A DNA stretch of 56,921 nt from an uncultured Verrucomicrobiota bacterium (GTDB taxonomy: Bacteria; Verrucomicrobiota; Kiritimatiellia; Kiritimatiellales; Tichowtungiaceae): NCBI GenBank assembly GCA_903826865.1, contig CAIKGD010000060.1:1-56921 (forward strand), written 5' to 3'. The position numbers and the translations under genes are program-made. The notes below the pieces were generated by a model, which was not told where the DNA came from, ran no database searches, and saw only the letters and a list, made by a program, of their open reading frames with translations. Every line of letters starts with the position of its first letter. The first letter of the stretch is position 1. Shown here in pieces: positions 1 through 56,921 of this stretch.

Positions 1-1419
1 AGCTCGGCCACGCTTTTCTTCTGGGTCAAGTGGATGGGCAAGCTGTTGCAGATTACCGGCCCGATGGATAGGAAGGAGCAGGGCATCAGCGGCGGCAAAT
101 GGATCGCCCTGGGTTCTCTGTCGGTCTTAACCATCCTAACCTGCATGTGCTTTCCGCTCATCTCCAATCAGTTTATTGAACCGTACATCGGCGGCGGGTT
201 TAAAGCGGCGGACAGCGTGCTGGGTCACAGCAACCTGATTGTCATGGCGATGATGCTGGGTATGGTGGCGATGTTTCCGCTCAGTTTTCTCAACTACAAC
301 CGCAAGGTGAAAGTGGTCGATGCCTATCTTGCCGGCGCCAATGTCGAATCGACCGACGGCCAGGCCCGTTTCCAGGGTTCGGCCGGTATCATCCGCGACA
401 TGTCGATGCGTAACTATTACATTGGCCAGCTGCTCGGCGAAGAACGGGTTTTCAAAGCCGGCTTCTGGGTTGCCATTGCGACGCTGATCGCACTGGCCGG
501 CACCTTCCTGCTGCCGATCAGCCTGCCGCAGGAAATTATTCACACCATCATCCCTCGCACGCTTTCACTCAAAGAGGTTTTGATCCGTCTCGGGGCTTAT
601 CTGGTGCTCGCTCCGCTGATTGGCGGTCTGCTGGCCGGTATCGACCGCAAACTGACCGCCCGTATGCAGGGCCGCCGCGGCCCGCCGGTGCGGCAGGCTT
701 TCTATGATGTCGCCAAACTCTGGGACAAAGAGGATATCGTCGTCCGGCGTTCGCAGAGTTTCTATATTTTCTTCTTCTTCCTGTTCATCGTTTTTACCGG
801 TGCGCTGTTCTTCTGCGGTTCCGACCTGCTGCTGGTGATCTTTTCGCTGACGCTGGCCGGTATCTTTCTTGTTCTCGCAGCCTACAAGGCCAGCTCGCCT
901 TACAGCTTCATCGGTGCCGAGCGCGAGCTGATCCAGATGGTCGCCTATGAACCGATGGTGCTGATGGCCGCTGTCGGCATGTACATGACCACCGGCAGTT
1001 TCCGGGTTGATGACATTTTCGCCAACCCCGCCAACCCGCTGAAACTGATCCTGATTTTCATCGGCTTTCTCTACATTCTGGAAATCAAGTTCCGCAAGTC
1101 GCCGTTCGATCTGTCGACCTCGCACCACGCCCATCAGGAACTGGTGAAGGGGATTACGACAGAATTCTCCGGCAAGATGCTGGCGCTGATTGAAATCGCC
1201 CATTGGTATGAGAACGTGATTCTGTTCGCATGGGTCGGCCTGTTCTTCGCCTTCAACCTGTGGGTCGGTGCCGCCGCCATGGTGCTGGTCTTCTTCTTTA
1301 TGATTTTCGTCGACAACACCTTCGCCCGCCTGAAGTGGCAGTTCGCCATCAAGAGCGCCTGGACGGTAAGTCTGGTGCTGGCGGTGGCCAACCTGATTCT
1401 TTTAGCCCTGTGGAAATGA
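1..1419 (+). CDS. echB: Ech-type [NiFe]-hydrogenase membrane subunit: EchA C-terminus fused to EchB (5' end outside window)
   Basis: The frame is open from base 1, so the gene begins upstream; the first ATG at 34 is only internal. The first ~185 codons resemble the C-terminal end of EchA/NuoL-like proton-pumping subunits (motifs VVDAYLAGANVE and RNYYIGQLLGEE). From about base 559 the protein becomes EchB/NuoH-like: DRKLTARMQGRRGPP, then FIGAERELIQMVAYEP and EIKFRKSPFDLSTSHHAHQE. There is no stop and no convincing internal start between the halves. Many hydrophobic segments place it in the inner membrane, where it would couple ferredoxin:H+ electron transfer to ion pumping. It is followed by echC after 13 bases. 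EchA and EchB are usually separate, so the fusion is notable. Confidence 0.9.
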   Translation, partial: SSATLFFWVKWMGKLLQITGPMDRKEQGISGGKWIALGSLSVLTILTCMCFPLISNQFIEPYIGGGFKAADSVLGHSNLIVMAMMLGMVAMFPLSFLNYNRKVKVVDAYLAGANVESTDGQARFQGSAGIIRDMSMRNYYIGQLLGEERVFKAGFWVAIATLIALAGTFLLPISLPQEIIHTIIPRTLSLKEVLIRLGAYLVLAPLIGGLLAGIDRKLTARMQGRRGPPVRQAFYDVAKLWDKEDIVVRRSQSFYIFFFFLFIVFTGALFFCGSDLLLVIFSLTLAGIFLVLAAYKASSPYSFIGAERELIQMVAYEPMVLMAAVGMYMTTGSFRVDDIFANPANPLKLILIFIGFLYILEIKFRKSPFDLSTSHHAHQELVKGITTEFSGKMLALIEIAHWYENVILFAWVGLFFAFNLWVGAAAMVLVFFFMIFVDNTFARLKWQFAIKSAWTVSLVLAVANLILLALWK

Positions 1420-1432
1420 GAGGAACACCCGT

Positions 1433-2338
1433 ATGACCGCTTTTAAAAAGTCCCCGTGGGTGATCCATTACGATGCATCGAGCTGCAACGGCTGCGACAT
1501 CGAAGTGCTCGCCTGCCTGATGCCGAAGTTTGATGTTGAGCGTTTCGGTATCATCAACACCGGCAATCCCAAGCATGCCGACATCTTTCTGGTTACCGGT
1601 TCGGTCAATGTCCAGAACGCGCCGGTTGTCCGCAACATTTACGCCCAGATGCCCGAACCGAAGGTCGTTGTCGCCATCGGCATCTGCGGCACGTCCGGCG
1701 GTATTTTCCGCGAATGCTACAACGTCCTCGGCGGCATCGATACGGTGATTCCGGTCGATGTCTATGTTCCGGGCTGCGCGGCCCGTCCCGAAGCGATTAT
1801 CGACGGCGTGGTGCGCGCGCTGGATGTGCTGGAAGAGAAGCGGCGCTTTATGAACTCTTCTGCTGATTCGGTCGGCGGCGGATTCATGATTAACCGCGCC
1901 AACCAGAAAGACATTCCCGAAATTCTCGCGCTGCAGAAAATCGCTTACCGCAGCGAAGCCGAGCTTTACGGCGATGACAGCGTTCCGGCGCTGGGGCAGA
2001 CGATGGAACAGATCACCGCTGATTTTGACCGGATGATTTTCATCAAAGCGGTCGTCAACGGCAAGATAATCGGTTCGATCCGCGGTTTCCGCGACGGAGA
2101 TACCGCCCGTATCAGCCGGGTGGCCGTTCATCCGTATTTCCAGAGAAAAGGGCTCGCCACCCGGTTGATCAAACAGATTGAGCAGGAAGTCGGCGATGTC
2201 CGCATCTACGAGGCCTTCACCGGTCACCAGAGCCTGCGGAACCTCCACCTTTATGAAAAAATGGGTTACCGGCAGATCCGGACCGAACCGTTCACCCCGA
2301 CGGTGAACTGGGTTTATTTGCAGAAGGAGCGCACATGA
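1433..2338 (+). CDS. echC: Ech hydrogenase small subunit (EchC) fused to a GNAT N-acetyltransferase
   Basis: Residues 1-145 are a hydrogenase small subunit / NuoB-like protein with the four Cys expected for the proximal [4Fe-4S] cluster (C18, C21, C85, C115; motifs SSCNGCDIEV and PGCAARPEAII). It passes electrons to the EchE active site. After a short linker, residues 152-301 are a complete GNAT domain with the acetyl-CoA loop VAVHPYFQRKGLA and a YEKMGYR end. No stop separates the parts. An internal ATG at 1886, preceded by GGCGGA, could give a free GNAT. RBS AGAGGAA lies upstream of the ATG at 1433, and the stop overlaps the echD start (ATGA). The family's small subunits normally end near residue 145. 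The acetylation target is unknown. Confidence 0.9.
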   Translation: MTAFKKSPWVIHYDASSCNGCDIEVLACLMPKFDVERFGIINTGNPKHADIFLVTGSVNVQNAPVVRNIYAQMPEPKVVVAIGICGTSGGIFRECYNVLGGIDTVIPVDVYVPGCAARPEAIIDGVVRALDVLEEKRRFMNSSADSVGGGFMINRANQKDIPEILALQKIAYRSEAELYGDDSVPALGQTMEQITADFDRMIFIKAVVNGKIIGSIRGFRDGDTARISRVAVHPYFQRKGLATRLIKQIEQEVGDVRIYEAFTGHQSLRNLHLYEKMGYRQIRTEPFTPTVNWVYLQKERT

Positions 2339-2727
2339 TCGAAGAACAGACCATCATCGCCGTCATGCCGGAAACGCTGGCGGCCGAAACGCGCAAGATG
2401 AAAGAGCAGGGATACCGGCTGGTTCAAATATGCGTCACGCGGCTGGGCGAAGAACTTCAGCTGGACTACAGCTTTGATCTCAACCGCCGGTTCGTCAATT
2501 TCCGCTTCCGTCTGCCGAAGACCGGTGCCCGCGTTCCAAGTGTCAGCGGCATCTACTGGTGCGCCTTCACCTACGAGAACGAGATCAGCGACCTGTTCGG
2601 CGTTCAGGTGGACGGCAACGTTCTCGATTTTAAAGGCACTTTCTACAAGACCGCCATGAAGCATCCGTTCATTCAAGACGCCGCACCGGCTCCTGTTCCG
2701 GCTCCGGCCAAACCGGGAGATCAATAG
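2335..2727 (+). CDS. echD: Ech hydrogenase subunit EchD (NuoC-like)
   Basis: A 130-residue protein resembling the NuoC / 30-kDa subunit domain, with SGIYWCAFTYENEISDLFGV corresponding to the NuoC signature for the segment before the large subunit. It is a soluble peripheral scaffold subunit of the Ech complex. The ATG overlaps the echC stop by 4 bp and has AGGAG 6 bases upstream, inside echC. The C-terminal tail is rich in Ala and Pro and looks disordered. Two bases separate its stop from echE. Confidence 0.88.
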   Translation: MIEEQTIIAVMPETLAAETRKMKEQGYRLVQICVTRLGEELQLDYSFDLNRRFVNFRFRLPKTGARVPSVSGIYWCAFTYENEISDLFGVQVDGNVLDFKGTFYKTAMKHPFIQDAAPAPVPAPAKPGDQ

Positions 2728-2729
2728 TC

Positions 2730-3809
2730 ATGGGCAATCGCACAATTATCCCTTTCGGCCCGCAGCATCCGGTGCTTCCGGAGCCGATTCATATCGACCT
2801 GATCGTCGAAGACGAAAAAGTCGTCGAGGCCGTGCCGTCTATCGGATTCATCCACCGCGGACTGGAAAAGCTGGTCGAGAAGAAGGACTTCATCGAGTAC
2901 GTCTATGTCGCCGAGCGCATTTGCGGTATCTGCAGCTTCATTCACGGCCAGACCTACTGTCAGGGCATCGAAGAAATCATGAAGATTGAAGTTCCGGTGC
3001 GCGCCAAATATTTGCGGACGATTTGGGGCGAACTCTCCCGCATTCACAGTCATTTGCTGTGGGCCGGCCTGATGGCCGACGGTTTCGGTTTTGAATCACT
3101 GTTCATGCACAGCTGGCGTGTCCGCGAGCACGTTCTCGACATCATCGAGGCGACCACCGGAGGCCGGGTTATCTTCGGCTCCTGCAAAGTGGGCGGCGCA
3201 CGCCGCGATATTCCGCCCGAACAGATGCGCTGGCTGCTGTCGGAACTGGAAGTGATTGAGAAAGAAATGCGGCTTATCGCCGACATCTTCCTCAACGACA
3301 ACTCGGTCAAACATCGTCTCTGCGGCGTTGGCGTCATCTCTAAAGAAGATGCCATCGTTCTCGGCGCGGTCGGCCCGACTCTGCGCGGTAGCGGTGTTGC
3401 CGATGATATGCGCCTGCTGAAATACGCGGCCTTCGGCGACCTGGATTTCCAGCCGATTTCAAGACCGGAAGGCGACTCCTACAGCCGTTGCGCCGTGCGT
3501 TGCGCCGAGCTGTTTCAGTCGGTCGACCTGATCCGTCAGGCGGCGGCGAAAATACCGGAAGGCGACATCGCTGTTAAAGTGACCGGCAACCCCGACGGCG
3601 AATTCTTCTCGCGCGTCGAACAGCCTCGCGGCGAAGTGGTTTACTACATCAAAGGCAACGGCACAAAAAATCTGACCCGCTTCCGCGCCCGTACGCCGAC
3701 TTTCGCCAACGTTCCGCCGCTGGTCAAAATGCTGGCGGGCTGTGAATTAGCCGACGTTCCGGTTCTTGTCCTGACCATTGACCCTTGCATCAGCTGCACG
3801 GAGAGGTAA
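2730..3809 (+). CDS. echE: Ech hydrogenase large, [NiFe]-site subunit EchE (NuoD-like)
   Basis: A 359-residue catalytic subunit. The NiFe ligands are visible as the N-terminal motif ERICGICSFIHGQ (C65, C68) and the C-terminal motif DPCISCTER (C353, C356). The stop codon follows that motif directly, so there is no C-terminal peptide for a maturation protease to remove. This has been described for some group 4 enzymes such as M. barkeri Ech and CooH. It would reduce protons or oxidise H2 on the cytoplasmic side, exchanging electrons with EchC and EchF. RBS GGAG precedes ATG 2730. Nickel insertion would depend on HypA, encoded three genes on. Confidence 0.95.
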   Translation: MGNRTIIPFGPQHPVLPEPIHIDLIVEDEKVVEAVPSIGFIHRGLEKLVEKKDFIEYVYVAERICGICSFIHGQTYCQGIEEIMKIEVPVRAKYLRTIWGELSRIHSHLLWAGLMADGFGFESLFMHSWRVREHVLDIIEATTGGRVIFGSCKVGGARRDIPPEQMRWLLSELEVIEKEMRLIADIFLNDNSVKHRLCGVGVISKEDAIVLGAVGPTLRGSGVADDMRLLKYAAFGDLDFQPISRPEGDSYSRCAVRCAELFQSVDLIRQAAAKIPEGDIAVKVTGNPDGEFFSRVEQPRGEVVYYIKGNGTKNLTRFRARTPTFANVPPLVKMLAGCELADVPVLVLTIDPCISCTER

Positions 3810-3814
3810 ATACC

Positions 3815-4144
3815 ATGGCATTCTTCCAAATGAAAAAAATGATTCTGGCGTGGACGTTCCGTACGCCGGTCACAACCAAGTACCCGTTCGAACCCCGGAA
3901 GATATGCCCCGGTTCGCGCGGCCGTCTTGACATCAAGATATCTGACTGCATCTTCTGCAGCCTGTGCGCCAAGCGCTGCCCGACTCAGGCGCTGGATGTC
4001 GATAAGGTGAATAAAAAATGGCATATCGACCGCCTGCGCTGCATCTCCTGCGGCTACTGCGTTGAAGTCTGTCCGAAAAAGTGTCTGCACCTGACCGGCG
4101 ATCATGGTATCCCGACCGTGACCAAGGACATGGAGACGTTCTGA
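3815..4144 (+). CDS. echF: Ech hydrogenase ferredoxin subunit EchF (2x[4Fe-4S])
   Basis: A 109-residue polyferredoxin with two classic clusters, CIFCSLCAKRCP and CISCGYCVEVCP. It is the electron entry point from soluble ferredoxin to the NiFe subunit, and is NuoI-like. I chose ATG 3815 because GGAGAGG sits 8 bases upstream and the protein then begins MAFFQMKKMILAWTF. An earlier in-frame start at 3785 would lie inside the echE 3' end. It is the last structural subunit of the operon; hypA follows after one base. Confidence 0.93.
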   Translation: MAFFQMKKMILAWTFRTPVTTKYPFEPRKICPGSRGRLDIKISDCIFCSLCAKRCPTQALDVDKVNKKWHIDRLRCISCGYCVEVCPKKCLHLTGDHGIPTVTKDMETF

Positions 4145-4145
4145 A

Positions 4146-4490
4146 ATGCACGAAGACCACCTCATTGACGGCGTTGTCGCTGAAGTGAAACGGCGGATAC
4201 TGGCGGCGGGCGCGTCGAAGGTCAGCCGCATTGTTCTTGAGCTGAGCCCCGATTCGCACATGGACGAAATATCGGTGGAAATGCATCTGGAGTCGCATCT
4301 GGCTGAAGAACCGGAACTGGCCGGTGCGAAAATCGAATACCGCCATGTGCCGCCGCGTCTTTACTGTCCGGCCTGCAATGCCGAATTTGAACGCCAGCCC
4401 GGCGTCTTTACCTGTCCCCAATGCGCCAAACCCGGCCGCCCCTGCGGCCACCGTTCCGGCCTGCGGGTGCTCGACGTGGACTTGATCTGA
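4146..4490 (+). CDS. hypA: HypA, nickel metallochaperone for hydrogenase maturation
   Basis: A 114-residue HypA/HybF family protein. It starts MHE, with His2 as the known nickel ligand, and has a zinc-finger region around YCPACN and CPQC (residues ~77-96) that normally carries a structural Zn. It delivers Ni to the [NiFe] site with HypB. No hypB, hypD, hypE or hypF is seen in the window. RBS GGAGACG lies upstream. The stop overlaps the next gene (TGATG), indicating translational coupling within the ech operon. Confidence 0.9.
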   Translation: MHEDHLIDGVVAEVKRRILAAGASKVSRIVLELSPDSHMDEISVEMHLESHLAEEPELAGAKIEYRHVPPRLYCPACNAEFERQPGVFTCPQCAKPGRPCGHRSGLRVLDVDLI

Positions 4491-5806
4491 TGTGCTACGC
4501 GCTTCCAGGTGTTGTGACAGAGATTAACGGTCGCAACGCCGTAATCAGCTACTTCGGCGAAATCCGTTCGGCGCTCTGTGAACTCACCAATGTTCAGCCC
4601 GGCGACTACGTCTATGCGCAGGGCGGGTATGTGATCGAAAAAGTCGATCCCGACTTCGCCCGCGAAATGCTCGATACCTGGAACGAACTGTTTCTGGTTT
4701 TGCAGGAGCGCGATACCGCGATGTCGGCGCGGCCCGCGCCGGAACCGGCCGACCGCCCGCTCCAGGATAGTCTCGATCAGGCCGGCGCCGGCCTGCCGAT
4801 CTCCCGCGATGAGCTGCGTTATCTGCTGACCATCGATGAGCCGGACCGCCTTGAACGGCTCTACCGCACCGCGAACGCCGTTCGGCATCTGCATCACCGC
4901 AACTCATGCTGCGTGCATGGCATTCTTGAAATTTCAAACTACTGCGCCAGCGACTGTCTTTACTGCGGTCTGGCGGCCAACTCCACGCTGACCCGGCGCT
5001 ACCGGATGACCCGCGACGAAATTCTCGAAGCGGCCAAGGAAGCGATTGAAGGCTTCGGCTTTAAATCGCTGGTGCTCCAGTCCGGCGAAGATCCGGCTTA
5101 CACTCCGGCGTTTCTGGCGGAAATTGTCGCCGAGATTAAACGGCTACACGGCGTCTTTATCTGCGTCAGCTTCGGCGAAGTCGGCCTCGACGGCTTGGAT
5201 ATGCTTTACGAAGCCGGAGCCCGCGCTCTGCTCATGCGATTTGAAACATCGGATGCCAAACTTTACGCCGCGCTCCATCCCGGCGACACGCTGGAAGACC
5301 GCCTGAGCCATCTGCGCCACGCGCTCAAGACCGGCTGGCTGACCGTGACCGGCGGACTGATCGGTCTGCCCGGCCAGACGGTTGATTCACTCGCCGACGA
5401 CATTCTGCTGGCCGGTGAACTGAATGCCGAAATGTTCAGCTTCGGCCCGGTGCTGGCGAGTCACCGTCGTCGTGACATTGTTCCCGCCACTGAATCGCAG
5501 ATGCTTCGTGCACTGGCCGCCGCCCGGATTGCCGCGCCGCCGCAGGCCAAAGTACTTGTCACCACCGCTTTTGAAACGCTTTCACCGAACGCCCGTGAAC
5601 GCGGACTGATGGCGGGTGCCAGCTCGGTCATGCTGAATGTCACGCCGCTCCGTTACCGCGCTGACTATGCGATCTACGATGGCCGTGCTCACGCTGACGA
5701 AAGTATCGCCGATCAGACCCGCGCCATCATCAAATTGCTGGACCGCCTCGGCCGCGCTCCCAGCGACCTCGGCGTTGCCACGCCTTCGCTATCAAAGCTT
5801 GGGTAG
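4490..5806 (+). CDS. HypC-like domain fused to HydE-like radical SAM maturase
   Basis: The start at 4490 gives a HypC-like N-terminus, MCYALPG, with the conserved Cys2. In the HypC signature the usual VHxGF is here AQGGYVI, so the His that with Cys2 binds the Fe(CN)2CO unit in E. coli HypC is replaced by Gln44. From about residue 120 a radical SAM protein of the HydE/BioB type follows, with the CX3CX2C cluster C152-C156-C159 (CASDCLYCG), VLQSGEDPAYTP and GLPGQTVDSL. HydE builds the [FeFe] H-cluster dithiolate, and an [FeFe] hydrogenase lies 8 kb away. However, the segment SFGPVLASHRRRD differs from canonical HydE, so a HydE paralogue with another role is possible. It is coupled to hypA by TGATG. 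The last 60 bp are duplicated downstream (6404-6465). Confidence 0.8.
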   Translation: MCYALPGVVTEINGRNAVISYFGEIRSALCELTNVQPGDYVYAQGGYVIEKVDPDFAREMLDTWNELFLVLQERDTAMSARPAPEPADRPLQDSLDQAGAGLPISRDELRYLLTIDEPDRLERLYRTANAVRHLHHRNSCCVHGILEISNYCASDCLYCGLAANSTLTRRYRMTRDEILEAAKEAIEGFGFKSLVLQSGEDPAYTPAFLAEIVAEIKRLHGVFICVSFGEVGLDGLDMLYEAGARALLMRFETSDAKLYAALHPGDTLEDRLSHLRHALKTGWLTVTGGLIGLPGQTVDSLADDILLAGELNAEMFSFGPVLASHRRRDIVPATESQMLRALAAARIAAPPQAKVLVTTAFETLSPNARERGLMAGASSVMLNVTPLRYRADYAIYDGRAHADESIADQTRAIIKLLDRLGRAPSDLGVATPSLSKLG

Positions 5807-5809
5807 GGG
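5748..5809 (+). repeat. Gene-tail direct repeat, copy 1 (end of hypC-hydE)
   Basis: A 62-bp segment covering the last codons (GRAPSDLGVATPSLSKLG) and stop of the HypC-HydE gene. It recurs at 6404-6465 with no gaps and 7 substitutions, six of them synonymous in the gene's frame. The two copies bracket the ParE/antitoxin pair. Confidence 0.92.
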
Positions 5810-5848
5810 GACTCAGGCACTGAGGCACAAAGGCACAGAGTTTTTCGG

Positions 5849-6142
5849 TCAGTAAATTTCGGGAATTCCTCTGGCGGAATGCCAGATACGGATAATCTCG
5901 ATGTTATTTCGATTTACGCGATAAACAATCCGGCAAGGTCGCCTGATCACCTCGCGAATCTGTTCATCCCGCAGTTCAGGAACAATTCGTCCGCTGAGCG
6001 GGAAGTCAGCAAGGTGCTCAACGGCATCAAAGAGCGATGAAACAAAACGTCTGGCGATCTCCGGGCTGTCGAGTGATATGTAATCCCGCAAATCCATTAG
6101 ATCCCAGCGGGCGGATGGGGACCAGATTATTTGGAAAGCCAT
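5849..6142 (-). CDS. ParE/RelE-family toxin
   Basis: A 97-residue protein with the ParE pattern: IIWSPSARWDLMDLRDYIS near the N-terminus, FPLSGRIVPEL in the middle and CRIVYRVNRNNIEIIRIWH near the C-terminus. These toxins act on gyrase (ParE) or ribosome-bound mRNA (RelE); sequence alone does not settle which. Its start overlaps the upstream antitoxin stop by 16 bp, the usual coupled order of antitoxin then toxin. It is convergent with the ech operon and sits between the two tail repeats. Confidence 0.85.
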   Translation of the reverse strand: MAFQIIWSPSARWDLMDLRDYISLDSPEIARRFVSSLFDAVEHLADFPLSGRIVPELRDEQIREVIRRPCRIVYRVNRNNIEIIRIWHSARGIPEIY

Positions 6143-6312
6143 TCCGCGAACTCCTCTTTAACCACGCTGTGCGCAATGCCTTCGCTGCGGTCGAGCTCAC
6201 AAAGTCCTTTGCGCAGACCGGCCGCGAAGTGGATGCGTTCTTCAATCTGCATCCAGTCGGCGCTGTCCGGCAGGCGGCTGATGGTCTGGATCGCTAGTTC
6301 TTTAGTTGTCAT
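6127..6312 (-). CDS. Antitoxin partner of the ParE-like toxin
   Basis: A 61-residue acidic small protein (MTTKELAIQTISRLPD...) with the pattern ADWMQIEERIHFAAGLRKGL and a KEEFAEWLSK end. It is typical of short antitoxins paired with ParE/RelE. I chose ATG at 6312 because GGAGGGG lies 6 bases upstream, whereas the earlier in-frame ATG at 6327 would overlap that site. The 16-bp overlap with the toxin supports co-translation. Confidence 0.75.
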   Translation of the reverse strand: MTTKELAIQTISRLPDSADWMQIEERIHFAAGLRKGLCELDRSEGIAHSVVKEEFAEWLSK

Positions 6313-6403
6313 CGGAAACCCCTCCATTAAAGCGGCAGTATCTTAGCATATGTGTTTTCGGAGCGAAAAGTTTCAATTTCCAGAACGGGGCGCAGACAAA
6401 TTA

Positions 6404-6465
6404 TCGGCCGCGCTCCCAGCGACCTCGGTGTCGCCATGCCGTCGCTTTCCAAACTTGGGTAGGGG
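6404..6465 (+). repeat. Gene-tail direct repeat, copy 2 (displaced hydE-like gene end)
   Basis: The second copy, offset exactly 656 bp from copy 1. It still reads GRAPSDLGVAMPSLSKLG followed by TAG. Differences from copy 1 are at third positions except one T-to-M change. It has no start or upstream coding part and is a relic of another allele's 3' end. Confidence 0.9.
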
Positions 6466-6560
6466 AAGATGTCGGACACTATAGAGTTTCGGCGAAGACC
6501 GATATTCGGTAAAAATGCCGAAACAATAGAATCTATACCAAACATTCCTTTTGCCTTTTC

Positions 6561-7364
6561 TCATTTGAGGCGAATCGACCGAACGAACTCCGCATATCTG
6601 CTGTCGAGTTGACCAAATAACGACTCGGATACTGCGACTGTGCCGGTAAAAAACTTTCCGCGTGCGACCAACACGTAGCCCTTTTTCATCACTTTGAGAC
6701 CATCAAAGTCCGCAGACATCAGATATTCGATTCCTTTTAATCCTTGACGTCCGATAGAAATCTCCTTGGTAGAAATCACTTTTCCTCCTCTCAAGTAACT
6801 TATCGCGTTCGCATCGACGAAGAGGCGCAATGCCGTGGTTTCTTCTTCAGGGCGGATACAAATAGAGCGGCCATCCTTCCGCTCTAGAATACTGACCGCA
6901 TAAATAATCGTCTGATTATCTTTTACTGTAACTGACTGATAGCTGGTTCCAACCATTGAGTCCAAATCGAGGCTTATTTCTTGAACTGTAGATGGGAATT
7001 CAGCCGAAAAGCCGTGCTCTATATTTTCGAATGCGACTGCTGACGCTGAAAAGGGAATCATCAAATTAATAATGAGGTATACTACTATCGGGTTTTCAAT
7101 GACAAAGCCTCGGACACCAAGTTTGCTGGACGATTTTTGTATATTCCACATCGGCAAATAGCCAAAAAATGTAGTGGCCACTGCTGTTGTTATTGTTAGC
7201 AGTTTAGTCCAGTAATTCTGTTGCTCGCCGAAAAATATGCTGGCCGATCCAAACGCATGACCCATCCGAGTCATATCAAATTCATTCATATATGGTGATA
7301 TTTTTCCGCTGGCGTTGCTCTCAATCTGCGGATTCATTTGATGCTCTTTCGGTTCCTTATTCAT
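6561..7364 (-). CDS. Hypothetical membrane-anchored protein
   Basis: Not recognised. From the ATG at 7364 it would be 267 residues; an earlier in-frame ATG at 7424 has no better support. It shows one hydrophobic segment (LLTITTAVATTFFGY), then a second (YLIINLMIPFSASAVAFE) that looks like a signal peptide or anchor. A soluble domain of about 150 residues follows, ending MSADFDGLKVMKKGYVLVARG and FVRSIRLK. The true start could be closer to the second hydrophobic segment. The region is visibly richer in A+T than its neighbours and lies between a duplicated gene tail and a gene remnant, so acquisition by transfer is likely. Confidence 0.45.
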   Translation of the reverse strand: MNKEPKEHQMNPQIESNASGKISPYMNEFDMTRMGHAFGSASIFFGEQQNYWTKLLTITTAVATTFFGYLPMWNIQKSSSKLGVRGFVIENPIVVYLIINLMIPFSASAVAFENIEHGFSAEFPSTVQEISLDLDSMVGTSYQSVTVKDNQTIIYAVSILERKDGRSICIRPEEETTALRLFVDANAISYLRGGKVISTKEISIGRQGLKGIEYLMSADFDGLKVMKKGYVLVARGKFFTGTVAVSESLFGQLDSRYAEFVRSIRLK

Positions 7365-7414
7365 TGCTAATCTACTTTCATTAACGCCAGCAACGAGCAT
7401 TGACCCGATGTGGG

Positions 7415-7609
7415 TCAATGGCACGGTTCGCCTTCCGCAGTGACCAGCGACTTGTCATAGATACCGACAGGACTTCGTTTTGGGAATCGCTGCGCCGTGT
7501 TTGTTAGGAGTTGCAATGCGGGCTGATTAGGCTCAATGAGGTAGAAACACTCAGGGATAATGTGTGCCTTCACGCCCCGTCCATATTTTCCTGTTAGCTT
7601 GCAGATCAT
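7415..7609 (-). pseudogene. 5' remnant of an HNH-like family gene (tentative)
   Basis: Sixty-four codons starting MICKLTGKYGRGVKAHIIPECF and containing RSPVGIYDKSLVTAEGE. From memory this resembles the N-terminus of small HNH-nuclease-like proteins with a Cys-containing start and an AHIIP motif. Coding stops soon after EGE, where that family would continue for more than 100 residues. It is probably a truncated gene. The family assignment is weak. Confidence 0.35.
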
Positions 7610-8155
7610 ATTTTTCTGGCGAACATAGTATTACCAATCTTTTAGGAAGGATTTCGATTTCGGAAACTAAAACAACACCTGATTCCCATTTTCAACCCGA
7701 AGTCCTTACTAGTTTCTTCCGAATCACAGCCGACATGGCCGCCGGAATTGCGGTGACTATAGCGTTTGAAAGAGTTGCGGGAAGAAAAAAGGCGAAGAAT
7801 GACGGAGAATGGAACCGTTTCCGCTTTCAGCTACGCCTCGTCAAGCTGGTGGAATGATGGGGCAGGGGGCGTTGTTCCAAAAGGTAGGGCGCGACCGCAG
7901 TTCGGCAAGCTCACCGGAACCCGGGCGCGCCGCCAGTCCTGTGTGGCGGACGGCTTGGCGATCCGTCCCTACCCAGAGACGCGGAGGTTTTGGCGGCTTT
8001 GCGTCTTGGCGAGAGATTTCTGGAACTATGTGCCTTTGCCCCTATGTGCCTTTGTCCCTGTTTCACCTTTGCCCTCGGAGTCCAAAAATGGTTTACAACA
8101 CTCCGGCCCGCCAGTATAACCGTGCGCTCCAATCAGTAAAAACCGGAAACTTTCT
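7610..8155. other. Gene-free stretch with degenerate repeats
   Basis: I see no convincing gene. A plus-strand reading frame up to 7857 ends FRFQLRLVKLVE but begins inside the antisense of the remnant and matches nothing I know. The rest holds a GGTAGGG/CCCTACC repeat (7883-7973) and low-information text such as tatgtgcctttgccc (about 8028-8060) that recurs in other gaps (5816-5840, 35616-35690). The promoter of the ion transporter at 8156 must lie in the last part. Confidence 0.6.
7883..7973. repeat. GGTAGGG...CCCTACC intergenic repeat, copy A
   Basis: It begins ggtagggcgcgaccg and ends gatccgtccctacc, so the ends are inverted repeats. The right part (ggcggacggcttggcgatcc) matches the elements at 42257-42323 and 45362-45415 almost exactly. 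REP-like. Confidence 0.85.
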
Positions 8156-9433
8156 ATGACCAAAGAGTGGATCAGTCTGGCCGTATTTGTCCTTTGCTAT
8201 GCGCTGTTCGTCTTCCTGCCGGGGAAACGTTCCTGGGTCGCTTGCACCGGAGGCGCTCTTCTGGTCGCAACCGGCGTGCTGACGTGGCAGGACGCATTTT
8301 TTACCAAGATCAGCTGGAATGTCATGGGCCTGTTTTTCGGCACCTTGATTCTGGCCGAGATTTTTATGATTTCCCGCGTTCCGGCGGTTATGGCCGAATG
8401 GCTGGTGGATAAGGCCAAAAGCACACGCGTCGCCATGCTGATCCTTTGTGCTCTTTCGGGTGTCATTTCCATGTTCGTGGAAAATGTCGCCGTGGTGCTT
8501 CTGCTGGCGCCGGTTGCCATAAGTCTGGCCGACAAACTGAAAGTCAGTCCCGTGCCGCTGCTGATCGGTATTGCCGTCAGCAGCAATCTGCAAGGTACGG
8601 CGACGATGATCGGCGATCCGCCGAGTATGATTCTGGCTGGCTATATGCGCATGGGCTTCTGGGATTTCTTCGTGTATCAGGGACGGCTTGGCATTTTCTT
8701 CGCAGTCCAGATCGGCGCGGTCGCTTCACTGCTGGTGCTGGCGCTGGTATTCCGCCAGCACCGCACGAAATCGGTTTTGCTGGCGCAGGAGACCGCCCGT
8801 TCCTGGGTTCCGGCCTCGTTGCTGGGTCTGCTGGTTATCGGACTCTCCTTTGCCACGCTGTTCGATCCTGAATTCGCGTGGTTTGCCGGCACCTACACCC
8901 TGATTCTCGGCGCGGTGGCTTTGGTCTGGTTCCGCGGGATCGCACGCTGGGGCAGTTTGCGCAAGCTGGCCGGGACGCTCGATTGGGACACGACGTTTTT
9001 CCTGATCGGTATCTTTGTGCTGGTGGGCGGCCTGAGTGATTCCGGCTGGATGGACAAGCTGGCGACCGGCATGTCCGGCTGGGTCGGTTCCAACGCGGCG
9101 CTGGCGTTTACGGTCATCGTGCTGTTTTCAGTTCTGGTGTCCGGATTTGTGGACAACGTGCCGTTCCTGCTGGTCATGATTCCGGTGGCTCAGAAAGTGG
9201 CCGACCAGATCGGTGCGCCGGTTCCGCTGCTCATGTTCGGCCTGCTGATCGGCGCCTGCCTCGGCGGGAACCTGACGCCGATCGGCGCATCCGCCAATGT
9301 CGTCACGCTCGGCATTCTGAAAAAACGCGGGTATGCTGTCGGCTTTAAAGAGTTTATGCGGATTGGAATTCCCTTCACCGTGGCGGCGGTTCTTTCCGCC
9401 TGTGCTTTTGTCTGGTGGGTGTGGGGCGTATAG
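8156..9433 (+). CDS. ArsB/NhaD-superfamily (ion transporter) membrane permease
   Basis: A 425-residue protein with about 11-12 hydrophobic helices. It carries the superfamily signatures SSNLQGTATMIGDPPSMI (residues ~142-159) and, in the second half, ACLGGNLTPIGASANVV, giving the two-repeat fold of ArsB, NhaD and DASS carriers. MFVENVAVVLLLAPVA and GFVDNVPFLLVMIPVA form the paired helix-entry loops. The substrate cannot be fixed: Na+/H+ exchange, arsenite or a dicarboxylate are all possible. There is no ars gene nearby. It is followed after 29 bases by a DUF502 gene, probably co-transcribed. Confidence 0.85.
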   Translation: MTKEWISLAVFVLCYALFVFLPGKRSWVACTGGALLVATGVLTWQDAFFTKISWNVMGLFFGTLILAEIFMISRVPAVMAEWLVDKAKSTRVAMLILCALSGVISMFVENVAVVLLLAPVAISLADKLKVSPVPLLIGIAVSSNLQGTATMIGDPPSMILAGYMRMGFWDFFVYQGRLGIFFAVQIGAVASLLVLALVFRQHRTKSVLLAQETARSWVPASLLGLLVIGLSFATLFDPEFAWFAGTYTLILGAVALVWFRGIARWGSLRKLAGTLDWDTTFFLIGIFVLVGGLSDSGWMDKLATGMSGWVGSNAALAFTVIVLFSVLVSGFVDNVPFLLVMIPVAQKVADQIGAPVPLLMFGLLIGACLGGNLTPIGASANVVTLGILKKRGYAVGFKEFMRIGIPFTVAAVLSACAFVWWVWGV

Positions 9434-9462
9434 TGGTTACGGATTAATCAGAGGAATAAACA

Positions 9463-10143
9463 ATGGAAAATTCGGAAAAGAAAGCGGAGATCAAAATCGG
9501 CGGACGTCTGAAAGCCCGGATGATCTCGGGGCTGCTGGTGCTCGGCCCGCTGGTCATCACGCTGTTTATTCTCAAACTTATTTTCGCTGCCCTGACGGCC
9601 TTTGTGCTGCCCTTGATCCGGCCCTGGCTGACGGCCTTGCCCGAATCGGTTATCGTGGTGATCGCGACCATCGCCGCCCTGCTGCTGATTTATCTGGTGG
9701 GGATGTTTACCACCCACTTAATCGGCCGCCGCCTGATTAAAATGGGCGAGGGCGTGATGATGAAACTGCCGATTGTAAAATCGGTTTATTCCGCCTCTAA
9801 ACAGGTGATGGACACTTTTTCGGCTTCAACCAAAGCGGCTTTCACCGCTACAGTACTGGTTTCCTTTCCTCATCCGGGGGCGCGGGCTCTGGGTTTTGTC
9901 ACAGGAACGATACTGGATCCAGAAGGCCGGATGCTGTATCGCATTTTCGTCGCCACGACGCCGAATCCGACCTCCGGATTTCTGATTCTTCTGCCGGAAA
10001 ATGATGTGACCTTCACCGACATTTCCGTGGAAGACGGCATCAAAATGATTGTCTCCGGCGGTATGCTCGCGCCGAAAAGCTATGCCGTGAAATCCGGCCC
10101 GCTCGCCGCCGCAGAGCAGGCGGCCGCCGCGAAACCGGAATAA
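9463..10143 (+). CDS. DUF502 family membrane protein
   Basis: A 226-residue protein with two N-terminal membrane helices (about 19-45 and 58-83), then a soluble domain containing PIVKSVYSASKQVMDTF and FVATTPNPTSGFLILLPEND, the hallmark of DUF502 proteins. Function is unknown. The C-terminal tail is Ala-rich and probably disordered. RBS AGAGGAA lies upstream of ATG 9463. Confidence 0.88.
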   Translation: MENSEKKAEIKIGGRLKARMISGLLVLGPLVITLFILKLIFAALTAFVLPLIRPWLTALPESVIVVIATIAALLLIYLVGMFTTHLIGRRLIKMGEGVMMKLPIVKSVYSASKQVMDTFSASTKAAFTATVLVSFPHPGARALGFVTGTILDPEGRMLYRIFVATTPNPTSGFLILLPENDVTFTDISVEDGIKMIVSGGMLAPKSYAVKSGPLAAAEQAAAAKPE

Positions 10144-10158
10144 TTCCGCCCGCTTTCT

Positions 10159-10177
10159 GTTTCCGATGTTTGGAAAC
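10159..10177. repeat. GTTTCC-N7-GGAAAC palindrome, copy 1
   Basis: A short inverted repeat just after the DUF502 gene. The same arms and 7-base spacer occur at 18926-18943 and 40182-40199, each time between genes. Confidence 0.6.
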
Positions 10178-10345
10178 CGGCCTGCTTGCGCCAGGCGGTC
10201 GAGGGCAAGCTTTGGCCTTGAGGTTAAACGGCGTTGCGGTAAAGTCTGCCGCTTGAAAATTCGAGCTTGTTCTGCGGATAATCGCAGCAAGCTGCGACAG
10301 ACAAAGCGGCGGCAAGCCGCCGCAGTCCATAAGAGTGGAGATTTT

Positions 10346-11809
10346 ATGCAGGACAATGAATACCGCCGCCAGCGCATTGAAAACATGAAGCAGCTCGAAG
10401 CCGCCGGCTATCCCGCCTGCGGTTCCGCCTTTGAGCGCACCGATACACTCGCCGGGCTGACCGCCGCGTTTGAAGAAGGCAAGACCGTCAGCGCCTGCGG
10501 ACGTATCGTCGCTATGCGCAAAATGGGCAAGATGGCCTTTGCCCATCTCTCCGACGGAAGCGCGAAGTTCCAGCTCATGGTCAAAAAGGATCTGATCGGC
10601 GAAGAAATATTCGCGGCCTTCAAGCTGCTCGACCTTGGCGATATCATCGGCGTTAAAGGCGAACTCTTCGTCACCCAGACCGGCGAAAAAACCGTGCGCA
10701 TCACCGGATGGACGCTGCTGTGTAAATCGCTTCTGTCGATGCCGGAAAAATTCCACGGCTTGCAGGATATCGAAACCCGCTACCGCCAGCGCGAACTCGA
10801 CCTGATTTCGAATGAAGAGGTGATGGCGCTCTTCAAAAAACGCACGGCAGTGCTCAGCGAAATCCGCGCTTTCCTCGCGGCGCGCGGCTATTTTGAAGTC
10901 GAAACGCCGATGATCCAGCAGCTGGCGGGCGGCGCGGCGGCCTCGCCGTTTAAAACCCGCTACAACGCGCTCGGCACCGACATGTTTTTCCGCATCGCGC
11001 CGGAACTTTACCTCAAGCGCCTTATCGTCGGCGGCATGGACAAGGTGTTCGAGCTGAACCGCAATTTCCGCAACGAAGGACTCGACCGCACGCACAACCC
11101 GGAATTCACCGCGCTCGAAATCTATGCAGCTTACGGCGATATGCGTACCATGCAGGAACTGGTGCAGAGCCTCGTCAGTCATCTGGCGCAGAAAATTTTC
11201 GGCATCACGGAAACGGTCTGGAACGGAAATACCATCAACCTCTCCACCCCTTGGAAGGAAATCGCCTACCGCGACCTGATCAGAGAGCGCCTCGGCGCGG
11301 ACTGGTTTGAAAAATCCGTCGATCAGGCGCGCGCCAAAGCGGATGAACTCGGCGTATTCGTCGAACCCGGCGTTGATTTCTCCGCCGTCACGCATGAAAT
11401 TTACGGGAAGAACATCGAAGGCACGCTGATTCAGCCGACCTTTGTTACGCGCCTGCCGGCCTTCCTCGTTCCGCTGGCCAAGCCGTGCGCCGACGACCCG
11501 TCGCTGGTGGATGTATTCGAACTCATCATTGGCGGTAAAGAGATTGCTCCGGCCTACAGCGAACTCAACGATGCGCTCGAACAGCGCCGCCGCTTCGAAG
11601 AGCAGGCCGCAGGCGATCCGTCAAAAATCGACGATGATTTCCTCGATTCACTCGAATACGGCATGCCGCCCACCGGCGGCATGGGCATCGGCATTGACCG
11701 GCTGATGATGCTCCTGACCGGCTCCGACGCCATCCGCGATGTCATTCTCTTCCCGCAGCTCAAGCCGCGCAAACGTGCCGGGCAGGGTGACGAGGAAAAA
11801 ACGGAATAA
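10346..11809 (+). CDS. lysS: Lysyl-tRNA synthetase, class II
   Basis: A 487-residue cytoplasmic enzyme charging tRNA-Lys. An N-terminal OB-type anticodon-binding domain (about 50-150: GRIVAMRKMGKMAFAHLSD) is followed by the class II core: motif 2 FRNEGLDRTHNPEFTALE, and motif 3 GMGIGIDRLMMLLTG near the end. ATG 10346 is chosen because GAGTGGAG precedes it and the protein starts MQDNEYRRQRI, as the family does. The open frame further upstream (from 10166) runs through repeat-rich intergenic DNA. nikR follows after 40 bases. Confidence 0.96.
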   Translation: MQDNEYRRQRIENMKQLEAAGYPACGSAFERTDTLAGLTAAFEEGKTVSACGRIVAMRKMGKMAFAHLSDGSAKFQLMVKKDLIGEEIFAAFKLLDLGDIIGVKGELFVTQTGEKTVRITGWTLLCKSLLSMPEKFHGLQDIETRYRQRELDLISNEEVMALFKKRTAVLSEIRAFLAARGYFEVETPMIQQLAGGAAASPFKTRYNALGTDMFFRIAPELYLKRLIVGGMDKVFELNRNFRNEGLDRTHNPEFTALEIYAAYGDMRTMQELVQSLVSHLAQKIFGITETVWNGNTINLSTPWKEIAYRDLIRERLGADWFEKSVDQARAKADELGVFVEPGVDFSAVTHEIYGKNIEGTLIQPTFVTRLPAFLVPLAKPCADDPSLVDVFELIIGGKEIAPAYSELNDALEQRRRFEEQAAGDPSKIDDDFLDSLEYGMPPTGGMGIGIDRLMMLLTGSDAIRDVILFPQLKPRKRAGQGDEEKTE

Positions 11810-11849
11810 TGTGGAAGCGGCATCCCTGCCGCTGTTGAGGAGTATTGAA

Positions 11850-12254
11850 ATGGAACGGTTTTCGATTTCGATGGAAGAGGATCTGGTCAAAAAATTTGAC
11901 GGACATCTGGAACGGCGCGGCTATTCCAACCGCTCTGAAGCGGTGCGCGATCTGGTGCGCAAAGCGCTGATTGATGAAGAGTGGCAGGCGGGCGAAGAAG
12001 TTGTCGGCGTGATTACGCTGGTGTACGACCACCATCAGCGCCAGCTACAGGATAAACTCACTGCCATTCAGCATGACCACCACGACCGGATTGTTTCAGC
12101 CACACACGTCCACATGGATCACCACAACTGCCTTGAAGTGATTATTGTCAAAGGCGAAGCCCGCGAAATCCGCGAAATGGCCGACCTGCTGAAAGCGGCC
12201 AAAGGCGTCAAATCCGGCGAACTCACCGCCGCCAGCACCGGCCGCAAGCTGTAA
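11850..12254 (+). CDS. nikR: NikR, nickel-responsive ribbon-helix-helix regulator
   Basis: A 134-residue regulator. An N-terminal ribbon-helix-helix domain (MERFSISMEEDLVKKFD, then RGYSNRSEAVRDLVRKAL) is followed by an ACT-like metal-binding domain. The nickel ligands known from E. coli (H76, H87, H89, C95) correspond to H75, H86, H88 and C94 in QHDHHD and THVHMDHHNCLE. It would repress nickel uptake when Ni is replete. This fits a genome with [NiFe]-hydrogenase, but no nickel transporter or clear NikR operator is visible here. The start is supported by GAGGAG 7 bases upstream. Confidence 0.95.
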   Translation: MERFSISMEEDLVKKFDGHLERRGYSNRSEAVRDLVRKALIDEEWQAGEEVVGVITLVYDHHQRQLQDKLTAIQHDHHDRIVSATHVHMDHHNCLEVIIVKGEAREIREMADLLKAAKGVKSGELTAASTGRKL

Positions 12255-12349
12255 ATCAGTTTTTTCGATGAACCGTCAGGCTTGAGGCGTTTGGGTGGAG
12301 CGTTCAGCGCGAAATCCAAGTCGTCTTCGAGGCGTTATTGGGCGATTTA

Positions 12350-12367
12350 CTCTCTCTCTCTCTCTCT
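12350..12367. repeat. (CT)9 dinucleotide repeat
   Basis: Nine CT units between nikR and nfo, in a 188-base gap with no gene. A simple-sequence tract, potentially length-variable. Confidence 0.9.
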
Positions 12368-12442
12368 GATGTGGTGAAAGTCTGGCAGATTCCCAATGCT
12401 GCTTCACGAAACGGTCCACAGTGCCGACCGGTGCCGATGGGT

Positions 12443-13282
12443 TTATTTTTCAAAACTGCGGAGCAGTTTTATTTCATCCGCCCAGATCGCCGGATCGGGC
12501 GTTTCAAGAATCAGCGGGATGCCGTTGAAGCGCTTGTCGGCCATCAGAAAGCGGAAGCAGTCGATGCCGATAAATCCTTTGCCGAGACTTTCGTGGCGAT
12601 CCACCCGTGAGCCCAGTTCTTTTTTGGAATCGTTGAGGTGCATGCCTTTCAGATAGTTGAATCCAACGACCTTGCCTAACTCTTCAACGGTGTCGGCGAA
12701 AGTTTTTTCGGTGCGCAGGTCGTAGCCCGCCGTAAAGGCATGGCAGGTATCAATGCAAACGCCGACACGGCTTTTGTCCTTAACCTTTTCAATCATTCCG
12801 GCGAGCTGTTCAAAGCGGTACCCCATGTTCGTGCCTTGCCCCGCTGTATTTTCAATAACGGCGATAACGCTTTTGGTTTCCGCCAGCACCAGGTTGATGG
12901 ATTCAGCAATCAAGGCGATGCACTCACTTTCCGAGCACTTGCCCAGATGGCTTCCCGGATGAAAATTAAGCCGGTCGAGCCCGAGCTGCTCACAGCGCTG
13001 CATTTCATCCAGAAACGCGGCGCGCGATTTTTCGAGCGCCTCGGCTTCCGGACTGCCCAGATTAATCAGATAGCTGTCGTGCGGAAGAATCTGTGCGGCG
13101 GAAAATGTTCCAGCGCAGTTCTGTTCAAAGGCCCGGATGCTTGCACCGGAGAGCGGGGCGGCGGTCCACTGGCGCTGGTTTTTAGTGAACAGCGCAAACG
13201 CATTGGCACCGATAGCTTTCGCATTAACCGGAGCATTTTCGACTCCGCCGCTCGCGCTGACATGGGCTCCGAGAGTTTTCAT
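12443..13282 (-). CDS. nfo: Endonuclease IV (AP endonuclease)
   Basis: A 279-residue AP endonuclease IV (Xth-unrelated, TIM barrel with three Zn). It starts [17 protein letters not shown] and shows the family signatures [41 protein letters not shown] and [17 protein letters not shown]. It cuts 5' of abasic sites in base-excision repair. The start at 13282 is the conserved one. A longer reading from 13330 would add residues unlike the family. It is divergent from hydC across a ~150-base A+T-rich region. Confidence 0.95.
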
Positions 13283-13361
13283 AGGGGCATAGTATACAAA
13301 ACTTAACCGGCTCCAACACTTCGCGCTCAAAATCGTATGTGATTAGAATAGAATCCGGCTT

Positions 13362-13379
13362 TAATTATTAAAATAATTA
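13362..13379. promoter_or_regulatory. Palindrome upstream of hydCBA, candidate operator
   Basis: TAATTATT-AA-AATAATTA, perfect 8-bp arms, 55 bases before hydC in the nfo-hydC divergent region. A weak -10-like TACTAT lies at 13383-13388. It does not match the usual Rex, Fnr or NikR consensus as I know them. Regulatory role is inference. Confidence 0.4.
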
Positions 13380-13434
13380 GCGTACTATGATGCGGTTTTT
13401 TAGTATTCATACTTTGCAAACACGGAGGTATCCC

Positions 13435-13962
13435 ATGGCGGAAAACGCGGCATGTTGTGCATGTTCGGAGTCCTTGTCCGAGGAGGAAACGGCCCGGCAA
13501 CTTGAAGAGATTCTTGAGGAATACCGCGACAAACCGGGCGGCCTGATTCCCGCCTTGCAGATCGCGCAAAGCCGGTTCGGATATCTGTCTGAAACCGTAC
13601 TGAAAAAAATAAGTGCCGCTTTCAATAAGCCCTACAGTGAAGTCGCTGGCGTGGTCAGCTTCTATTCTTTCTTCTCCACCGTGCCGCGCGGTAAATATCT
13701 TGTACGGGCCTGTCTCGGTACCGCCTGCTACGTGCGCGGCGGCAAAGCGGTGCTCTCAGCTCTCAAAAAGGAACTTGGTATTGACGTCGGCCAGACCACC
13801 GAAGACCGGCTCTTTTCGCTCGATGTCGGCCGCTGTTTCGGTGCCTGCGGACTTGCTCCCGTTATTATGGTGAATGATGATGTTCATCAGCGCGTGAAGC
13901 CCTCGAAAGTCGGCGAACTGCTGAAAGCCTACGCCGCCGGTGAGAAAGGAGACGCCCAATGA
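13435..13962 (+). CDS. hydC: HydC, NuoE-like [2Fe-2S] subunit of trimeric [FeFe]-hydrogenase
   Basis: A 175-residue thioredoxin-like ferredoxin subunit. Cys ligands C93 and C98 (RACLGTACYVRGG) and C134 and C138 (GRCFGACGLAP) bind a [2Fe-2S] cluster. It also has the NuoE helical N-terminus (LIPALQIAQSRFGYL). ATG 13435 is preceded by CGGAGG; the N-terminal MAENAACCACSES contains extra Cys residues. The stop overlaps the hydB start (ATGA). It is the first gene of the hydCBA operon and acts in electron transfer between HydB and HydA. Confidence 0.93.
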   Translation: MAENAACCACSESLSEEETARQLEEILEEYRDKPGGLIPALQIAQSRFGYLSETVLKKISAAFNKPYSEVAGVVSFYSFFSTVPRGKYLVRACLGTACYVRGGKAVLSALKKELGIDVGQTTEDRLFSLDVGRCFGACGLAPVIMVNDDVHQRVKPSKVGELLKAYAAGEKGDAQ

Positions 13963-16900
13963 TCGCTCCCGCCGTAAAAATTATTTCGTCTGTCAAAGAA
14001 CTGCGTAAACTTCCGCAGGAACACACCGCGCCCAAAGGCGTAAAACAGATTCTGGTCTGCGCCGGCGGCGGCTGTCTCGCCTCCGGTTCAGATAAAGTCA
14101 TCGCCGCTTTGCGCGACGAAGTTCTCAAGCAGAAACTGGCCGGCAAAGTGAACGTGACCGCCGTCGGCTGCATGGGACTTTGCGCCGAGGGACCCGTCAT
14201 GCTGATGGTCGACGATATGACCTTCTATCAGCGTGTAAAGCCGGAGGACGCCGCTGAAATCATCAAAAAACACGCGGTCGGCGGAAAAGTGATCGACCGG
14301 CTGGTCGCCCGCGATGCCAAAGGCGGACAGGCCGTCGCCTGTATTGACGACATCGACTTCTTCAAAAAGCAGACCAAAATTGTTTTGCGTCACTGCGGAC
14401 GGATTGATCCCGAAAGCATGGATGAGGCACTCGCCGCCGGCATTTATCAGGCGCTCGGCAAAGTCCTCGACGGCATGACTGCTGACGACGTGATTAAAGA
14501 GATGAAAGGTTCCGGACTGCGCGGTCGCGGCGGCGCGGGCTTCCCGACCTGGATGAAGTGGAACTTCACCCGCCAGACACCTGCCGACCAGCGTTATATG
14601 CTTTGCAACGCCGACGAGGGCGATCCCGGCGCTTACATGGATCGCAGCGTGCTCGAAGGCGATCCCCACAGTCTGATCGAAGGAATGATCATCGGCGCGT
14701 ATGCGATCGGCGCTTCGCAGGGCTATGTCTACGTGCGCGCCGAATATCCGCTGGCTGTCGCCCGCCTGCAGAAGGCGATTGATGATGCCAATGCGCACGG
14801 ACTGCTCGGCGCTAACATTCTCGGCAGCGGTTTTTCCTTCAATCTCGAAATCCGCATGGGCTCCGGTGCCTTTGTCTGCGGTGAAGAAACCGCGCTGATG
14901 GCTTCCATCGAAGGCAAGCGCGGCGAGCCGCGTCCGCGTCCGCCGTTCCCGGCGCAGAAGGGGCTGTGGGGCAAGCCGACCGTTCTCAACAACGTCGAAA
15001 CGTTCGCCAACGTGCCTGCCATTATTTCCAAAGGCGCGGCGTGGTACGCTTCGTACGGTACCGAAAAGAGCAAGGGAACAAAAGTTTTCGCGCTGGCCGG
15101 TGCGGTGCGCAATACCGGGCTGGTCGAAGTACCCGTCGGCACGCCGCTCGGTGAACTGATCTACGACATCGGCGGCGGCATTGTGAACAACAAGCCGTTC
15201 AAGGCCGCGCAGCTCGGCGGCCCGTCCGGCGGCTGTATTCCGCGCCAGCATCTCAATGTGCCGCTCGACTACGAATCGCTCAGCGAACTCGGCGCCATCA
15301 TGGGGTCGGGCGGACTGATCGTTATGGACGACGACGCCTGCATGGTGGATGTCGCCCGTTTCTTCATCGAATTTGTGCAGGAGGAATCCTGCGGCAAATG
15401 CGTGCCGTGCCGCGTCGGCACCAAGCGTATGCTCGAAATTCTCACCCGCATCTGCGAAGGGCATGGACGCATGGATGACATCGACCGACTGATTGAACTG
15501 GGCGAATTCATCAAGCAGGGCTCGCTCTGCGGGCTGGGGCAGACCGCGCCCAATCCGGTGCTTTCGACCATCCGCCACTTCCGCGAAGAATACGTCGAAC
15601 ATATCCGCGACCGCCACTGCCGCGCGGGCGTCTGCCCGTCACTGGTGCGCGCGCCGTGCCAGACGGCCTGTCCGGCCGGCGTGGATATTCCCGGCTTTGT
15701 TTCGCTGGTCGGCGAAAAGCGCTACGACGAAGCGCTCAAGCTGCACCGCAACCGCAATCCGTTCGCCAGTGTCTGCGCGCGCGTCTGCTTCCATACCTGC
15801 GAAGAGAAATGCCGCCGCTCCACGCTCGATAACTCCGTATCCATTCGCGGCATCAAACGCTTCATGGTGGATCAGGAAAATGAAATGCAGCTGCCGGAAG
15901 TCCGCGAAAGCGCGGAAAATGCCGCAAAGAAAATCGCGATTATCGGCGGCGGCCCCGCCGGGATTTCATGCGCCTTTTTCCTCGCGCGCCTCGGCTACAA
16001 GCCGGTTGTCTTTGAAAAAGAACCGCGCCCGGGCGGCATGCTGATGCAGGCGATTCCAGCCTACCGCCTGCCGCGCGAAACGCTCGCCCGTGAAATCCGC
16101 ATGATTGAAAACATGGGCGTGAAAATTAAAACCGGCAAGGCGCTCGGAAAAGATTTCACCATCCGGAGTCTGCGCGATGACGGTTTTGAGGCGGTCTTTG
16201 TCGGTATCGGCGCGCCGGAAGGAATTCGTGTAGAGCTGCCCGGCAGTGACGCGAAGGGCGTGGCGGATGCCATGGCTTTCCTGCGCGAATACAATATCCG
16301 CGGCTCGGTGCCGGTCGGCAAGAAAGTGGTTGTCATCGGCGGCGGCAACGCCGCGATTGACGCCGCGCGCTCGGCGATCCGCCTCGGCGCGGGTTCAGTG
16401 ACGGTACTATACCGCCGCACACGCGAAGAGATGCCCGCCTATGCTGAAGAGATTGAAGAAGCGATTCAGGAGGGTGTAGCGATTGAAGCGCTGACGGCAC
16501 CCAAAGAAATTGTGTCCGCTAAAGGCAAAGTGACCGGCGTGAAATGTCTCCACATGCATCTGGGCGAATTCGACCGTTCCGGACGCCGCCGCCCTGAAGC
16601 GGACCAGGACGAAACGTTTATTGTTGCCGCTGATCAGGTCATCATGGCGGTCGGCCAGACACTTGACGGTTCGGTTTTCGGCGGCGCGCTGGCGCTCGAT
16701 GACCGCGGCTGGGTCAAAGCCGATCCGGTTACCGGAAAAACCTCGCTTGAAGGCGTTTTTGCCGGCGGCGATTCCGTTACCGGTCCGATGTCCGTGGTTC
16801 ACGCAATCGGTGACGGTGAACGCGCGGCGGTCGGCATTGATCAGCTGCTGAGCGGAACCAAGCACGCTTTCTGGCGCGTCGAGCAGGAAAACACCACTGA

Positions 16901-17096
16901 CTACGATCCCGATTCCGATCCGGTGCCGTATCCGCGTGAAAAACTGCGGATGATGCCGGTTGAAAAGCGGCGCAGTAACTTTGATGAAGTGGAGCAGTCA
17001 TGGAATGAATCCGAAGCGGTCCGGCAGGCACGCCGCTGTCTGCGCTGCGACTATGGGAAATGCACGGCTTGTGATGAGGAGACCTCCAATGTATAA
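13959..17096 (+). CDS. hydB: HydB-type NuoF flavoprotein fused to GltD/NfnB-like NAD(P)H oxidoreductase
   Basis: A 1045-residue protein. Order: N-terminal thioredoxin-like [2Fe-2S] domain (VCAGGGCLASGS ... CMGLCAEGP, ~30-75); NuoF core with FMN/NADH site (GLRGRGGAGFPTWMKW near 187, NADEGDPGAYMDR near 216); and [4Fe-4S] ligands C478, C481, C484 and C524. From ~560 follows a GltD-like unit: PCQTACPAGVDIPG and a Cys-rich segment, FAD motif IIGGGPAGISC (~660) and second nucleotide motif VIGGGNAAIDAARSA (~790). A last Cys cluster, CLRCDYGKCTAC, ends the protein. T. maritima-type HydB ends instead with a small ferredoxin domain. The added module has its own FAD and NAD(P)H sites, so NADPH or a second flavin path may join bifurcation. 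That is inference. It overlaps hydC (4 bp) and hydA (8 bp). Confidence 0.93.
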   Translation: MIAPAVKIISSVKELRKLPQEHTAPKGVKQILVCAGGGCLASGSDKVIAALRDEVLKQKLAGKVNVTAVGCMGLCAEGPVMLMVDDMTFYQRVKPEDAAEIIKKHAVGGKVIDRLVARDAKGGQAVACIDDIDFFKKQTKIVLRHCGRIDPESMDEALAAGIYQALGKVLDGMTADDVIKEMKGSGLRGRGGAGFPTWMKWNFTRQTPADQRYMLCNADEGDPGAYMDRSVLEGDPHSLIEGMIIGAYAIGASQGYVYVRAEYPLAVARLQKAIDDANAHGLLGANILGSGFSFNLEIRMGSGAFVCGEETALMASIEGKRGEPRPRPPFPAQKGLWGKPTVLNNVETFANVPAIISKGAAWYASYGTEKSKGTKVFALAGAVRNTGLVEVPVGTPLGELIYDIGGGIVNNKPFKAAQLGGPSGGCIPRQHLNVPLDYESLSELGAIMGSGGLIVMDDDACMVDVARFFIEFVQEESCGKCVPCRVGTKRMLEILTRICEGHGRMDDIDRLIELGEFIKQGSLCGLGQTAPNPVLSTIRHFREEYVEHIRDRHCRAGVCPSLVRAPCQTACPAGVDIPGFVSLVGEKRYDEALKLHRNRNPFASVCARVCFHTCEEKCRRSTLDNSVSIRGIKRFMVDQENEMQLPEVRESAENAAKKIAIIGGGPAGISCAFFLARLGYKPVVFEKEPRPGGMLMQAIPAYRLPRETLAREIRMIENMGVKIKTGKALGKDFTIRSLRDDGFEAVFVGIGAPEGIRVELPGSDAKGVADAMAFLREYNIRGSVPVGKKVVVIGGGNAAIDAARSAIRLGAGSVTVLYRRTREEMPAYAEEIEEAIQEGVAIEALTAPKEIVSAKGKVTGVKCLHMHLGEFDRSGRRRPEADQDETFIVAADQVIMAVGQTLDGSVFGGALALDDRGWVKADPVTGKTSLEGVFAGGDSVTGPMSVVHAIGDGERAAVGIDQLLSGTKHAFWRVEQENTTDYDPDSDPVPYPREKLRMMPVEKRRSNFDEVEQSWNESEAVRQARRCLRCDYGKCTACDEETSNV

Positions 17097-18861
17097 ACTG
17101 ATTATCAACGGAAAATCGATCGAAGCCCCCGACGGCGCAACTATTCTGGAGACCGCCCGGCGTGCCGGAATCCGTATTCCGACGCTCTGCTTTCTCGAAA
17201 AGCGCGAGCCCATCGGCGCCTGCCGCGTCTGTCTGGTTGAAGTGGCCGGCGCGCGAACGCTGATGGCGGCCTGCTCGACGCCGGTAACGAACGGCATGGA
17301 TATTAAGACCAACAGCCCGCGCGTCCGCGCGGCACGCAGACAGGTGGTCGAACTGCTGCTTTCCGAGCACGACGGCAACTGCCAGATCTGCGACCGCAAT
17401 CAGGACTGCGAGTTGCAGGCGCTGGCCTCGGAGCTGGGCATTCGCGAAATCGCCTACGAAGGCGAAAAAGCAAAGGCGAAGATTGACGACAGCACACCGG
17501 CGCTCGTGCGCGATAATTCAAAATGTATTAAGTGCCGCCGCTGTGTCACCGTCTGCTCGCAGGTTCAGGGAGTAGGAGCTTTGCATCCGCAGGGGCGCGG
17601 CTTTGATACCGTGATCGGCCCGGCCTTTACGCTCAACCTCGACGGCGTCGCCTGCGTGCAGTGCGGGCAGTGCGCCGCCGTTTGTCCGGTCGGTGCCATT
17701 TCCGAGCGGAGTCATGTTGAGGCGGTCTGGAAAGCGCTCGAAGATCCGAAGAAAACCGTCATTGTGCAAACTGCTCCGGCCATTCGCGCCGCGCTGGGCG
17801 AGTGCTTCGGTTGCGAACCCGGCACGCGCGTTACCGGCAAGATGACCGCCGCGCTTCGTCAGCTCGGTTTCAACGGCGTATTCGACACCAATTTCACCGC
17901 CGACCTCACCATTATGGAAGAGGGGACTGAACTGCTCACCCGCCTGAAAAAGGCGCTGGTGGACGGCGAGAAAGTTCCGCTGCCGATGTTTACCAGCTGC
18001 TCACCGGGCTGGATCAACTTCGCGGAGTATTACTATCCGGAATTCCTGCCGAACCTCTCCACCTGCAAATCGCCCCAGCAGATGTTCGGCGCAGTGGCCA
18101 AAACCTACTACGCGCAAAAGATCGGCGTGAAGCCTGAGGACATGACCGTCGTTTCGATCATGCCCTGCACAGCCAAAAAGTTTGAATGCCAGCGCGAAGA
18201 AATGAACGACAGCGGCGCACGTGATGTGGACTATGTGCTCACAACGCGCGAGCTGGGCCGCATGATCAAAGAGGCGGGCATCGATTTTATGTCGCTCGAA
18301 GACGAAAAGATGGACGCGCCGCTCGGACTCGGCTCCGGGGCAGCCGACATTTTTGCCAACACCGGCGGCGTTATGGAAGCGGCACTGCGCACCGCCTATG
18401 AAATTGTCACCGGACGTCAACTGCCGATGGAAAATCTGCACGTCAAACCGGTTGCCGGACTCGAAGGCATCAAAGAAGCCTCCGTTGTCATTACGGGCAC
18501 CGTTCCGGCGTGGTCTTTCCTTGAAGGCGTTGAAGTCAAGCTGGCGGTCGCCCACGGGCTGGCCAACGTGCGCCGTCTGCTTGAAAGCATCAAACGCGGC
18601 GAAAAGAGTTATCACTTCATCGAAATCATGACCTGTCCCGGCGGCTGCATCGGCGGCGGCGGACAGCCGCGCATGACGGATGACTCCGTGCGCCTCAAAC
18701 GCATCGGTGCCATCTACTCTGAAGACGAAAGCAAGGCGCTGCGCAAATCGCACGAAAACGACGCGGTGCAGCAGCTCTACAAAGAGTTTCTCGGCGCGCC
18801 GCTCGGCGAAAAATCCCACCACCTGCTGCACACGCATTATAAACACAAACCGGCGCTGTAG
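17089..18861 (+). CDS. hydA: HydA, [FeFe]-hydrogenase catalytic subunit (group A, trimeric type)
   Basis: A 590-residue enzyme. N-terminal [2Fe-2S] domain (CRVCLVEVAG), His-ligated [4Fe-4S] (EHDGNCQICDRNQDC), two [4Fe-4S] (CIKCRRCVTVC and CVQCGQCAAVCP), then the H-domain: L1 TSCSPGW (C304), L2 MPCTAKKFE (C360) and L3 TCPGGCIGGGGQP (C516, C520). It interconverts H+ and H2. With HydB and HydC it matches the ferredoxin- plus NAD(P)H-dependent bifurcating arrangement. ATG 17089 begins MYKLIINGKSIEAPDG, the family start, overlapping hydB by 8 bp. A terminator follows. The maturases HydF and HydG are not in the window. Confidence 0.96.
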   Translation: MYKLIINGKSIEAPDGATILETARRAGIRIPTLCFLEKREPIGACRVCLVEVAGARTLMAACSTPVTNGMDIKTNSPRVRAARRQVVELLLSEHDGNCQICDRNQDCELQALASELGIREIAYEGEKAKAKIDDSTPALVRDNSKCIKCRRCVTVCSQVQGVGALHPQGRGFDTVIGPAFTLNLDGVACVQCGQCAAVCPVGAISERSHVEAVWKALEDPKKTVIVQTAPAIRAALGECFGCEPGTRVTGKMTAALRQLGFNGVFDTNFTADLTIMEEGTELLTRLKKALVDGEKVPLPMFTSCSPGWINFAEYYYPEFLPNLSTCKSPQQMFGAVAKTYYAQKIGVKPEDMTVVSIMPCTAKKFECQREEMNDSGARDVDYVLTTRELGRMIKEAGIDFMSLEDEKMDAPLGLGSGAADIFANTGGVMEAALRTAYEIVTGRQLPMENLHVKPVAGLEGIKEASVVITGTVPAWSFLEGVEVKLAVAHGLANVRRLLESIKRGEKSYHFIEIMTCPGGCIGGGGQPRMTDDSVRLKRIGAIYSEDESKALRKSHENDAVQQLYKEFLGAPLGEKSHHLLHTHYKHKPAL

Positions 18862-18891
18862 AGATTCGCCGCGATAGAACGCAAAGAACGC

Positions 18892-18925
18892 AAAAAGGCT
18901 CCTGTCATATGGCAGGGGCTTTTTT
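18892..18925 (+). terminator. Rho-independent terminator after hydCBA
   Basis: Stem AAAAGGCTCCTG pairs with CAGGGGCTTTTT around the loop TCATATGG; one G-T pair and one mismatch, followed by a T tract. 30 bases after the hydA stop. Confidence 0.75.
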
Positions 18926-18943
18926 GTTTCCACTGTTTGGAAA
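18926..18943. repeat. GTTTCC-N7-GGAAA palindrome, copy 2
   Basis: Same arms and spacer length as 10159-10177, directly followed by a GGTAGGG repeat start at 18945. Confidence 0.6.
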
Positions 18944-18944
18944 A

Positions 18945-18980
18945 GGTAGGGCGGGCTCGCCGAGCACGCCGCAGTTCGAC
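18945..18980. repeat. GGTAGGG-type repeat, partial copy B
   Basis: Begins ggtagggcgggctcgccg and continues cacgccgcagttcgac; it lacks the CCCTACC right end of the full copies. The remaining bases to 19119 hold no gene that I can see. Confidence 0.65.
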
Positions 18981-19119
18981 ATCTGGTTCTGACCGCAGAT
19001 TTCACAGATGGTTGCGGATGGGTTCTAGACCTCACCCGATGACTGGCAGAACGATTTCAACGTTTCCGCAATTACCTTGAGATTTGCGGATTCGCGGGCG
19101 GAGAGTTAAAGATACGGTC

Positions 19120-19359
19120 ATGCAGATTGCATTTCCGGATGAACTGACTCAGGGGCTCGATCTGACGCCGGAACATGCCCGGCTTGATCTTGCTCTCGGT
19201 CTTTATGCGGAACGGCGGGTCACTTTGAGACGCGCCGCCAAAATCGCAGGCATGGTGCAGTCGGCCTTTCTGCGCAAACTCGGTGAACTGCGCATTCCCA
19301 TGCACTACGATCTGAGTGAGCTTGAAGAAGACCTTTTGGTCGTGAGGGAAACCGCGTGA
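19120..19359 (+). CDS. UPF0175-family antitoxin
   Basis: A 79-residue protein (MQIAFPDELTQGLDLTPE...) with the UPF0175 pattern LALGLYAERRVTLRRAAKIAGM and FLRKLGELRIPMHYD, a short helix-turn-helix-like antitoxin usually paired with a PIN-domain toxin of the DUF3368 type. ATG 19120 gives the family N-terminus. Its stop overlaps the GTG of the damaged toxin that follows, as in intact pairs, so the antitoxin now appears orphaned. Confidence 0.8.
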   Translation: MQIAFPDELTQGLDLTPEHARLDLALGLYAERRVTLRRAAKIAGMVQSAFLRKLGELRIPMHYDLSELEEDLLVVRETA

Positions 19360-19498
19360 TCGTCGTCAGCGACACATCTCCAAAAAGAAGGGCTTGATCG
19401 TTGCGTTGCGCGATTCGATTGAGCATCTGGAAACTGATGCAGGCTTCTATCTTTCCCGTCCGGTCAAAGAAAAAGTCCTTGTTGCTGCCGGTGAGTAA
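19356..19498 (+). pseudogene. Internally deleted PIN-domain (DUF3368-type) toxin
   Basis: The first codons, from GTG 19356, read VIVVSDTSP, the usual PIN start with the first acidic residue. A second piece in another frame from 19382 reads KKKGLIVALRDSIEHLETDA, then GFYLSRPVKEKVLVAAGE and a stop at 19496-19498. This is the typical C-terminus of DUF3368 PIN proteins. About 100 internal codons and the other catalytic acids are missing, so the toxin is inactive. Confidence 0.75.
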
Positions 19499-19776
19499 CC
19501 GATTTTCAAACCTTGGGAAAGTAATGTCCGCCGAATAATCGGTATTTATTGGCAACGGCGACCCTTGCGGGGCAGATACATAGATATAAACCGGGCATCA
19601 ATACGTATTTTCTTTTTCTAAAGTTTGGAAATTGAATAGATATCCGGCATTGAATATCATGCCCGTGCTTTCACGGAATTTCATTTATACCAAACGGGTG
19701 TAATCCGCGTTCGTCGCAGGTGCAGCAGTGCCGGTCGCGGAGCGTAACAGGAGCTGCAAAAACAGGAGGAATACGG

Positions 19777-20178
19777 ATGAAAAAGTCGATGGCAGGTATA
19801 CTGGCGGCAGGCACAGCAATTGTGCTCCTGTCCGGATGCGCAAGTGTCCAGACGGCGAAAAGTTTAAACGGACAGAAAATCGATGCGGCCGGAACTCCTG
19901 TGGCCCACATCAATGCAAAAAACTGGGGGTTGTATCTGCTTTCGATCCCGCTGATTTCCGGCACGACGGATGCGGGAACTGTAGGAAAAATCGGATTCGG
20001 CAAAGATACAGTGAATGTTGCCAGTATGGTTGATGTGGTCACGCGTGAAAGCAAAACGCTGGGCGGAACCAAAACACTTGATCTGGTTTCCCATGCAGGC
20101 AGCATGATGATGCCCCTTCCGATTCCGTTTATTTTCTATTTCACTAATGTTGAAGTCTCAGGTAATGCGGTGAAATAA
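19777..20178 (+). CDS. Hypothetical lipoprotein
   Basis: A 133-residue protein with a lipoprotein signal peptide (MKKSMAGILAAGTAIVLLSG followed by Cys, the lipobox LSGC). It is likely outer- or inner-membrane anchored. The mature part contains AHINAKNWGLYLLSIPLISG and ends with a hydrophobic PLPIPFIFYFTNVEVSGNAVK. The family is not recognised. RBS AGGAGG lies 7 bases upstream of ATG 19777. It stands alone with its own terminator. Confidence 0.75.
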   Translation: MKKSMAGILAAGTAIVLLSGCASVQTAKSLNGQKIDAAGTPVAHINAKNWGLYLLSIPLISGTTDAGTVGKIGFGKDTVNVASMVDVVTRESKTLGGTKTLDLVSHAGSMMMPLPIPFIFYFTNVEVSGNAVK

Positions 20179-20196
20179 GCGGCTGCTGCACTGTAA

Positions 20197-20222
20197 GCCC
20201 CGCTCTCCGGAGCGGGGTTTTT
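20197..20222 (+). terminator. Rho-independent terminator after the lipoprotein gene
   Basis: CCCCGCTC-TCCG-GAGCGGGG followed by TTTTT; perfect 8-bp stem. Confidence 0.9.
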
Positions 20223-20317
20223 AATTTTCACCCATCCTTCTGAATCTCCCGATAACGGAATTTGCGCTTCATACTTCGATAGTGTAAAAGCGGTTGAGCA
20301 AAAAGGGGAACCGTTTT

Positions 20318-20578
20318 ATGGATAAGCACATTATTGTCGGGGTTCACATCACTGAGCGGGTGAAACATGCCGCCGAAATTCAGAAAGTGTTTACGGAATT
20401 CGGCTGCCAGATCCGTACGCGTCTCGGACTGCATGAAGCGGATAAAGGGCTTTGTTCGCCTAACGGACTTATCCTGCTTGATATGGTGGACGATGATGCC
20501 AAGGTCGTTGCGTTCAAAAAGAAGCTTCTGGCTATCGACGGTATCGATGTGCAGTCGATGGTTTTCGACCACGCATAG
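20318..20578 (+). CDS. Small ACT-like protein, TM1266-like (putative hydrogenase-linked regulator)
   Basis: An 86-residue protein (MDKHIIVGVHITERVKHA ...) with the beta-alpha-beta pattern of ACT-like proteins: RTRLGLHEADKG, NGLILLDMVDDD, then FKKKLLAIDGIDVQSMVF. The pattern recalls the TM1266 family, small proteins often found beside [FeFe]-hydrogenase maturation genes. HydABC is encoded 1.5 kb upstream, which fits, but the match is by eye and the ligand is unknown. ATG 20318 has GGGGA nine bases upstream; a TTG at 20294 is less likely. A glycosyltransferase follows after 22 bases. Confidence 0.5.
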   Translation: MDKHIIVGVHITERVKHAAEIQKVFTEFGCQIRTRLGLHEADKGLCSPNGLILLDMVDDDAKVVAFKKKLLAIDGIDVQSMVFDHA

Positions 20579-20600
20579 CTGAATCAGAAAAGGCGGGCGA

Positions 20601-22112
20601 ATGAACTGGAAACAGACGGAGCGGTGGCTGATTCCTCTGCTGATGCTGGCGGGCGTTGCGTTTCGCTTTGTGCAGCTTCCGTTTTCCTGCATCTGGCTCG
20701 ATGAAGCATTTTCAATCAAGCTGGCCCGGGAACCGCTGGTCGATATTGTCCGTATTCTCAGTTCGGATAACGGCAGTCCGCTCTTTTATTTTCTGCTGCA
20801 CGGCTGGATGAAGCTGGCCGGTGACGGCGAATTCGCGCTGACCGCGCTGACGGTGCTGCTCGACTGCGCCGCACTGGCGGCGATTCCGTTTCTGCTGCGC
20901 GAGCTGTTCAGTGATGCGCGCATCCGGATTACCGGAACGGCCTGTGCGGCGTTCTGTCTGCCGTGTCTGCATCAGTCGACCAACCTGCGCTATTACTCGC
21001 TGATGGTTTTGTGCACGGTGTTCGCCTGGCTTTTTTTCTACCGTGCGCTGCATCGGGGCCGGATGCTCGACGGACTGCTGTTTGTCTTTTTTTCCGTAGC
21101 GGGATTTTATGCCCACACGTTTTATCTTTTTGTGCCGCTTTCCCAGTTTTTCGTGATGGCGATTTTTCACCGCCGGCGGCTGCGCGCCGGATTTATGGTG
21201 TTTATGTTTTTTATTGCCGGAACCGCGCTCTGGCTGCCTTCACTGGCGCTTCAGGTGACCGGCTACATCGCCGGAGCGACACCGGAAACCGTTCCGGAAC
21301 TGATGCGGTATAACGGTGCCGTCGGCGCGTATCTGCTCAGTATTTCAAGTCAGATGCTGTCGCTCGACTCCATGAAGATTCTGCGAATGGCGGTTGCGGC
21401 GGCGCTTTGGCTGTTTGTTGCCGTTCAACTTGTGCGCAGCCGGGGCCGGACGGTCGACGACCGGCATGCCCGTGAACTTTTCGCCGCTCACTTTGCATCG
21501 GTCGGCGTCATTGTGCTGGTCTCGATGATCCGTCCGATCTTCTGGCTGGATAAGATGGATCTGATCGGTCTTCCGCTGGTCTGCGCACTGACCGGTTATG
21601 CGGTTTCCAGGATTCGTTTCCCGGCGCTGGTGCTGGCCGTACTGATTGTGATGAATCTGGCCGGCACGACACGCTACATCAACTGGCGTATAGGCGGAAA
21701 ACTGACCGAACAGCGCGATGTGATTACGCGGCTTGGCGCAGAGGTTACGCCGGAAGATGCGCTGATAGAAACAGGTATCAGCCATTTCACGGTGGAATAC
21801 TATCTGGGTCAAATGAAGATACGCACCGGCCCGCGTTATGTTTTTCCGGAAGCGCAAATGACCCGTCCGTCCTGCATCGACCCTGAAAAACTGCTCAAAA
21901 ATCAGCCCGAACTGACGCAGGAAGCCGCGATTCTGATGCAGACGTTAAAAAAAGGAACCGGCCGGATTTATGTTTTCTACAGTCCGTACGACGGTTTGGC
22001 TCCGCTTTACAGCGCGCTCGCGGCAACGTTTGTACTGGAGCGCACGATTCCGGTGCGTCAGCACCCGTGGGGGCCGGTGTATTCGCAGTTGGATGTCTAC
22101 CGCCGCCGCTGA
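20601..22112 (+). CDS. Integral membrane glycosyltransferase (ArnT/PMT-like, GT39/GT83 superfamily)
   Basis: A 503-residue protein with about 10 membrane helices and the DE motif of polyprenol-phosphate-dependent glycosyltransferases in the first periplasmic loop (WLDEAFSIKLAREPLVDIV, ~33-51), plus SSDNGSPLFYFLLHGWMKL. A soluble periplasmic C-terminal domain starts near residue 360. It would transfer a sugar from a lipid carrier to a cell-envelope acceptor; donor and acceptor are unknown. RBS AAAGGCGGG lies upstream. It is convergent with the Nudix gene, 2 bases apart. Confidence 0.8.
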   Translation: MNWKQTERWLIPLLMLAGVAFRFVQLPFSCIWLDEAFSIKLAREPLVDIVRILSSDNGSPLFYFLLHGWMKLAGDGEFALTALTVLLDCAALAAIPFLLRELFSDARIRITGTACAAFCLPCLHQSTNLRYYSLMVLCTVFAWLFFYRALHRGRMLDGLLFVFFSVAGFYAHTFYLFVPLSQFFVMAIFHRRRLRAGFMVFMFFIAGTALWLPSLALQVTGYIAGATPETVPELMRYNGAVGAYLLSISSQMLSLDSMKILRMAVAAALWLFVAVQLVRSRGRTVDDRHARELFAAHFASVGVIVLVSMIRPIFWLDKMDLIGLPLVCALTGYAVSRIRFPALVLAVLIVMNLAGTTRYINWRIGGKLTEQRDVITRLGAEVTPEDALIETGISHFTVEYYLGQMKIRTGPRYVFPEAQMTRPSCIDPEKLLKNQPELTQEAAILMQTLKKGTGRIYVFYSPYDGLAPLYSALAATFVLERTIPVRQHPWGPVYSQLDVYRRR

Positions 22113-22114
22113 TT

Positions 22115-22603
22115 TCAGAGCAGCTCGTAGTCGAGCATGGTTTTGTGTTCGAACGTGAAGCGGCCGGTGAATTTTTCTCCGGCCAGCAGTTTCGGATACC
22201 AGACCGGATCATCCGCCCACATATTATGCCAGGGCAGGGCATCCACCGGAAACCAGTGCGGGACGGCCTCGTCGGTTTCGGTCGGCACACCTTCAAATTC
22301 AGCGGCGGTGAAAACCTCGCCGTGGATGCTGTGTCCGTCGGTGAACTGGAACATCAGCGTACCGGCATGAACCGGATTCAGCGGCGTGATGCAAAGTTCC
22401 TCCTGCGTTTCGCGTACGGCGCATTCCAGTGGTGTTTCGCCCGGTTCGAGCCGTCCGCCCGGTGCGTTGAAATAGCCCGCGCCGAAACCGCGCTTTTTAT
22501 GGATTAGAAGCATCCGGCCGTTCTGCAGAATGAACATCAGCGTCGCCCGTTCTTTCGGGTTCCAGCTTTTCCAGTCAACTTCTGAAACTTTTTTCATATT
22601 CAT
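22115..22603 (-). CDS. Nudix hydrolase, MTH1-like (8-oxo-dGTP diphosphatase type)
   Basis: A 162-residue protein with a full Nudix box, GRLEPGETPLECAVRETQEE (residues ~50-69). The C-terminal half, DDPVWYPKLLAGEKFTGRF and MLDYELL, closely resembles the region after the Nudix box in MTH1-type sanitising enzymes (DDSYWFPLLLQ...). Likely role: hydrolysis of oxidised purine nucleotides. Substrate is inferred from that similarity only. The start could be either of two nearby ATGs (22603 or 22597). Confidence 0.85.
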   Translation of the reverse strand: MNMKKVSEVDWKSWNPKERATLMFILQNGRMLLIHKKRGFGAGYFNAPGGRLEPGETPLECAVRETQEELCITPLNPVHAGTLMFQFTDGHSIHGEVFTAAEFEGVPTETDEAVPHWFPVDALPWHNMWADDPVWYPKLLAGEKFTGRFTFEHKTMLDYELL

Positions 22604-22666
22604 TTCATCAACATCATTTTTACCGCGAATGAACGCTAGAGCAATTCACAATTGAAATGCTGTACT

Positions 22667-22764
22667 ACCCACCCCGTCTGTCACTTCGTTCCAGCCACCC
22701 CTCCCGTGGATGGGAGCTTTAATAATCTCCTCCTTCGGAGGGGTGCCCGAAGGGCGGGGTGGGT
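22667..22764. repeat. ACCCACCCCG...CGGGGTGGGT palindromic repeat, copy 1
   Basis: 98 bp with 10-bp perfect terminal inverted repeats and an inner pair (CACCCCTCC ... GGAGGGGTG) with AGCTTTAATAAT in the middle. Similar copies lie at 24159-24246 and 25072-25169. MITE- or REP-like. The rest of this 274-base gap shows no gene. Confidence 0.92.
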
Positions 22765-22877
22765 TTGGACATCATGACGTTTCAATCGGTATCCGTCCTA
22801 ATGTTCGCGAATAGACAGGCTGGAAAAATCGGTTAATTCAGGCTGTTGCATTAGAGTTTATTTGTGTTCATTCGCGG

Positions 22878-24050
22878 TTAAATTATCTTGATTGGTTTCG
22901 GCGATGCATAGAGATCAAACTTCCCGAGAATGCCTTCCAGGCCGCCGTTATTGAGTTCCTTTTTCCACTCCGGTTTGAGACCGACTTTTTTCAGCAGCTG
23001 CCGGTCGCCGGCATAGACATAGGCGGTACAGCCGGTACAGCGCTGTTTAAGGAAGTCGCCGAACTCTTTCATCAGCGCCTCAGCCGAGTCGCGGTCACCG
23101 AGCCGCACACCGTACGGCGGGTTGACGACGATCGTGGCATTTTCAATCGTTGGAAAATCAAAGACATTTTTTTCCGAACATTGGAAGCGGTCTTTGCAAC
23201 CGGGAAGATTATTCAGGTTGGTGCGGGTGGCACGGACGGCATCGCGGTTCATATCGCTTCCGGAAAGCAGTCCGGCGGGCAGAGGCCGTATGGCGGCGTC
23301 GGCCGCCGCTTTGACTTTTTTCCAGAGACCGGAATCAAAGTCCGGCAGGCGTTCGAAGCCCCATTTTGTACGGAGAAATCCGGCCGGTATGCGGCAATAA
23401 CTCATGGCGGCCTCGCAGAGCAGCGTGCCGGAACCGCACATCGGATCAATCAGCGGACGCCCGCCGTCCCAGCCGGAAAGCCGGATGATCGCCGCCGCCA
23501 GCGTTTCCTGCATCGGCGCCTCAACCGAGGCGGTACGGTAGCCGCGCTTATGGAGCGAGCCGCCGGAAACATCCACACTGATCGTGGCGCGGTTGCTGCG
23601 GACAAAAAGATTAATGCCGAGATCGGGCGACTGTATATCAACGCTGGGCCGCTCGCCGCACTTCTGGCGGAAGAAGTCGCAGACGGCGTCTTTGACTTTG
23701 AGCGCGGCGTACTGCGAATGGGTCAGCGACGGTGTGTTCGAGGTGACGGCGTTCACGGCGAAAGTATCCTTCGGTGTCATGAACAGGCTCCAGTCAAGCT
23801 TGAGCGCGGTCTGGTGCAGATATTTGTCGCTGTGACAGTCGAAGGTGATCAGCGGCGCGAGGACGCGCACGATGAGCCGCGCCGTGTAGTTGATGCGGTA
23901 GAGCGTCTCCGGATCGGCCTCGAAATGGAGACCGCGGTACGCCGGTTTAATTTCAGTCGCGCCGAGACTTTTCAGTTCGGCTTCGGCGGGTTCTTCGAAT
24001 CCGGTGGCGATCTGAGCGAAGTACTGTTTGTGCTGTTGATATTGGAACAT
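22878..24050 (-). CDS. rlmL: THUMP-domain RNA guanine-N2 methyltransferase (RlmL/RlmK-N type)
   Basis: A 390-residue class I SAM methyltransferase acting on RNA. The N-terminal ferredoxin-like/THUMP part (FAQIATGFEEPAEAELKSLG, residues ~10-29, to ~165) binds RNA. The catalytic part has SAM motif I PLIDPMCGSGTLLCEAA (~200) and motif IV NPPYGVRLG (~310). The length fits stand-alone homologues of the E. coli RlmL N-terminal half (23S rRNA m2G2445). The gene lies between copies 1 and 2 of the palindromic repeat. The exact target position is inferred. Confidence 0.85.
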   Translation of the reverse strand: MFQYQQHKQYFAQIATGFEEPAEAELKSLGATEIKPAYRGLHFEADPETLYRINYTARLIVRVLAPLITFDCHSDKYLHQTALKLDWSLFMTPKDTFAVNAVTSNTPSLTHSQYAALKVKDAVCDFFRQKCGERPSVDIQSPDLGINLFVRSNRATISVDVSGGSLHKRGYRTASVEAPMQETLAAAIIRLSGWDGGRPLIDPMCGSGTLLCEAAMSYCRIPAGFLRTKWGFERLPDFDSGLWKKVKAAADAAIRPLPAGLLSGSDMNRDAVRATRTNLNNLPGCKDRFQCSEKNVFDFPTIENATIVVNPPYGVRLGDRDSAEALMKEFGDFLKQRCTGCTAYVYAGDRQLLKKVGLKPEWKKELNNGGLEGILGKFDLYASPKPIKII

Positions 24051-24158
24051 GGAAAGACAGTATCAAAGGCGCGGAATATTGGAATAGTGGAATGCCGTGA
24101 AGAAAACAGAGGCTTTACCGGTTAGAACCTTTAACGAATTATATGCCGTTGAGGGGAA

Positions 24159-24246
24159 ACCCACCCCGCCGTCCCGGCACCCCTCCGCCGGAGAGGATTT
24201 TAAAAGCTCCCCTCCTATGGAGGGGTGGCCAAAGGCCGGGGTGGGT
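24159..24246. repeat. ACCCACCCCG...CGGGGTGGGT palindromic repeat, copy 2
   Basis: 88 bp; same ends as copy 1, inner CACCCCTCC and GGAGGGGTG arms around TTTTAAAAGC. The middle differs from copies 1 and 3 while the arms stay complementary. Confidence 0.92.
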
Positions 24247-24255
24247 TGCGACTTT

Positions 24256-25038
24256 TCAATTGTGAAGTGCTTTAATGAACCGGTTGACGGCCTTGAAATA
24301 GCCGGGATGTTCATTAATGTCGTTATGACCCGTCGGCAGGGTGATGAATTCTTTCGGACAGCTCAGTGCCTCGCCAAGCCGCCGCCCGCTTTGAACCGGA
24401 ATCACCTCGTCAAACTCCGCCAGCAGCATCAGCGCAGGCATTTGAATCTTCGGTGCATAATCAATGGCGCGGAAAGGATGGCGCAGAATGCCTTTGACCG
24501 GCAGCCACGGATACTGAGCGCGCGCAACCGCTTCGATACTTTCGAAAGGTGTAACCAGAATAATTCCGGCCACGGCGGGCCGGGCAGCCGCCACCTGTAT
24601 GGCAACGCCGCTGCCGAGGCTGCGGCCCATCAGGAAAACAGTTGCCGGCGAAATGTTTTTTTCGGCGCAGAACAGATCGAAAATCGCGATGCTGTCGGCA
24701 ACCAGTTCTTTTTCGCCGGGCGTTCCTTCGCTCTGTCCGTAGCCGCGGTAGTTCACCATCAGGACATTGGCGTCGAGTTCTGCCAGCATCTCTTCACAGT
24801 GGCCCGCTAGGTCTTCGGCGTTGCCGCCGTAATAGAGAACTGTCTTGACTTTGCCTTTATCCAGAAACCAGCCCTGATGCTGTACGCCGTTGATTTTCCG
24901 GTCCCAGCGGAAATGCTCGAACTCCGGCAGTACATCACCGTGTTTCGGCAGAAAAATATAGCTTTCCTGACGACACCACATCCAGAGCACGGCGCATATA
25001 TAAAGCACTGCTGCGGAAATAAACGCCTTGATGATCAT
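24256..25038 (-). CDS. Membrane-anchored alpha/beta hydrolase (BEM46/YfhR-like)
   Basis: A 260-residue protein with one N-terminal hydrophobic anchor (MIIKAFISAAVLYICAVLWM). It is a serine hydrolase fold: VLMVNYRGYGQSEG (oxyanion strand), nucleophile elbow GRSLGSG, acid in LLAEFDEVIP, and His in LPTGHNDIN. Typical of BEM46-type hydrolases; the substrate is unknown. I chose ATG 25038 because it starts the anchor; further upstream the frame runs into repeat copy 3. The gene is bracketed by repeat copies 2 and 3. Confidence 0.85.
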   Translation of the reverse strand: MIIKAFISAAVLYICAVLWMWCRQESYIFLPKHGDVLPEFEHFRWDRKINGVQHQGWFLDKGKVKTVLYYGGNAEDLAGHCEEMLAELDANVLMVNYRGYGQSEGTPGEKELVADSIAIFDLFCAEKNISPATVFLMGRSLGSGVAIQVAAARPAVAGIILVTPFESIEAVARAQYPWLPVKGILRHPFRAIDYAPKIQMPALMLLAEFDEVIPVQSGRRLGEALSCPKEFITLPTGHNDINEHPGYFKAVNRFIKALHN

Positions 25039-25071
25039 AGATATTCCATTGTATGGCATCGGTTTGCTGCG

Positions 25072-25169
25072 ACCCACCCCGTCCGTCGTTTCACTCCGGC
25101 CACCCCTCCGGGTGAGGAGAGCTTTTTAATCCCCTCCATCGGAGGGGTGCCCGGCAGGGCGGGGTGGGT
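25072..25169. repeat. ACCCACCCCG...CGGGGTGGGT palindromic repeat, copy 3
   Basis: 98 bp, most like copy 1 (shares CACCCCTCC, GAGAGCTTTTTAAT and the GGAGGGGTGCCCG arm). It ends 3 bases before the nitroreductase stop codon. Confidence 0.92.
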
Positions 25170-25172
25170 TGG

Positions 25173-25691
25173 TTATTTCCACTTTTCGTGCCGGACCAGT
25201 TTTTCGAGCGGTTGACGGATTTTCGGCCGGCCTTTTTCGTTCGGGTGGCCGAGCGTCAGCAGGACGACCGGTTCAACCGTGCGCGGTACGCCGAGCGCCT
25301 TGCGGACAATTTTCGGATCGAACGCGCCGACCCAGCAGGTGCCGAGTCCGAGATCGGCGGCAGCCAGTGTCATGTGGTCGGCGGCAATCGCGGCATCCAC
25401 ATCAACGAGACAGCGGTCATCGTGGCGCGATCGTTTCCAGGCTTTGGAAGGCATCGTGCAGACGGCGATAACGACCGGCGCTTCGGCAAACCACGGGGCC
25501 GGATAGCCGGCGGCCAGTGCGGCGAGATTTTCTTTTTGGCGGACAACCACAAACTGGAACGGCTGAAGGTTGCACGCCGTCGGCGCGAGCCGCCCGGCCT
25601 CCAGCACTTCATTGAGCTGTTCATCGGAAACCGGTTCCGGTTTATATGAACGGATGCTGACGCGCTTTTTTGCCAATTCGATGAATTTCAT
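25173..25691 (-). CDS. Nitroreductase-family FMN oxidoreductase
   Basis: A 172-residue protein. It begins MKFIELAKKRVSIRSYKPEPV, the usual FMN-binding R-S-x-R start, followed by RLAPTACNLQPFQFVVV and AAADLGLGTCWVGAF, the second FMN region. An NAD(P)H-dependent, probably homodimeric, enzyme reducing quinones, flavins or nitro compounds; the physiological substrate is unknown. It is slightly short for the family. Confidence 0.88.
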   Translation of the reverse strand: MKFIELAKKRVSIRSYKPEPVSDEQLNEVLEAGRLAPTACNLQPFQFVVVRQKENLAALAAGYPAPWFAEAPVVIAVCTMPSKAWKRSRHDDRCLVDVDAAIAADHMTLAAADLGLGTCWVGAFDPKIVRKALGVPRTVEPVVLLTLGHPNEKGRPKIRQPLEKLVRHEKWK

Positions 25692-25966
25692 AAGGAGTCC
25701 TTTCGACCGGTGAAATTTACAGGAGAACGGGATTTTACAAAATCATTAAGCGACAAAATCATTGGGATCCCGGTTTTCCCTGCTGGTAAATCCGGTTGCT
25801 CGCAACCGGATGGTTTATTCAGCTTGCACGAAAAGCCGTTTGACGAGCAAACGGCTGTACCGCTGGACAGATTGACAGAATCATGGGCTCCGACGTTTGG
25901 GACTTGCGCGGGTTTTAAAACAATCCTGTTGTTCATTATCCTGTTAAATCTGTATTTTTTTCATCC

Positions 25967-26812
25967 GTGAGTAACGTGGCACCAATCCTCTTTGTGTTTG
26001 TGGACGGGCTGGGGCTGGGTTCCAGCGACCCGGACGTCAACCCGCTGGCGGACAAGCAAAAATTTCCGAACCTTGGAAAACTGCTGGCGCACTCCGTTCC
26101 GTTCGACGCATCGCTCGGCGTGCCGGGTCTGCCGCAGAGCGCAACCGGGCAGGCGGCGTTGCTGACCGGCCTGAACGCACCGGCATTGATCGGCCGCCAC
26201 ATCGAAGGTTTTCCGCCGCCGCGCCTGAAAGAACTGGTGCAGGAACATAATATTTTTTCAAAGCTGCTGGCTGTGGGAAAAACCTGCACCTTCGCCAATG
26301 CCTACTGGCTTGACGATGTTGCGCATATTCCGGCACGGCGAGCATCGGTGACGACCGTGGCCACACTGACTGCATTCGGAGGCGTGCGCGGCAAGGCCGA
26401 TCTGCTGGCCAACCGTGCGGTCTATCACGACTTGACCCGCGAAAAGCTGCGCGACCGCGGTTACGACGGGCCGCTCATCACGCCCGAAGAGGCGGCGGAT
26501 CACTTGATTGGTCTCGCCAACGAACATGACTTCACGCTGTTTGAGTTTTTTCAGACCGATCATGCCGGGCATAGCGGCGATCCGGAGCATATTTCCCAGA
26601 CATTGGAAAAGCTCGATCGTTTTTTCGGCGTGTTGTTTCGGTTTGACGGCGTGCTGATCGTTACCAGTGACCATGGCAACATTGAGGATATTTCCGTCCG
26701 CACGCACACCGCCAACCCCGTTCCGCTTTTTGTTTCCGGCCAGACGTCGCTTGCAGCAGTGAAACGCATTGACCAGCTTGTTCCGGCCATTTTACGGCTT
26801 ATTGCCCGGTGA
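25967..26812 (+). CDS. Alkaline-phosphatase-superfamily metalloenzyme (phosphoglycerate/phosphopentomutase-like)
   Basis: A 281-residue protein. The N-terminal metal site ILFVFVDGLGLG (D13), GLPQSATGQAALLTG near the position of the catalytic Ser/Thr, and the C-terminal VTSDHGNIED plus a later His (RTHTANPVPLF) are the metal ligands of the iPGM/DeoB/AP superfamily. It lacks the long inserted domain of full iPGM (about 510 residues), so it is a short relative with unknown substrate. It starts at GTG 25967 (alternative GTG 25976) without a clear RBS. The 275-base gap before it shows small inverted repeats (e.g. ccggttgctcgcaaccgg) and no gene. Confidence 0.75.
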   Translation: MSNVAPILFVFVDGLGLGSSDPDVNPLADKQKFPNLGKLLAHSVPFDASLGVPGLPQSATGQAALLTGLNAPALIGRHIEGFPPPRLKELVQEHNIFSKLLAVGKTCTFANAYWLDDVAHIPARRASVTTVATLTAFGGVRGKADLLANRAVYHDLTREKLRDRGYDGPLITPEEAADHLIGLANEHDFTLFEFFQTDHAGHSGDPEHISQTLEKLDRFFGVLFRFDGVLIVTSDHGNIEDISVRTHTANPVPLFVSGQTSLAAVKRIDQLVPAILRLIAR

Positions 26813-26893
26813 TTATGATTAAAAATCCGTGTACATCCGTGTGATCCGTAGTTTATTCTCCGGCCTCTAAATTTTGAACCATGGAGCCGTGTT

Positions 26894-29581
26894 ATGAACA
26901 AAAACGATTTTTTAAAACAGTTGGATGGCTTTGATGTTTGCTATTACAGCCTGCCGGAACTGGAAAAGCAGGGCGGCTATGATTTTTCCCGTATGCCTTT
27001 TTCGGTGAAGGTGCTGCTGGAGTCGCTCATCCGGATGCAGGAGCATCCGGCCTTTACCCCGCAGCATATTGCACAGCTCGCCCAATGGTCGCCGGCAAGC
27101 GAACAGGTCGAACTGCCGTTCATGCCGGCCCGCGTGCTTCTTCAGGATTTCACCGGTGTTCCCTGCGTGGTTGATCTGGCCGCTCTGCGCTCGGCAATGC
27201 AGAAGGCCGGCCGCGATCCATCCCTCATCGAACCGCAGGTGCCGGTTGATCTGGTCGTGGACCATTCGGTACAGCTCGACTCCGCCGGATGCGCCGCCGC
27301 ACTGGACATTAACGTGGCCCGCGAGTTTGAACGCAACGCCGAGCGCTACCAATTTCTCAAATGGGGTCAGGGTGCTTTCGAAAAACTGCGCGTACTTCCT
27401 CCCGGCCTTGGTATCTGCCATCAGATCAATATGGAGTATCTGGCGACCTGCGTAGCAGTCTCAGAGTTCAGCATTCAGAATTCAGCGTTCAGAATTGTCT
27501 ATCCCGACACACTGGTCGGAACCGACAGCCACACAACGACGATCAACTGCATGGGCGTACTCGGCTGGGGCGTCGGCGGGATTGAGGCTGAAGCCGCGAT
27601 GCTGGGCCAGCCGATTCCGATTCTGACGCCGGAAGTGGTCGGCTTTAAATTCACCGGCGCGCTCAAAGCGGGCGTGACCGCCACCGATCTGGCGCTGACC
27701 GTCACCCGTCTGCTGCGCAAAAAAGGAGTCGTCGGCAAGTTCGTTGAATTTTACGGCGAAGGGGCCGCCAACCTCAGTCTGGCCGACCGCTGTCCGGTGG
27801 CCAATATGGCTCCGGAATACGGCGCAACGATGGGCTTCTTTCCGATCGACGAAAAAACAATCGGCTATCTGCGTGAAACCGGCCGCAGTCCGGAGCAGTG
27901 CGCGCTGGTCGAAGCCTATTGCAAGGCGCAGGGCATTTGGGGCTACGACAGCGAGGCCGTCTACAACGACACACTCGAACTCGATCTTTCTACCGTCGAA
28001 CCGGCGCTGGCCGGGCCGAGCCGCCCGCATCAGCAGCTTTCCCTTTCCGGCCTCAAAGAGGAGTTTCAAAAAGATTTCGGTGGTCAGGACTCATCGCTCA
28101 TCACTCATCCATCATCACTTTCCAACGGTTCTGTCGTCATCGCTTCGATCACCAGCTGTACGAATACGTCCAATCCCGGCCTGATGATGGGCGCGGCGCT
28201 GCTCGCCAAAAAGGCGGTCGCGAAAGGGCTGACCGTCCCGGCCTTCGTGAAAACTTCGCTGGCTCCCGGATCGCGGGCGGCAACGCTTTATCTCGAAAAG
28301 GCCGGACTGCTTGAGCCGCTCAATAAACTCGGCTTCCAGGTTGCGGCTTACGGCTGCGCCACCTGCATCGGAAACAGCGGTCCGCTGGCACCGGACATCG
28401 AAGAAGCCATCAAAGAAAACGATCTGACCGTTGCGGCGGTGCTTTCCGGCAACCGTAATTTTGAAGGCCGCGTTCATCCGCTTACTAAAGCCAACTACCT
28501 TGCTTCACCGATGCTGGTGGTCGCTTATGCGCTGGCAGGCACCGTCAACATTGACCTCGAAAAAGAGCCGATCGGCAAAGACGCCGCCGGGAAAAATGTG
28601 TTCCTGAAGGATATCCGGCCGACCGCAGCCGAACTTCAGTCCGCGATTGCGCTGGCCGCCGATTCGTCGTTCTACACCGGCGTTTACGGCGACGCGGCCA
28701 GCATCAGCCCGGAATGGAACGCGCTCGAAACCGTGAAAAGTCAGGTGTTCGCCTGGGACGATGCCTCCACCTACATTCGCGAACCGTCTTTCTTCAAAGA
28801 ATGTGAACAGCTACCTGCGCCGCTGGCCGATATTAAAAACGCCTCCGTGCTCGGGCTTTTCGGCGACTTCATCACCACCGACCATATTTCGCCTGCCGGT
28901 AATATTTCCAAAAAGAGCCCGGCCGCTGACTATCTGCGCGCCCATGGCGTTGCCGAGCGTGATTTCAACTCCTACGGCTCGCGCCGCGGAAACCACGAAG
29001 TGATGTTGCGCGGCACCTTCGCCAACATCCGCATTAAAAATAAAATGGTTGAAAGTGAAGGCGGATACACGGTGTATCTTGGAGGGTCGCGTTCCACCGC
29101 GACCGCGGACGGCGTGGAAGCCGTCCCTCCAGAAAAAATGTCAATTTACGACGCCGCCATGAAATACGCTGAAACCGACACGCCGCTCGTTGTTCTGGCG
29201 GGCAAAATGTACGGCGCGGGTTCCTCACGCGATTGGGCCGCCAAAGGCACCAAACTGCTCGGTGTGAAAGCCGTCATCGCCGAAAGTTTTGAGCGGATTC
29301 ACCGCTCCAATCTGGTCGGCATGGGTATTCTGCCGTGCGAATTCGTCAACGGTGAAACGGTAGAGTCGCTCGGCTTAACCGGCAGGGAGCGTTTTACCAT
29401 CACCGGCGTTGCCAAAAATTTCATACCCGGGAAATTGCTGACGGTGAAAGCAGAGAGCTTGGAGCAGGGAGCCGGGAGTAAAGAATTTCAGGTGAAGGCT
29501 CGCGTTGATGCACCGCTGGAAATTGAATACCTGAAAAACGGCGGCGTGCTGAACTATGTGCTGAGGGGAATGATGGCGTGA
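26894..29581 (+). CDS. acnA: Aconitate hydratase A with in-frame genomic repeat insertions
   Basis: An 895-residue citrate/isocitrate isomerase of the AcnA/IRP type. Shown by YPDTLVGTDSHTTT, GWGVGGIEAEAAMLGQP, the cluster Cys in ITSCTNTSNP and YGCATCIGNSGPL, LGLFGDFITTDHISPAG and AGSSRDWAAKGT. Compared with the family it holds extra segments that look like non-coding repeats read in frame: SEFSIQNSAFRI (27463-27497), DSSLITHPSSLSN (28085-28125), GGSRSTATADGVEAVPP (29081-29130) and perhaps SLEQGAGSK (29455-29481). They fall between conserved blocks, so the enzyme may still be active. RBS GGAG lies upstream of ATG 26894. Confidence 0.95.
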   Translation: MNKNDFLKQLDGFDVCYYSLPELEKQGGYDFSRMPFSVKVLLESLIRMQEHPAFTPQHIAQLAQWSPASEQVELPFMPARVLLQDFTGVPCVVDLAALRSAMQKAGRDPSLIEPQVPVDLVVDHSVQLDSAGCAAALDINVAREFERNAERYQFLKWGQGAFEKLRVLPPGLGICHQINMEYLATCVAVSEFSIQNSAFRIVYPDTLVGTDSHTTTINCMGVLGWGVGGIEAEAAMLGQPIPILTPEVVGFKFTGALKAGVTATDLALTVTRLLRKKGVVGKFVEFYGEGAANLSLADRCPVANMAPEYGATMGFFPIDEKTIGYLRETGRSPEQCALVEAYCKAQGIWGYDSEAVYNDTLELDLSTVEPALAGPSRPHQQLSLSGLKEEFQKDFGGQDSSLITHPSSLSNGSVVIASITSCTNTSNPGLMMGAALLAKKAVAKGLTVPAFVKTSLAPGSRAATLYLEKAGLLEPLNKLGFQVAAYGCATCIGNSGPLAPDIEEAIKENDLTVAAVLSGNRNFEGRVHPLTKANYLASPMLVVAYALAGTVNIDLEKEPIGKDAAGKNVFLKDIRPTAAELQSAIALAADSSFYTGVYGDAASISPEWNALETVKSQVFAWDDASTYIREPSFFKECEQLPAPLADIKNASVLGLFGDFITTDHISPAGNISKKSPAADYLRAHGVAERDFNSYGSRRGNHEVMLRGTFANIRIKNKMVESEGGYTVYLGGSRSTATADGVEAVPPEKMSIYDAAMKYAETDTPLVVLAGKMYGAGSSRDWAAKGTKLLGVKAVIAESFERIHRSNLVGMGILPCEFVNGETVESLGLTGRERFTITGVAKNFIPGKLLTVKAESLEQGAGSKEFQVKARVDAPLEIEYLKNGGVLNYVLRGMMA
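29081..29130. repeat. GGAGGG...CCCTCC repeat inside acnA
   Basis: 50 bp reading ggagggtcgcgttccaccgc, then gaccgc, then ggacggcgtggaagccgtcc and ctcc. It matches the intergenic element at 36182-36241 in both arms. Here it is translated within the aconitase. Confidence 0.85.
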
Positions 29582-29650
29582 GGAAAATGATAAGTTATGA
29601 GTGATGAACGATGATTGATTCAGCGCTTATAATTTATCGCTCATCATTTC

Positions 29651-29815
29651 CTAAAAGTATTCCTGCGCGATTTTCCAGCCGATGAAAACGCCGGCAATGC
29701 TGCCGAGGCTGCTGATCATAAATTCCCCGAAAAACTCAAAGCCTAGTTTTGCACCCAGCCACCAGCCGATCCATCCGCCGACGGTTATGCCGATCCAAAT
29801 GAGAAGTTTGGTCAT
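29651..29815 (-). CDS. Small glycine-rich membrane protein (54 aa)
   Basis: Reads MTKLLIWIGITVGGWIGWWL, then GAKLGFEFFGEFMISSLGSI and AGVFIGWKIAQEYF. Two hydrophobic stretches have regular G-x3-G spacing, like glycine-zipper hairpins. An AGGAG six bases before the ATG supports translation. It resembles small proteins sometimes annotated as GlsB/YeaQ/YmgE-like or TM-zipper proteins, but I cannot assign a family. It lies downstream of the GT4 gene on the opposite side of the acnA 3' end. Confidence 0.65.
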   Translation of the reverse strand: MTKLLIWIGITVGGWIGWWLGAKLGFEFFGEFMISSLGSIAGVFIGWKIAQEYF

Positions 29816-29841
29816 AAGAACTCCTGTTCGTTTCGTCGACT

Positions 29842-31095
29842 TTAACGTTTTGAACGGGGCGTCAGAATTTCTTCATAAATTTTGAGGACCCGCGCCGTGA
29901 TGGCGCTCCAGTCGTAGTTCGCGGAAACTTCGGCAAAACCGTTCTGGGCGAGTTTGATCTGAAGTTCCGGCGCTCCGGCCAGCTGCTCCATTTTTTCGGT
30001 CAGCATAGCCGCATCGTTATCCTCGGAAAGCAGGATATTTTCGCCGTCGGTTGTGAAACCGGGAATACCGCCGACGCGCGTGGCAATCACCGGTGTGCCG
30101 GCTGCCCACGCTTCGAGAATGACGATACCGAACGGCTCATTGGCGGTCGGCAGGACAAACATGTCCGCCGCTTTGTAGGCCGACGGAAGGAGCGGGTCGC
30201 CCGGCTTCAGTCCGGGAATGATCAGTACGGAGCCTTTCAAATCGAGCCGTTCAATCTCTTCGACGATTTTCCGGTAGTATTCTTCGACCGAGACCGAGCC
30301 GATGAAAACGAGTTTCCAGTCCGGGTGTGTTTTGCGGAATTCAGCGAACGCTTTCACCAGCATCAGCTGGTTTTTCTGAAAGTCGATGCGCGAGAGGCAG
30401 AGCACGAATTTCTTATTTTCAAGGCGGTAGGCTTTACGGAACGCATCCGGTTCGGCGCTGGCAAAATGCTGCACATGTACGCCGTTTGGCAGGTAGTGAA
30501 TATTCCGGCCCGGTGTGCGGCGGAGCATCTCATCCGCTTCGCTCTGGCCGACACAAATGACGGCGGCGGCATCGTCGAAAACCTTTCGCGAACCGAAGAA
30601 CAGACCGAAAATCCGGCCCCACTCGAGCTTTCCTTCGACCGGCGCAACCATCTGGTCGTATTGATCCTGCGGCACCGTATGGCGTCCGCCGTGGACGTGG
30701 ATGACATACGGAACCTTCCGGATGCGGGCGACGGTGCGGGCGATGCCTCCCAGCCGCCGTCCGACGTGCGTATGAATCAGCAGCAGGTTTTTCTGGCACA
30801 GCAGGGCGAAGAAAAGCGGAAGGGAAAGGGGGCTGCCGCCTTTAAGACGCAGTTTTGATTTGGCCTCTTCATTGAGTCCGAACCAGGGAAAAACATAGCG
30901 GAAACGCCGGATGGTCACGCCGTCGATTTTTTCGGGCCCGGGTTTTGAAAACATATCGGTGCAGAAGATCGGGCTGTTTAAACCGTTCTTGTGGAGTTCG
31001 CGCGAAAGGTTGAAAACAACGGTTTCGGTGCCGCCCCATTTATCGAGGTTGAACCGGCGCATGACATGGGTGACGGTACCGCTGAGTTTGCTCAT
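29842..31095 (-). CDS. Glycosyltransferase family 4 (GT-B)
   Basis: A 417-residue retaining GT-B glycosyltransferase. The N-terminal acceptor domain carries RRFNLDKWGGTETVVFNL (G-G-T/x loop). The C-terminal donor domain has the SRIDFQKNQ start and the E-x7-E motif in NEPFGIVILEAWAAGTPVI. Likely role: addition of a sugar in envelope polysaccharide or LPS synthesis. Donor and acceptor are unknown. It lies 58 bases downstream of the NfeD-type gene on the same strand. Confidence 0.9.
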   Translation of the reverse strand: MSKLSGTVTHVMRRFNLDKWGGTETVVFNLSRELHKNGLNSPIFCTDMFSKPGPEKIDGVTIRRFRYVFPWFGLNEEAKSKLRLKGGSPLSLPLFFALLCQKNLLLIHTHVGRRLGGIARTVARIRKVPYVIHVHGGRHTVPQDQYDQMVAPVEGKLEWGRIFGLFFGSRKVFDDAAAVICVGQSEADEMLRRTPGRNIHYLPNGVHVQHFASAEPDAFRKAYRLENKKFVLCLSRIDFQKNQLMLVKAFAEFRKTHPDWKLVFIGSVSVEEYYRKIVEEIERLDLKGSVLIIPGLKPGDPLLPSAYKAADMFVLPTANEPFGIVILEAWAAGTPVIATRVGGIPGFTTDGENILLSEDNDAAMLTEKMEQLAGAPELQIKLAQNGFAEVSANYDWSAITARVLKIYEEILTPRSKR

Positions 31096-31153
31096 GCGCG
31101 GAATCTACTCAAAACCGCTGCCGGACGGAAGAGTTTTTCTGCCGGAGCGGCCA

Positions 31154-32545
31154 TCAGATTTTTTCGACGACGATGTGGCTGCCGGACGTTTCAATTACGC
31201 GCACAGCAGAACCTTTATCAATGAACTCGCCGCGGGTGAGGATGTTGACGCGTTCGCTGCCGAAAAGTCCGCGCCCGGCCGGACGCAGATTCATTTCCGC
31301 GATTCCTTCCTTGCCGAGCAGGTCGCTGCGGTCATGTGCCGCCGTAAAGCCTTCAGCGCGGTCGGTCTGCTGTCCGAGCACCATCGGATAGAAGATTCGC
31401 GATTTCGGCAGATATTTCCCGGCAAAAAATCCCAATACAGCAGTGCCAACCATACCCAAAGCAAGATTGCCGATTGCCAGCTGCAGGGTGCTGTCATTGA
31501 AGGAAGGCAAGAAGTGACCCGGAATTTTCCAGGTCATTGCGTTAAACAGAGAAACCAGAATCAGCACGATACCGCTGATACCAAGCACTCCGAATCCGGG
31601 TGTGACGAACACCTCGATGAAGAGCAGGGCGAATCCGATGATGAAGAGAATGACATCTTCCAGTCCGGCCAGTCCCGCGATGTGATGGCCGAAGAAAAAG
31701 AGCACGAGCGCCGCCGTGCCGAGAATGCCCGGCAGTCCGAAGCCCGGCGTTTTGATTTCAATGTAGATGCCGCCGAGCCCGAGCATCAGCAGAATCGGCG
31801 CAAACGCGGCGATAAAACGCGCGATTTTTTCCGCCGGTGTCACCGTGAGTATTTTAATTTCCGCGTTCGGCAACCCGGCCTTTTCCAGCATAGCCGCAAC
31901 ATCTTTGACGGTGCCTTCGGAAAGAATACCCTCCGCTTCGCTGGCGGTCAGCGTCAGCAGTTTGCCCGCTTTGCTCAGCACATTGGTTCCGGCCGTGTAT
32001 CCCAGCTCGCGGCGGACCATGGCTTCGCCCAGCTGCGGATCATGGCCGCCCTGTTCAGCCGCGGCGCGCACCAGCGCGGCGACGGCGGAGGTCATTTTCT
32101 CTTCAACCGCTTCGGGCATCTTTTCTATTCCGCCGAACGGACTCATCATCAGCGGAGTCGCCGCGCCGATAACACTGCCGGGGGCCATGTAGATATGCCG
32201 GGTGGAGAGGGCGATGATGGCACCGGCCGAGTAAGCATCTTTTTCAACAAAGGTGTAGACCGGCACGTCAATCTGCCCGATCAAACTGATAATTTCCCGC
32301 GCTTCGTTTACACCGCCGCCGGGCGTGTTCATGACGAAAACAACGGCGGCGGCCTTTTCGTGTTTGGCTTCCGTGACGCCGCGCCGGATGACATACAGCA
32401 GGGCCGGCTCAATCTGTTTCTCAATCGGAATCTGGTAAACGAGCGGACGTTTATCGGAACCCGGAGTAATCTCTGCCGGTTTTCCGGAGAGTGGAAAAAT
32501 CAGGGCGGCGAGCAGGATGACAATGAATGGCCGATATGCTTTCAT
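31154..32545 (-). CDS. NfeD-type membrane serine protease (SppA/ClpP-class fold)
   Basis: A 463-residue protein from ATG 32545 with an N-terminal signal/anchor (MKAYRPFIVILLAALIF). The protease domain has MNTPGGGVNEAREII, Ser in KDAYSAGAIIALS and MAPGSVIGAATP, as in 1510-N-type NfeD proteases that cut membrane-bound stomatin partners. Four to five membrane helices (about residues 250-400) and a C-terminal OB-fold NfeD domain (LLGKEGIAEMNLRPAGRG ... SHIVVEKI) follow. No stomatin gene is adjacent, although they often pair. It is divergent from the esterase gene by 46 bases. Confidence 0.9.
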   Translation of the reverse strand: MKAYRPFIVILLAALIFPLSGKPAEITPGSDKRPLVYQIPIEKQIEPALLYVIRRGVTEAKHEKAAAVVFVMNTPGGGVNEAREIISLIGQIDVPVYTFVEKDAYSAGAIIALSTRHIYMAPGSVIGAATPLMMSPFGGIEKMPEAVEEKMTSAVAALVRAAAEQGGHDPQLGEAMVRRELGYTAGTNVLSKAGKLLTLTASEAEGILSEGTVKDVAAMLEKAGLPNAEIKILTVTPAEKIARFIAAFAPILLMLGLGGIYIEIKTPGFGLPGILGTAALVLFFFGHHIAGLAGLEDVILFIIGFALLFIEVFVTPGFGVLGISGIVLILVSLFNAMTWKIPGHFLPSFNDSTLQLAIGNLALGMVGTAVLGFFAGKYLPKSRIFYPMVLGQQTDRAEGFTAAHDRSDLLGKEGIAEMNLRPAGRGLFGSERVNILTRGEFIDKGSAVRVIETSGSHIVVEKI

Positions 32546-32591
32546 AGGGCGGATTCTATTTTGCCGCCGTATTGAAGGAAAGAAGAAAGCC

Positions 32592-33542
32592 ATGCTGCCG
32601 TCTGACAGAACAGTTGCTGAACTCGAAACCGTGAATGTTCCGCCGACCGCTCCGCCGGATATGGAGGCCTTCTGGCAGGCCGCACTCCGGCGGTGTGAGG
32701 AGGTTTCGCTGAACGTCAAGACCGGGGCGGATTCCACGCCGGAAATCCGCGATCTGACGTTTGAAGGGCTCGACGGTACTCCGGTGCGCACCTGGCTTTT
32801 GCTTCCGCCGGAGGCGAAGACGCGGCAGGTGCCCGTGGTGATTTGCTGTCACGGTGCCGACCTCAGCCGCGGGAAGCCAGAGTATTTTGCGCACTGGCTG
32901 GCGGCGGGCTGTGCGGTGATTTCTCCGGACTTTCGTCTCCAGCGCGGCACCACCGGATCGGTAACTGTGTTTGACAGCGACGGAACCTCCGGCTGGTGGA
33001 CTCTGAATCTCAACGATTTGATGAACAGCTATCTTTACTGCGTCTGGACCGATTTTCTGCGTGCGGTGCGGCTGGCCCGTGAAACGCCGGAGATAGACCG
33101 GCGGCGGATCGCGGTCGACGGGCACAGTCAGGGCGGCGGAATGGCGCTGGGACTGGCGGCGCTGGACCGTTCGGTTGCGCTGTGCATGGCGGATGTTCCC
33201 AGCAGCTGCTGGATGGAGCAGCGGATTCACACCCGCAGCGGCGGTGCCGCCGGAATCGCCGATTATCTCGCAAAGTTTCCGGAACGCGCGGCGACCGTCC
33301 GCCGGAACCTGTCATACTTTGACCATATCAACCTTGCGCCGGAAATCACCTGTCCGGTGCTGGTTTCTGTCGGATTGCAGGATACGATCTGTCCGCCGGA
33401 GTGCACCTATGCGGCTTACAATAAAATCAGCTCCGTGAAAGAGATGGCGGTTTATCCGCAGGCCGGGCACGAAGGCGGGAAGCTGGAGCACCGGGTGCGC
33501 AAGCTGGAGTTTTTGAAACGGTTTTTTGAAGGGGAAAAATAA
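32592..33542 (+). CDS. Acetyl-xylan esterase / cephalosporin-C deacetylase-like alpha/beta hydrolase
   Basis: A 316-residue CE7-like hydrolase. N-terminal APPDMEAFWQAALRR is typical of the AXE1 family. The nucleophile elbow is VDGHSQGGGMALGLAAL, the acid lies in VGLQDTICPP, and the His in YPQAGHEGGK. CE7 enzymes deacetylate xylo-oligosaccharides or cephalosporin C. No signal peptide is seen, so it is probably cytosolic. ATG 32592 lies after GGAAAG. One base separates it from the TauE-like gene. Confidence 0.85.
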   Translation: MLPSDRTVAELETVNVPPTAPPDMEAFWQAALRRCEEVSLNVKTGADSTPEIRDLTFEGLDGTPVRTWLLLPPEAKTRQVPVVICCHGADLSRGKPEYFAHWLAAGCAVISPDFRLQRGTTGSVTVFDSDGTSGWWTLNLNDLMNSYLYCVWTDFLRAVRLARETPEIDRRRIAVDGHSQGGGMALGLAALDRSVALCMADVPSSCWMEQRIHTRSGGAAGIADYLAKFPERAATVRRNLSYFDHINLAPEITCPVLVSVGLQDTICPPECTYAAYNKISSVKEMAVYPQAGHEGGKLEHRVRKLEFLKRFFEGEK

Positions 33543-33962
33543 ATGGAAAACTGGTATCTGTATATTATCGTCGGACTTACTGCCGGGATCGTCAGTTCGC
33601 TGTTCGGTGTCGGCGGAGGCATTTTGATGGTTCCGATTCTGGTTCTCGGTTTCAGTTTCGGGCAGAAGAGTGCTCAGGGAATGTCACTGTTCATTATGCT
33701 GCCGATGGCGCTGGCCGGGGCTATCCGTTATAAAATGAATCCGGATATTCCGATTGATCTGCCGGTTTGTGCATTGATGGCACTTGGCGGCGTTGCCGGA
33801 GCCCTGCTTGGAACGCATTTGGTGTTTAATATTTCTCAGGTCGTGCTGAAGCGCATGTTTGCGGTGTTTATCATCATTACCGGTGTCCATATGTTTATGA
33901 AATCATTGTCTAAACCGGATGCAAAGGAACCGCCGCGGGTAGAAGAGTCAAAACAGGGCTGA
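33543..33962 (+). CDS. Half-size TauE/SafE-family membrane protein
   Basis: A 139-residue protein with four membrane helices. It starts with the family hallmark VGLTAGIVSSLFGVGGGILMV and has AQGMSLFIMLPMALAGAIRY. Full TauE/SafE anion exporters have two such repeats (about 250 residues), so this half-size form would have to dimerise. The substrate is unknown (sulfite or sulfonates in characterised members). It follows the esterase directly. Confidence 0.85.
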   Translation: MENWYLYIIVGLTAGIVSSLFGVGGGILMVPILVLGFSFGQKSAQGMSLFIMLPMALAGAIRYKMNPDIPIDLPVCALMALGGVAGALLGTHLVFNISQVVLKRMFAVFIIITGVHMFMKSLSKPDAKEPPRVEESKQG

Positions 33963-33973
33963 TTTAAATGTTG

Positions 33974-34040
33974 GCCACAAAAAACACGATAACTCACAAA
34001 AAAGAACATCTGTTTTCGTGAAATTTGTGTTTTTTGTGGC
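33974..34040. repeat. Long inverted repeat gccacaaaaaacac ... gtgttttttgtggc
   Basis: Perfect 14-bp arms at 33974-33987 and 34027-34040 with 39 bases between, in the gap before thiF. A hairpin-forming dispersed element rather than a terminator, as no T tract follows. Confidence 0.85.
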
Positions 34041-34069
34041 TATTGAACCGTGATTGGAAGCAATGGGTT

Positions 34070-34876
34070 ATGTTGAAAATAAAGCTCAATGAAAGGCTGG
34101 TCGAAACCGACGCGAAAACACTTTTTGCGCTGCGCGACCGCGTTAAGCCGGGAGCGGATGTCGTTATCCTGAACGGCGCGGCGATGAATGCCGACGCGCC
34201 GCTGGCCGACGGTGACGCGGTTTGCTTTATCAAACGGGGCGAAGCGCCCTCGGCGGACGAACTGGAGGCACTGATGGCTTCGCGCCACACGCCCGGCGTC
34301 CATGCCAAAGTCAAAGCCGCTACGGTCGGCATCGCCGGTCTCGGCGGACTCGGCTCGGCGATTGCCATCGCGCTGGCGCGCGTCGGTATCGGCCGGCTGA
34401 TTCTGGCCGACTTTGACGTGGTGGAGCCGAGCAATCTCAACCGCCAGCAGTATTTCGTTGATCAGATCGGTCTGTTGAAAACCGATGCGCTGGTTGCCAA
34501 TCTCCGGAAAATCAATCCCTACGTCGTGGTCGAGTCACACGCCGTAAAACTGACACCCGATAACATTCTTCCGATGTTCGCAAATGTGGACGTCATGATT
34601 GAAGCCTTTGACCGTGCCGACCAGAAAGCGATGCTCATGCAGGCGTTCACGGCGCAGAAACCGGATGTACCGTTTATCGGCGCCTCCGGCCTTGCCGGTT
34701 TCGGACCGGAAGAAACCATCGGCGTCAAAAAAATGGGACGCAGCATTTACATTGTCGGCGATCTGAAAACCGGCGCGCGGCCCGGCTGCGGCCTGATGGC
34801 TCCTCGCGTCGGCATCGCCGCCCACATGCAGGCTAATTTGGCATTAAGGCTGATTGTGGAAAAAGGAGAATCTTGA
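34070..34876 (+). CDS. thiF: ThiS-like domain fused to ThiF (sulfur-carrier adenylyltransferase)
   Basis: A 268-residue protein. Residues 1-60 form a beta-grasp ThiS-like domain (MLKIKLNERLVETDAKTLFAL). It is internal, so it has no free GG tail. From ~85 comes the E1-like domain with GIAGLGGLGSAIAIALARVG, DFDVVEPSNLNRQQYF (Mg-ATP site) and ASGLAGFGPEETI. It adenylates ThiS for thiazole synthesis and belongs to the ThiF family 2 type of anaerobes. No other thi gene is nearby. The last 66 bp before the final codons are repeated downstream at 35442-35507, bracketing a two-gene module. Confidence 0.88.
   Translation: MLKIKLNERLVETDAKTLFALRDRVKPGADVVILNGAAMNADAPLADGDAVCFIKRGEAPSADELEALMASRHTPGVHAKVKAATVGIAGLGGLGSAIAIALARVGIGRLILADFDVVEPSNLNRQQYFVDQIGLLKTDALVANLRKINPYVVVESHAVKLTPDNILPMFANVDVMIEAFDRADQKAMLMQAFTAQKPDVPFIGASGLAGFGPEETIGVKKMGRSIYIVGDLKTGARPGCGLMAPRVGIAAHMQANLALRLIVEKGES
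34796..34861 (+). repeat. Gene-tail direct repeat, copy 1 (end of thiF)
   Basis: Encodes MAPRVGIAAHMQANLALRLI and VE. It recurs at 35442-35507 with no gaps and 7 substitutions, all synonymous in the thiF frame. In copy 1 the gene ends VEKGES. Confidence 0.93.
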
Positions 34877-34906
34877 CAAGTCCGGAGCAACGGGGATACT
34901 GCGCTT

Positions 34907-35152
34907 ATGCCAACAGTTTTCCGATGGAATGGTTACCGGTTTTTCTTCTTTTCGAATGAAGGTGTGCCCCGTGAACCAATGCACATTCATGTCCGCAAAG
35001 GAGAAAAGCTTGCCAAGTTCCGGCTGGAGCCGGACATACAGTTGGCGATGAATTACGGAATGACATCCGCTGACGTCAGGCAGTTGATTGAGGTGATTGA
35101 GCAGAATGCAGAAGAATTCCGGAGGGCATGGAATGAAAACTTTGAACTCTGA
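34907..35152 (+). CDS. DUF4160 protein (toxin-antitoxin-like module)
   Basis: An 81-residue DUF4160 protein with MPTVFRWNGYRFFFFSNEG, the EPMHIHVRKG motif and KFRLEPDIQLAMNYG. These genes are nearly always followed by a DUF2442 gene and behave like a toxin-antitoxin module; the activity is not established. It overlaps the DUF2442 start by 20 bases. RBS CGGGGA lies upstream. Sits within the thiF tail duplication. Confidence 0.88.
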   Translation: MPTVFRWNGYRFFFFSNEGVPREPMHIHVRKGEKLAKFRLEPDIQLAMNYGMTSADVRQLIEVIEQNAEEFRRAWNENFEL

Positions 35153-35432
35153 TCCGTTGGCCGAAAAGGTGACGTTTGATGGCGACGACATGATTGTTGC
35201 CTTGAAAGACGGACGTAAACTCAGTGTGCCGCTGGCTTACTTCCCGCGACTGCTTCATGCATCCATTGATGCGCTTAAAAAATACACTCTGAGCGGTGGA
35301 GGAATTGGAATCCATTGGGATGATCTGGATGAGGATATCTGTGTTGAAGGTCTGCTGATGGGGATTAGCGATCGCACGGCTCATTCCCATCTTGCCGTTG
35401 CCGAAAATACTGAACATTACCGCACGAAGTAA
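35133..35432 (+). CDS. DUF2442 protein, partner of DUF4160
   Basis: A 99-residue protein with VTFDGDDMIVALKDGRKLSV, the PLAYFPRLLHAS motif and GIGIHWDDLDEDICVEGLL, all hallmarks of DUF2442. Presumed partner (possibly antitoxin or DNA-binding) of the preceding DUF4160. ATG 35133 follows GGAGGGC. The stop lies 9 bases before the displaced thiF tail copy. Confidence 0.88.
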   Translation: MKTLNSDPLAEKVTFDGDDMIVALKDGRKLSVPLAYFPRLLHASIDALKKYTLSGGGIGIHWDDLDEDICVEGLLMGISDRTAHSHLAVAENTEHYRTK

Positions 35433-35441
35433 TACGGTTCT

Positions 35442-35507
35442 ATGGCTCCGCGCGTCGGCATCGCCGCCCACATGCAGGCCAATCTGGCGTTGCGGTTGAT
35501 TGTGGAA
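35442..35507 (+). repeat. Gene-tail direct repeat, copy 2 (displaced thiF end)
   Basis: Offset 646 bp from copy 1. It still reads MAPRVGIAAHMQANLALRLI, VE, then G and TGA. The differing last codons show that it is the end of a different thiF allele, not a recent copy of the neighbour. Confidence 0.92.
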
Positions 35508-35514
35508 GGCTGAT

Positions 35515-35829
35515 TTTTAAAGCATCGGAAAATTTTCTCGCGCAAAGGCGCAAAGCCGCCAAAGAACGCATAGGTAGGGCGTGACCGCCGGGCGCGCCGT
35601 GGAACGAATAAAGCTTTGTGCCTGTGTTCCTCTGCGCCTCTGTCCCTGCTCAGTCCCTCTATTCCTTTGCCCTTCTTCCCTCAAAAGACGCTTGGCTTGA
35701 AAGATTTGTCTGCTAAGCTCGCGCCTTATTGAAACAGAATTCTTAATGGGTGTTGTCTGGCGGTTCTAAAGTTTATTTACTGACCCATTTTTAATTCAAC
35801 AGAGGGTTTCGACAGGAGATCAGAGCAAT
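35515..35829. other. Gene-free stretch with repeat debris
   Basis: No gene seen. It holds gcgcaaaggcgcaaagccgc text (also seen inverted near 7985-8010), a partial GGTAGGG repeat (35573-35604) and the tgtgcctgtgttcctctgcg type of low-information sequence. From about 35750 the base composition turns A+T-rich, leading into the DGQHR remnant, whose ribosome site AGGAG is at about 35814. Confidence 0.6.
35573..35604. repeat. GGTAGGG-type repeat, partial copy C
   Basis: Starts ggtagggcgtgaccgccggg and continues cgcgccgtgg; lacks the CCCTACC end. Confidence 0.6.
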
Positions 35830-36177
35830 ATGAAGCACATGAAATTCAAATGTTTTGCGACCAAGTTTGATAAAATACCCACGTATACATTTTCCATCAA
35901 AGTAGCTAATCTTATAAAAATAAGCTATGTGGCTGTCCGTGGTGTGGACCACGAGGAGGGTGCTGTTCAGCGTGTTTTAAGTAAGCATCGTATTGCAGAT
36001 ATAAAAGAGTATATCCAGAAAGGTAATCTTTTTTTTAATTCCTTTATCATAAACTGGACGGACAAAAATTATAGCCCTCTTATCGAAAATGATTACATAT
36101 CTATTCCTTTGATCGATTCGGGGGCTCAAGTTATTGATGGCCAGCATCGCTTAACCGTTGTGATGCCGTTATACTGA
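35830..36177 (+). pseudogene. N-terminal remnant of a DGQHR/DndB-like protein
   Basis: 115 codons ending in a partial catalytic-type motif, GAQVIDGQHRL, the DGQHR signature of DndB-related proteins linked to DNA phosphorothioation and other defence islands. Full proteins run 300 or more residues. Here the frame ends seven codons after the motif (TVVMPLY), 4 bases before a GGAGGG/CCCTCC repeat. It looks truncated, with the rest lost at the repeat. It is clearly A+T-rich compared with its neighbours, so probably acquired. No dnd genes remain. Confidence 0.65.
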
Positions 36178-36181
36178 ATTT

Positions 36182-36241
36182 GGAGGGCGCGGTTCCACCC
36201 GCGCCACTCTTGATCAAGGACGGCGTGGAAACCGTCCCTCC
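36182..36241. repeat. GGAGGG...CCCTCC intergenic repeat
   Basis: 60 bp: ggagggcgcggttccacccg at the left, ggacggcgtggaaaccgtcc then ctcc at the right, with ~12 bases in the middle. Homologous to the element within acnA (29081-29130). Confidence 0.85.
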
Positions 36242-36323
36242 ATTACGACATCTCAATCGTTAAACGCTATAGCCGACGTTTTTTTCAGTCTCTGATTTAA
36301 ATTTTTCTGGTAGTGTTCCTGCC

Positions 36324-37778
36324 ATGCAGTGGCCGGAGAACATACGCAAGAAGCTGAAGGAACTGCCGGACGCGCCGGGCGTTTATCTGATGCGCGGCCG
36401 GACCGGCGGCATTATTTATGTCGGCAAGGCGGCTTCGCTTCATAAACGGGTTCAGAGTTATTTCCGCGAAAGCACGTATTATAAAGCCGAGCCGAAGCTG
36501 CGCGGACTGATCCGGTCGATCACCGATTTTGATGTGCTGGTACTCCGGACGGACGCCGAGGCGGTGCTGACCGAAGGCAAGCTGATCAAGGAGTACAAGC
36601 CGCGCTACAACACGATGTTCAAGGACGATAAGCGGTTTCCGCTTCTGCGTGTCTATCTGAACAAGCCGTTTCCGAAGTTTGAACTCTGTCGCATTGATAA
36701 AAACGACGGCGGAACGTATTTCGGTCCGTACACTTCAGGACTGGCGGCCCGCGCTGCGCTGGAGTTTGTCGAAAGGCGTTTCGGCATCCGGCAGTGCCGC
36801 CCGGAACGTCCGGATACGGAAACGTGGAAGCACTGCCATAATGACATTATCCGCCAGTGCGCCGCGCCGTGCATCGGCAAGGTGACGCCGGAGGAATATC
36901 TGGAGCGCGTCCAGACGGCCTGCGCTTTTCTGCGCGGCGAGCGGCCGGAGTTCATCAAAGAGGTGCGTGCGCAGATGGAAGCCGCCGCGGAGAAACACCG
37001 GTTTGAAGAAGCCGCCGCACTGCGCGATATGATGTTTCTGCTGACGCGCGCGGTGAAGGAGCGGGCGCTGGTGCGCAAGACCGGCAAGATGCTTCTGGAC
37101 GAATCCGGCATCGGCATCAAAGAGCTGGGCGACGCGCTGGAACTCGCCCGGCCGCCGCGTGTAATCGAGTGTTTTGACATTTCCAACATTTCCGGCACCT
37201 ATGCCGTCGCGAGTATGGTGACGGCGGTGGACGGCATTCCGGTGCCGCAGCGCTACCGCCGCTTCCGCATCAAGACGGTCGAAGGCAGTGACGACCCGCG
37301 CATGATGGCCGAGGCGGTGCGCCGCCGCTACAGCCGGCTCAAAGAAGAGCAGGGGGCCATGCCGGATCTGGTCGTAGTGGACGGCGGGATCACCCAGCTG
37401 CGCGCCGCCCGTGCGGCGCTGGCGGAAACCGGCGTGGAGATTCCAATCGTCGGACTGGCGAAGCAGTTTGAAGAGATTGTCCGCGACGGACTGCCGGGTC
37501 TGCGCCTGCCGCGCGATTCCAAAGCGCTGCGGATGGTGACGGGTCTGCGCGACGAGGCGCACCGGTTTGCCATTTCCTATCACCGCCGCCTGCGCTCGCA
37601 GCGCATCCGCGAGTCGGCGCTCGACGAGATTCAAAACATTGGAAAAAAGAAAAAAGAGCTTCTCCTGAAGCATTTCGGCTCGTTCGAGCGCCTGCGTAAA
37701 GCAAGCCTTGAAGAGCTGTGTGCCGCTCCGGGAGTCGGTCTTAAAACCGCTGAACTGATTAAACATGCACTGGAGTGA
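36324..37778 (+). CDS. uvrC: UvrC, excinuclease ABC subunit C (short form)
   Basis: A 484-residue nucleotide-excision-repair nuclease. GIY-YIG domain (PGVYLMRG ... IIYVGKAASLHKRVQSYF, ~18-45), Cys-rich region (KHCHNDIIRQCAAPCIG, ~170), UVR motif (FEEAAALRDMMF), RNase H-like 3' side nuclease (ECFDISNISGTYAVASMV, VVVDGGITQL, DEAHRFAISYHR) and C-terminal HhH (FGSFERLRKASLEELCAAPG). Homologues are about 560-610 residues. The ~100 residues normally between the UVR motif and the RNase H domain are reduced to about 35. The catalytic residues appear intact. Confidence 0.94.
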   Translation: MQWPENIRKKLKELPDAPGVYLMRGRTGGIIYVGKAASLHKRVQSYFRESTYYKAEPKLRGLIRSITDFDVLVLRTDAEAVLTEGKLIKEYKPRYNTMFKDDKRFPLLRVYLNKPFPKFELCRIDKNDGGTYFGPYTSGLAARAALEFVERRFGIRQCRPERPDTETWKHCHNDIIRQCAAPCIGKVTPEEYLERVQTACAFLRGERPEFIKEVRAQMEAAAEKHRFEEAAALRDMMFLLTRAVKERALVRKTGKMLLDESGIGIKELGDALELARPPRVIECFDISNISGTYAVASMVTAVDGIPVPQRYRRFRIKTVEGSDDPRMMAEAVRRRYSRLKEEQGAMPDLVVVDGGITQLRAARAALAETGVEIPIVGLAKQFEEIVRDGLPGLRLPRDSKALRMVTGLRDEAHRFAISYHRRLRSQRIRESALDEIQNIGKKKKELLLKHFGSFERLRKASLEELCAAPGVGLKTAELIKHALE

Positions 37779-37780
37779 AG

Positions 37781-38290
37781 ATGAGTAAATTCAAAGAAGT
37801 CAGTCCGAACGATTTGAACGAAAGCGCATTCCGCCTGATCGGCAAAGAATGGATGCTGATCACGGCCGGAACAATGGAAAGCTGGAATACGATGACTGCC
37901 AGCTGGGGCGCGATGGGCGAGCTTTGGAAAAAGCCGGTGGTTTTCACCTTTATCCGCCCAACCCGCTATACGCTGGAATTCGTCGAACGCGAACCGCTTT
38001 TTACGCTGTGTTTTTTTGAGGAGAAATACCGCGCGGCGCTTAATTTCTGCGGGGCTCATTCGGGGCGCGACTGCAATAAAGCTGAAAAAACCGGTCTGAC
38101 ACCGGTTGAAGTGTCACCCGGCACGGTTTCCTTCGAAGAAGCCCGTCTGATTCTCGTCTGCCGGAAGCTCTATTTCCAGGATCTGAAGCCGGAAAATTTT
38201 ATCGATCCGGAGATTGAGAAAAACTATCCGAAAAAGGACTATCACCGGATGTACGTCGGGGAAGTGCTCCGGGTACTTGTTGCGCAATGA
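37781..38290 (+). CDS. Flavin reductase-like (FMN-binding split-barrel) protein
   Basis: A 169-residue protein of the flavin reductase-like superfamily: TAGTMESWNTMTASWGAMGE near the N-terminus for FMN binding, and PVVFTFIRPTRYTLEFVE. Probably an FMN-binding oxidoreductase, often electron-transfer related in anaerobes; partner unknown. ATG 37781 has GGAG 5 bases upstream; GTG 37775 is also possible. It overlaps no neighbour and follows uvrC closely. Confidence 0.85.
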   Translation: MSKFKEVSPNDLNESAFRLIGKEWMLITAGTMESWNTMTASWGAMGELWKKPVVFTFIRPTRYTLEFVEREPLFTLCFFEEKYRAALNFCGAHSGRDCNKAEKTGLTPVEVSPGTVSFEEARLILVCRKLYFQDLKPENFIDPEIEKNYPKKDYHRMYVGEVLRVLVAQ

Positions 38291-38308
38291 TTTTTCGAAC
38301 AGGGTTGC

Positions 38309-40081
38309 ATGTCCTTTAAACCGCATTATCCACTGGAGTATCACTATCAGAGCCGCCGGCCCATCCGGACTCTTCTTTATCTGATGGATCGCCGCTGGCC
38401 GTTTTATCTGTGGGCGACCATTGTCTATCTGATTAAACAGGCGCCGGCCTGGGCGCTTCCGTTTCTGCTGGCGCGCATTATCAACACACTGGCTGCGCCG
38501 GAAAAATATCCGTTAACGGGTCTGTGGATTTATGGCCTGGTGACGGTTGTTTTGATTGCCCAGAACATTCCGATGCACACGTACTATGTGTATATGGTCA
38601 GTCGTGCGGTTCGCCGTATGGAGTTTCGCCTGCGGGCCGCACTGGTAACCCGCCTTCAGCAGCTTTCTATCGCATTTCATGATCGCACGGAATCGGGGCG
38701 GTTGCAGGCCAAAGTGCTGCGTGACGTGGAACAGATTCAGATGCTCAGTATGTTTTTGGGCGAAGCCGGTTTGTCCGGAATCACCACTGCTGTTTTTGCG
38801 ATCATTGTAACGGCGGTGCGTCAGCCGATGCTGCTGCTGTACTTCGTTCTGATGGTTCCGCTGTGTGTGACACTGCTGCACTTTTTCCGCAGCAATATGC
38901 AGGCGCGCAATCTGGCGTTCCGGTCGGAAATCGAGAGCATGTCGGCACAGGTCAGTGAAATGATCACCATGATTCCGGTGGCCCGGGCGCACGGCGTTGA
39001 AATGGAAGCCGCAGAGCACATGGAAGAGCGGTTCAATGCGGTGAATGAGCGCGGTGTCAGCCTGGACTGGCTGAACGCGGTCTTCGGATCCTGTGCATGG
39101 GTGACGTTCCAGATGTCCTTGGTGATTGGTCTGGGGGTAATGGGCTGGCTTTGTCACAGGGGGCAGATTTCAGTCGGTGATATTGCGCTGTACCAGAGCA
39201 TGTTCAGCATCATCGTCAACGCAGTGAATATGCTTCTCAATGCCTTTCCGCAGATTACCAAGGGAATGGAATCCATCCGTTCCATCGGCGAGGTGCTGGA
39301 ATGCCCCGATCTGGAGCATAACGACAGTAAAATGCCGGTCTCCTGTGTGTCGGGTCATGTTGTGTTCGAAGCGGTCGGGTTCCATTATGCCAACGGCCGC
39401 GGCCATGCCGTGAGCGATTTCAATCTGGATGTCAAACCCGGGGAGTGCATCGCGCTGGTCGGGCCGAGCGGTGCCGGGAAATCCACCGTTATCAATCTGC
39501 TGATCGGATTCCGCCGTCCGGTTTCCGGGAGGATTCTGCTCGACGGCGTGGACATGGAAACTGTCGATATGCGCACATTCCGGCGGTACATTTCCGTTGT
39601 GCCGCAGGAAACCATGCTGGCCTCCGGAACGATCCGCGATAACATTCTTTACGGGTTTAATGATGAGCACGAAGACCGGCTGCATAAAGTGGTTGAAATG
39701 GCCAACCTGCAGGAATTCATCAGTCAGCTGCCTGACGGGCTGGACACGCGCATCGGCGAAGGCGGAGCGACGCTTTCAGGCGGGCAGAAACAACGCGTCG
39801 CAATTGCCCGTGCGCTGATCCGCGACCCGCGGATTCTGATTCTTGACGAAGCCACTTCCGCACTGGATGTTGTTTCCGAGCGGCAGGTGCAGGAGGCGAT
39901 TGATCAGGCCGTACAAAACCGCACGACGTTCATTGTGGCGCACCGCTTATCCACCATCCGGCGCGCAGACCGCATCGTCGTCATGAAAGACGGGCGGATC
40001 GATGAAATCGGTTCGTACAGTGAACTCATAACGCGCCGCGGTCTTTTTTTCGAGATGCAGCAGCTCCAGACACTGGAATAG
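38309..40081 (+). CDS. ABC transporter, fused permease-ATPase (exporter type)
   Basis: A 590-residue half-transporter: six membrane helices (about 28-310) and a nucleotide-binding domain with Walker A GPSGAGKST, Q-loop VVPQETMLASG, signature LSGGQKQRVAIARAL, Walker B ILILDEATSALD and H-loop VAHRLS. The fold is MsbA-like, exporting lipids, peptides or drugs as a dimer. The substrate is not predictable from sequence. It stands 18 bases after the flavin reductase-like gene. Confidence 0.94.
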   Translation: MSFKPHYPLEYHYQSRRPIRTLLYLMDRRWPFYLWATIVYLIKQAPAWALPFLLARIINTLAAPEKYPLTGLWIYGLVTVVLIAQNIPMHTYYVYMVSRAVRRMEFRLRAALVTRLQQLSIAFHDRTESGRLQAKVLRDVEQIQMLSMFLGEAGLSGITTAVFAIIVTAVRQPMLLLYFVLMVPLCVTLLHFFRSNMQARNLAFRSEIESMSAQVSEMITMIPVARAHGVEMEAAEHMEERFNAVNERGVSLDWLNAVFGSCAWVTFQMSLVIGLGVMGWLCHRGQISVGDIALYQSMFSIIVNAVNMLLNAFPQITKGMESIRSIGEVLECPDLEHNDSKMPVSCVSGHVVFEAVGFHYANGRGHAVSDFNLDVKPGECIALVGPSGAGKSTVINLLIGFRRPVSGRILLDGVDMETVDMRTFRRYISVVPQETMLASGTIRDNILYGFNDEHEDRLHKVVEMANLQEFISQLPDGLDTRIGEGGATLSGGQKQRVAIARALIRDPRILILDEATSALDVVSERQVQEAIDQAVQNRTTFIVAHRLSTIRRADRIVVMKDGRIDEIGSYSELITRRGLFFEMQQLQTLE

Positions 40082-40181
40082 AGTGTGTGAATAAGTGATT
40101 GCCGGTGTGTATGAGTTTTCTGTTTCACACCCCCGGACCCATACCCGCTTACTCCCATACGCTATTCTTCCCCATCTTCCT

Positions 40182-40199
40182 GTTTCCAACCCTTGGAAA
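40182..40199. repeat. GTTTCC-N7-GGAAA palindrome, copy 3
   Basis: gtttccaacccttggaaa between the ABC transporter and pyrB; same arm and spacer design as at 10159 and 18926. Confidence 0.6.
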
Positions 40200-40242
40200 A
40201 AATGGCATATAAGTTTCCGGTCTCTATAAATACGGAGGATGC

Positions 40243-41328
40243 ATGAGCAAAACGGCGGTATTGAATCAGATTGCGTGGGAAAAATTCAGCGGCCTGAGCG
40301 CGGTGGAGAAAGCGCCGTATTTTCTCGAAAACGGCCGGTCGTTTCACGCGCTGGTGGCGCAGCAGTTCAGCCGGCCGATGCTCGAAGAACTCTGTTCGCT
40401 GGCCACCTGTGTGCGCCGTATCGCCAAAACCAGCCAGGGCAGCGCCTTCCTGCAGCAGCGGCTTTTTGATAAACGCGCGATGCTTTACTTCGCCCAGCCC
40501 TCGACCCGCACCTATCTTTCGTTTTATTCCGCCTGTCAGATTATCGGCATGCAGACCATGAATGTGCGCGACAGCTCGACTTCCAGCGAAATGAAAGGGG
40601 AGTCGCCGGAGGATTCCGTGCGGACGTTCAGTTCCTATGCCGACCTGATCATCATGCGCCACCCGGCGGGCGGTTTTGCCGAACGGATTGCGTGGATGCT
40701 TTCCAACACGTTCCGGCCCGTGCCGGTGGTCAACGCCGGTTCCGGCAAAGACCAGCATCCGACGCAGGCGCTGCTTGATATTTACACGCTGGCGCGCAGT
40801 TTTGAAAATAACGGCGGCATCGACGGGAAAAAGGTGGCTTTTGTCGGCGACCTCAAACGCGGACGCACAGTCCGTTCACTGGCGTGGCTGCTCACGCAGT
40901 ATGAAGGCGTCAAAGCGTATTTCGTCGCGCCGCCCGAACTGCAGATCGGCGATGATATTCTTAAACAGCTTGATGCCGCCGGTATGCCGTATGAAGTCAG
41001 TCATGATTTTGCCAAGGTGATTCCGGAAGTGGACGCCATCTATATGACCCGCATTCAGGATGAATGGGATGTGGATGGCGAGAGCGGCAAAATCAATACC
41101 TCTTCCTATCACTTCACCAAGGACCATTTGAAAATACTCGGGAAAAACGCTGTTATCATGCATCCGCTGCCGCGCCGTCTGGAAATTGATCCGGCGGTCG
41201 ACAGCGATCCGCGCGCCGTTTACTGGCGGCAGGTGCGTAACGGCATGTGGATCCGCGCCGCGCTGATGCTGAGCATCTTCGGCTGCGACGGCGCTGTGCG
41301 TGACTATTGCAAGGAGAGAAACATATGA
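40243..41328 (+). CDS. pyrB: Aspartate carbamoyltransferase family protein
   Basis: A 361-residue carbamoyltransferase. Carbamoyl-phosphate site QPSTRTYLSF (the usual STRTR is STRTY here), SEMKGESPEDS with the loop Lys, and IIMRHP. The motif HPTQALLDIYTL is of the ATCase type (OTCase has HPCQ), followed by GDLKRGRTVRSL, MTRIQDEW and HPLPR. Expected to make carbamoyl-aspartate for pyrimidines. It is longer than E. coli PyrB (311), with an extended N-terminus. The ATG has CGGAGG upstream. Its TGA overlaps the argF ATG. A related knotted carbamoyltransferase such as YgeW is an alternative. Confidence 0.82.
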   Translation: MSKTAVLNQIAWEKFSGLSAVEKAPYFLENGRSFHALVAQQFSRPMLEELCSLATCVRRIAKTSQGSAFLQQRLFDKRAMLYFAQPSTRTYLSFYSACQIIGMQTMNVRDSSTSSEMKGESPEDSVRTFSSYADLIIMRHPAGGFAERIAWMLSNTFRPVPVVNAGSGKDQHPTQALLDIYTLARSFENNGGIDGKKVAFVGDLKRGRTVRSLAWLLTQYEGVKAYFVAPPELQIGDDILKQLDAAGMPYEVSHDFAKVIPEVDAIYMTRIQDEWDVDGESGKINTSSYHFTKDHLKILGKNAVIMHPLPRRLEIDPAVDSDPRAVYWRQVRNGMWIRAALMLSIFGCDGAVRDYCKERNI

Positions 41329-42250
41329 ACCATCTCATCTCGCTTAAGGACTGGAGTGCGGCGGAAATCCTCGCCGTGCTGGAGCTGGCGGCTAAAGTAA
41401 AAGCCAAACCGCAAAAGTATGCGGAGTCGCTCAAGCAGAAAACTCTGCTGATGATCTTTGAAAAGCCGAGCCTGCGCACCCGCCTGTCGTTTGAAATCGG
41501 CATGACCCAGCTCGGCGGCCACGCCATTTATTACGACATGAGCACTTCGCCCATGGGCGGCGGCAAGGAAACGATTGAAGATTCCATCAAAGTAATCAGC
41601 CGCATGTGCAACATCGTCATGGCCCGCCTGTTTCATCACGAAGATATTCTGAAATGGCCGAACATGCCGCCATTCCGGTCATCAATGCGCTTACCGATGA
41701 AGGCCATCCCTGTCAGATTCTCGCTGACCTTCAGACCATTCAGGAAAAAAAGGGTACGCTCAAAGGACTCAAACTGGCCTATCTCGGCGACGGCTTCAAT
41801 AACGTCACCCATTCGCTCATGCAAGGCTGCACCAAACTGGGTATGCACATCAGTGTCGGTTCGCCCGAAGAACAGATGCCGGCCGTCGAAGTCACTGAAA
41901 TGTGTTCGCAGTTTGCAAAGGAATCGGGCTGCGAACTGGTTGTCACCGACAATCCGGTCGAAGCCGTCAAAGAAGCCGATATCATCTATACCGACTCATG
42001 GATGAGCTATCATATTCCGAAAGATGAAGAGGCCGCCCGCGTCAAACTGTTTACCCCGTATCAGGTGAACGCTGCGCTGATGAAACACGCCAAACCGGAT
42101 GCTATCTTCATGAACTGTCTGCCTGCTTTGCGCGGTGCCGAGCAAACCGCTGAAATCATTGACGGCCCTCAATCCGTTGTTTTCGACGAAGCCGAAAACC
42201 GGCTTCACATCCAGAAAGCCGTTATGCTCACGCTTTGCGGCGCTGTTTGA
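41325..42250 (+). pseudogene. argF: Ornithine carbamoyltransferase, interrupted by a 1-base frameshift
   Basis: The gene runs from ATG 41325 (AAGGAGA upstream, overlapping the pyrB stop) in one frame to about 41654 and continues in another to 42250. First part: EKPSLRTRLSFEIGMTQLGG and MARLFHHEDILK. Second part: MAEHAAIPVINALTDEGHPC, GDGFNNVTHSLMQG, TDSWMSYHIPKDEE and FMNCLPALRG (the MNCLP signature). Adding one A to the AAA at 41652-41654 restores a normal OTCase. Either a real mutation or a sequencing/assembly error. argG is present at 51400. Confidence 0.88.
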
Positions 42251-42256
42251 TAAAAA

Positions 42257-42323
42257 GGCAGGGCGCTTTCGCCGAAAGCGCCGCCAGTCCTAAGGGCGGA
42301 CGGCTCGGCGATCCGTCCCTACC
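42257..42323. repeat. GGTAGGG/CCCTACC-type repeat, copy D
   Basis: ggcagggcgctttcgccgaa at the left, gatccgtccctacc at the right; the middle gccgccagtcctaagggcgg matches copy A. Located between argF and the heptosyltransferase. Confidence 0.85.
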
Positions 42324-42362
42324 AGTGATTTTATGGGGAAAATGCCTGATATGAGGTGAAAT

Positions 42363-43334
42363 GTGCGGATACTGATTGTCAAAACCAGCTCGCTGGGCGA
42401 CCTGTTTCATGCGCTGCCCGCTGTTCACCTGCTTAAAACCGGGCTGAATGCGGAGATCGACTGGGTTGTCAACAGCGGCTACGTACCGCTCGTCAAATGT
42501 TTCACCGATGTGGATCGTGTTATTCCGTTTCCGCGCAACAGCCTCCGCACGAATCTAAAAAGTTTTCTTTCCGATCTCCGGAAAGACAAGTACGACCTCG
42601 TCGTGGATCTGCAGGGACTTTTGAAAAGCGCGCTGATTGCACGCGCCGCGCGGTCGCACAAACGGATCGGCCCGTCATTCCACCGCGAGTTCGCCTATCT
42701 GTTTTACGATCACGTCGCCGCCGAACGGAATAAAGAGCGCCACGCTGTGGATGAAAACCTCGACGTTCTGCGTTTCTTGGAACTCCCGGCAGCACCGGTA
42801 CAATTCCCGGTTGCATTTCCGCCGCCGGAATTTGTCGGACAGACTTCGCCCTTAAAAGTTCTGCTTTCTCCCTGTTCCCGCCACGCGGCCAAAAACTGGC
42901 CTGTCGAGCGGTTCGCCGCCGTCGGGAAAGTGTTGCACGAAAAGAACGGTGCAATGCTGTATATCTCCGGCGTGCCGGAAGATTCCGAAGTTTGTAAAAA
43001 ACTGATGGAACTGCTGCCGCCCGGATCGGCGCATAACCTGTGCGGCAAAACCTCACTGGTGGAACTCGGCGGCGTGTTGCAGGCCATGGCGCTGGTGATC
43101 ACGGTGGACTCCGGCCCGATGCATATGGCCGCCGCGACCGGCACGCCGACCCTCGCCATCTTCGGCCCGACCGATCCGCTGCGCGTCGGCCCGTTCGGCC
43201 CGCAGCACCGCGTTTTGCGCAACACCGGCGTGGCGTCATACTCCAAAGACGACCTGCAAAGTATTCTCGGCGTTTCGGTTGAGGCTGCCATCAGCACGGC
43301 AGAGGAAATGCTGGAGCAAAAACCGGAGAAATAA
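42363..43334 (+). CDS. Glycosyltransferase family 9 (heptosyltransferase-like)
   Basis: A 323-residue GT9 enzyme. N-terminal MRILIVKTSSLGDLFHALPA, DLVVDLQGLLKSAL; C-terminal donor site LSPCSRHAAKNWPVERFA and VDSGPMHMAAATGTPTLAIFG. These are hallmarks of WaaC/WaaF-type enzymes that add heptose to LPS inner core. It begins with GTG 42363, with GAGGTGA six bases upstream. It implies a Gram-negative envelope. A hairpin repeat follows the stop. Confidence 0.9.
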   Translation: MRILIVKTSSLGDLFHALPAVHLLKTGLNAEIDWVVNSGYVPLVKCFTDVDRVIPFPRNSLRTNLKSFLSDLRKDKYDLVVDLQGLLKSALIARAARSHKRIGPSFHREFAYLFYDHVAAERNKERHAVDENLDVLRFLELPAAPVQFPVAFPPPEFVGQTSPLKVLLSPCSRHAAKNWPVERFAAVGKVLHEKNGAMLYISGVPEDSEVCKKLMELLPPGSAHNLCGKTSLVELGGVLQAMALVITVDSGPMHMAAATGTPTLAIFGPTDPLRVGPFGPQHRVLRNTGVASYSKDDLQSILGVSVEAAISTAEEMLEQKPEK

Positions 43335-43343
43335 AACATTTAT

Positions 43344-43376
43344 GGAGAGACAGCGGCTTCGCTGTCTGCGGTCTCC
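43344..43376. repeat. Inverted repeat after the heptosyltransferase gene
   Basis: ggagagacagcggc-ttc-gctgtctgcggtctcc, a long near-perfect hairpin with no T tract; dispersed-repeat type rather than a clear terminator. Confidence 0.6.
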
Positions 43377-43469
43377 ACGACTGACGACCTTCGAAAAATG
43401 ATCCGCCGCACCAGTGCCACGCCTATATTTTAAAGCCAAGCCGCAGAAGAAATCTTTGAGCGGGATATT

Positions 43470-43850
43470 TTATGCTTCTGTTTGTCCACGGAGCCAATCC
43501 AGCGCGCTTTTCCGATCCTCGAATATTCGGACCTGTAATCCCCGGTTGCGGCACGTCGTTTCCCAGAAAATCACATTTTCTTTTTGAGCAGGAAGTTCCG
43601 GCAGAACTACCGCCTCTTTCATGGCAGTGCCTGTATGGATACAGGCGTCACCGGCGAGCTGATAGAGATCGAAAACCGAGTGTCCGCCGGCAAGCGCCGT
43701 ACAGTCGCTCAGAAGCAGGTTCGTGCCAAGAAGGCGGGCTTGACAGTAGGTTTCCTTTGCGGCGGCACATAATTCATCCGGACTGAGATGGCCGCTGTAA
43801 CAGGTCTCAATGACCGGCATATCCGGATTAATTTTTACCTGCCAAGGCAT
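43470..43850 (-). CDS. STAS/SpoIIAA-like small protein
   Basis: A 126-residue protein (MPWQVKINPDMPVIETCYSG ...) with a predicted beta-alpha pattern: a GHLSPDELCAAAKE helix, NLLLSDCTAL strand, and a final VRIFEDRKSALDWLRG, as in STAS/SEC14-like or SpoIIAA-like domains of unknown function. It has no partner kinase nearby. GGGAG lies upstream of the ATG at 43850. It is a stand-alone gene facing the heptosyltransferase. Confidence 0.55.
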   Translation of the reverse strand: MPWQVKINPDMPVIETCYSGHLSPDELCAAAKETYCQARLLGTNLLLSDCTALAGGHSVFDLYQLAGDACIHTGTAMKEAVVLPELPAQKENVIFWETTCRNRGLQVRIFEDRKSALDWLRGQTEA

Positions 43851-44058
43851 ACGGGCTCCCTTTTTGTTTCAGTTATATTCCTGAATTCCTGTCAGAACCG
43901 GACATTTTAATTAGCCTTATATTAGCACTGGAAATGTAATGTGACGATTTAAATCCGCAATCTGGAAACTGCGGTGAATGTTGTCTTTATACGGAGCGCA
44001 TGTGACGGTATAAGAATCTTTCATGGCGGCACTCCCGCCTGTAGCAGGAATTTGATTT

Positions 44059-45366
44059 ATGACCGGTACCTACCACATCTGGACGATCGGCTGCCAAATG
44101 AACGAGGCCGATTCGCGTTATCTCGCTTCGCAGCTCGAAGCGCTGGGCTTTGCGGAAACCCCGCGCGCCGAACACGCGGACATCGCGGTGCTCAATACCT
44201 GTGTGGTGCGCCAGCAGCCGGAGGATAAGGCCGTTTCGAAACTGCTGTCACTCGGCGACACCAAAAAAAACAAGCGGCGGATGATTATTGCATTGATGGG
44301 CTGCATGGTCGGCAAACGCGAGGCGGAAGACCTGGCAAACCGGTTTCCGTTCGTAGATGTTTTTATGGCGCCGTCGCAGACGGACGCGCTGATTGATTAT
44401 GTGCTGAGCCGCGATGAATACAGTCATCTCGACCGCACGCAAATTGAACTGGCCGATTACCGGCTTCCCGCCGTCAACCGCGAAAAGGCGATTACGGCTT
44501 TTGTGCCGGTCACACTGGGCTGCTCACATGCCTGTTCCTATTGCATCATTCCATACCGCCGCGGCCCCGACCGCAGCCGCAAGCCGGAGGAAATTCTTTC
44601 CGAAGTGCGTTCGCTGGCCGGGCAGGGCGTTAAAGAGGTGACACTGCTCGGGCAGATTGTGGATCGCTACGGCTTCGACCTCGGCGGCGGAAAAAATCTG
44701 GCGTGGCTTCTTAAAGAGGTGGCGAAAATTGACGGCATCCTGCGCGTCCGTTTTCTCACCAGCCATCCGTCGTATATCGACGAAGAGCTGATCCGCACCG
44801 TGGCGGAAACGGAAAAAGTCTGTCCGTACTTCGAATTGCCGTTTCAGGCGGGCAGCGACCGGATTCTCGAGTCCATGCGGCGCGGCTACACGCAGGCCGA
44901 ATACCGGCAGGTCGTTTCCAATATTCGGAACATCATTCCCGATGCTTCAATCAACACGGACGTCATCGTCGGCTATCCGAGCGAGACGGAAGACGATTTC
45001 ATGGAAACGATGAAGCTCTACGGCGGGCTGAAACTCGATCTGGCGCATATCGCCAAATATTCGCCGCGCCCGCGCACCGTGTCTTCCAAAATGCCCGATG
45101 ATGTTCCTGACGAGGAAAAGGAAAGCCGTCTCAACCGTTTCGACGAACTGGTGGCGAAAGTGATGGGTGAAAACAACGCGCCGCTGCTGGGAACAGTTGT
45201 TGAAGTGCTGGCGGAAGAGTTTCAGGAAAGCAAAGGCCGCTGGCGCGGACGCACGCCGCAGAACAAACTGGTTTTCTTTGAGCATGAAGGCGACTGCCTC
45301 GGACAGCTCGTGAAGGTCAAACTCGACTGGACCGGTCCGTTCTCCATGATCGGCCGGGCTGGGTAG
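44059..45366 (+). CDS. miaB: MiaB, tRNA 2-methylthio-N6-dimethylallyladenosine synthase
   Basis: A 435-residue methylthiotransferase. N-terminal MTTase domain with three cluster Cys (TIGCQMNEADS, LNTCVVRQQPEDKA, IALMGCMVG), a radical SAM domain with CSHACSYCIIPYRRG (CX3CX2C) and a C-terminal TRAM domain (GTVVEVLAEEF ... RTPQNKLVFF). It modifies A37 of tRNAs reading UNN codons. Its TAG stop (45364-45366) lies inside a GGTAGGG repeat, so the last residues RAG may derive from the insertion boundary. Confidence 0.94.
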   Translation: MTGTYHIWTIGCQMNEADSRYLASQLEALGFAETPRAEHADIAVLNTCVVRQQPEDKAVSKLLSLGDTKKNKRRMIIALMGCMVGKREAEDLANRFPFVDVFMAPSQTDALIDYVLSRDEYSHLDRTQIELADYRLPAVNREKAITAFVPVTLGCSHACSYCIIPYRRGPDRSRKPEEILSEVRSLAGQGVKEVTLLGQIVDRYGFDLGGGKNLAWLLKEVAKIDGILRVRFLTSHPSYIDEELIRTVAETEKVCPYFELPFQAGSDRILESMRRGYTQAEYRQVVSNIRNIIPDASINTDVIVGYPSETEDDFMETMKLYGGLKLDLAHIAKYSPRPRTVSSKMPDDVPDEEKESRLNRFDELVAKVMGENNAPLLGTVVEVLAEEFQESKGRWRGRTPQNKLVFFEHEGDCLGQLVKVKLDWTGPFSMIGRAG

Positions 45367-45415
45367 GGCGCTTTCGCCGAAAGCGCCGCGGACGGCTCGG
45401 CGATCCGTCCCTACC
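45362..45415. repeat. GGTAGGG...CCCTACC intergenic repeat, copy E
   Basis: The cleanest copy: ggtagggcgctttcgccgaa, agcgccgcggacggctcggc, gatccgtccctacc. It fills the gap between the convergent miaB and amidohydrolase genes and supplies the miaB stop codon. Confidence 0.92.
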
Positions 45416-45417
45416 AA

Positions 45418-46668
45418 TCAGCGGCGGAACTTTTCTTTGAAGGCACGGCCCTTGGCGATGATTTCTTCTTCGCCCGGCACATGACGGTTCTGCATCAGAA
45501 TTTTTCCGTCGCAGATGACGGTGTCAATGCAGGAGCTGTCGGCGCTGTAAACCATATCGGCGACCAGATTGTGGCCGGGCACCAGCCGTTCGTTATTGAG
45601 GTCAACGAGCATACAGTCAGCCAGTGCGCCTTCGGCGATGCGGCCGCTGTCGAGACTGTAAAACTCCGCGCAGGCGCGGGTTCCGGCGTGCCACGCCGTT
45701 TGCGCATTCAGCGCCGTGGTGTTGCCGGTGAAATGCTTTTCGAGCAGGGCGGCCATCTTGATTTCGGAACCCATGTCGAGACAGTTGTTAGAGGCCGAAC
45801 CGTCGGTGCCGATCGCAACCTGCATACCGGCGCTCACGGCATCGGTGAAGCGGAACTTGCCGGAGGCAAGTTTCATGTTGGAAGACGGGCAGTGCAGCGC
45901 TTTTGCGCCGCGTTTCGCGAGCAGTTCCATTTCTGATTTTTCCAGCCAGATGCAGTGCGCGGCGGCGACGTTCGGTCCGAGAAAGCCGATGGAGTCGAGA
46001 TATTCCGCCGGACGCAGGCCGTGTTTAGCGATGCAATCGGTCACTTCTTTTCCGGTTTCGGACAGGTGGATGTGGATCATCAGGCCGTGTTCGGCGGCGA
46101 ATTCCGTGCACCAGCGGAGTGATTTTTCCGAGACGGTGTAGATTGCATGCGGACCGAGCTGGAAAATGATGCGGTTGCTGTAGTGGGTGCGTTCCTCGAA
46201 CAGCCGCTTATTCTGTTCCACCTGTTCTTTGGCTTTCGCGTGATCGTCAAAATCAATAAAAACCGCGGAAAGGGCGGCGCGCAGACCCGTTTCTTCAACG
46301 GCACGGGCGGTGCCGTGCCAGAACCAGTACATATCGTTAAAGAAGGTGGTGCCGGACTTGATCATTTCCAGACAGGCCAGCCGCGCGCCGTTATAAACAT
46401 CTTCTTCGATGATCTTGCTTTCGAGCGGCCAGACATGATCGTTCAGCCAGGTGAACAATTCCAGATCGTCGGCGTAACTGCGCATGTAGGCCATCGCGGC
46501 ATGGGTGTGTGCATTGTGAAACGTCGGCAGAAGCGCTTTATTTCTTCCGTCGAGAACGACTTCGGCTGTCTGCCCGGAGCAGTCGCCGATTTTTTTGATC
46601 TGACTCCCGCTGATGTGCACATCAACGGTTGTACCGTTCCATGCGACCTGTTTAATCAGAATGCTCAT
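45418..46668 (-). CDS. mtaD: Amidohydrolase, MtaD-like (5'-methylthioadenosine/SAH deaminase family)
   Basis: A 416-residue metal-dependent deaminase. Metal site HNAHTHAAMAYMRS (HxH), GPHAIYTVSEKSL, IHIHLSETGKEV, AAHCIWLEKSEMELLAKRG, and GTDGSASNNCLDM with the catalytic Asp: the MtaD/ATZ-TRZ pattern. Proposed role: deamination of SAH or methylthioadenosine in purine and methionine salvage; other adenosine-type substrates are possible. ATG 46668 is the conserved start. Convergent with miaB. Confidence 0.88.
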   Translation of the reverse strand: MSILIKQVAWNGTTVDVHISGSQIKKIGDCSGQTAEVVLDGRNKALLPTFHNAHTHAAMAYMRSYADDLELFTWLNDHVWPLESKIIEEDVYNGARLACLEMIKSGTTFFNDMYWFWHGTARAVEETGLRAALSAVFIDFDDHAKAKEQVEQNKRLFEERTHYSNRIIFQLGPHAIYTVSEKSLRWCTEFAAEHGLMIHIHLSETGKEVTDCIAKHGLRPAEYLDSIGFLGPNVAAAHCIWLEKSEMELLAKRGAKALHCPSSNMKLASGKFRFTDAVSAGMQVAIGTDGSASNNCLDMGSEIKMAALLEKHFTGNTTALNAQTAWHAGTRACAEFYSLDSGRIAEGALADCMLVDLNNERLVPGHNLVADMVYSADSSCIDTVICDGKILMQNRHVPGEEEIIAKGRAFKEKFRR

Positions 46669-46789
46669 AGTATGAGTTGAGAGTAGCCGCAACGGAATGC
46701 AAAGACCACAAAAAATCCATGCACATGATTTTCGTTTTCAGGTAAAGAAATTGTCTTGTCCCCGTCTTTGGGGAAGAGCCGGGGTAAAG

Positions 46790-46864
46790 TGGCTCCGGTG
46801 GTAGGATTCGGACCTACGACCAAGTGATTAACAGTCACCTGCGCTACCACTGCGCCACACCGGA
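46790..46864 (-). tRNA. tRNA-Asn (anticodon GTT)
   Basis: On the minus strand: acceptor TCCGGTG pairs with CACCGGA, discriminator G, encoded CCA. D-loop GCGCAGTGGTAGCGC, anticodon stem-loop with GTT in ctGTTAAtc, and T-arm GTCCGAATCC. 75 nt including CCA. Confidence 0.95.
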
Positions 46865-46948
46865 ATTAAGAGGCGATTACGGTATAGAAATCGTTTGTTA
46901 AGTCAAGACCCTGCAATGCAAAATCAATCTGTTTTCCGCGTTTGGAAG

Positions 46949-47554
46949 CTACTTGAGCGTCTGGCGGCCCTGAATGGCGCGGGCAAGAGTGGTGGAGTCG
47001 GTGTATTCAATGGCGCTGCCTGACGGCAGGCCGAAGGCCAGCCGCGAAATCTTTACGCCGCGGCTGGCGATGATTTCAGCCAGATAGCCGGCGGTTGCCT
47101 CGCTTTCGACATCGGTGCCGAGTGCCAGAATAACTTCCTGAATATTTTCCGGCTGAAGCCTTGCCAGCAATTCATTGACGCGCAGGTCGGCCACACCTTT
47201 GCCGAGCGCAGGTGAAAGATGCCCGCCCAGTACGTGGTAGCGGCCGCTGAATTCGCCGGAATTTTCAATTTTCATGATATCGCCGGGACTTTCCACGACA
47301 CAAAGCAGACCGTTGGCACGCCGTCCCTCTGTGCAGAGCGCGCAGGGGTTTTCCGTGGTGACGGTAATACTTCCGCATTGTGAACAGGTGCCGACCTGTT
47401 CGTCTGCGGCGAGCAGAGCGTCCGCCAGTTTCCGGGCCAGCCCGTCGCGACGCTGAACCAGTGCAAACGCCATTCGCTCGGCAGAGCGTTTTCCAATGCC
47501 TGGAAGTTTTTCCAGTGCTGCGATCAGGTTGTCCAATGGAAGGAAATGTTTCAT
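46949..47554 (-). CDS. recR: RecR, recombination mediator
   Basis: A 201-residue protein: HhH (LEKLPGIGKRSAERMAFAL), zinc finger CSQCGSITVTTENPCALC, and Toprim domain LLCVVESPGDIMKIENSG with the Walker-like GRYHVLGGHLSPALG. It loads RecA with RecO/RecF on gapped DNA. ATG 47554 follows the ybaB TGA by one base spacing (TGACCATG). It completes the conserved dnaX-ybaB-recR operon. Confidence 0.95.
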   Translation of the reverse strand: MKHFLPLDNLIAALEKLPGIGKRSAERMAFALVQRRDGLARKLADALLAADEQVGTCSQCGSITVTTENPCALCTEGRRANGLLCVVESPGDIMKIENSGEFSGRYHVLGGHLSPALGKGVADLRVNELLARLQPENIQEVILALGTDVESEATAGYLAEIIASRGVKISRLAFGLPSGSAIEYTDSTTLARAIQGRQTLK

Positions 47555-47556
47555 GG

Positions 47557-47847
47557 TCAAAACGGCAGCCCCAGACCGGCGGTCAGGTTTTTCATATCTC
47601 TGGCGGCTTCCGCCTGCGCGACATTGAGCACGCCTTTGAATGCGTCCAGTACAGCACTTTCAATTTTCTTCATATTGCCCGATTGAATCAGATCGGGTGA
47701 AATGGTGATGCTTTGCGGCTTCATATCGCAACTCATCGTGACAGTGACCTGACCGCCGCCGTTCGAGAATTCAACGGTTTTTCCAGCCAGCTGTTTTTGA
47801 ATTTTTTTCATTTCAGCGACCTGTTTCATCATTTTCATCATATCCAT
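47557..47847 (-). CDS. YbaB/EbfC nucleoid-associated protein
   Basis: A 96-residue protein (MDMMKMMKQVAEMKKIQKQL ...) with the YbaB core VEFSNGGGQVTVTMSCDMKP and ISPDLIQSG. A DNA-binding dimer encoded between dnaX and recR in most bacteria. ATG 47847 gives the family start; a longer frame begins in the dnaX end. Confidence 0.93.
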   Translation of the reverse strand: MDMMKMMKQVAEMKKIQKQLAGKTVEFSNGGGQVTVTMSCDMKPQSITISPDLIQSGNMKKIESAVLDAFKGVLNVAQAEAARDMKNLTAGLGLPF

Positions 47848-47860
47848 GATAAGTGCCTTT

Positions 47861-49450
47861 CTATTCCCGAACATCTGTTATTTCGCCGCTGAAGGCTTCG
47901 AGAACGCTTCGAACGGACGGGTTGCTGTAATATTTCTGTTTATCCTGTTTGCCATGTACCGGTGCATCCGTCGGCAGCGGTTTGGGTTTTCCGGCCAGCA
48001 CACTGAAGTCTGCCGAAACCGGCCGCTTCAGGAACGAACTCAGGGTTTTTTGAATAAACGAAAGGGTGCGCGGATTTTCCAGGTTGGAGCGTTCGCCCGC
48101 AAATTCAGGATCAATACCGATGGTGATATGCGTTTCTGAAACGCTTAGCGGAACGGTATCGGTCAGGTAGTGTTTAGCCTGGGGTGCGCCCTTGGCGATA
48201 TGTTCAATCAGGTCAGCCCATGCGGTTTTGAGCTGCTCTAAATCATCCGTGGACTTTTTTTTTACGTCGTATGGCACCGGAGTCTCTTGCACGGCGGCGG
48301 GCGCAGCCGACAGTCCTTTAAGGGAGATGACCTGTTTCATCAACTCGTCAATTGTGACCACCGTGGCGGCACGCGACGCACGGATGAGCGCAGTTTCAAG
48401 CATGGTGCGTTTGGAAAGGGCATAGCGCATCCGGCTGTCGGCATCAATCAGCAGTTCGATAATGCGCAGCAGCCGGCCGTCGGAACTTTTTGCCGCCTGT
48501 TTTTTAAGCGTATCAATCTGAGTTTCCGGCAGATCGAAATCGGCGGCACGGTTTCCGGCGTGCAGGACAATCAGCAGGTTGCGGAACTGATCCAGCAGTT
48601 CGAGTACTACGCGCTGCATATCCTTGCCGCTTGCATCAATTTCGGCAATGACCGCAATGATGTCAGGGATGTTGCCGTCCAGAATGGCGTCGGTCAGTCC
48701 TTCGAGCTGTGCGCGGCTGATCAGCCCGAAAACGGAAAGGACATCGGTCTCTTCAATTTTTTTTCCGCGAAAGGAAACCAGCTGGTCGAGTGCGCTTTCG
48801 GCATCGCGCAGGCCGCCTTCAGCGCCGCGGGCGATGGCAAGCAGGGCATCTTCGCTGATTTTGATTCCTTCAGCTTCGGCGATTTTTAAAAGCTGACCTG
48901 TGATGTCGGCCACCGAAATGCGCCGCAGATCGAAGCGCTGGCAACGCGACAGGATGGTGGTGAGCACCTTTTGCGGCTCGGTGGTGGCAAAGAAAAACTT
49001 AACATGCGGCGGCGGCTCTTCCAGTGTTTTAAGGATGGCATTGAAGGCTTCGCGCGTAAGCATGTGCACTTCGTCGATGATGTAGATTTTAAACGGTCCC
49101 CGTACCGGAGCATAGCGGACGTTGTCGCGCAGTTCCTTGATGTTATCAATACCGCGGTTGGAAGCACCGTCGATTTCGATTACGTCGAGGCTGCTTCCGT
49201 TTAGAATCTCTTTGCAGGAATCGCAGGTGTTGCAAGGCTCGGCTCCCTGACGGTTCCGGCAGTTCAAGGCTTTGGCCAGAATGCGTGCGGTGGTGGTTTT
49301 GCCGGTGCCGCGCGGGCCGACAAACAGATAGGCGTGCGCCAGCCGGTCACTTTTAATCGCGTTATGCAGCGTTTGCGTGACGTGGTTCTGACCCACTACA
49401 TCCGCAAAAACCTGCGGCCGCCATTTCCGTGCTAGAACTTCGTATCCCAT
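47861..49450 (-). CDS. dnaX: DnaX, DNA polymerase III tau (and probable gamma) subunit
   Basis: A 529-residue clamp-loader ATPase. Walker A VGPRGTGKTTTARIL, zinc Cys set CNTCDSCKEIL, DEVHMLTREAFNAILKTLEE and the SRC motif LSRCQRF. The C-terminal third is the tau-specific part. Codons 396-399 (GTA AAA AAA AAG) hold an A9 run (48255-48263 on the plus strand as T9). A -1 shift ends after VHG at TGA, and a +1 shift also stops within five codons. Both would give a gamma-like product of about 400 residues. ybaB follows within 14 bases. Confidence 0.95.
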   Translation of the reverse strand: MGYEVLARKWRPQVFADVVGQNHVTQTLHNAIKSDRLAHAYLFVGPRGTGKTTTARILAKALNCRNRQGAEPCNTCDSCKEILNGSSLDVIEIDGASNRGIDNIKELRDNVRYAPVRGPFKIYIIDEVHMLTREAFNAILKTLEEPPPHVKFFFATTEPQKVLTTILSRCQRFDLRRISVADITGQLLKIAEAEGIKISEDALLAIARGAEGGLRDAESALDQLVSFRGKKIEETDVLSVFGLISRAQLEGLTDAILDGNIPDIIAVIAEIDASGKDMQRVVLELLDQFRNLLIVLHAGNRAADFDLPETQIDTLKKQAAKSSDGRLLRIIELLIDADSRMRYALSKRTMLETALIRASRAATVVTIDELMKQVISLKGLSAAPAAVQETPVPYDVKKKSTDDLEQLKTAWADLIEHIAKGAPQAKHYLTDTVPLSVSETHITIGIDPEFAGERSNLENPRTLSFIQKTLSSFLKRPVSADFSVLAGKPKPLPTDAPVHGKQDKQKYYSNPSVRSVLEAFSGEITDVRE

Positions 49451-49570
49451 GAGCTGTAAAAGGTACCGACCGCTCCAGAGAATGGCAAGTTACAAGGACA
49501 GGATTGATTAAAATCTTGTCGCCCTGCCGCGGTTCAACTAGCCTCAGTGCATTAATCAGGAGGGCGAGCT

Positions 49571-49933
49571 ATGCGTTTTTTCATTATGGTGCTGGTAGTA
49601 ATGTGCGCGACAACGGTTCTGCGCGCCGAGACAGTGGCCGGCCAGGAACTTTCCCATACAGAAGGCGTTGTGCAGGATATGTCGGCCAAGCTGTGTCGCG
49701 GCATTTTCAATATCCTGACCGGCTGGGGCGAAATTCCGCGCCAGATGATTGTATCCGGCTGCGACAAAGGATGGTGGGCTGTTCTGCCGGTCGGTATCCC
49801 TGCCGGAGCGATTATGACCGTTGCCCGTACCGGAGTCGGTGTGTTTGAAACCGGGCTTTTCTTTGTACCGATTAATGATTCATACGGTCCGATCATGGAT
49901 CCCGCTTTTGTCTGGCAAAAAAGCAAACCATGA
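49571..49933 (+). CDS. Exosortase-system-associated protein, TIGR04073 type
   Basis: A 120-residue secreted protein: signal peptide (MRFFIMVLVVMCATTVLRA, cut near residue 19), then KLCRGIFNILTGWGEIPRQM, GIPAGAIMTVARTGVGVFE and NDSYGPIMDPAFVWQ. This matches the TIGR04073 pattern found in genomes with exosortase/PEP-CTERM systems. Function unknown. RBS AGGAGG. The last bases overlap the surE ATG. Confidence 0.8.
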   Translation: MRFFIMVLVVMCATTVLRAETVAGQELSHTEGVVQDMSAKLCRGIFNILTGWGEIPRQMIVSGCDKGWWAVLPVGIPAGAIMTVARTGVGVFETGLFFVPINDSYGPIMDPAFVWQKSKP

Positions 49934-50691
49934 GAATTCTGATCTGTAACGACGACGGCATCCATGCACCGGGCATTTCCGTCCTGCACGACGCGGCGAA
50001 AGACTTTGGCGAACTCCATGTCATCGCACCCGATGTGGAACGCAGCGCGGCGGGACACGCGATCACGCTGGCTGATCCGATCAAGAGCACGCCGGTAAAT
50101 AAAAACGGTGAATTTTTCGGCCACGGCATCGGCGGAACACCGGCCGACTGCATCAAGCTGGCTGTCTGCGCGATTCTGAAAGACACGCCGCCCGATCTGG
50201 TGCTGAGCGGAATCAACCTCGGTTCGAATACCGGCATCAGCGTCATTTATTCAGGAACAGTCTCAGCCGCGACCGAGGGCGTTGTGCTTGGCATCCCCGG
50301 CATAGCCTTTTCACTTTGCACATACACCGATCCCGAATGGGAAATGGCCGGACGAATGGTCAAAGAACTTACGCAGAAAATCATCGAAAACCCTATGCCG
50401 CCTGGCGTACTGCTCAATGTCAACCTGCCCAACCTGCCGTATGAACAGCTCAAAGGCATCAAGGTCACCCGCATGGGCCGGTCGCGTTTCATCGAAAAAT
50501 TTCTCAAGCGGCTCGATCCGCGCGGACGCACCTACTACTGGCTTGACGGCGAACTTGAAGTGCACGACGACGGCGACGACATTGATATTCATGCCGTGCG
50601 CGACGGCTATGTCTCCATCACCCCGATTCACCTCGACCTGACCGCCTACGACCACCTCAAAACCTTTCAAATATTGGAAAAAAACTTCTGA
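49930..50691 (+). CDS. surE: SurE, 5'/3'-nucleotidase
   Basis: A 253-residue phosphatase. Metal-binding MRILICNDDGIHAPGI, the second ligand site VIAPDVERSAAGHAITL, and LVLSGINLGSNTGISVIYSGT are all SurE signatures. It dephosphorylates nucleoside monophosphates. It overlaps the preceding gene by 4 bases (ATGA), so it is probably co-translated. The C-terminus carries a short acidic stretch, HDDGDDID. Confidence 0.94.
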   Translation: MRILICNDDGIHAPGISVLHDAAKDFGELHVIAPDVERSAAGHAITLADPIKSTPVNKNGEFFGHGIGGTPADCIKLAVCAILKDTPPDLVLSGINLGSNTGISVIYSGTVSAATEGVVLGIPGIAFSLCTYTDPEWEMAGRMVKELTQKIIENPMPPGVLLNVNLPNLPYEQLKGIKVTRMGRSRFIEKFLKRLDPRGRTYYWLDGELEVHDDGDDIDIHAVRDGYVSITPIHLDLTAYDHLKTFQILEKNF

Positions 50692-50776
50692 GGGTTGACT
50701 CGCAGGGAAATCTCATTATCCTCTGCTTTTTCTTTTGTCACGCCGGAGTTCCGTTTCTGACGATCACCGGCGGATC

Positions 50777-50853
50777 GGGCGGTTAGCTCAGTTGGTTAGA
50801 GCATCTCGTTTACACCGAGAGGGTCGGGGGTTCGAGTCCCTCACCGCCCACCA
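50777..50853 (+). tRNA. tRNA-Val (anticodon TAC)
   Basis: GGGCGGT acceptor pairs with ACCGCCC, discriminator A and encoded CCA. D-arm TAGCTCAGTTGGTTAGAGCA, anticodon loop TTTACAC with TAC, T-arm GGGGGTTCGAGTCCCTC. 77 nt including CCA. Confidence 0.97.
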
Positions 50854-50955
50854 GTCTGCAGGAATTTTTCCCATTCAAACGTCTTGCGGAGAAGGGTTGA
50901 ATTCCGGATCGTCCTGTTGGATAGTGACTTGCCTTAAACAATCAGGGAGAAATCA

Positions 50956-51312
50956 ATGGCGTATGATTTAACAGGGAAAATAAAGGTGATTAATGCGGCG
51001 CAGGTTCTGGGCGCCAAAGGTTTTACTAAACGCGAGTTTGTGGTGACGGTTGAAGACGGTAAGTATCCTCAGGACATTGCCTTGGAGTGTGTGCAGGATA
51101 AGGTCAAACTGCTCGACGGGTTGAAAGAGGGGCAAACTGTGACGGTGACGTTCGACATTCGCGGACGCGAATATAACGGGCGCTATTTCAATAACCTTCA
51201 GGCCTGGCGTATCAAAGCTGAAGAGGGTGACAAACCCGCTGACGATGACCGTCCGCCGATCCCGGATGAAGCGGATGCGCCCGGCGACTTCGAAGACGAC
51301 ATTCCGTTTTGA
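50956..51312 (+). CDS. DUF3127 protein with SSB-like acidic tail
   Basis: A 118-residue protein. The DUF3127 OB-like domain spans residues 1-90 (FTKREFVVTVEDGKYPQDIA and FDIRGREYNGRYFNNLQAWR). A disordered acidic segment then ends DFEDDIPF, very close to the C-terminal peptide of SSB (D-D-D-I-P-F), which recruits replication and repair proteins. DUF3127 is described as a single-strand DNA-binding-like family in Bacteroidota and relatives. The role here is inferred. AGGGAGA lies upstream. Confidence 0.85.
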   Translation: MAYDLTGKIKVINAAQVLGAKGFTKREFVVTVEDGKYPQDIALECVQDKVKLLDGLKEGQTVTVTFDIRGREYNGRYFNNLQAWRIKAEEGDKPADDDRPPIPDEADAPGDFEDDIPF

Positions 51313-51399
51313 GAATGGAAAAGCGGAATATTGAAAGGATGAGGGTTGAGTCCTGATGGCGAAAACCGTATAGAAGGCGCGTTTTAAACGGAGAAAACG

Positions 51400-52602
51400 A
51401 TGAGAGTTGTATTGGCATATTCGGGCGGTCTGGATACCACGGTGCTTCTGACCTGGCTGCAGGAAACTTTTAAGGCGCAGGTGATCTGCTACTGCTCCAA
51501 CGTCGGGCAGGAGGAGGAACTGGACGGGCTGGAAGCCAAGGCGCTCAAGCACGGCGCTATTAAGTGTGTGGTTGACGATGTCCGCGAGGAGTTTGCCCGG
51601 GATTTTGTTTTTCCGATGATGCAGGCCAACGCTATTTACGAAGGCACCTATCTGCTCGGCACGTCGATTGCCCGCCCGCTGATCGCCAAACGCATGATGG
51701 ATATTGCTATCGCCGAAGGCGCGGAAGCCATCTGTCATGGCGCGACCGGCAAGGGTAACGATCAGGTGCGCTTTGAGCTGACCGCCTATTCGATGAAGCC
51801 TGATATCAAGATTATCGCTCCGTGGCGCATGCCGGAGGTCTTTAAGTTCAAGGGCCGTCCTGACATGATCAAATATCTCGAAGAACACGGCATTCCGTGT
51901 TCGGTTTCAAAATCAAAGCCGTACAGCACCGACCGCAATCTGCTGCATATCAGCTTTGAAGGCGGCATTCTTGAAGATCCGTGGAACGAGCCGGACGAAA
52001 ACATGTGGGTGATGACCAAACCGCTGTCTCTGGCCGCCGATAAGCCGGAGTATGTCGAAATCAGTTTTGAAAAAGGGATTCCGGTCGCTGTCAACGGCGA
52101 AAAGCTTTCGCCAGCCGCGCTGATCCGCAAGCTGAACGCCATCGGTTGCGAACACGCCGTCGGACGCATCGACATTGTCGAAAACCGCTTTACCGGCATG
52201 AAAGACCGCGGCATCTACGAAACTCCTGGCGGAACGATTCTGCACCATGCGCACCGCGCCATCGAGTCGATCACCATGGATCGCGAAGTGATGCATTTGC
52301 GCGACTCGCTGATCCCCCAATACGCCACGCTGGTTTACAACGGCTTCTGGTTCGCGCCGGAGCGCGAAATGCTTCAGGCCGCGATTTTAGAGAGCCAAAA
52401 AACAGTCACCGGCGATGTTCGCGTGAAGCTGTTCAAGGGCGGAGTACACGTCTGTGGACGCCGTTCACCGTATTCGCTTTATAATCCAAAAATCGTCAGC
52501 TTCGACGAGGCCGGCGGCTACGATCAGACCGATGCGACGGGCTTTATCAAGCTCAACGCGTTGCGTTTACGCGTCCGTGCCGCGATGCAGAAAAAGAAAT
52601 AA
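51400..52602 (+). CDS. argG: Argininosuccinate synthase
   Basis: A 400-residue enzyme condensing citrulline and aspartate. ATP pyrophosphatase P-loop [49 protein letters not shown] and [19 protein letters not shown] are the family signatures. It works after ArgF, whose gene at 41325 is frameshifted. ATG 51400 has GGAG upstream. A strong terminator follows. Confidence 0.96.
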
Positions 52603-52624
52603 GGCCCGCCTGAAATGGTGAAAG

Positions 52625-52653
52625 AAAGGGTTCCGGATTCCGGAACCCTTTTT
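52625..52653 (+). terminator. Rho-independent terminator after argG
   Basis: AAAGGGTTCCGG-AT-TCCGGAACCCTTT type perfect hairpin followed by TTCTTTT; symmetric, so it could act on both strands. Confidence 0.9.
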
Positions 52654-52786
52654 CTTTTGATCGGAATGCAATTTTTCCAGCGTTGACGCGTTTTATGAGG
52701 AAACAGCGCATTGTCCGGTTTGACTGTGGTGTTCTCCGTGCGGGGAACGGTTGGCTGGAAGCGGGTTTCGTTTCAAGGAGGCGTTC

Positions 52787-53065
52787 ATGAACAAGTGGGT
52801 CGTATTGACGGTTGCAGTAATGACGGTTGCCGGAGTTCAGGCTGCAGAAAAAGGCAAAGGCGGAGGGATGGACAAAGACAAGTATATTGCGGTGGCGCAA
52901 AAACGGGCTGAAACGGCTGGAAAAACATTTGATCAGGCCAAAGCAGAAGCTGCTTTTGCTGCTAAAGATAAAAACGGCGACGGCATACTGACAGCGGACG
53001 AAATGGCTCCTGCCGGCGGAAAAGGTGCTAAAAAAGCCAAAAAAACGGCTCCAGCAGCTGAGTAA
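52787..53065 (+). CDS. Secreted EF-hand protein (paralogue 1)
   Basis: A 92-residue protein: signal peptide (MNKWVVLTVAVMTVAGVQA), a charged linker, one canonical EF-hand loop DKNGDGILTADE (with a preceding helix), and a Lys/Ala-rich tail. Calcium-binding, probably periplasmic. Paralogous to 56451-56720: both share the order signal peptide, AEK/AVA helix, FDQ, EF-hand, MAP/LAP. AAGGAGG upstream of ATG 52787. Confidence 0.85.
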   Translation: MNKWVVLTVAVMTVAGVQAAEKGKGGGMDKDKYIAVAQKRAETAGKTFDQAKAEAAFAAKDKNGDGILTADEMAPAGGKGAKKAKKTAPAAE

Positions 53066-53090
53066 GCTTTTACCGGTTGAAATAGTAGAA

Positions 53091-53126
53091 AAGTTCCGCA
53101 GGAAGTATTTCCTGCGGGACTTTTTT
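53091..53126 (+). terminator. Rho-independent terminator after the EF-hand gene
   Basis: AAGTTCCGCAGGAA-GTAT-TTCCTGCGGGACTT then a T6 tract; it overlaps the stop of the convergent DUF1080 gene by 2 bases. Confidence 0.9.
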
Positions 53127-54141
53127 ATTTCGCCGGCTGGAGCATAGCTTTGCGCAGTTTCGCAAGCTCCGGACTCTGTTTCAGAAGATAATTCAGTTCT
53201 GCCTGACGTGCCTGTGCCAAGCCGGTATTCAGTGCTTTGAAGCCGTCGTCTTCAGCCAGCAGTTTTTTTCTGAGTGTCTGCGCGGCCTCATTCGTCAAAA
53301 ATGCTTTGGGCCAGCGCTTGTGCATTCCGTTGTCGATGGCAATCCGTTCGTCTACCAATTTACCGAACGCCGGGTCGGACTGCATCAGTTTATTACGCAG
53401 CAGGGTTTCTGCATCCATGTAAGCGGTGTGGGGATCCAATGAGCTGTTGCTGCGGGCGGTTTGCTGAGCGAGCAGTTCAGATTTTATTTCGGCGGCATTC
53501 GGTTTCGGCGTTGCAGCCCATACGGTGATATTGTCGAATGATGCCGATGTCCCGCGTACCGGAAAGCCGAAGTTGATTTTCGGTGCTCCCATCTGTTCGT
53601 GCGTACCAAGGACGAATGTCTGTTTATCGATATGCGCCAGCAGAACATCGCCGCAATATTCTACGACCATCGTGTGCCACACGCCCGGTTTAAGCGTGGC
53701 GTTTTGCCGGGCCAGCGGCAAGGTGAGGGATTTCGCGTCTTTTTTGTCACGGTCCTTCTGGAGACTGATGCCGTCCGATGTAATCATAACGCGCGAATGG
53801 TGTCCTTTTGCTTCATTCATGCTCAGCGAAAAACCTTCACTGCCGTCGAGTTTAAAATCAAACTGCAAAACAGCACTTTCGAACGGGACAGCTGTGCGAA
53901 TGGCGGCTGCATGGTGGTCGGCTATGAGTTCACTGCCCATGAGCGTGCCGCTTTCAACTTTCCACGTGCCTTTGGCCACAGTCCAGTGATTGGTATTGAG
54001 GACAGGGCTGGAAAAGTTTTCGGCAAACAGAACTGCGCCGGTTTGTGTCAGCCAGAGATCAGGACCGCTGAGAGGCAGTCCGGCAAAACTGATGGAAGCC
54101 GGCAGCAAGCCGAGAACGATCTTTAAGAACTGTTTATTCAT
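53125..54141 (-). CDS. Secreted DUF1080 (concanavalin-like) protein
   Basis: A 338-residue protein with a signal peptide (MNKQFLKIVLGLLPASISFA). A beta-jelly-roll domain of the DUF1080/LamG kind follows: ENFSSPVLNTNHWTVAKGTW, VESGTLMGSELIADHH, KPGVWHTMVVEYCGDVLLAH and GTSASFDNITVW. A helical C-terminal tail of ~110 residues has repeated KLMQSDPAF / LLAEDDGF elements. In Planctomycetes and Verrucomicrobia such domains bind or process carbohydrates; activity here unknown. ATG 54141 begins the signal peptide. Confidence 0.8.
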   Translation of the reverse strand: MNKQFLKIVLGLLPASISFAGLPLSGPDLWLTQTGAVLFAENFSSPVLNTNHWTVAKGTWKVESGTLMGSELIADHHAAAIRTAVPFESAVLQFDFKLDGSEGFSLSMNEAKGHHSRVMITSDGISLQKDRDKKDAKSLTLPLARQNATLKPGVWHTMVVEYCGDVLLAHIDKQTFVLGTHEQMGAPKINFGFPVRGTSASFDNITVWAATPKPNAAEIKSELLAQQTARSNSSLDPHTAYMDAETLLRNKLMQSDPAFGKLVDERIAIDNGMHKRWPKAFLTNEAAQTLRKKLLAEDDGFKALNTGLAQARQAELNYLLKQSPELAKLRKAMLQPAK

Positions 54142-54311
54142 GGTGTGTCTCCGTGGGTTAAACCGTTTCAACAGCAAAGAGGCTATTCTTCCGGAGTAGG
54201 GATGCCCAGCCCGAAGTTCCGGAACCGCAAAAAAGATTTTATTGGTGATTCCTGCTGGTGTGCTGTTTCAAACAGTGGTAGTAAGCGGGTTGCAAAATTA
54301 ATGAAAGGCGC

Positions 54312-54800
54312 ATGAGCACCATATCTATCCGTCCTGCGACAATGGGAGACCTTCCGGCGATTGAGGTTATCGAAAAAAGCTGTTTTCCTGCCGACCGGCG
54401 CAGCAGTCTGCGCGCCCTCCGGTACAGCCTGAAAAGCCCGGCACAAAGCGTCTGGGTGGCCGTCGCCGGACAGCGCGAAATCGCCGGAGCCATGATTCTC
54501 TACCATCATCCGCGCTCCATTCGCATTTTCTCAATTGCCGTGCTGTCCGCTTTCCGCGGTGCCGGTGCCGGGCGGCGGCTGATGGAGCAGGCTTTGACAC
54601 TTGCGCGGCGTGCGGACTGTACCGCGGTAACGCTTGAAGCCGACCAGCATGATCGCAGGCTCACCAGCTGGTATGAGAAATTCGGTTTTCGAATTAAAAA
54701 AACACTGAGTGATTACCACTCGCCGGGCGCCCATGCTGTACACATGCGGCTGACTCTGAAGACAGCGCTTAAAGGAGGGCGCGTACGTGGCCGTTCGTAA
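54312..54800 (+). CDS. GNAT N-acetyltransferase (RimI-like) paired with ATP-grasp
   Basis: A 162-residue acetyltransferase: IRPATMGDLPAIEVIEKSCF at the start, acetyl-CoA motif IAVLSAFRGAGAGRRLMEQA, then LEADQHDRRLTSWYEKFGF. Its end overlaps the next gene (54787) by 14 bases, so the two are coupled. In other genomes such GNATs occur with RLAN-type ATP-grasp ligases, implying a peptide or amino-acid modification pathway. Substrate unknown. Confidence 0.88.
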   Translation: MSTISIRPATMGDLPAIEVIEKSCFPADRRSSLRALRYSLKSPAQSVWVAVAGQREIAGAMILYHHPRSIRIFSIAVLSAFRGAGAGRRLMEQALTLARRADCTAVTLEADQHDRRLTSWYEKFGFRIKKTLSDYHSPGAHAVHMRLTLKTALKGGRVRGRS

Positions 54801-56253
54801 CCTGATTATTCTCAACAACCCGGCGCATTGGACGTTTGACATTGAAGAAGTGGAGGTTGTATCCGCCAAGGCCTATCTGACCGAAAGCCGCTACGCGGAA
54901 ATGAAAAATGCGCGCGTCTTCAATCTTTGCCGTTCCTACCGTTACCAGTCGGTCGGTTATTACGTATCCCTGCTGGCGGCAGCCCGCGATCACCGCGCCA
55001 TTCCCAGTGTTACTACCATGCAGGACTTCCGCTCGCAGACCATCATTCGTACCATTGCCGAGGACATTGATGAGCTGATTCAGAAGACCTTCGCTAAAGT
55101 GACTGAAAAAGAGTTCACGCTCTACATTTACTTCGGGCAGACAGTCTTGCCTGAGCACCGCTATGTCGGCCGCTCGCTCTATAATCTTTTTCAGGCACCG
55201 CTGCTCAAAGTCAGTTTTGAGTTCACTAAAAAGTGGCTGATTCAGCAGATTACACCGCTTTCACTCGGTCTGATTCCGGAAATTGATCAGGAGCACATCG
55301 CCGAATTTGCCCGCAACTATTTTTCACGTAAACGCTTTCAGAGAAGTCAGATTCAGCAGTACGCCTATGATTTGGCCATCCTGATAAACCCTGAGGAAAA
55401 AAGCGCGCCTTCCTGCAAGAGGGCTCTTAGAAAATTTGAAGAGGCCGCCGATGAACTCAATGTCTATACTGAATTCATCACAAGAGAAGATTACAGCAGC
55501 CTTAGCGAATTTGACGCACTGTTTATTCGCGAAACCACTTCGGTTAACCACCATACCTACCGGTTTTCACGCAAGGCTCATGCCGAGGGGCTGGTGGTGA
55601 TTGACGACCCATGGTCTATCCTGCGTTGTGCCAATAAAGTGTATCTTGCCGAGCGGCTTGCGCAGGCCAAGCTGCCCGCGCCGCGTACGGTTATTCTTCA
55701 AAAAGAGGCGCTCAAGAGTACGCCGGAGACTCTGGGCCTCACCTTTCCCTGTGTGCTTAAACAACCTGACAGCGCTTTTTCACAGGGTGTGGTAAAAGCG
55801 GAAAACGAGGCCGACTTCCGCGAAAAACTGGACAAGCTGTTCGAAAAATCAGACCTGATTATCGCACAGGAATTTATGGCGTCAGACTTTGACTGGCGTG
55901 TCGGTATTCTCGACCGCAAACCGCTCTATGTCTGCAAATACTACATGGCTCGCGGGCACTGGCAGATATGTAACTGGAACAGCGGAACCAGCAGCCGCTT
56001 TGGCAAAAGCGAGACATTGAGGGTCGAAGACGCACCGCCGGCAGTGGTACAGACTGCTCTCAAGGCTGCCAACCTGATCGGCGACGGTTTTTACGGCGTG
56101 GATCTCAAGCAGATCGGCGACAAAATCTATGTGATCGAAGTCAATGACAACCCCAGTATTGATGCCGGAGTCGAAGATATTGTTCTCAAAGACGAACTTT
56201 ACCTTACCGTCATCCGCTCCATCATCAGCCGTATCGACGGTCCGCGCAAATAG
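54787..56253 (+). CDS. RimK-like ATP-grasp ligase with N-terminal RLAN domain
   Basis: A 488-residue protein. Residues 1-185 resemble the RLAN domain (RimK-like ATP-grasp N-terminal: MAVRNLIILNNPAHWTFDIE, RVFNLCRSYRYQSVGYYVSL, SVTTMQDF). An ATP-grasp ligase follows, with LKQPDSAFSQGVVKAENEAD (ATP lid), AQEFMASDFDWRVGILDRKP and Mg site GDGFYGVDLKQIGDKIYVIE, VNDNPSIDAG. It would form a carboxylate-amine bond on an amino acid or peptide, acting with the overlapping GNAT. The product is unknown. RBS AAAGGAGG. Confidence 0.9.
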   Translation: MAVRNLIILNNPAHWTFDIEEVEVVSAKAYLTESRYAEMKNARVFNLCRSYRYQSVGYYVSLLAAARDHRAIPSVTTMQDFRSQTIIRTIAEDIDELIQKTFAKVTEKEFTLYIYFGQTVLPEHRYVGRSLYNLFQAPLLKVSFEFTKKWLIQQITPLSLGLIPEIDQEHIAEFARNYFSRKRFQRSQIQQYAYDLAILINPEEKSAPSCKRALRKFEEAADELNVYTEFITREDYSSLSEFDALFIRETTSVNHHTYRFSRKAHAEGLVVIDDPWSILRCANKVYLAERLAQAKLPAPRTVILQKEALKSTPETLGLTFPCVLKQPDSAFSQGVVKAENEADFREKLDKLFEKSDLIIAQEFMASDFDWRVGILDRKPLYVCKYYMARGHWQICNWNSGTSSRFGKSETLRVEDAPPAVVQTALKAANLIGDGFYGVDLKQIGDKIYVIEVNDNPSIDAGVEDIVLKDELYLTVIRSIISRIDGPRK

Positions 56254-56450
56254 GGTGCCGTATTAATCTCGCAGACAGGTAAGATGTAAATGTCAACATA
56301 TTTCTTGCCAAGACATGATAATTAATTTTCAAACTTAATACGATTAAGGTTGAAAAATACTCTGGCTGAAATAACATTTGTTTATCGGGTTTGAACTGCT
56401 CATGTGAGTGGTGATTCCGAGATTGGAAACTATGGAAAGGACGGTTGAAA

Positions 56451-56720
56451 ATGATGCGTTTGTTTTATTTGATGGTTGTACTACTGGCGGGTGCGGTTAT
56501 TCAGGTACAGGCAGCGCCTACGGCCTTCGGCGACGCAGATAGTGACGGTAAAGTTACTCAGGAAGAGTTCCTGACTGCGAAAAAAGCGGTTGCGGAAAAA
56601 AGCGGAAAAAAATACAGCGAAGAAAGATCAAAAAAGCAGTTTGATCAAAAGGACACTAATAAAGACGGTGTGCTGAGTGCAGACGAATTGGCTCCGGCTC
56701 CTAAAAAAACAGATAAGTAA
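56451..56720 (+). CDS. Secreted EF-hand protein (paralogue 2)
   Basis: An 89-residue protein: signal peptide (MMRLFYLMVVLLAGAVIQVQ then AA), two EF-hand loops, DADSDGKVTQEE and DTNKDGVLSADE. The last closely matches the single loop of the protein at 52787, and both end ADELAP/ADEMAP plus a Lys-rich tail. Likely periplasmic Ca2+-binding. ATG 56451 follows GGAAAGGA; a TTG at 56445 is less likely. The gap before it (56254-56450) shows only A+T-rich text. Confidence 0.85.
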   Translation: MMRLFYLMVVLLAGAVIQVQAAPTAFGDADSDGKVTQEEFLTAKKAVAEKSGKKYSEERSKKQFDQKDTNKDGVLSADELAPAPKKTDK

Positions 56721-56745
56721 CTTGAGATGTGAATCTTGCAAAAGG

Positions 56746-56769
56746 CCCCGTACATTTGTGCGGGGTTTT
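56746..56769 (+). terminator. Rho-independent terminator after EF-hand paralogue 2
   Basis: CCCCGTAC-ATTT-GTGCGGGG then TTTT; one G-T pair. Beyond it the window ends in A+T-rich sequence with a short direct repeat (attctacgattaa / attctgcgattaa) and no gene. Confidence 0.8.
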
Positions 56770-56921
56770 CGATTGTCCGGATAGCCGGAAAAATCTTGGC
56801 GATTTTCTTTGTCAGAAACGGGTTTGTATCGTAAACGTTGTTTTTGATACATGATTTTTATTAAATTGCGATCAGCCGTTCAAATTCTACGATTAAATTC
56901 TGCGATTAAAGTTGTAAAATA

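Follow-up and report, generated by a model that had tools for sequence, protein, structure and literature searches.

At least five unrelated host genes carry a short accessory segment after their stop codon, and behind that segment the last 47-95 bp of the gene recur in a form that differs from the in-gene tail mainly at synonymous sites. The arrangement was first noted behind a hydE-like gene in the 56,921-nucleotide stretch of DNA analysed here (the window), in a reading of its letters without database searches (the sequence-only reading); the finding is real and recurrent, and partly as that reading had it. The in-gene and displaced tails appear to be distinct functional lineages, and the best explanation, to which we give an even chance, is one-sided homologous insertion anchored on the gene tail of a congener and acting on housekeeping genes, a mechanism that we infer from the sequences.

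A ParE module between two diverged hydE tails

The window corresponds to contig C60 in a genome (G000) of 2.64 Mb and 88 contigs; other G numbers denote the genus genomes with which it was compared. A repeat search of the window returned exactly the gap-free pair of the sequence-only reading, the hydE tail at 5748-5809 recurring at 6404-6465 (62 nt, 55/62 identical, spacing 656; Table 1). The seven differences (GGC/GGT, GTT/GTC, ACG/ATG, CCT/CCG, CTA/CTT, TCA/TCC and AAG/AAA) were likewise reproduced codon by codon: six are synonymous and one (ACG/ATG) changes T to M, with the stop present in both copies. A chance repeat was ruled out by the self-BLAST E value of the pair (2e-14) and by zero inverted matches in the scan described below, and an assembly artefact by G008, a genome of long contigs in which the same ParE module lies between two diverged tails of its own.

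The host gene joins PF01455 to a radical SAM domain (PF04055), and its best NCBIfam match is TIGR03956 HydE (E 6e-64), below the cut-off of that model. Among the other genus members compared, only three (G005, G008 and G013) have this HypC-HydE fusion at ~95% amino-acid identity, and a scan of contigs found two more distant hydE loci without the cassette. The description of the insert as a ParE/antitoxin cassette held for the toxin, which comes from a known family, as expected of a type II toxin-antitoxin system (PF05016, E 8.7e-21); its 66-aa partner is a candidate antitoxin, so named from position and overlap only, for which Pfam, NCBIfam, PADLOC and the PDB gave neither a family nor a structure. 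DNA homologous to the 66-aa gene occurs at other loci in G012 and partly in G007; the ParE-module homologs of G012 were set aside, being partial copies at unrelated loci. Plasmid searches for the toxins returned distant relatives only. A dispersed AGGCACAAAGGCACAGAG-type repeat flanks the hydE insert region in inverted orientation (5808-5842 and 8024-8058).

Table 1 Features of the tail-plus-cargo loci; positions refer to the window
Feature	Position	Strand	Evidence or remark
hydE host gene, HypC-HydE fusion, 438 aa	4490..5806	+	PF01455, PF04055; 95% aa orthologs in G005, G008, G013
In-gene hydE tail copy, 62 bp including stop and 3 bp beyond	5748..5809	+	55/62 identical to 6404-6465
ParE-family toxin, 97 aa	5849..6142	-	PF05016 E 8.7e-21; 94% aa in G008, same locus
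Candidate antitoxin, 66 aa, overlapping toxin start by 16 nt	6127..6327	-	position and overlap
Displaced second hydE tail	6404..6465	+	55/62 identical to in-gene copy; orthologous copy in G008
Second cargo segment behind hydE	6466..8081	.	missing in G013, differs in G008 and G005
287-aa ORF in second hydE cargo segment	6561-7424	-	no Pfam match
thiF host gene, ThiF-type adenylyltransferase with ThiS-like N-terminus	34025..34876	+	PF00899, PF14453; NF006395 above cut-off
In-gene thiF tail, 66 bp	34796..34861	+	whole-window repeat scan
DUF4160 protein, 81 aa, putative toxin	34907..35152	+	PF13711 E 6e-18; weak NCBIfam match to toxin DhiT
DUF2442 protein, 99 aa, putative antitoxin, overlapping DUF4160 gene	35133..35432	+	PF10387 E 3e-22
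Displaced thiF tail with own stop (VEG*)	35442..35514	+	59/66 identical to 34796-34861
rluA (RluA-family pseudouridine synthase), G008			cargo: REP-associated tyrosine transposase, NF047646 E 9e-12, below cut-off
rluA (RluA-family pseudouridine synthase), G000			cargo: Bro-N-like fragment
PHP-domain gene, G000			cargo: two LamG genes
MGDG-synthase-type glycosyltransferase, G000			cargo ~270 bp

The hydE site differs between related genomes

In G008, a second species, the ParE module is 89% identical at the DNA level to that of the window and its two tails are 64/70 identical, while the segment after the second tail differs. The site is empty in G013: the gene ends CTTGGCTGA, and the CitMHS/ArsB type gene found at 8156 in the window follows ~0.2 kb further on. 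G005 has a third kind of cargo after a hydE tail ending CTTGGGTAGGGGA, and another of its contigs begins in a tail ending CTTGGCTGA. The spot downstream of hydE thus holds different cargo from species to species. Common to the inserts are the ending of the tail and a brief trailer (TAGGGRARGATCAGGC-like), the latter less well kept in G000. The in-gene tail of G005 lies on contig C166 and its native-type tail at the very start of C153; the two contigs are identical over the first 123 bp, and each of the four differences ahead of the tail end falls at a third position. This two-contig case was left out of the counts below, as a strain mixture is possible.

The sequence-only reading had predicted that the displaced tail would match genomes with an empty site, and here the result was reversed: over 53 bp, the in-gene tail of G000 differs from G013 at 3 positions and the displaced tail at 5, with 5 differences also between the displaced tails of G000 and G008. 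The two G000 copies differ from each other at 7 of these positions and are not each other's closest relatives, so the outcome that would have counted against the sequence-only reading did not arise. Both copies in both G000 and G008 end GGGTAGGG, unlike the GGCTGA of G013 and of G005 contig C153, and the in-gene copy is the nearer to G013; for these reasons the original chromosomal end is probably not the copy at 6404, which more likely came in as the tail of a previous insertion. The arrangement is probably older than the split between G000 and G008, and two successive insertions, with the original end lost, would fit best.

Two smaller features were seen around this site. G013 carries ~290 bp extra immediately upstream of its hydE gene relative to the window (L080 7707-8001). 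A short segment (GCCGGAATTGCGGTGACTATAGCG...GTTGCGGGAAG; window 7733-7785) is kept behind the differing cargo of G000, G008 and G005 and is missing in G013; it is possibly an old promoter region or an element end.

A second case in the same window

The thiF tail at 34796-34861 recurs at 35442-35507 with a spacing of 646, and all seven differences between the copies (59/66 identical) are synonymous. Between them lie the genes for a DUF4160 and a DUF2442 protein, a putative toxin-antitoxin pair (PF13711/PF10387); gene pairs of this kind sit together on plasmids. Orthologs of thiF were found in 12 other genus genomes, in which the module had no match, nor does it lie behind thiF in any of the 11 with a readable gene end. 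The insert is independent of the hydE case and, among the genus genomes compared, private to G000.

Comparison of the in-gene and displaced tails with that of G013 yields shared-state counts of 4:3:4, a three-way star, and the tails would therefore have split at about the time when the species did. The displaced branch carries 3-4 synonymous and 0 nonsynonymous changes, where a copy that had been non-coding since the split should show 9-12 amino-acid changes; the lack of nonsynonymous change has a P of about 1e-5 to 1e-2 under neutral decay, depending on the model. Behind this insert lies a truncated DndB-like ORF (35830-36177, 115 aa, PF14072).

Displaced gene ends recur with varied cargo

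We searched the last 105 bp of each gene plus 15 bp against the next 4 kb for 1541 predicted genes (~1.83 Mb) from four genomes (G000, 0.82 Mb; G008, 0.61 Mb; G009 and G023, 0.2 Mb each), using gene starts searched upstream, gene middles and inverted copies as controls. Inverted copies gave no match in the whole sample. Gene starts yielded only repeat families, lipoyl-type domain genes and low-complexity matches, nothing comparable to the tail pairs, and gene middles, in one of the scans, gave no match apart from repetition of whole genes or whole arrays. With such whole-gene and array repeats removed, clear tail-plus-cargo loci were hydE (G000, G008), thiF (G000), rluA (G008, G000), and a PHP-domain and a glycosyltransferase gene (both G000), with displaced copies beginning 47-95 bp upstream of the stop. 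There was no clear case in G009 (0.2 Mb), G013 (0.38 Mb) or G023 (0.2 Mb), samples too small to claim a difference; the absence from the G013 sample is not significant. Candidates set aside were L104, L105, L111, L114, L130, L155 and others, in which the gene middle is also repeated or the gene is long and repetitive, as well as L124 (EF-hand-like repeats), L116 and L140 (intergenic repeats), L204 and L206, which are unrelated. The VF530 gene of G008 has a tail pair of 75 bp at 84% identity (L134:14188-14262 and 14348-14422) that we treat as a weak case given its near-tandem spacing of 160-166 bp; it was counted in the between-copy tally and left out of the polarised counts. The same gene also has a near-tandem duplication at its start (L134:13604-13923; 154 bp, 85%).

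A pair of tails around an insert resembles attL and attR at a gene end, and at hydE different cargos start shortly after the same tail and short trailer, as might be left by site-specific integration at gene 3' ends if the attachment site restored the gene end and the recombinase had since been lost or acted in trans. Prophages that integrate in icd use a gene end in this way, the element supplying a near-synonymous replacement of the gene's last bases. The loci described here share with such prophages and islands the nearly synonymous replacement end, but they differ in having unrelated targets, cargo of ~0.3-2 kb and no recombinase found in the inserts read. Neither an integrase nor a common core site was noted in the inserts read at hydE, thiF, rluA, PHP and glycosyltransferase, nor any integrase beside the tails in the stretches read; five unrelated tails lacking an evident common core would each need a lost recombinase of their own, and we consider site-specific integration improbable.

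Displaced tails appear to have diverged as coding sequence

Across eight copy pairs, VF530 included, the differences between copies comprise 38 synonymous and 13 nonsynonymous changes. Taken by itself, this count does not reject a harsher null that places half of the differences on a constrained in-gene copy (P 0.06-0.08). Polarising the changes is the stronger test: over six locus/genome pairs, the displaced branch received 17 synonymous and 8 nonsynonymous changes and the in-gene branch 16 and 5. A neutral displaced copy would be expected to show ~26-29% synonymous change, and the observed 17:8 gives a P of about 1e-5 to 4e-4 for synonymous fractions of 0.26-0.33, and of 6e-5 to 4e-4 for fractions of 0.29-0.33; as polarisation followed the majority of three relatives, two loci were counted in two genomes and the alignments span ~60 bp, these P values are soft, whereas their direction is not. 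Both copies would therefore have been functional gene ends for most of their separate history, which in general bears out the sequence-only claim that both tails once ended functional genes, and such a bias is easier to reconcile with imported tails than with copied targets.

The opposing account is insertion with a long target duplication, in which a staggered break copied ~50-95 bp of the host gene and the copies, identical at first, later diverged with only the in-gene copy under selection. Restriction-modification units are described as inserting with target duplications that vary in length around the order of 100 bp (PMC3874152), the lengths seen here fall in a narrow range (47-95 bp), and the two PHP copies are sisters. 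A displaced copy made in this way should nevertheless decay neutrally, against which stand both the 17:8 ratio, compared with ~27% synonymous change expected (P ~1e-4), and the thiF displaced branch free of nonsynonymous change. We regard target duplication as somewhat unlikely.

Which of the two copies is foreign

At rluA, insert-free relatives (G013, G005 and G012) end ...DDM(Q/R)QLL..., an ending found also in the displaced tails of both G008 and G000. The in-gene tails of these two genomes instead end ...DDMQ(L/R)KIFSL*, after which come an identical ~20 bp and then differing cargo; the KIFSL* ending is non-native. At the glycosyltransferase gene, compared by eye, the displaced tail is somewhat nearer the sole relative, G006. 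The two PHP tails group together as sisters when compared with other species, and the displaced copy encodes an altered C-terminus. Empty sites occur in G013 at hydE, in other genus genomes at thiF, and in G013, G005 and G012 at rluA. A foreign in-gene and a native displaced copy would thus hold at rluA and lean that way at the glycosyltransferase, with thiF and PHP undecided, and the pattern fails at hydE of G000. The proposal that the module came with a foreign gene tail and pushed the old one downstream accordingly fared well at rluA, where the displaced copy has the insert-free C-terminus, and not at hydE of G000, where the in-gene copy is the nearer to G013.

A further alternative, in which the gene end underwent ordinary tandem duplication and an unrelated insertion later separated the copies, needs no special machinery, and the weak VF530 locus, with its spacing of 160-166 bp, resembles a near-tandem duplication. 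It does not sit well with the non-native in-gene C-terminus at rluA, with the synonymous excess that the displaced branches show here too, or with recurrence together with complete cargo at several loci, and we hold it to be very unlikely.

A proposed insertion anchored on a congener's gene tail

The one-sided insertion that we favour would proceed as follows. Donor DNA from a related species would carry that species' version of the gene end together with the genes behind it, and would pair by homology with the resident gene end on one side only, its other end being joined without homology inside the last ~50-95 bp of the resident gene. The host gene would then read into an incoming, functionally equivalent tail, with the cargo next and the resident tail left behind as a non-coding remnant; repeated rounds would stack units, as at hydE. 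Toxin-antitoxin modules would make favoured cargo, since their loss carries a penalty and the insertion leaves the host gene intact.

Support for import comes from rluA, where displaced tails match insert-free relatives and the differing in-gene tails are common to G000 and G008 before different cargo; from the presence of repeat and cassette in two species, the second independent case at thiF and the further rluA, PHP and glycosyltransferase loci; and from published precedent for one-sided homology in the displacement of T6SS effector and rhs tails (PMC5361080). Against it, no displaced copy begins more than 95 bp before the stop, a narrower range than random illegitimate joins predict, and longer copies would have been detected; at hydE the empty-site species is closer to the in-gene than to the displaced tail; the PHP tails are sisters, with the displaced C-terminus changed at the protein level; and among the genomes compared there was no donor carrying both the in-gene tail and the cassette. 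ComEC is present in 14/14 genus genomes, which is compatible with DNA uptake and is not evidence of competence; it occurs in poorly transformable species too.

Homology-facilitated illegitimate recombination, in which homology on one side is combined with an illegitimate join, has been proposed for serial displacement of T6SS effectors and for immunity-gene arrays of V. cholerae (PMC5361080), and the same one-sided mechanism for displacement of rhs C-termini (Jackson 2009, as cited in PMC5361080). As these rhs, CdiA-CT and T6SS effector systems are presented there, they are like the present loci in that a new gene end arrives with an accessory gene and pushes the old end, or immunity gene, downstream, with units stacking and homology proposed on one side only; they differ in that their new tail is a different toxin, whereas here the host is a housekeeping gene, the tail encodes nearly the same residues and the cargo is a toxin-antitoxin module, a RAYT or something else. 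Restriction-modification units (Nobusato 2000 and Furuta 2010, as summarised in PMC3874152) are likewise small selfish two-gene units, lying between direct target repeats on the order of 100 bp, but the repeats here are ~8-15% diverged, mainly synonymously, and concentrated at gene 3' ends. The present loci combine the displacement logic of the former with the repeat length of the latter.

These observations bear on the transposase-free movement of small chromosomal toxin-antitoxin modules. A displaced, synonymously diverged tail is a readable scar of arrival that can mark the insertion, suggest the donor lineage and be searched for in any genome set, and the length limit of ~95 bp, if it holds, constrains the recombination mechanism. 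A bolder reading, which we think unlikely, is a recurrent route of cassette mobility not bound to any one integrase, in which housekeeping gene ends would serve as exchangeable docking sites and cassettes would carry a species-specific synonymous tail of ~50-95 bp, insert before the resident tail, and stack or swap cargo; if true, five sites in ~0.8 Mb of G000 would correspond to some fifteen per genome.

Other features of the window

A hydrogenase/complex-I small-subunit-like gene at 1433-2338 runs in frame into an apparent GNAT acetyltransferase domain, and alignments to G008, G013, G005 and two MAGs of more distant relation span the whole fused region. An 81-bp GC-rich family of imperfect intergenic repeats, REP-like and with inverted copies, lies at 22690-22770, 24172-24252 and 25095-25175.
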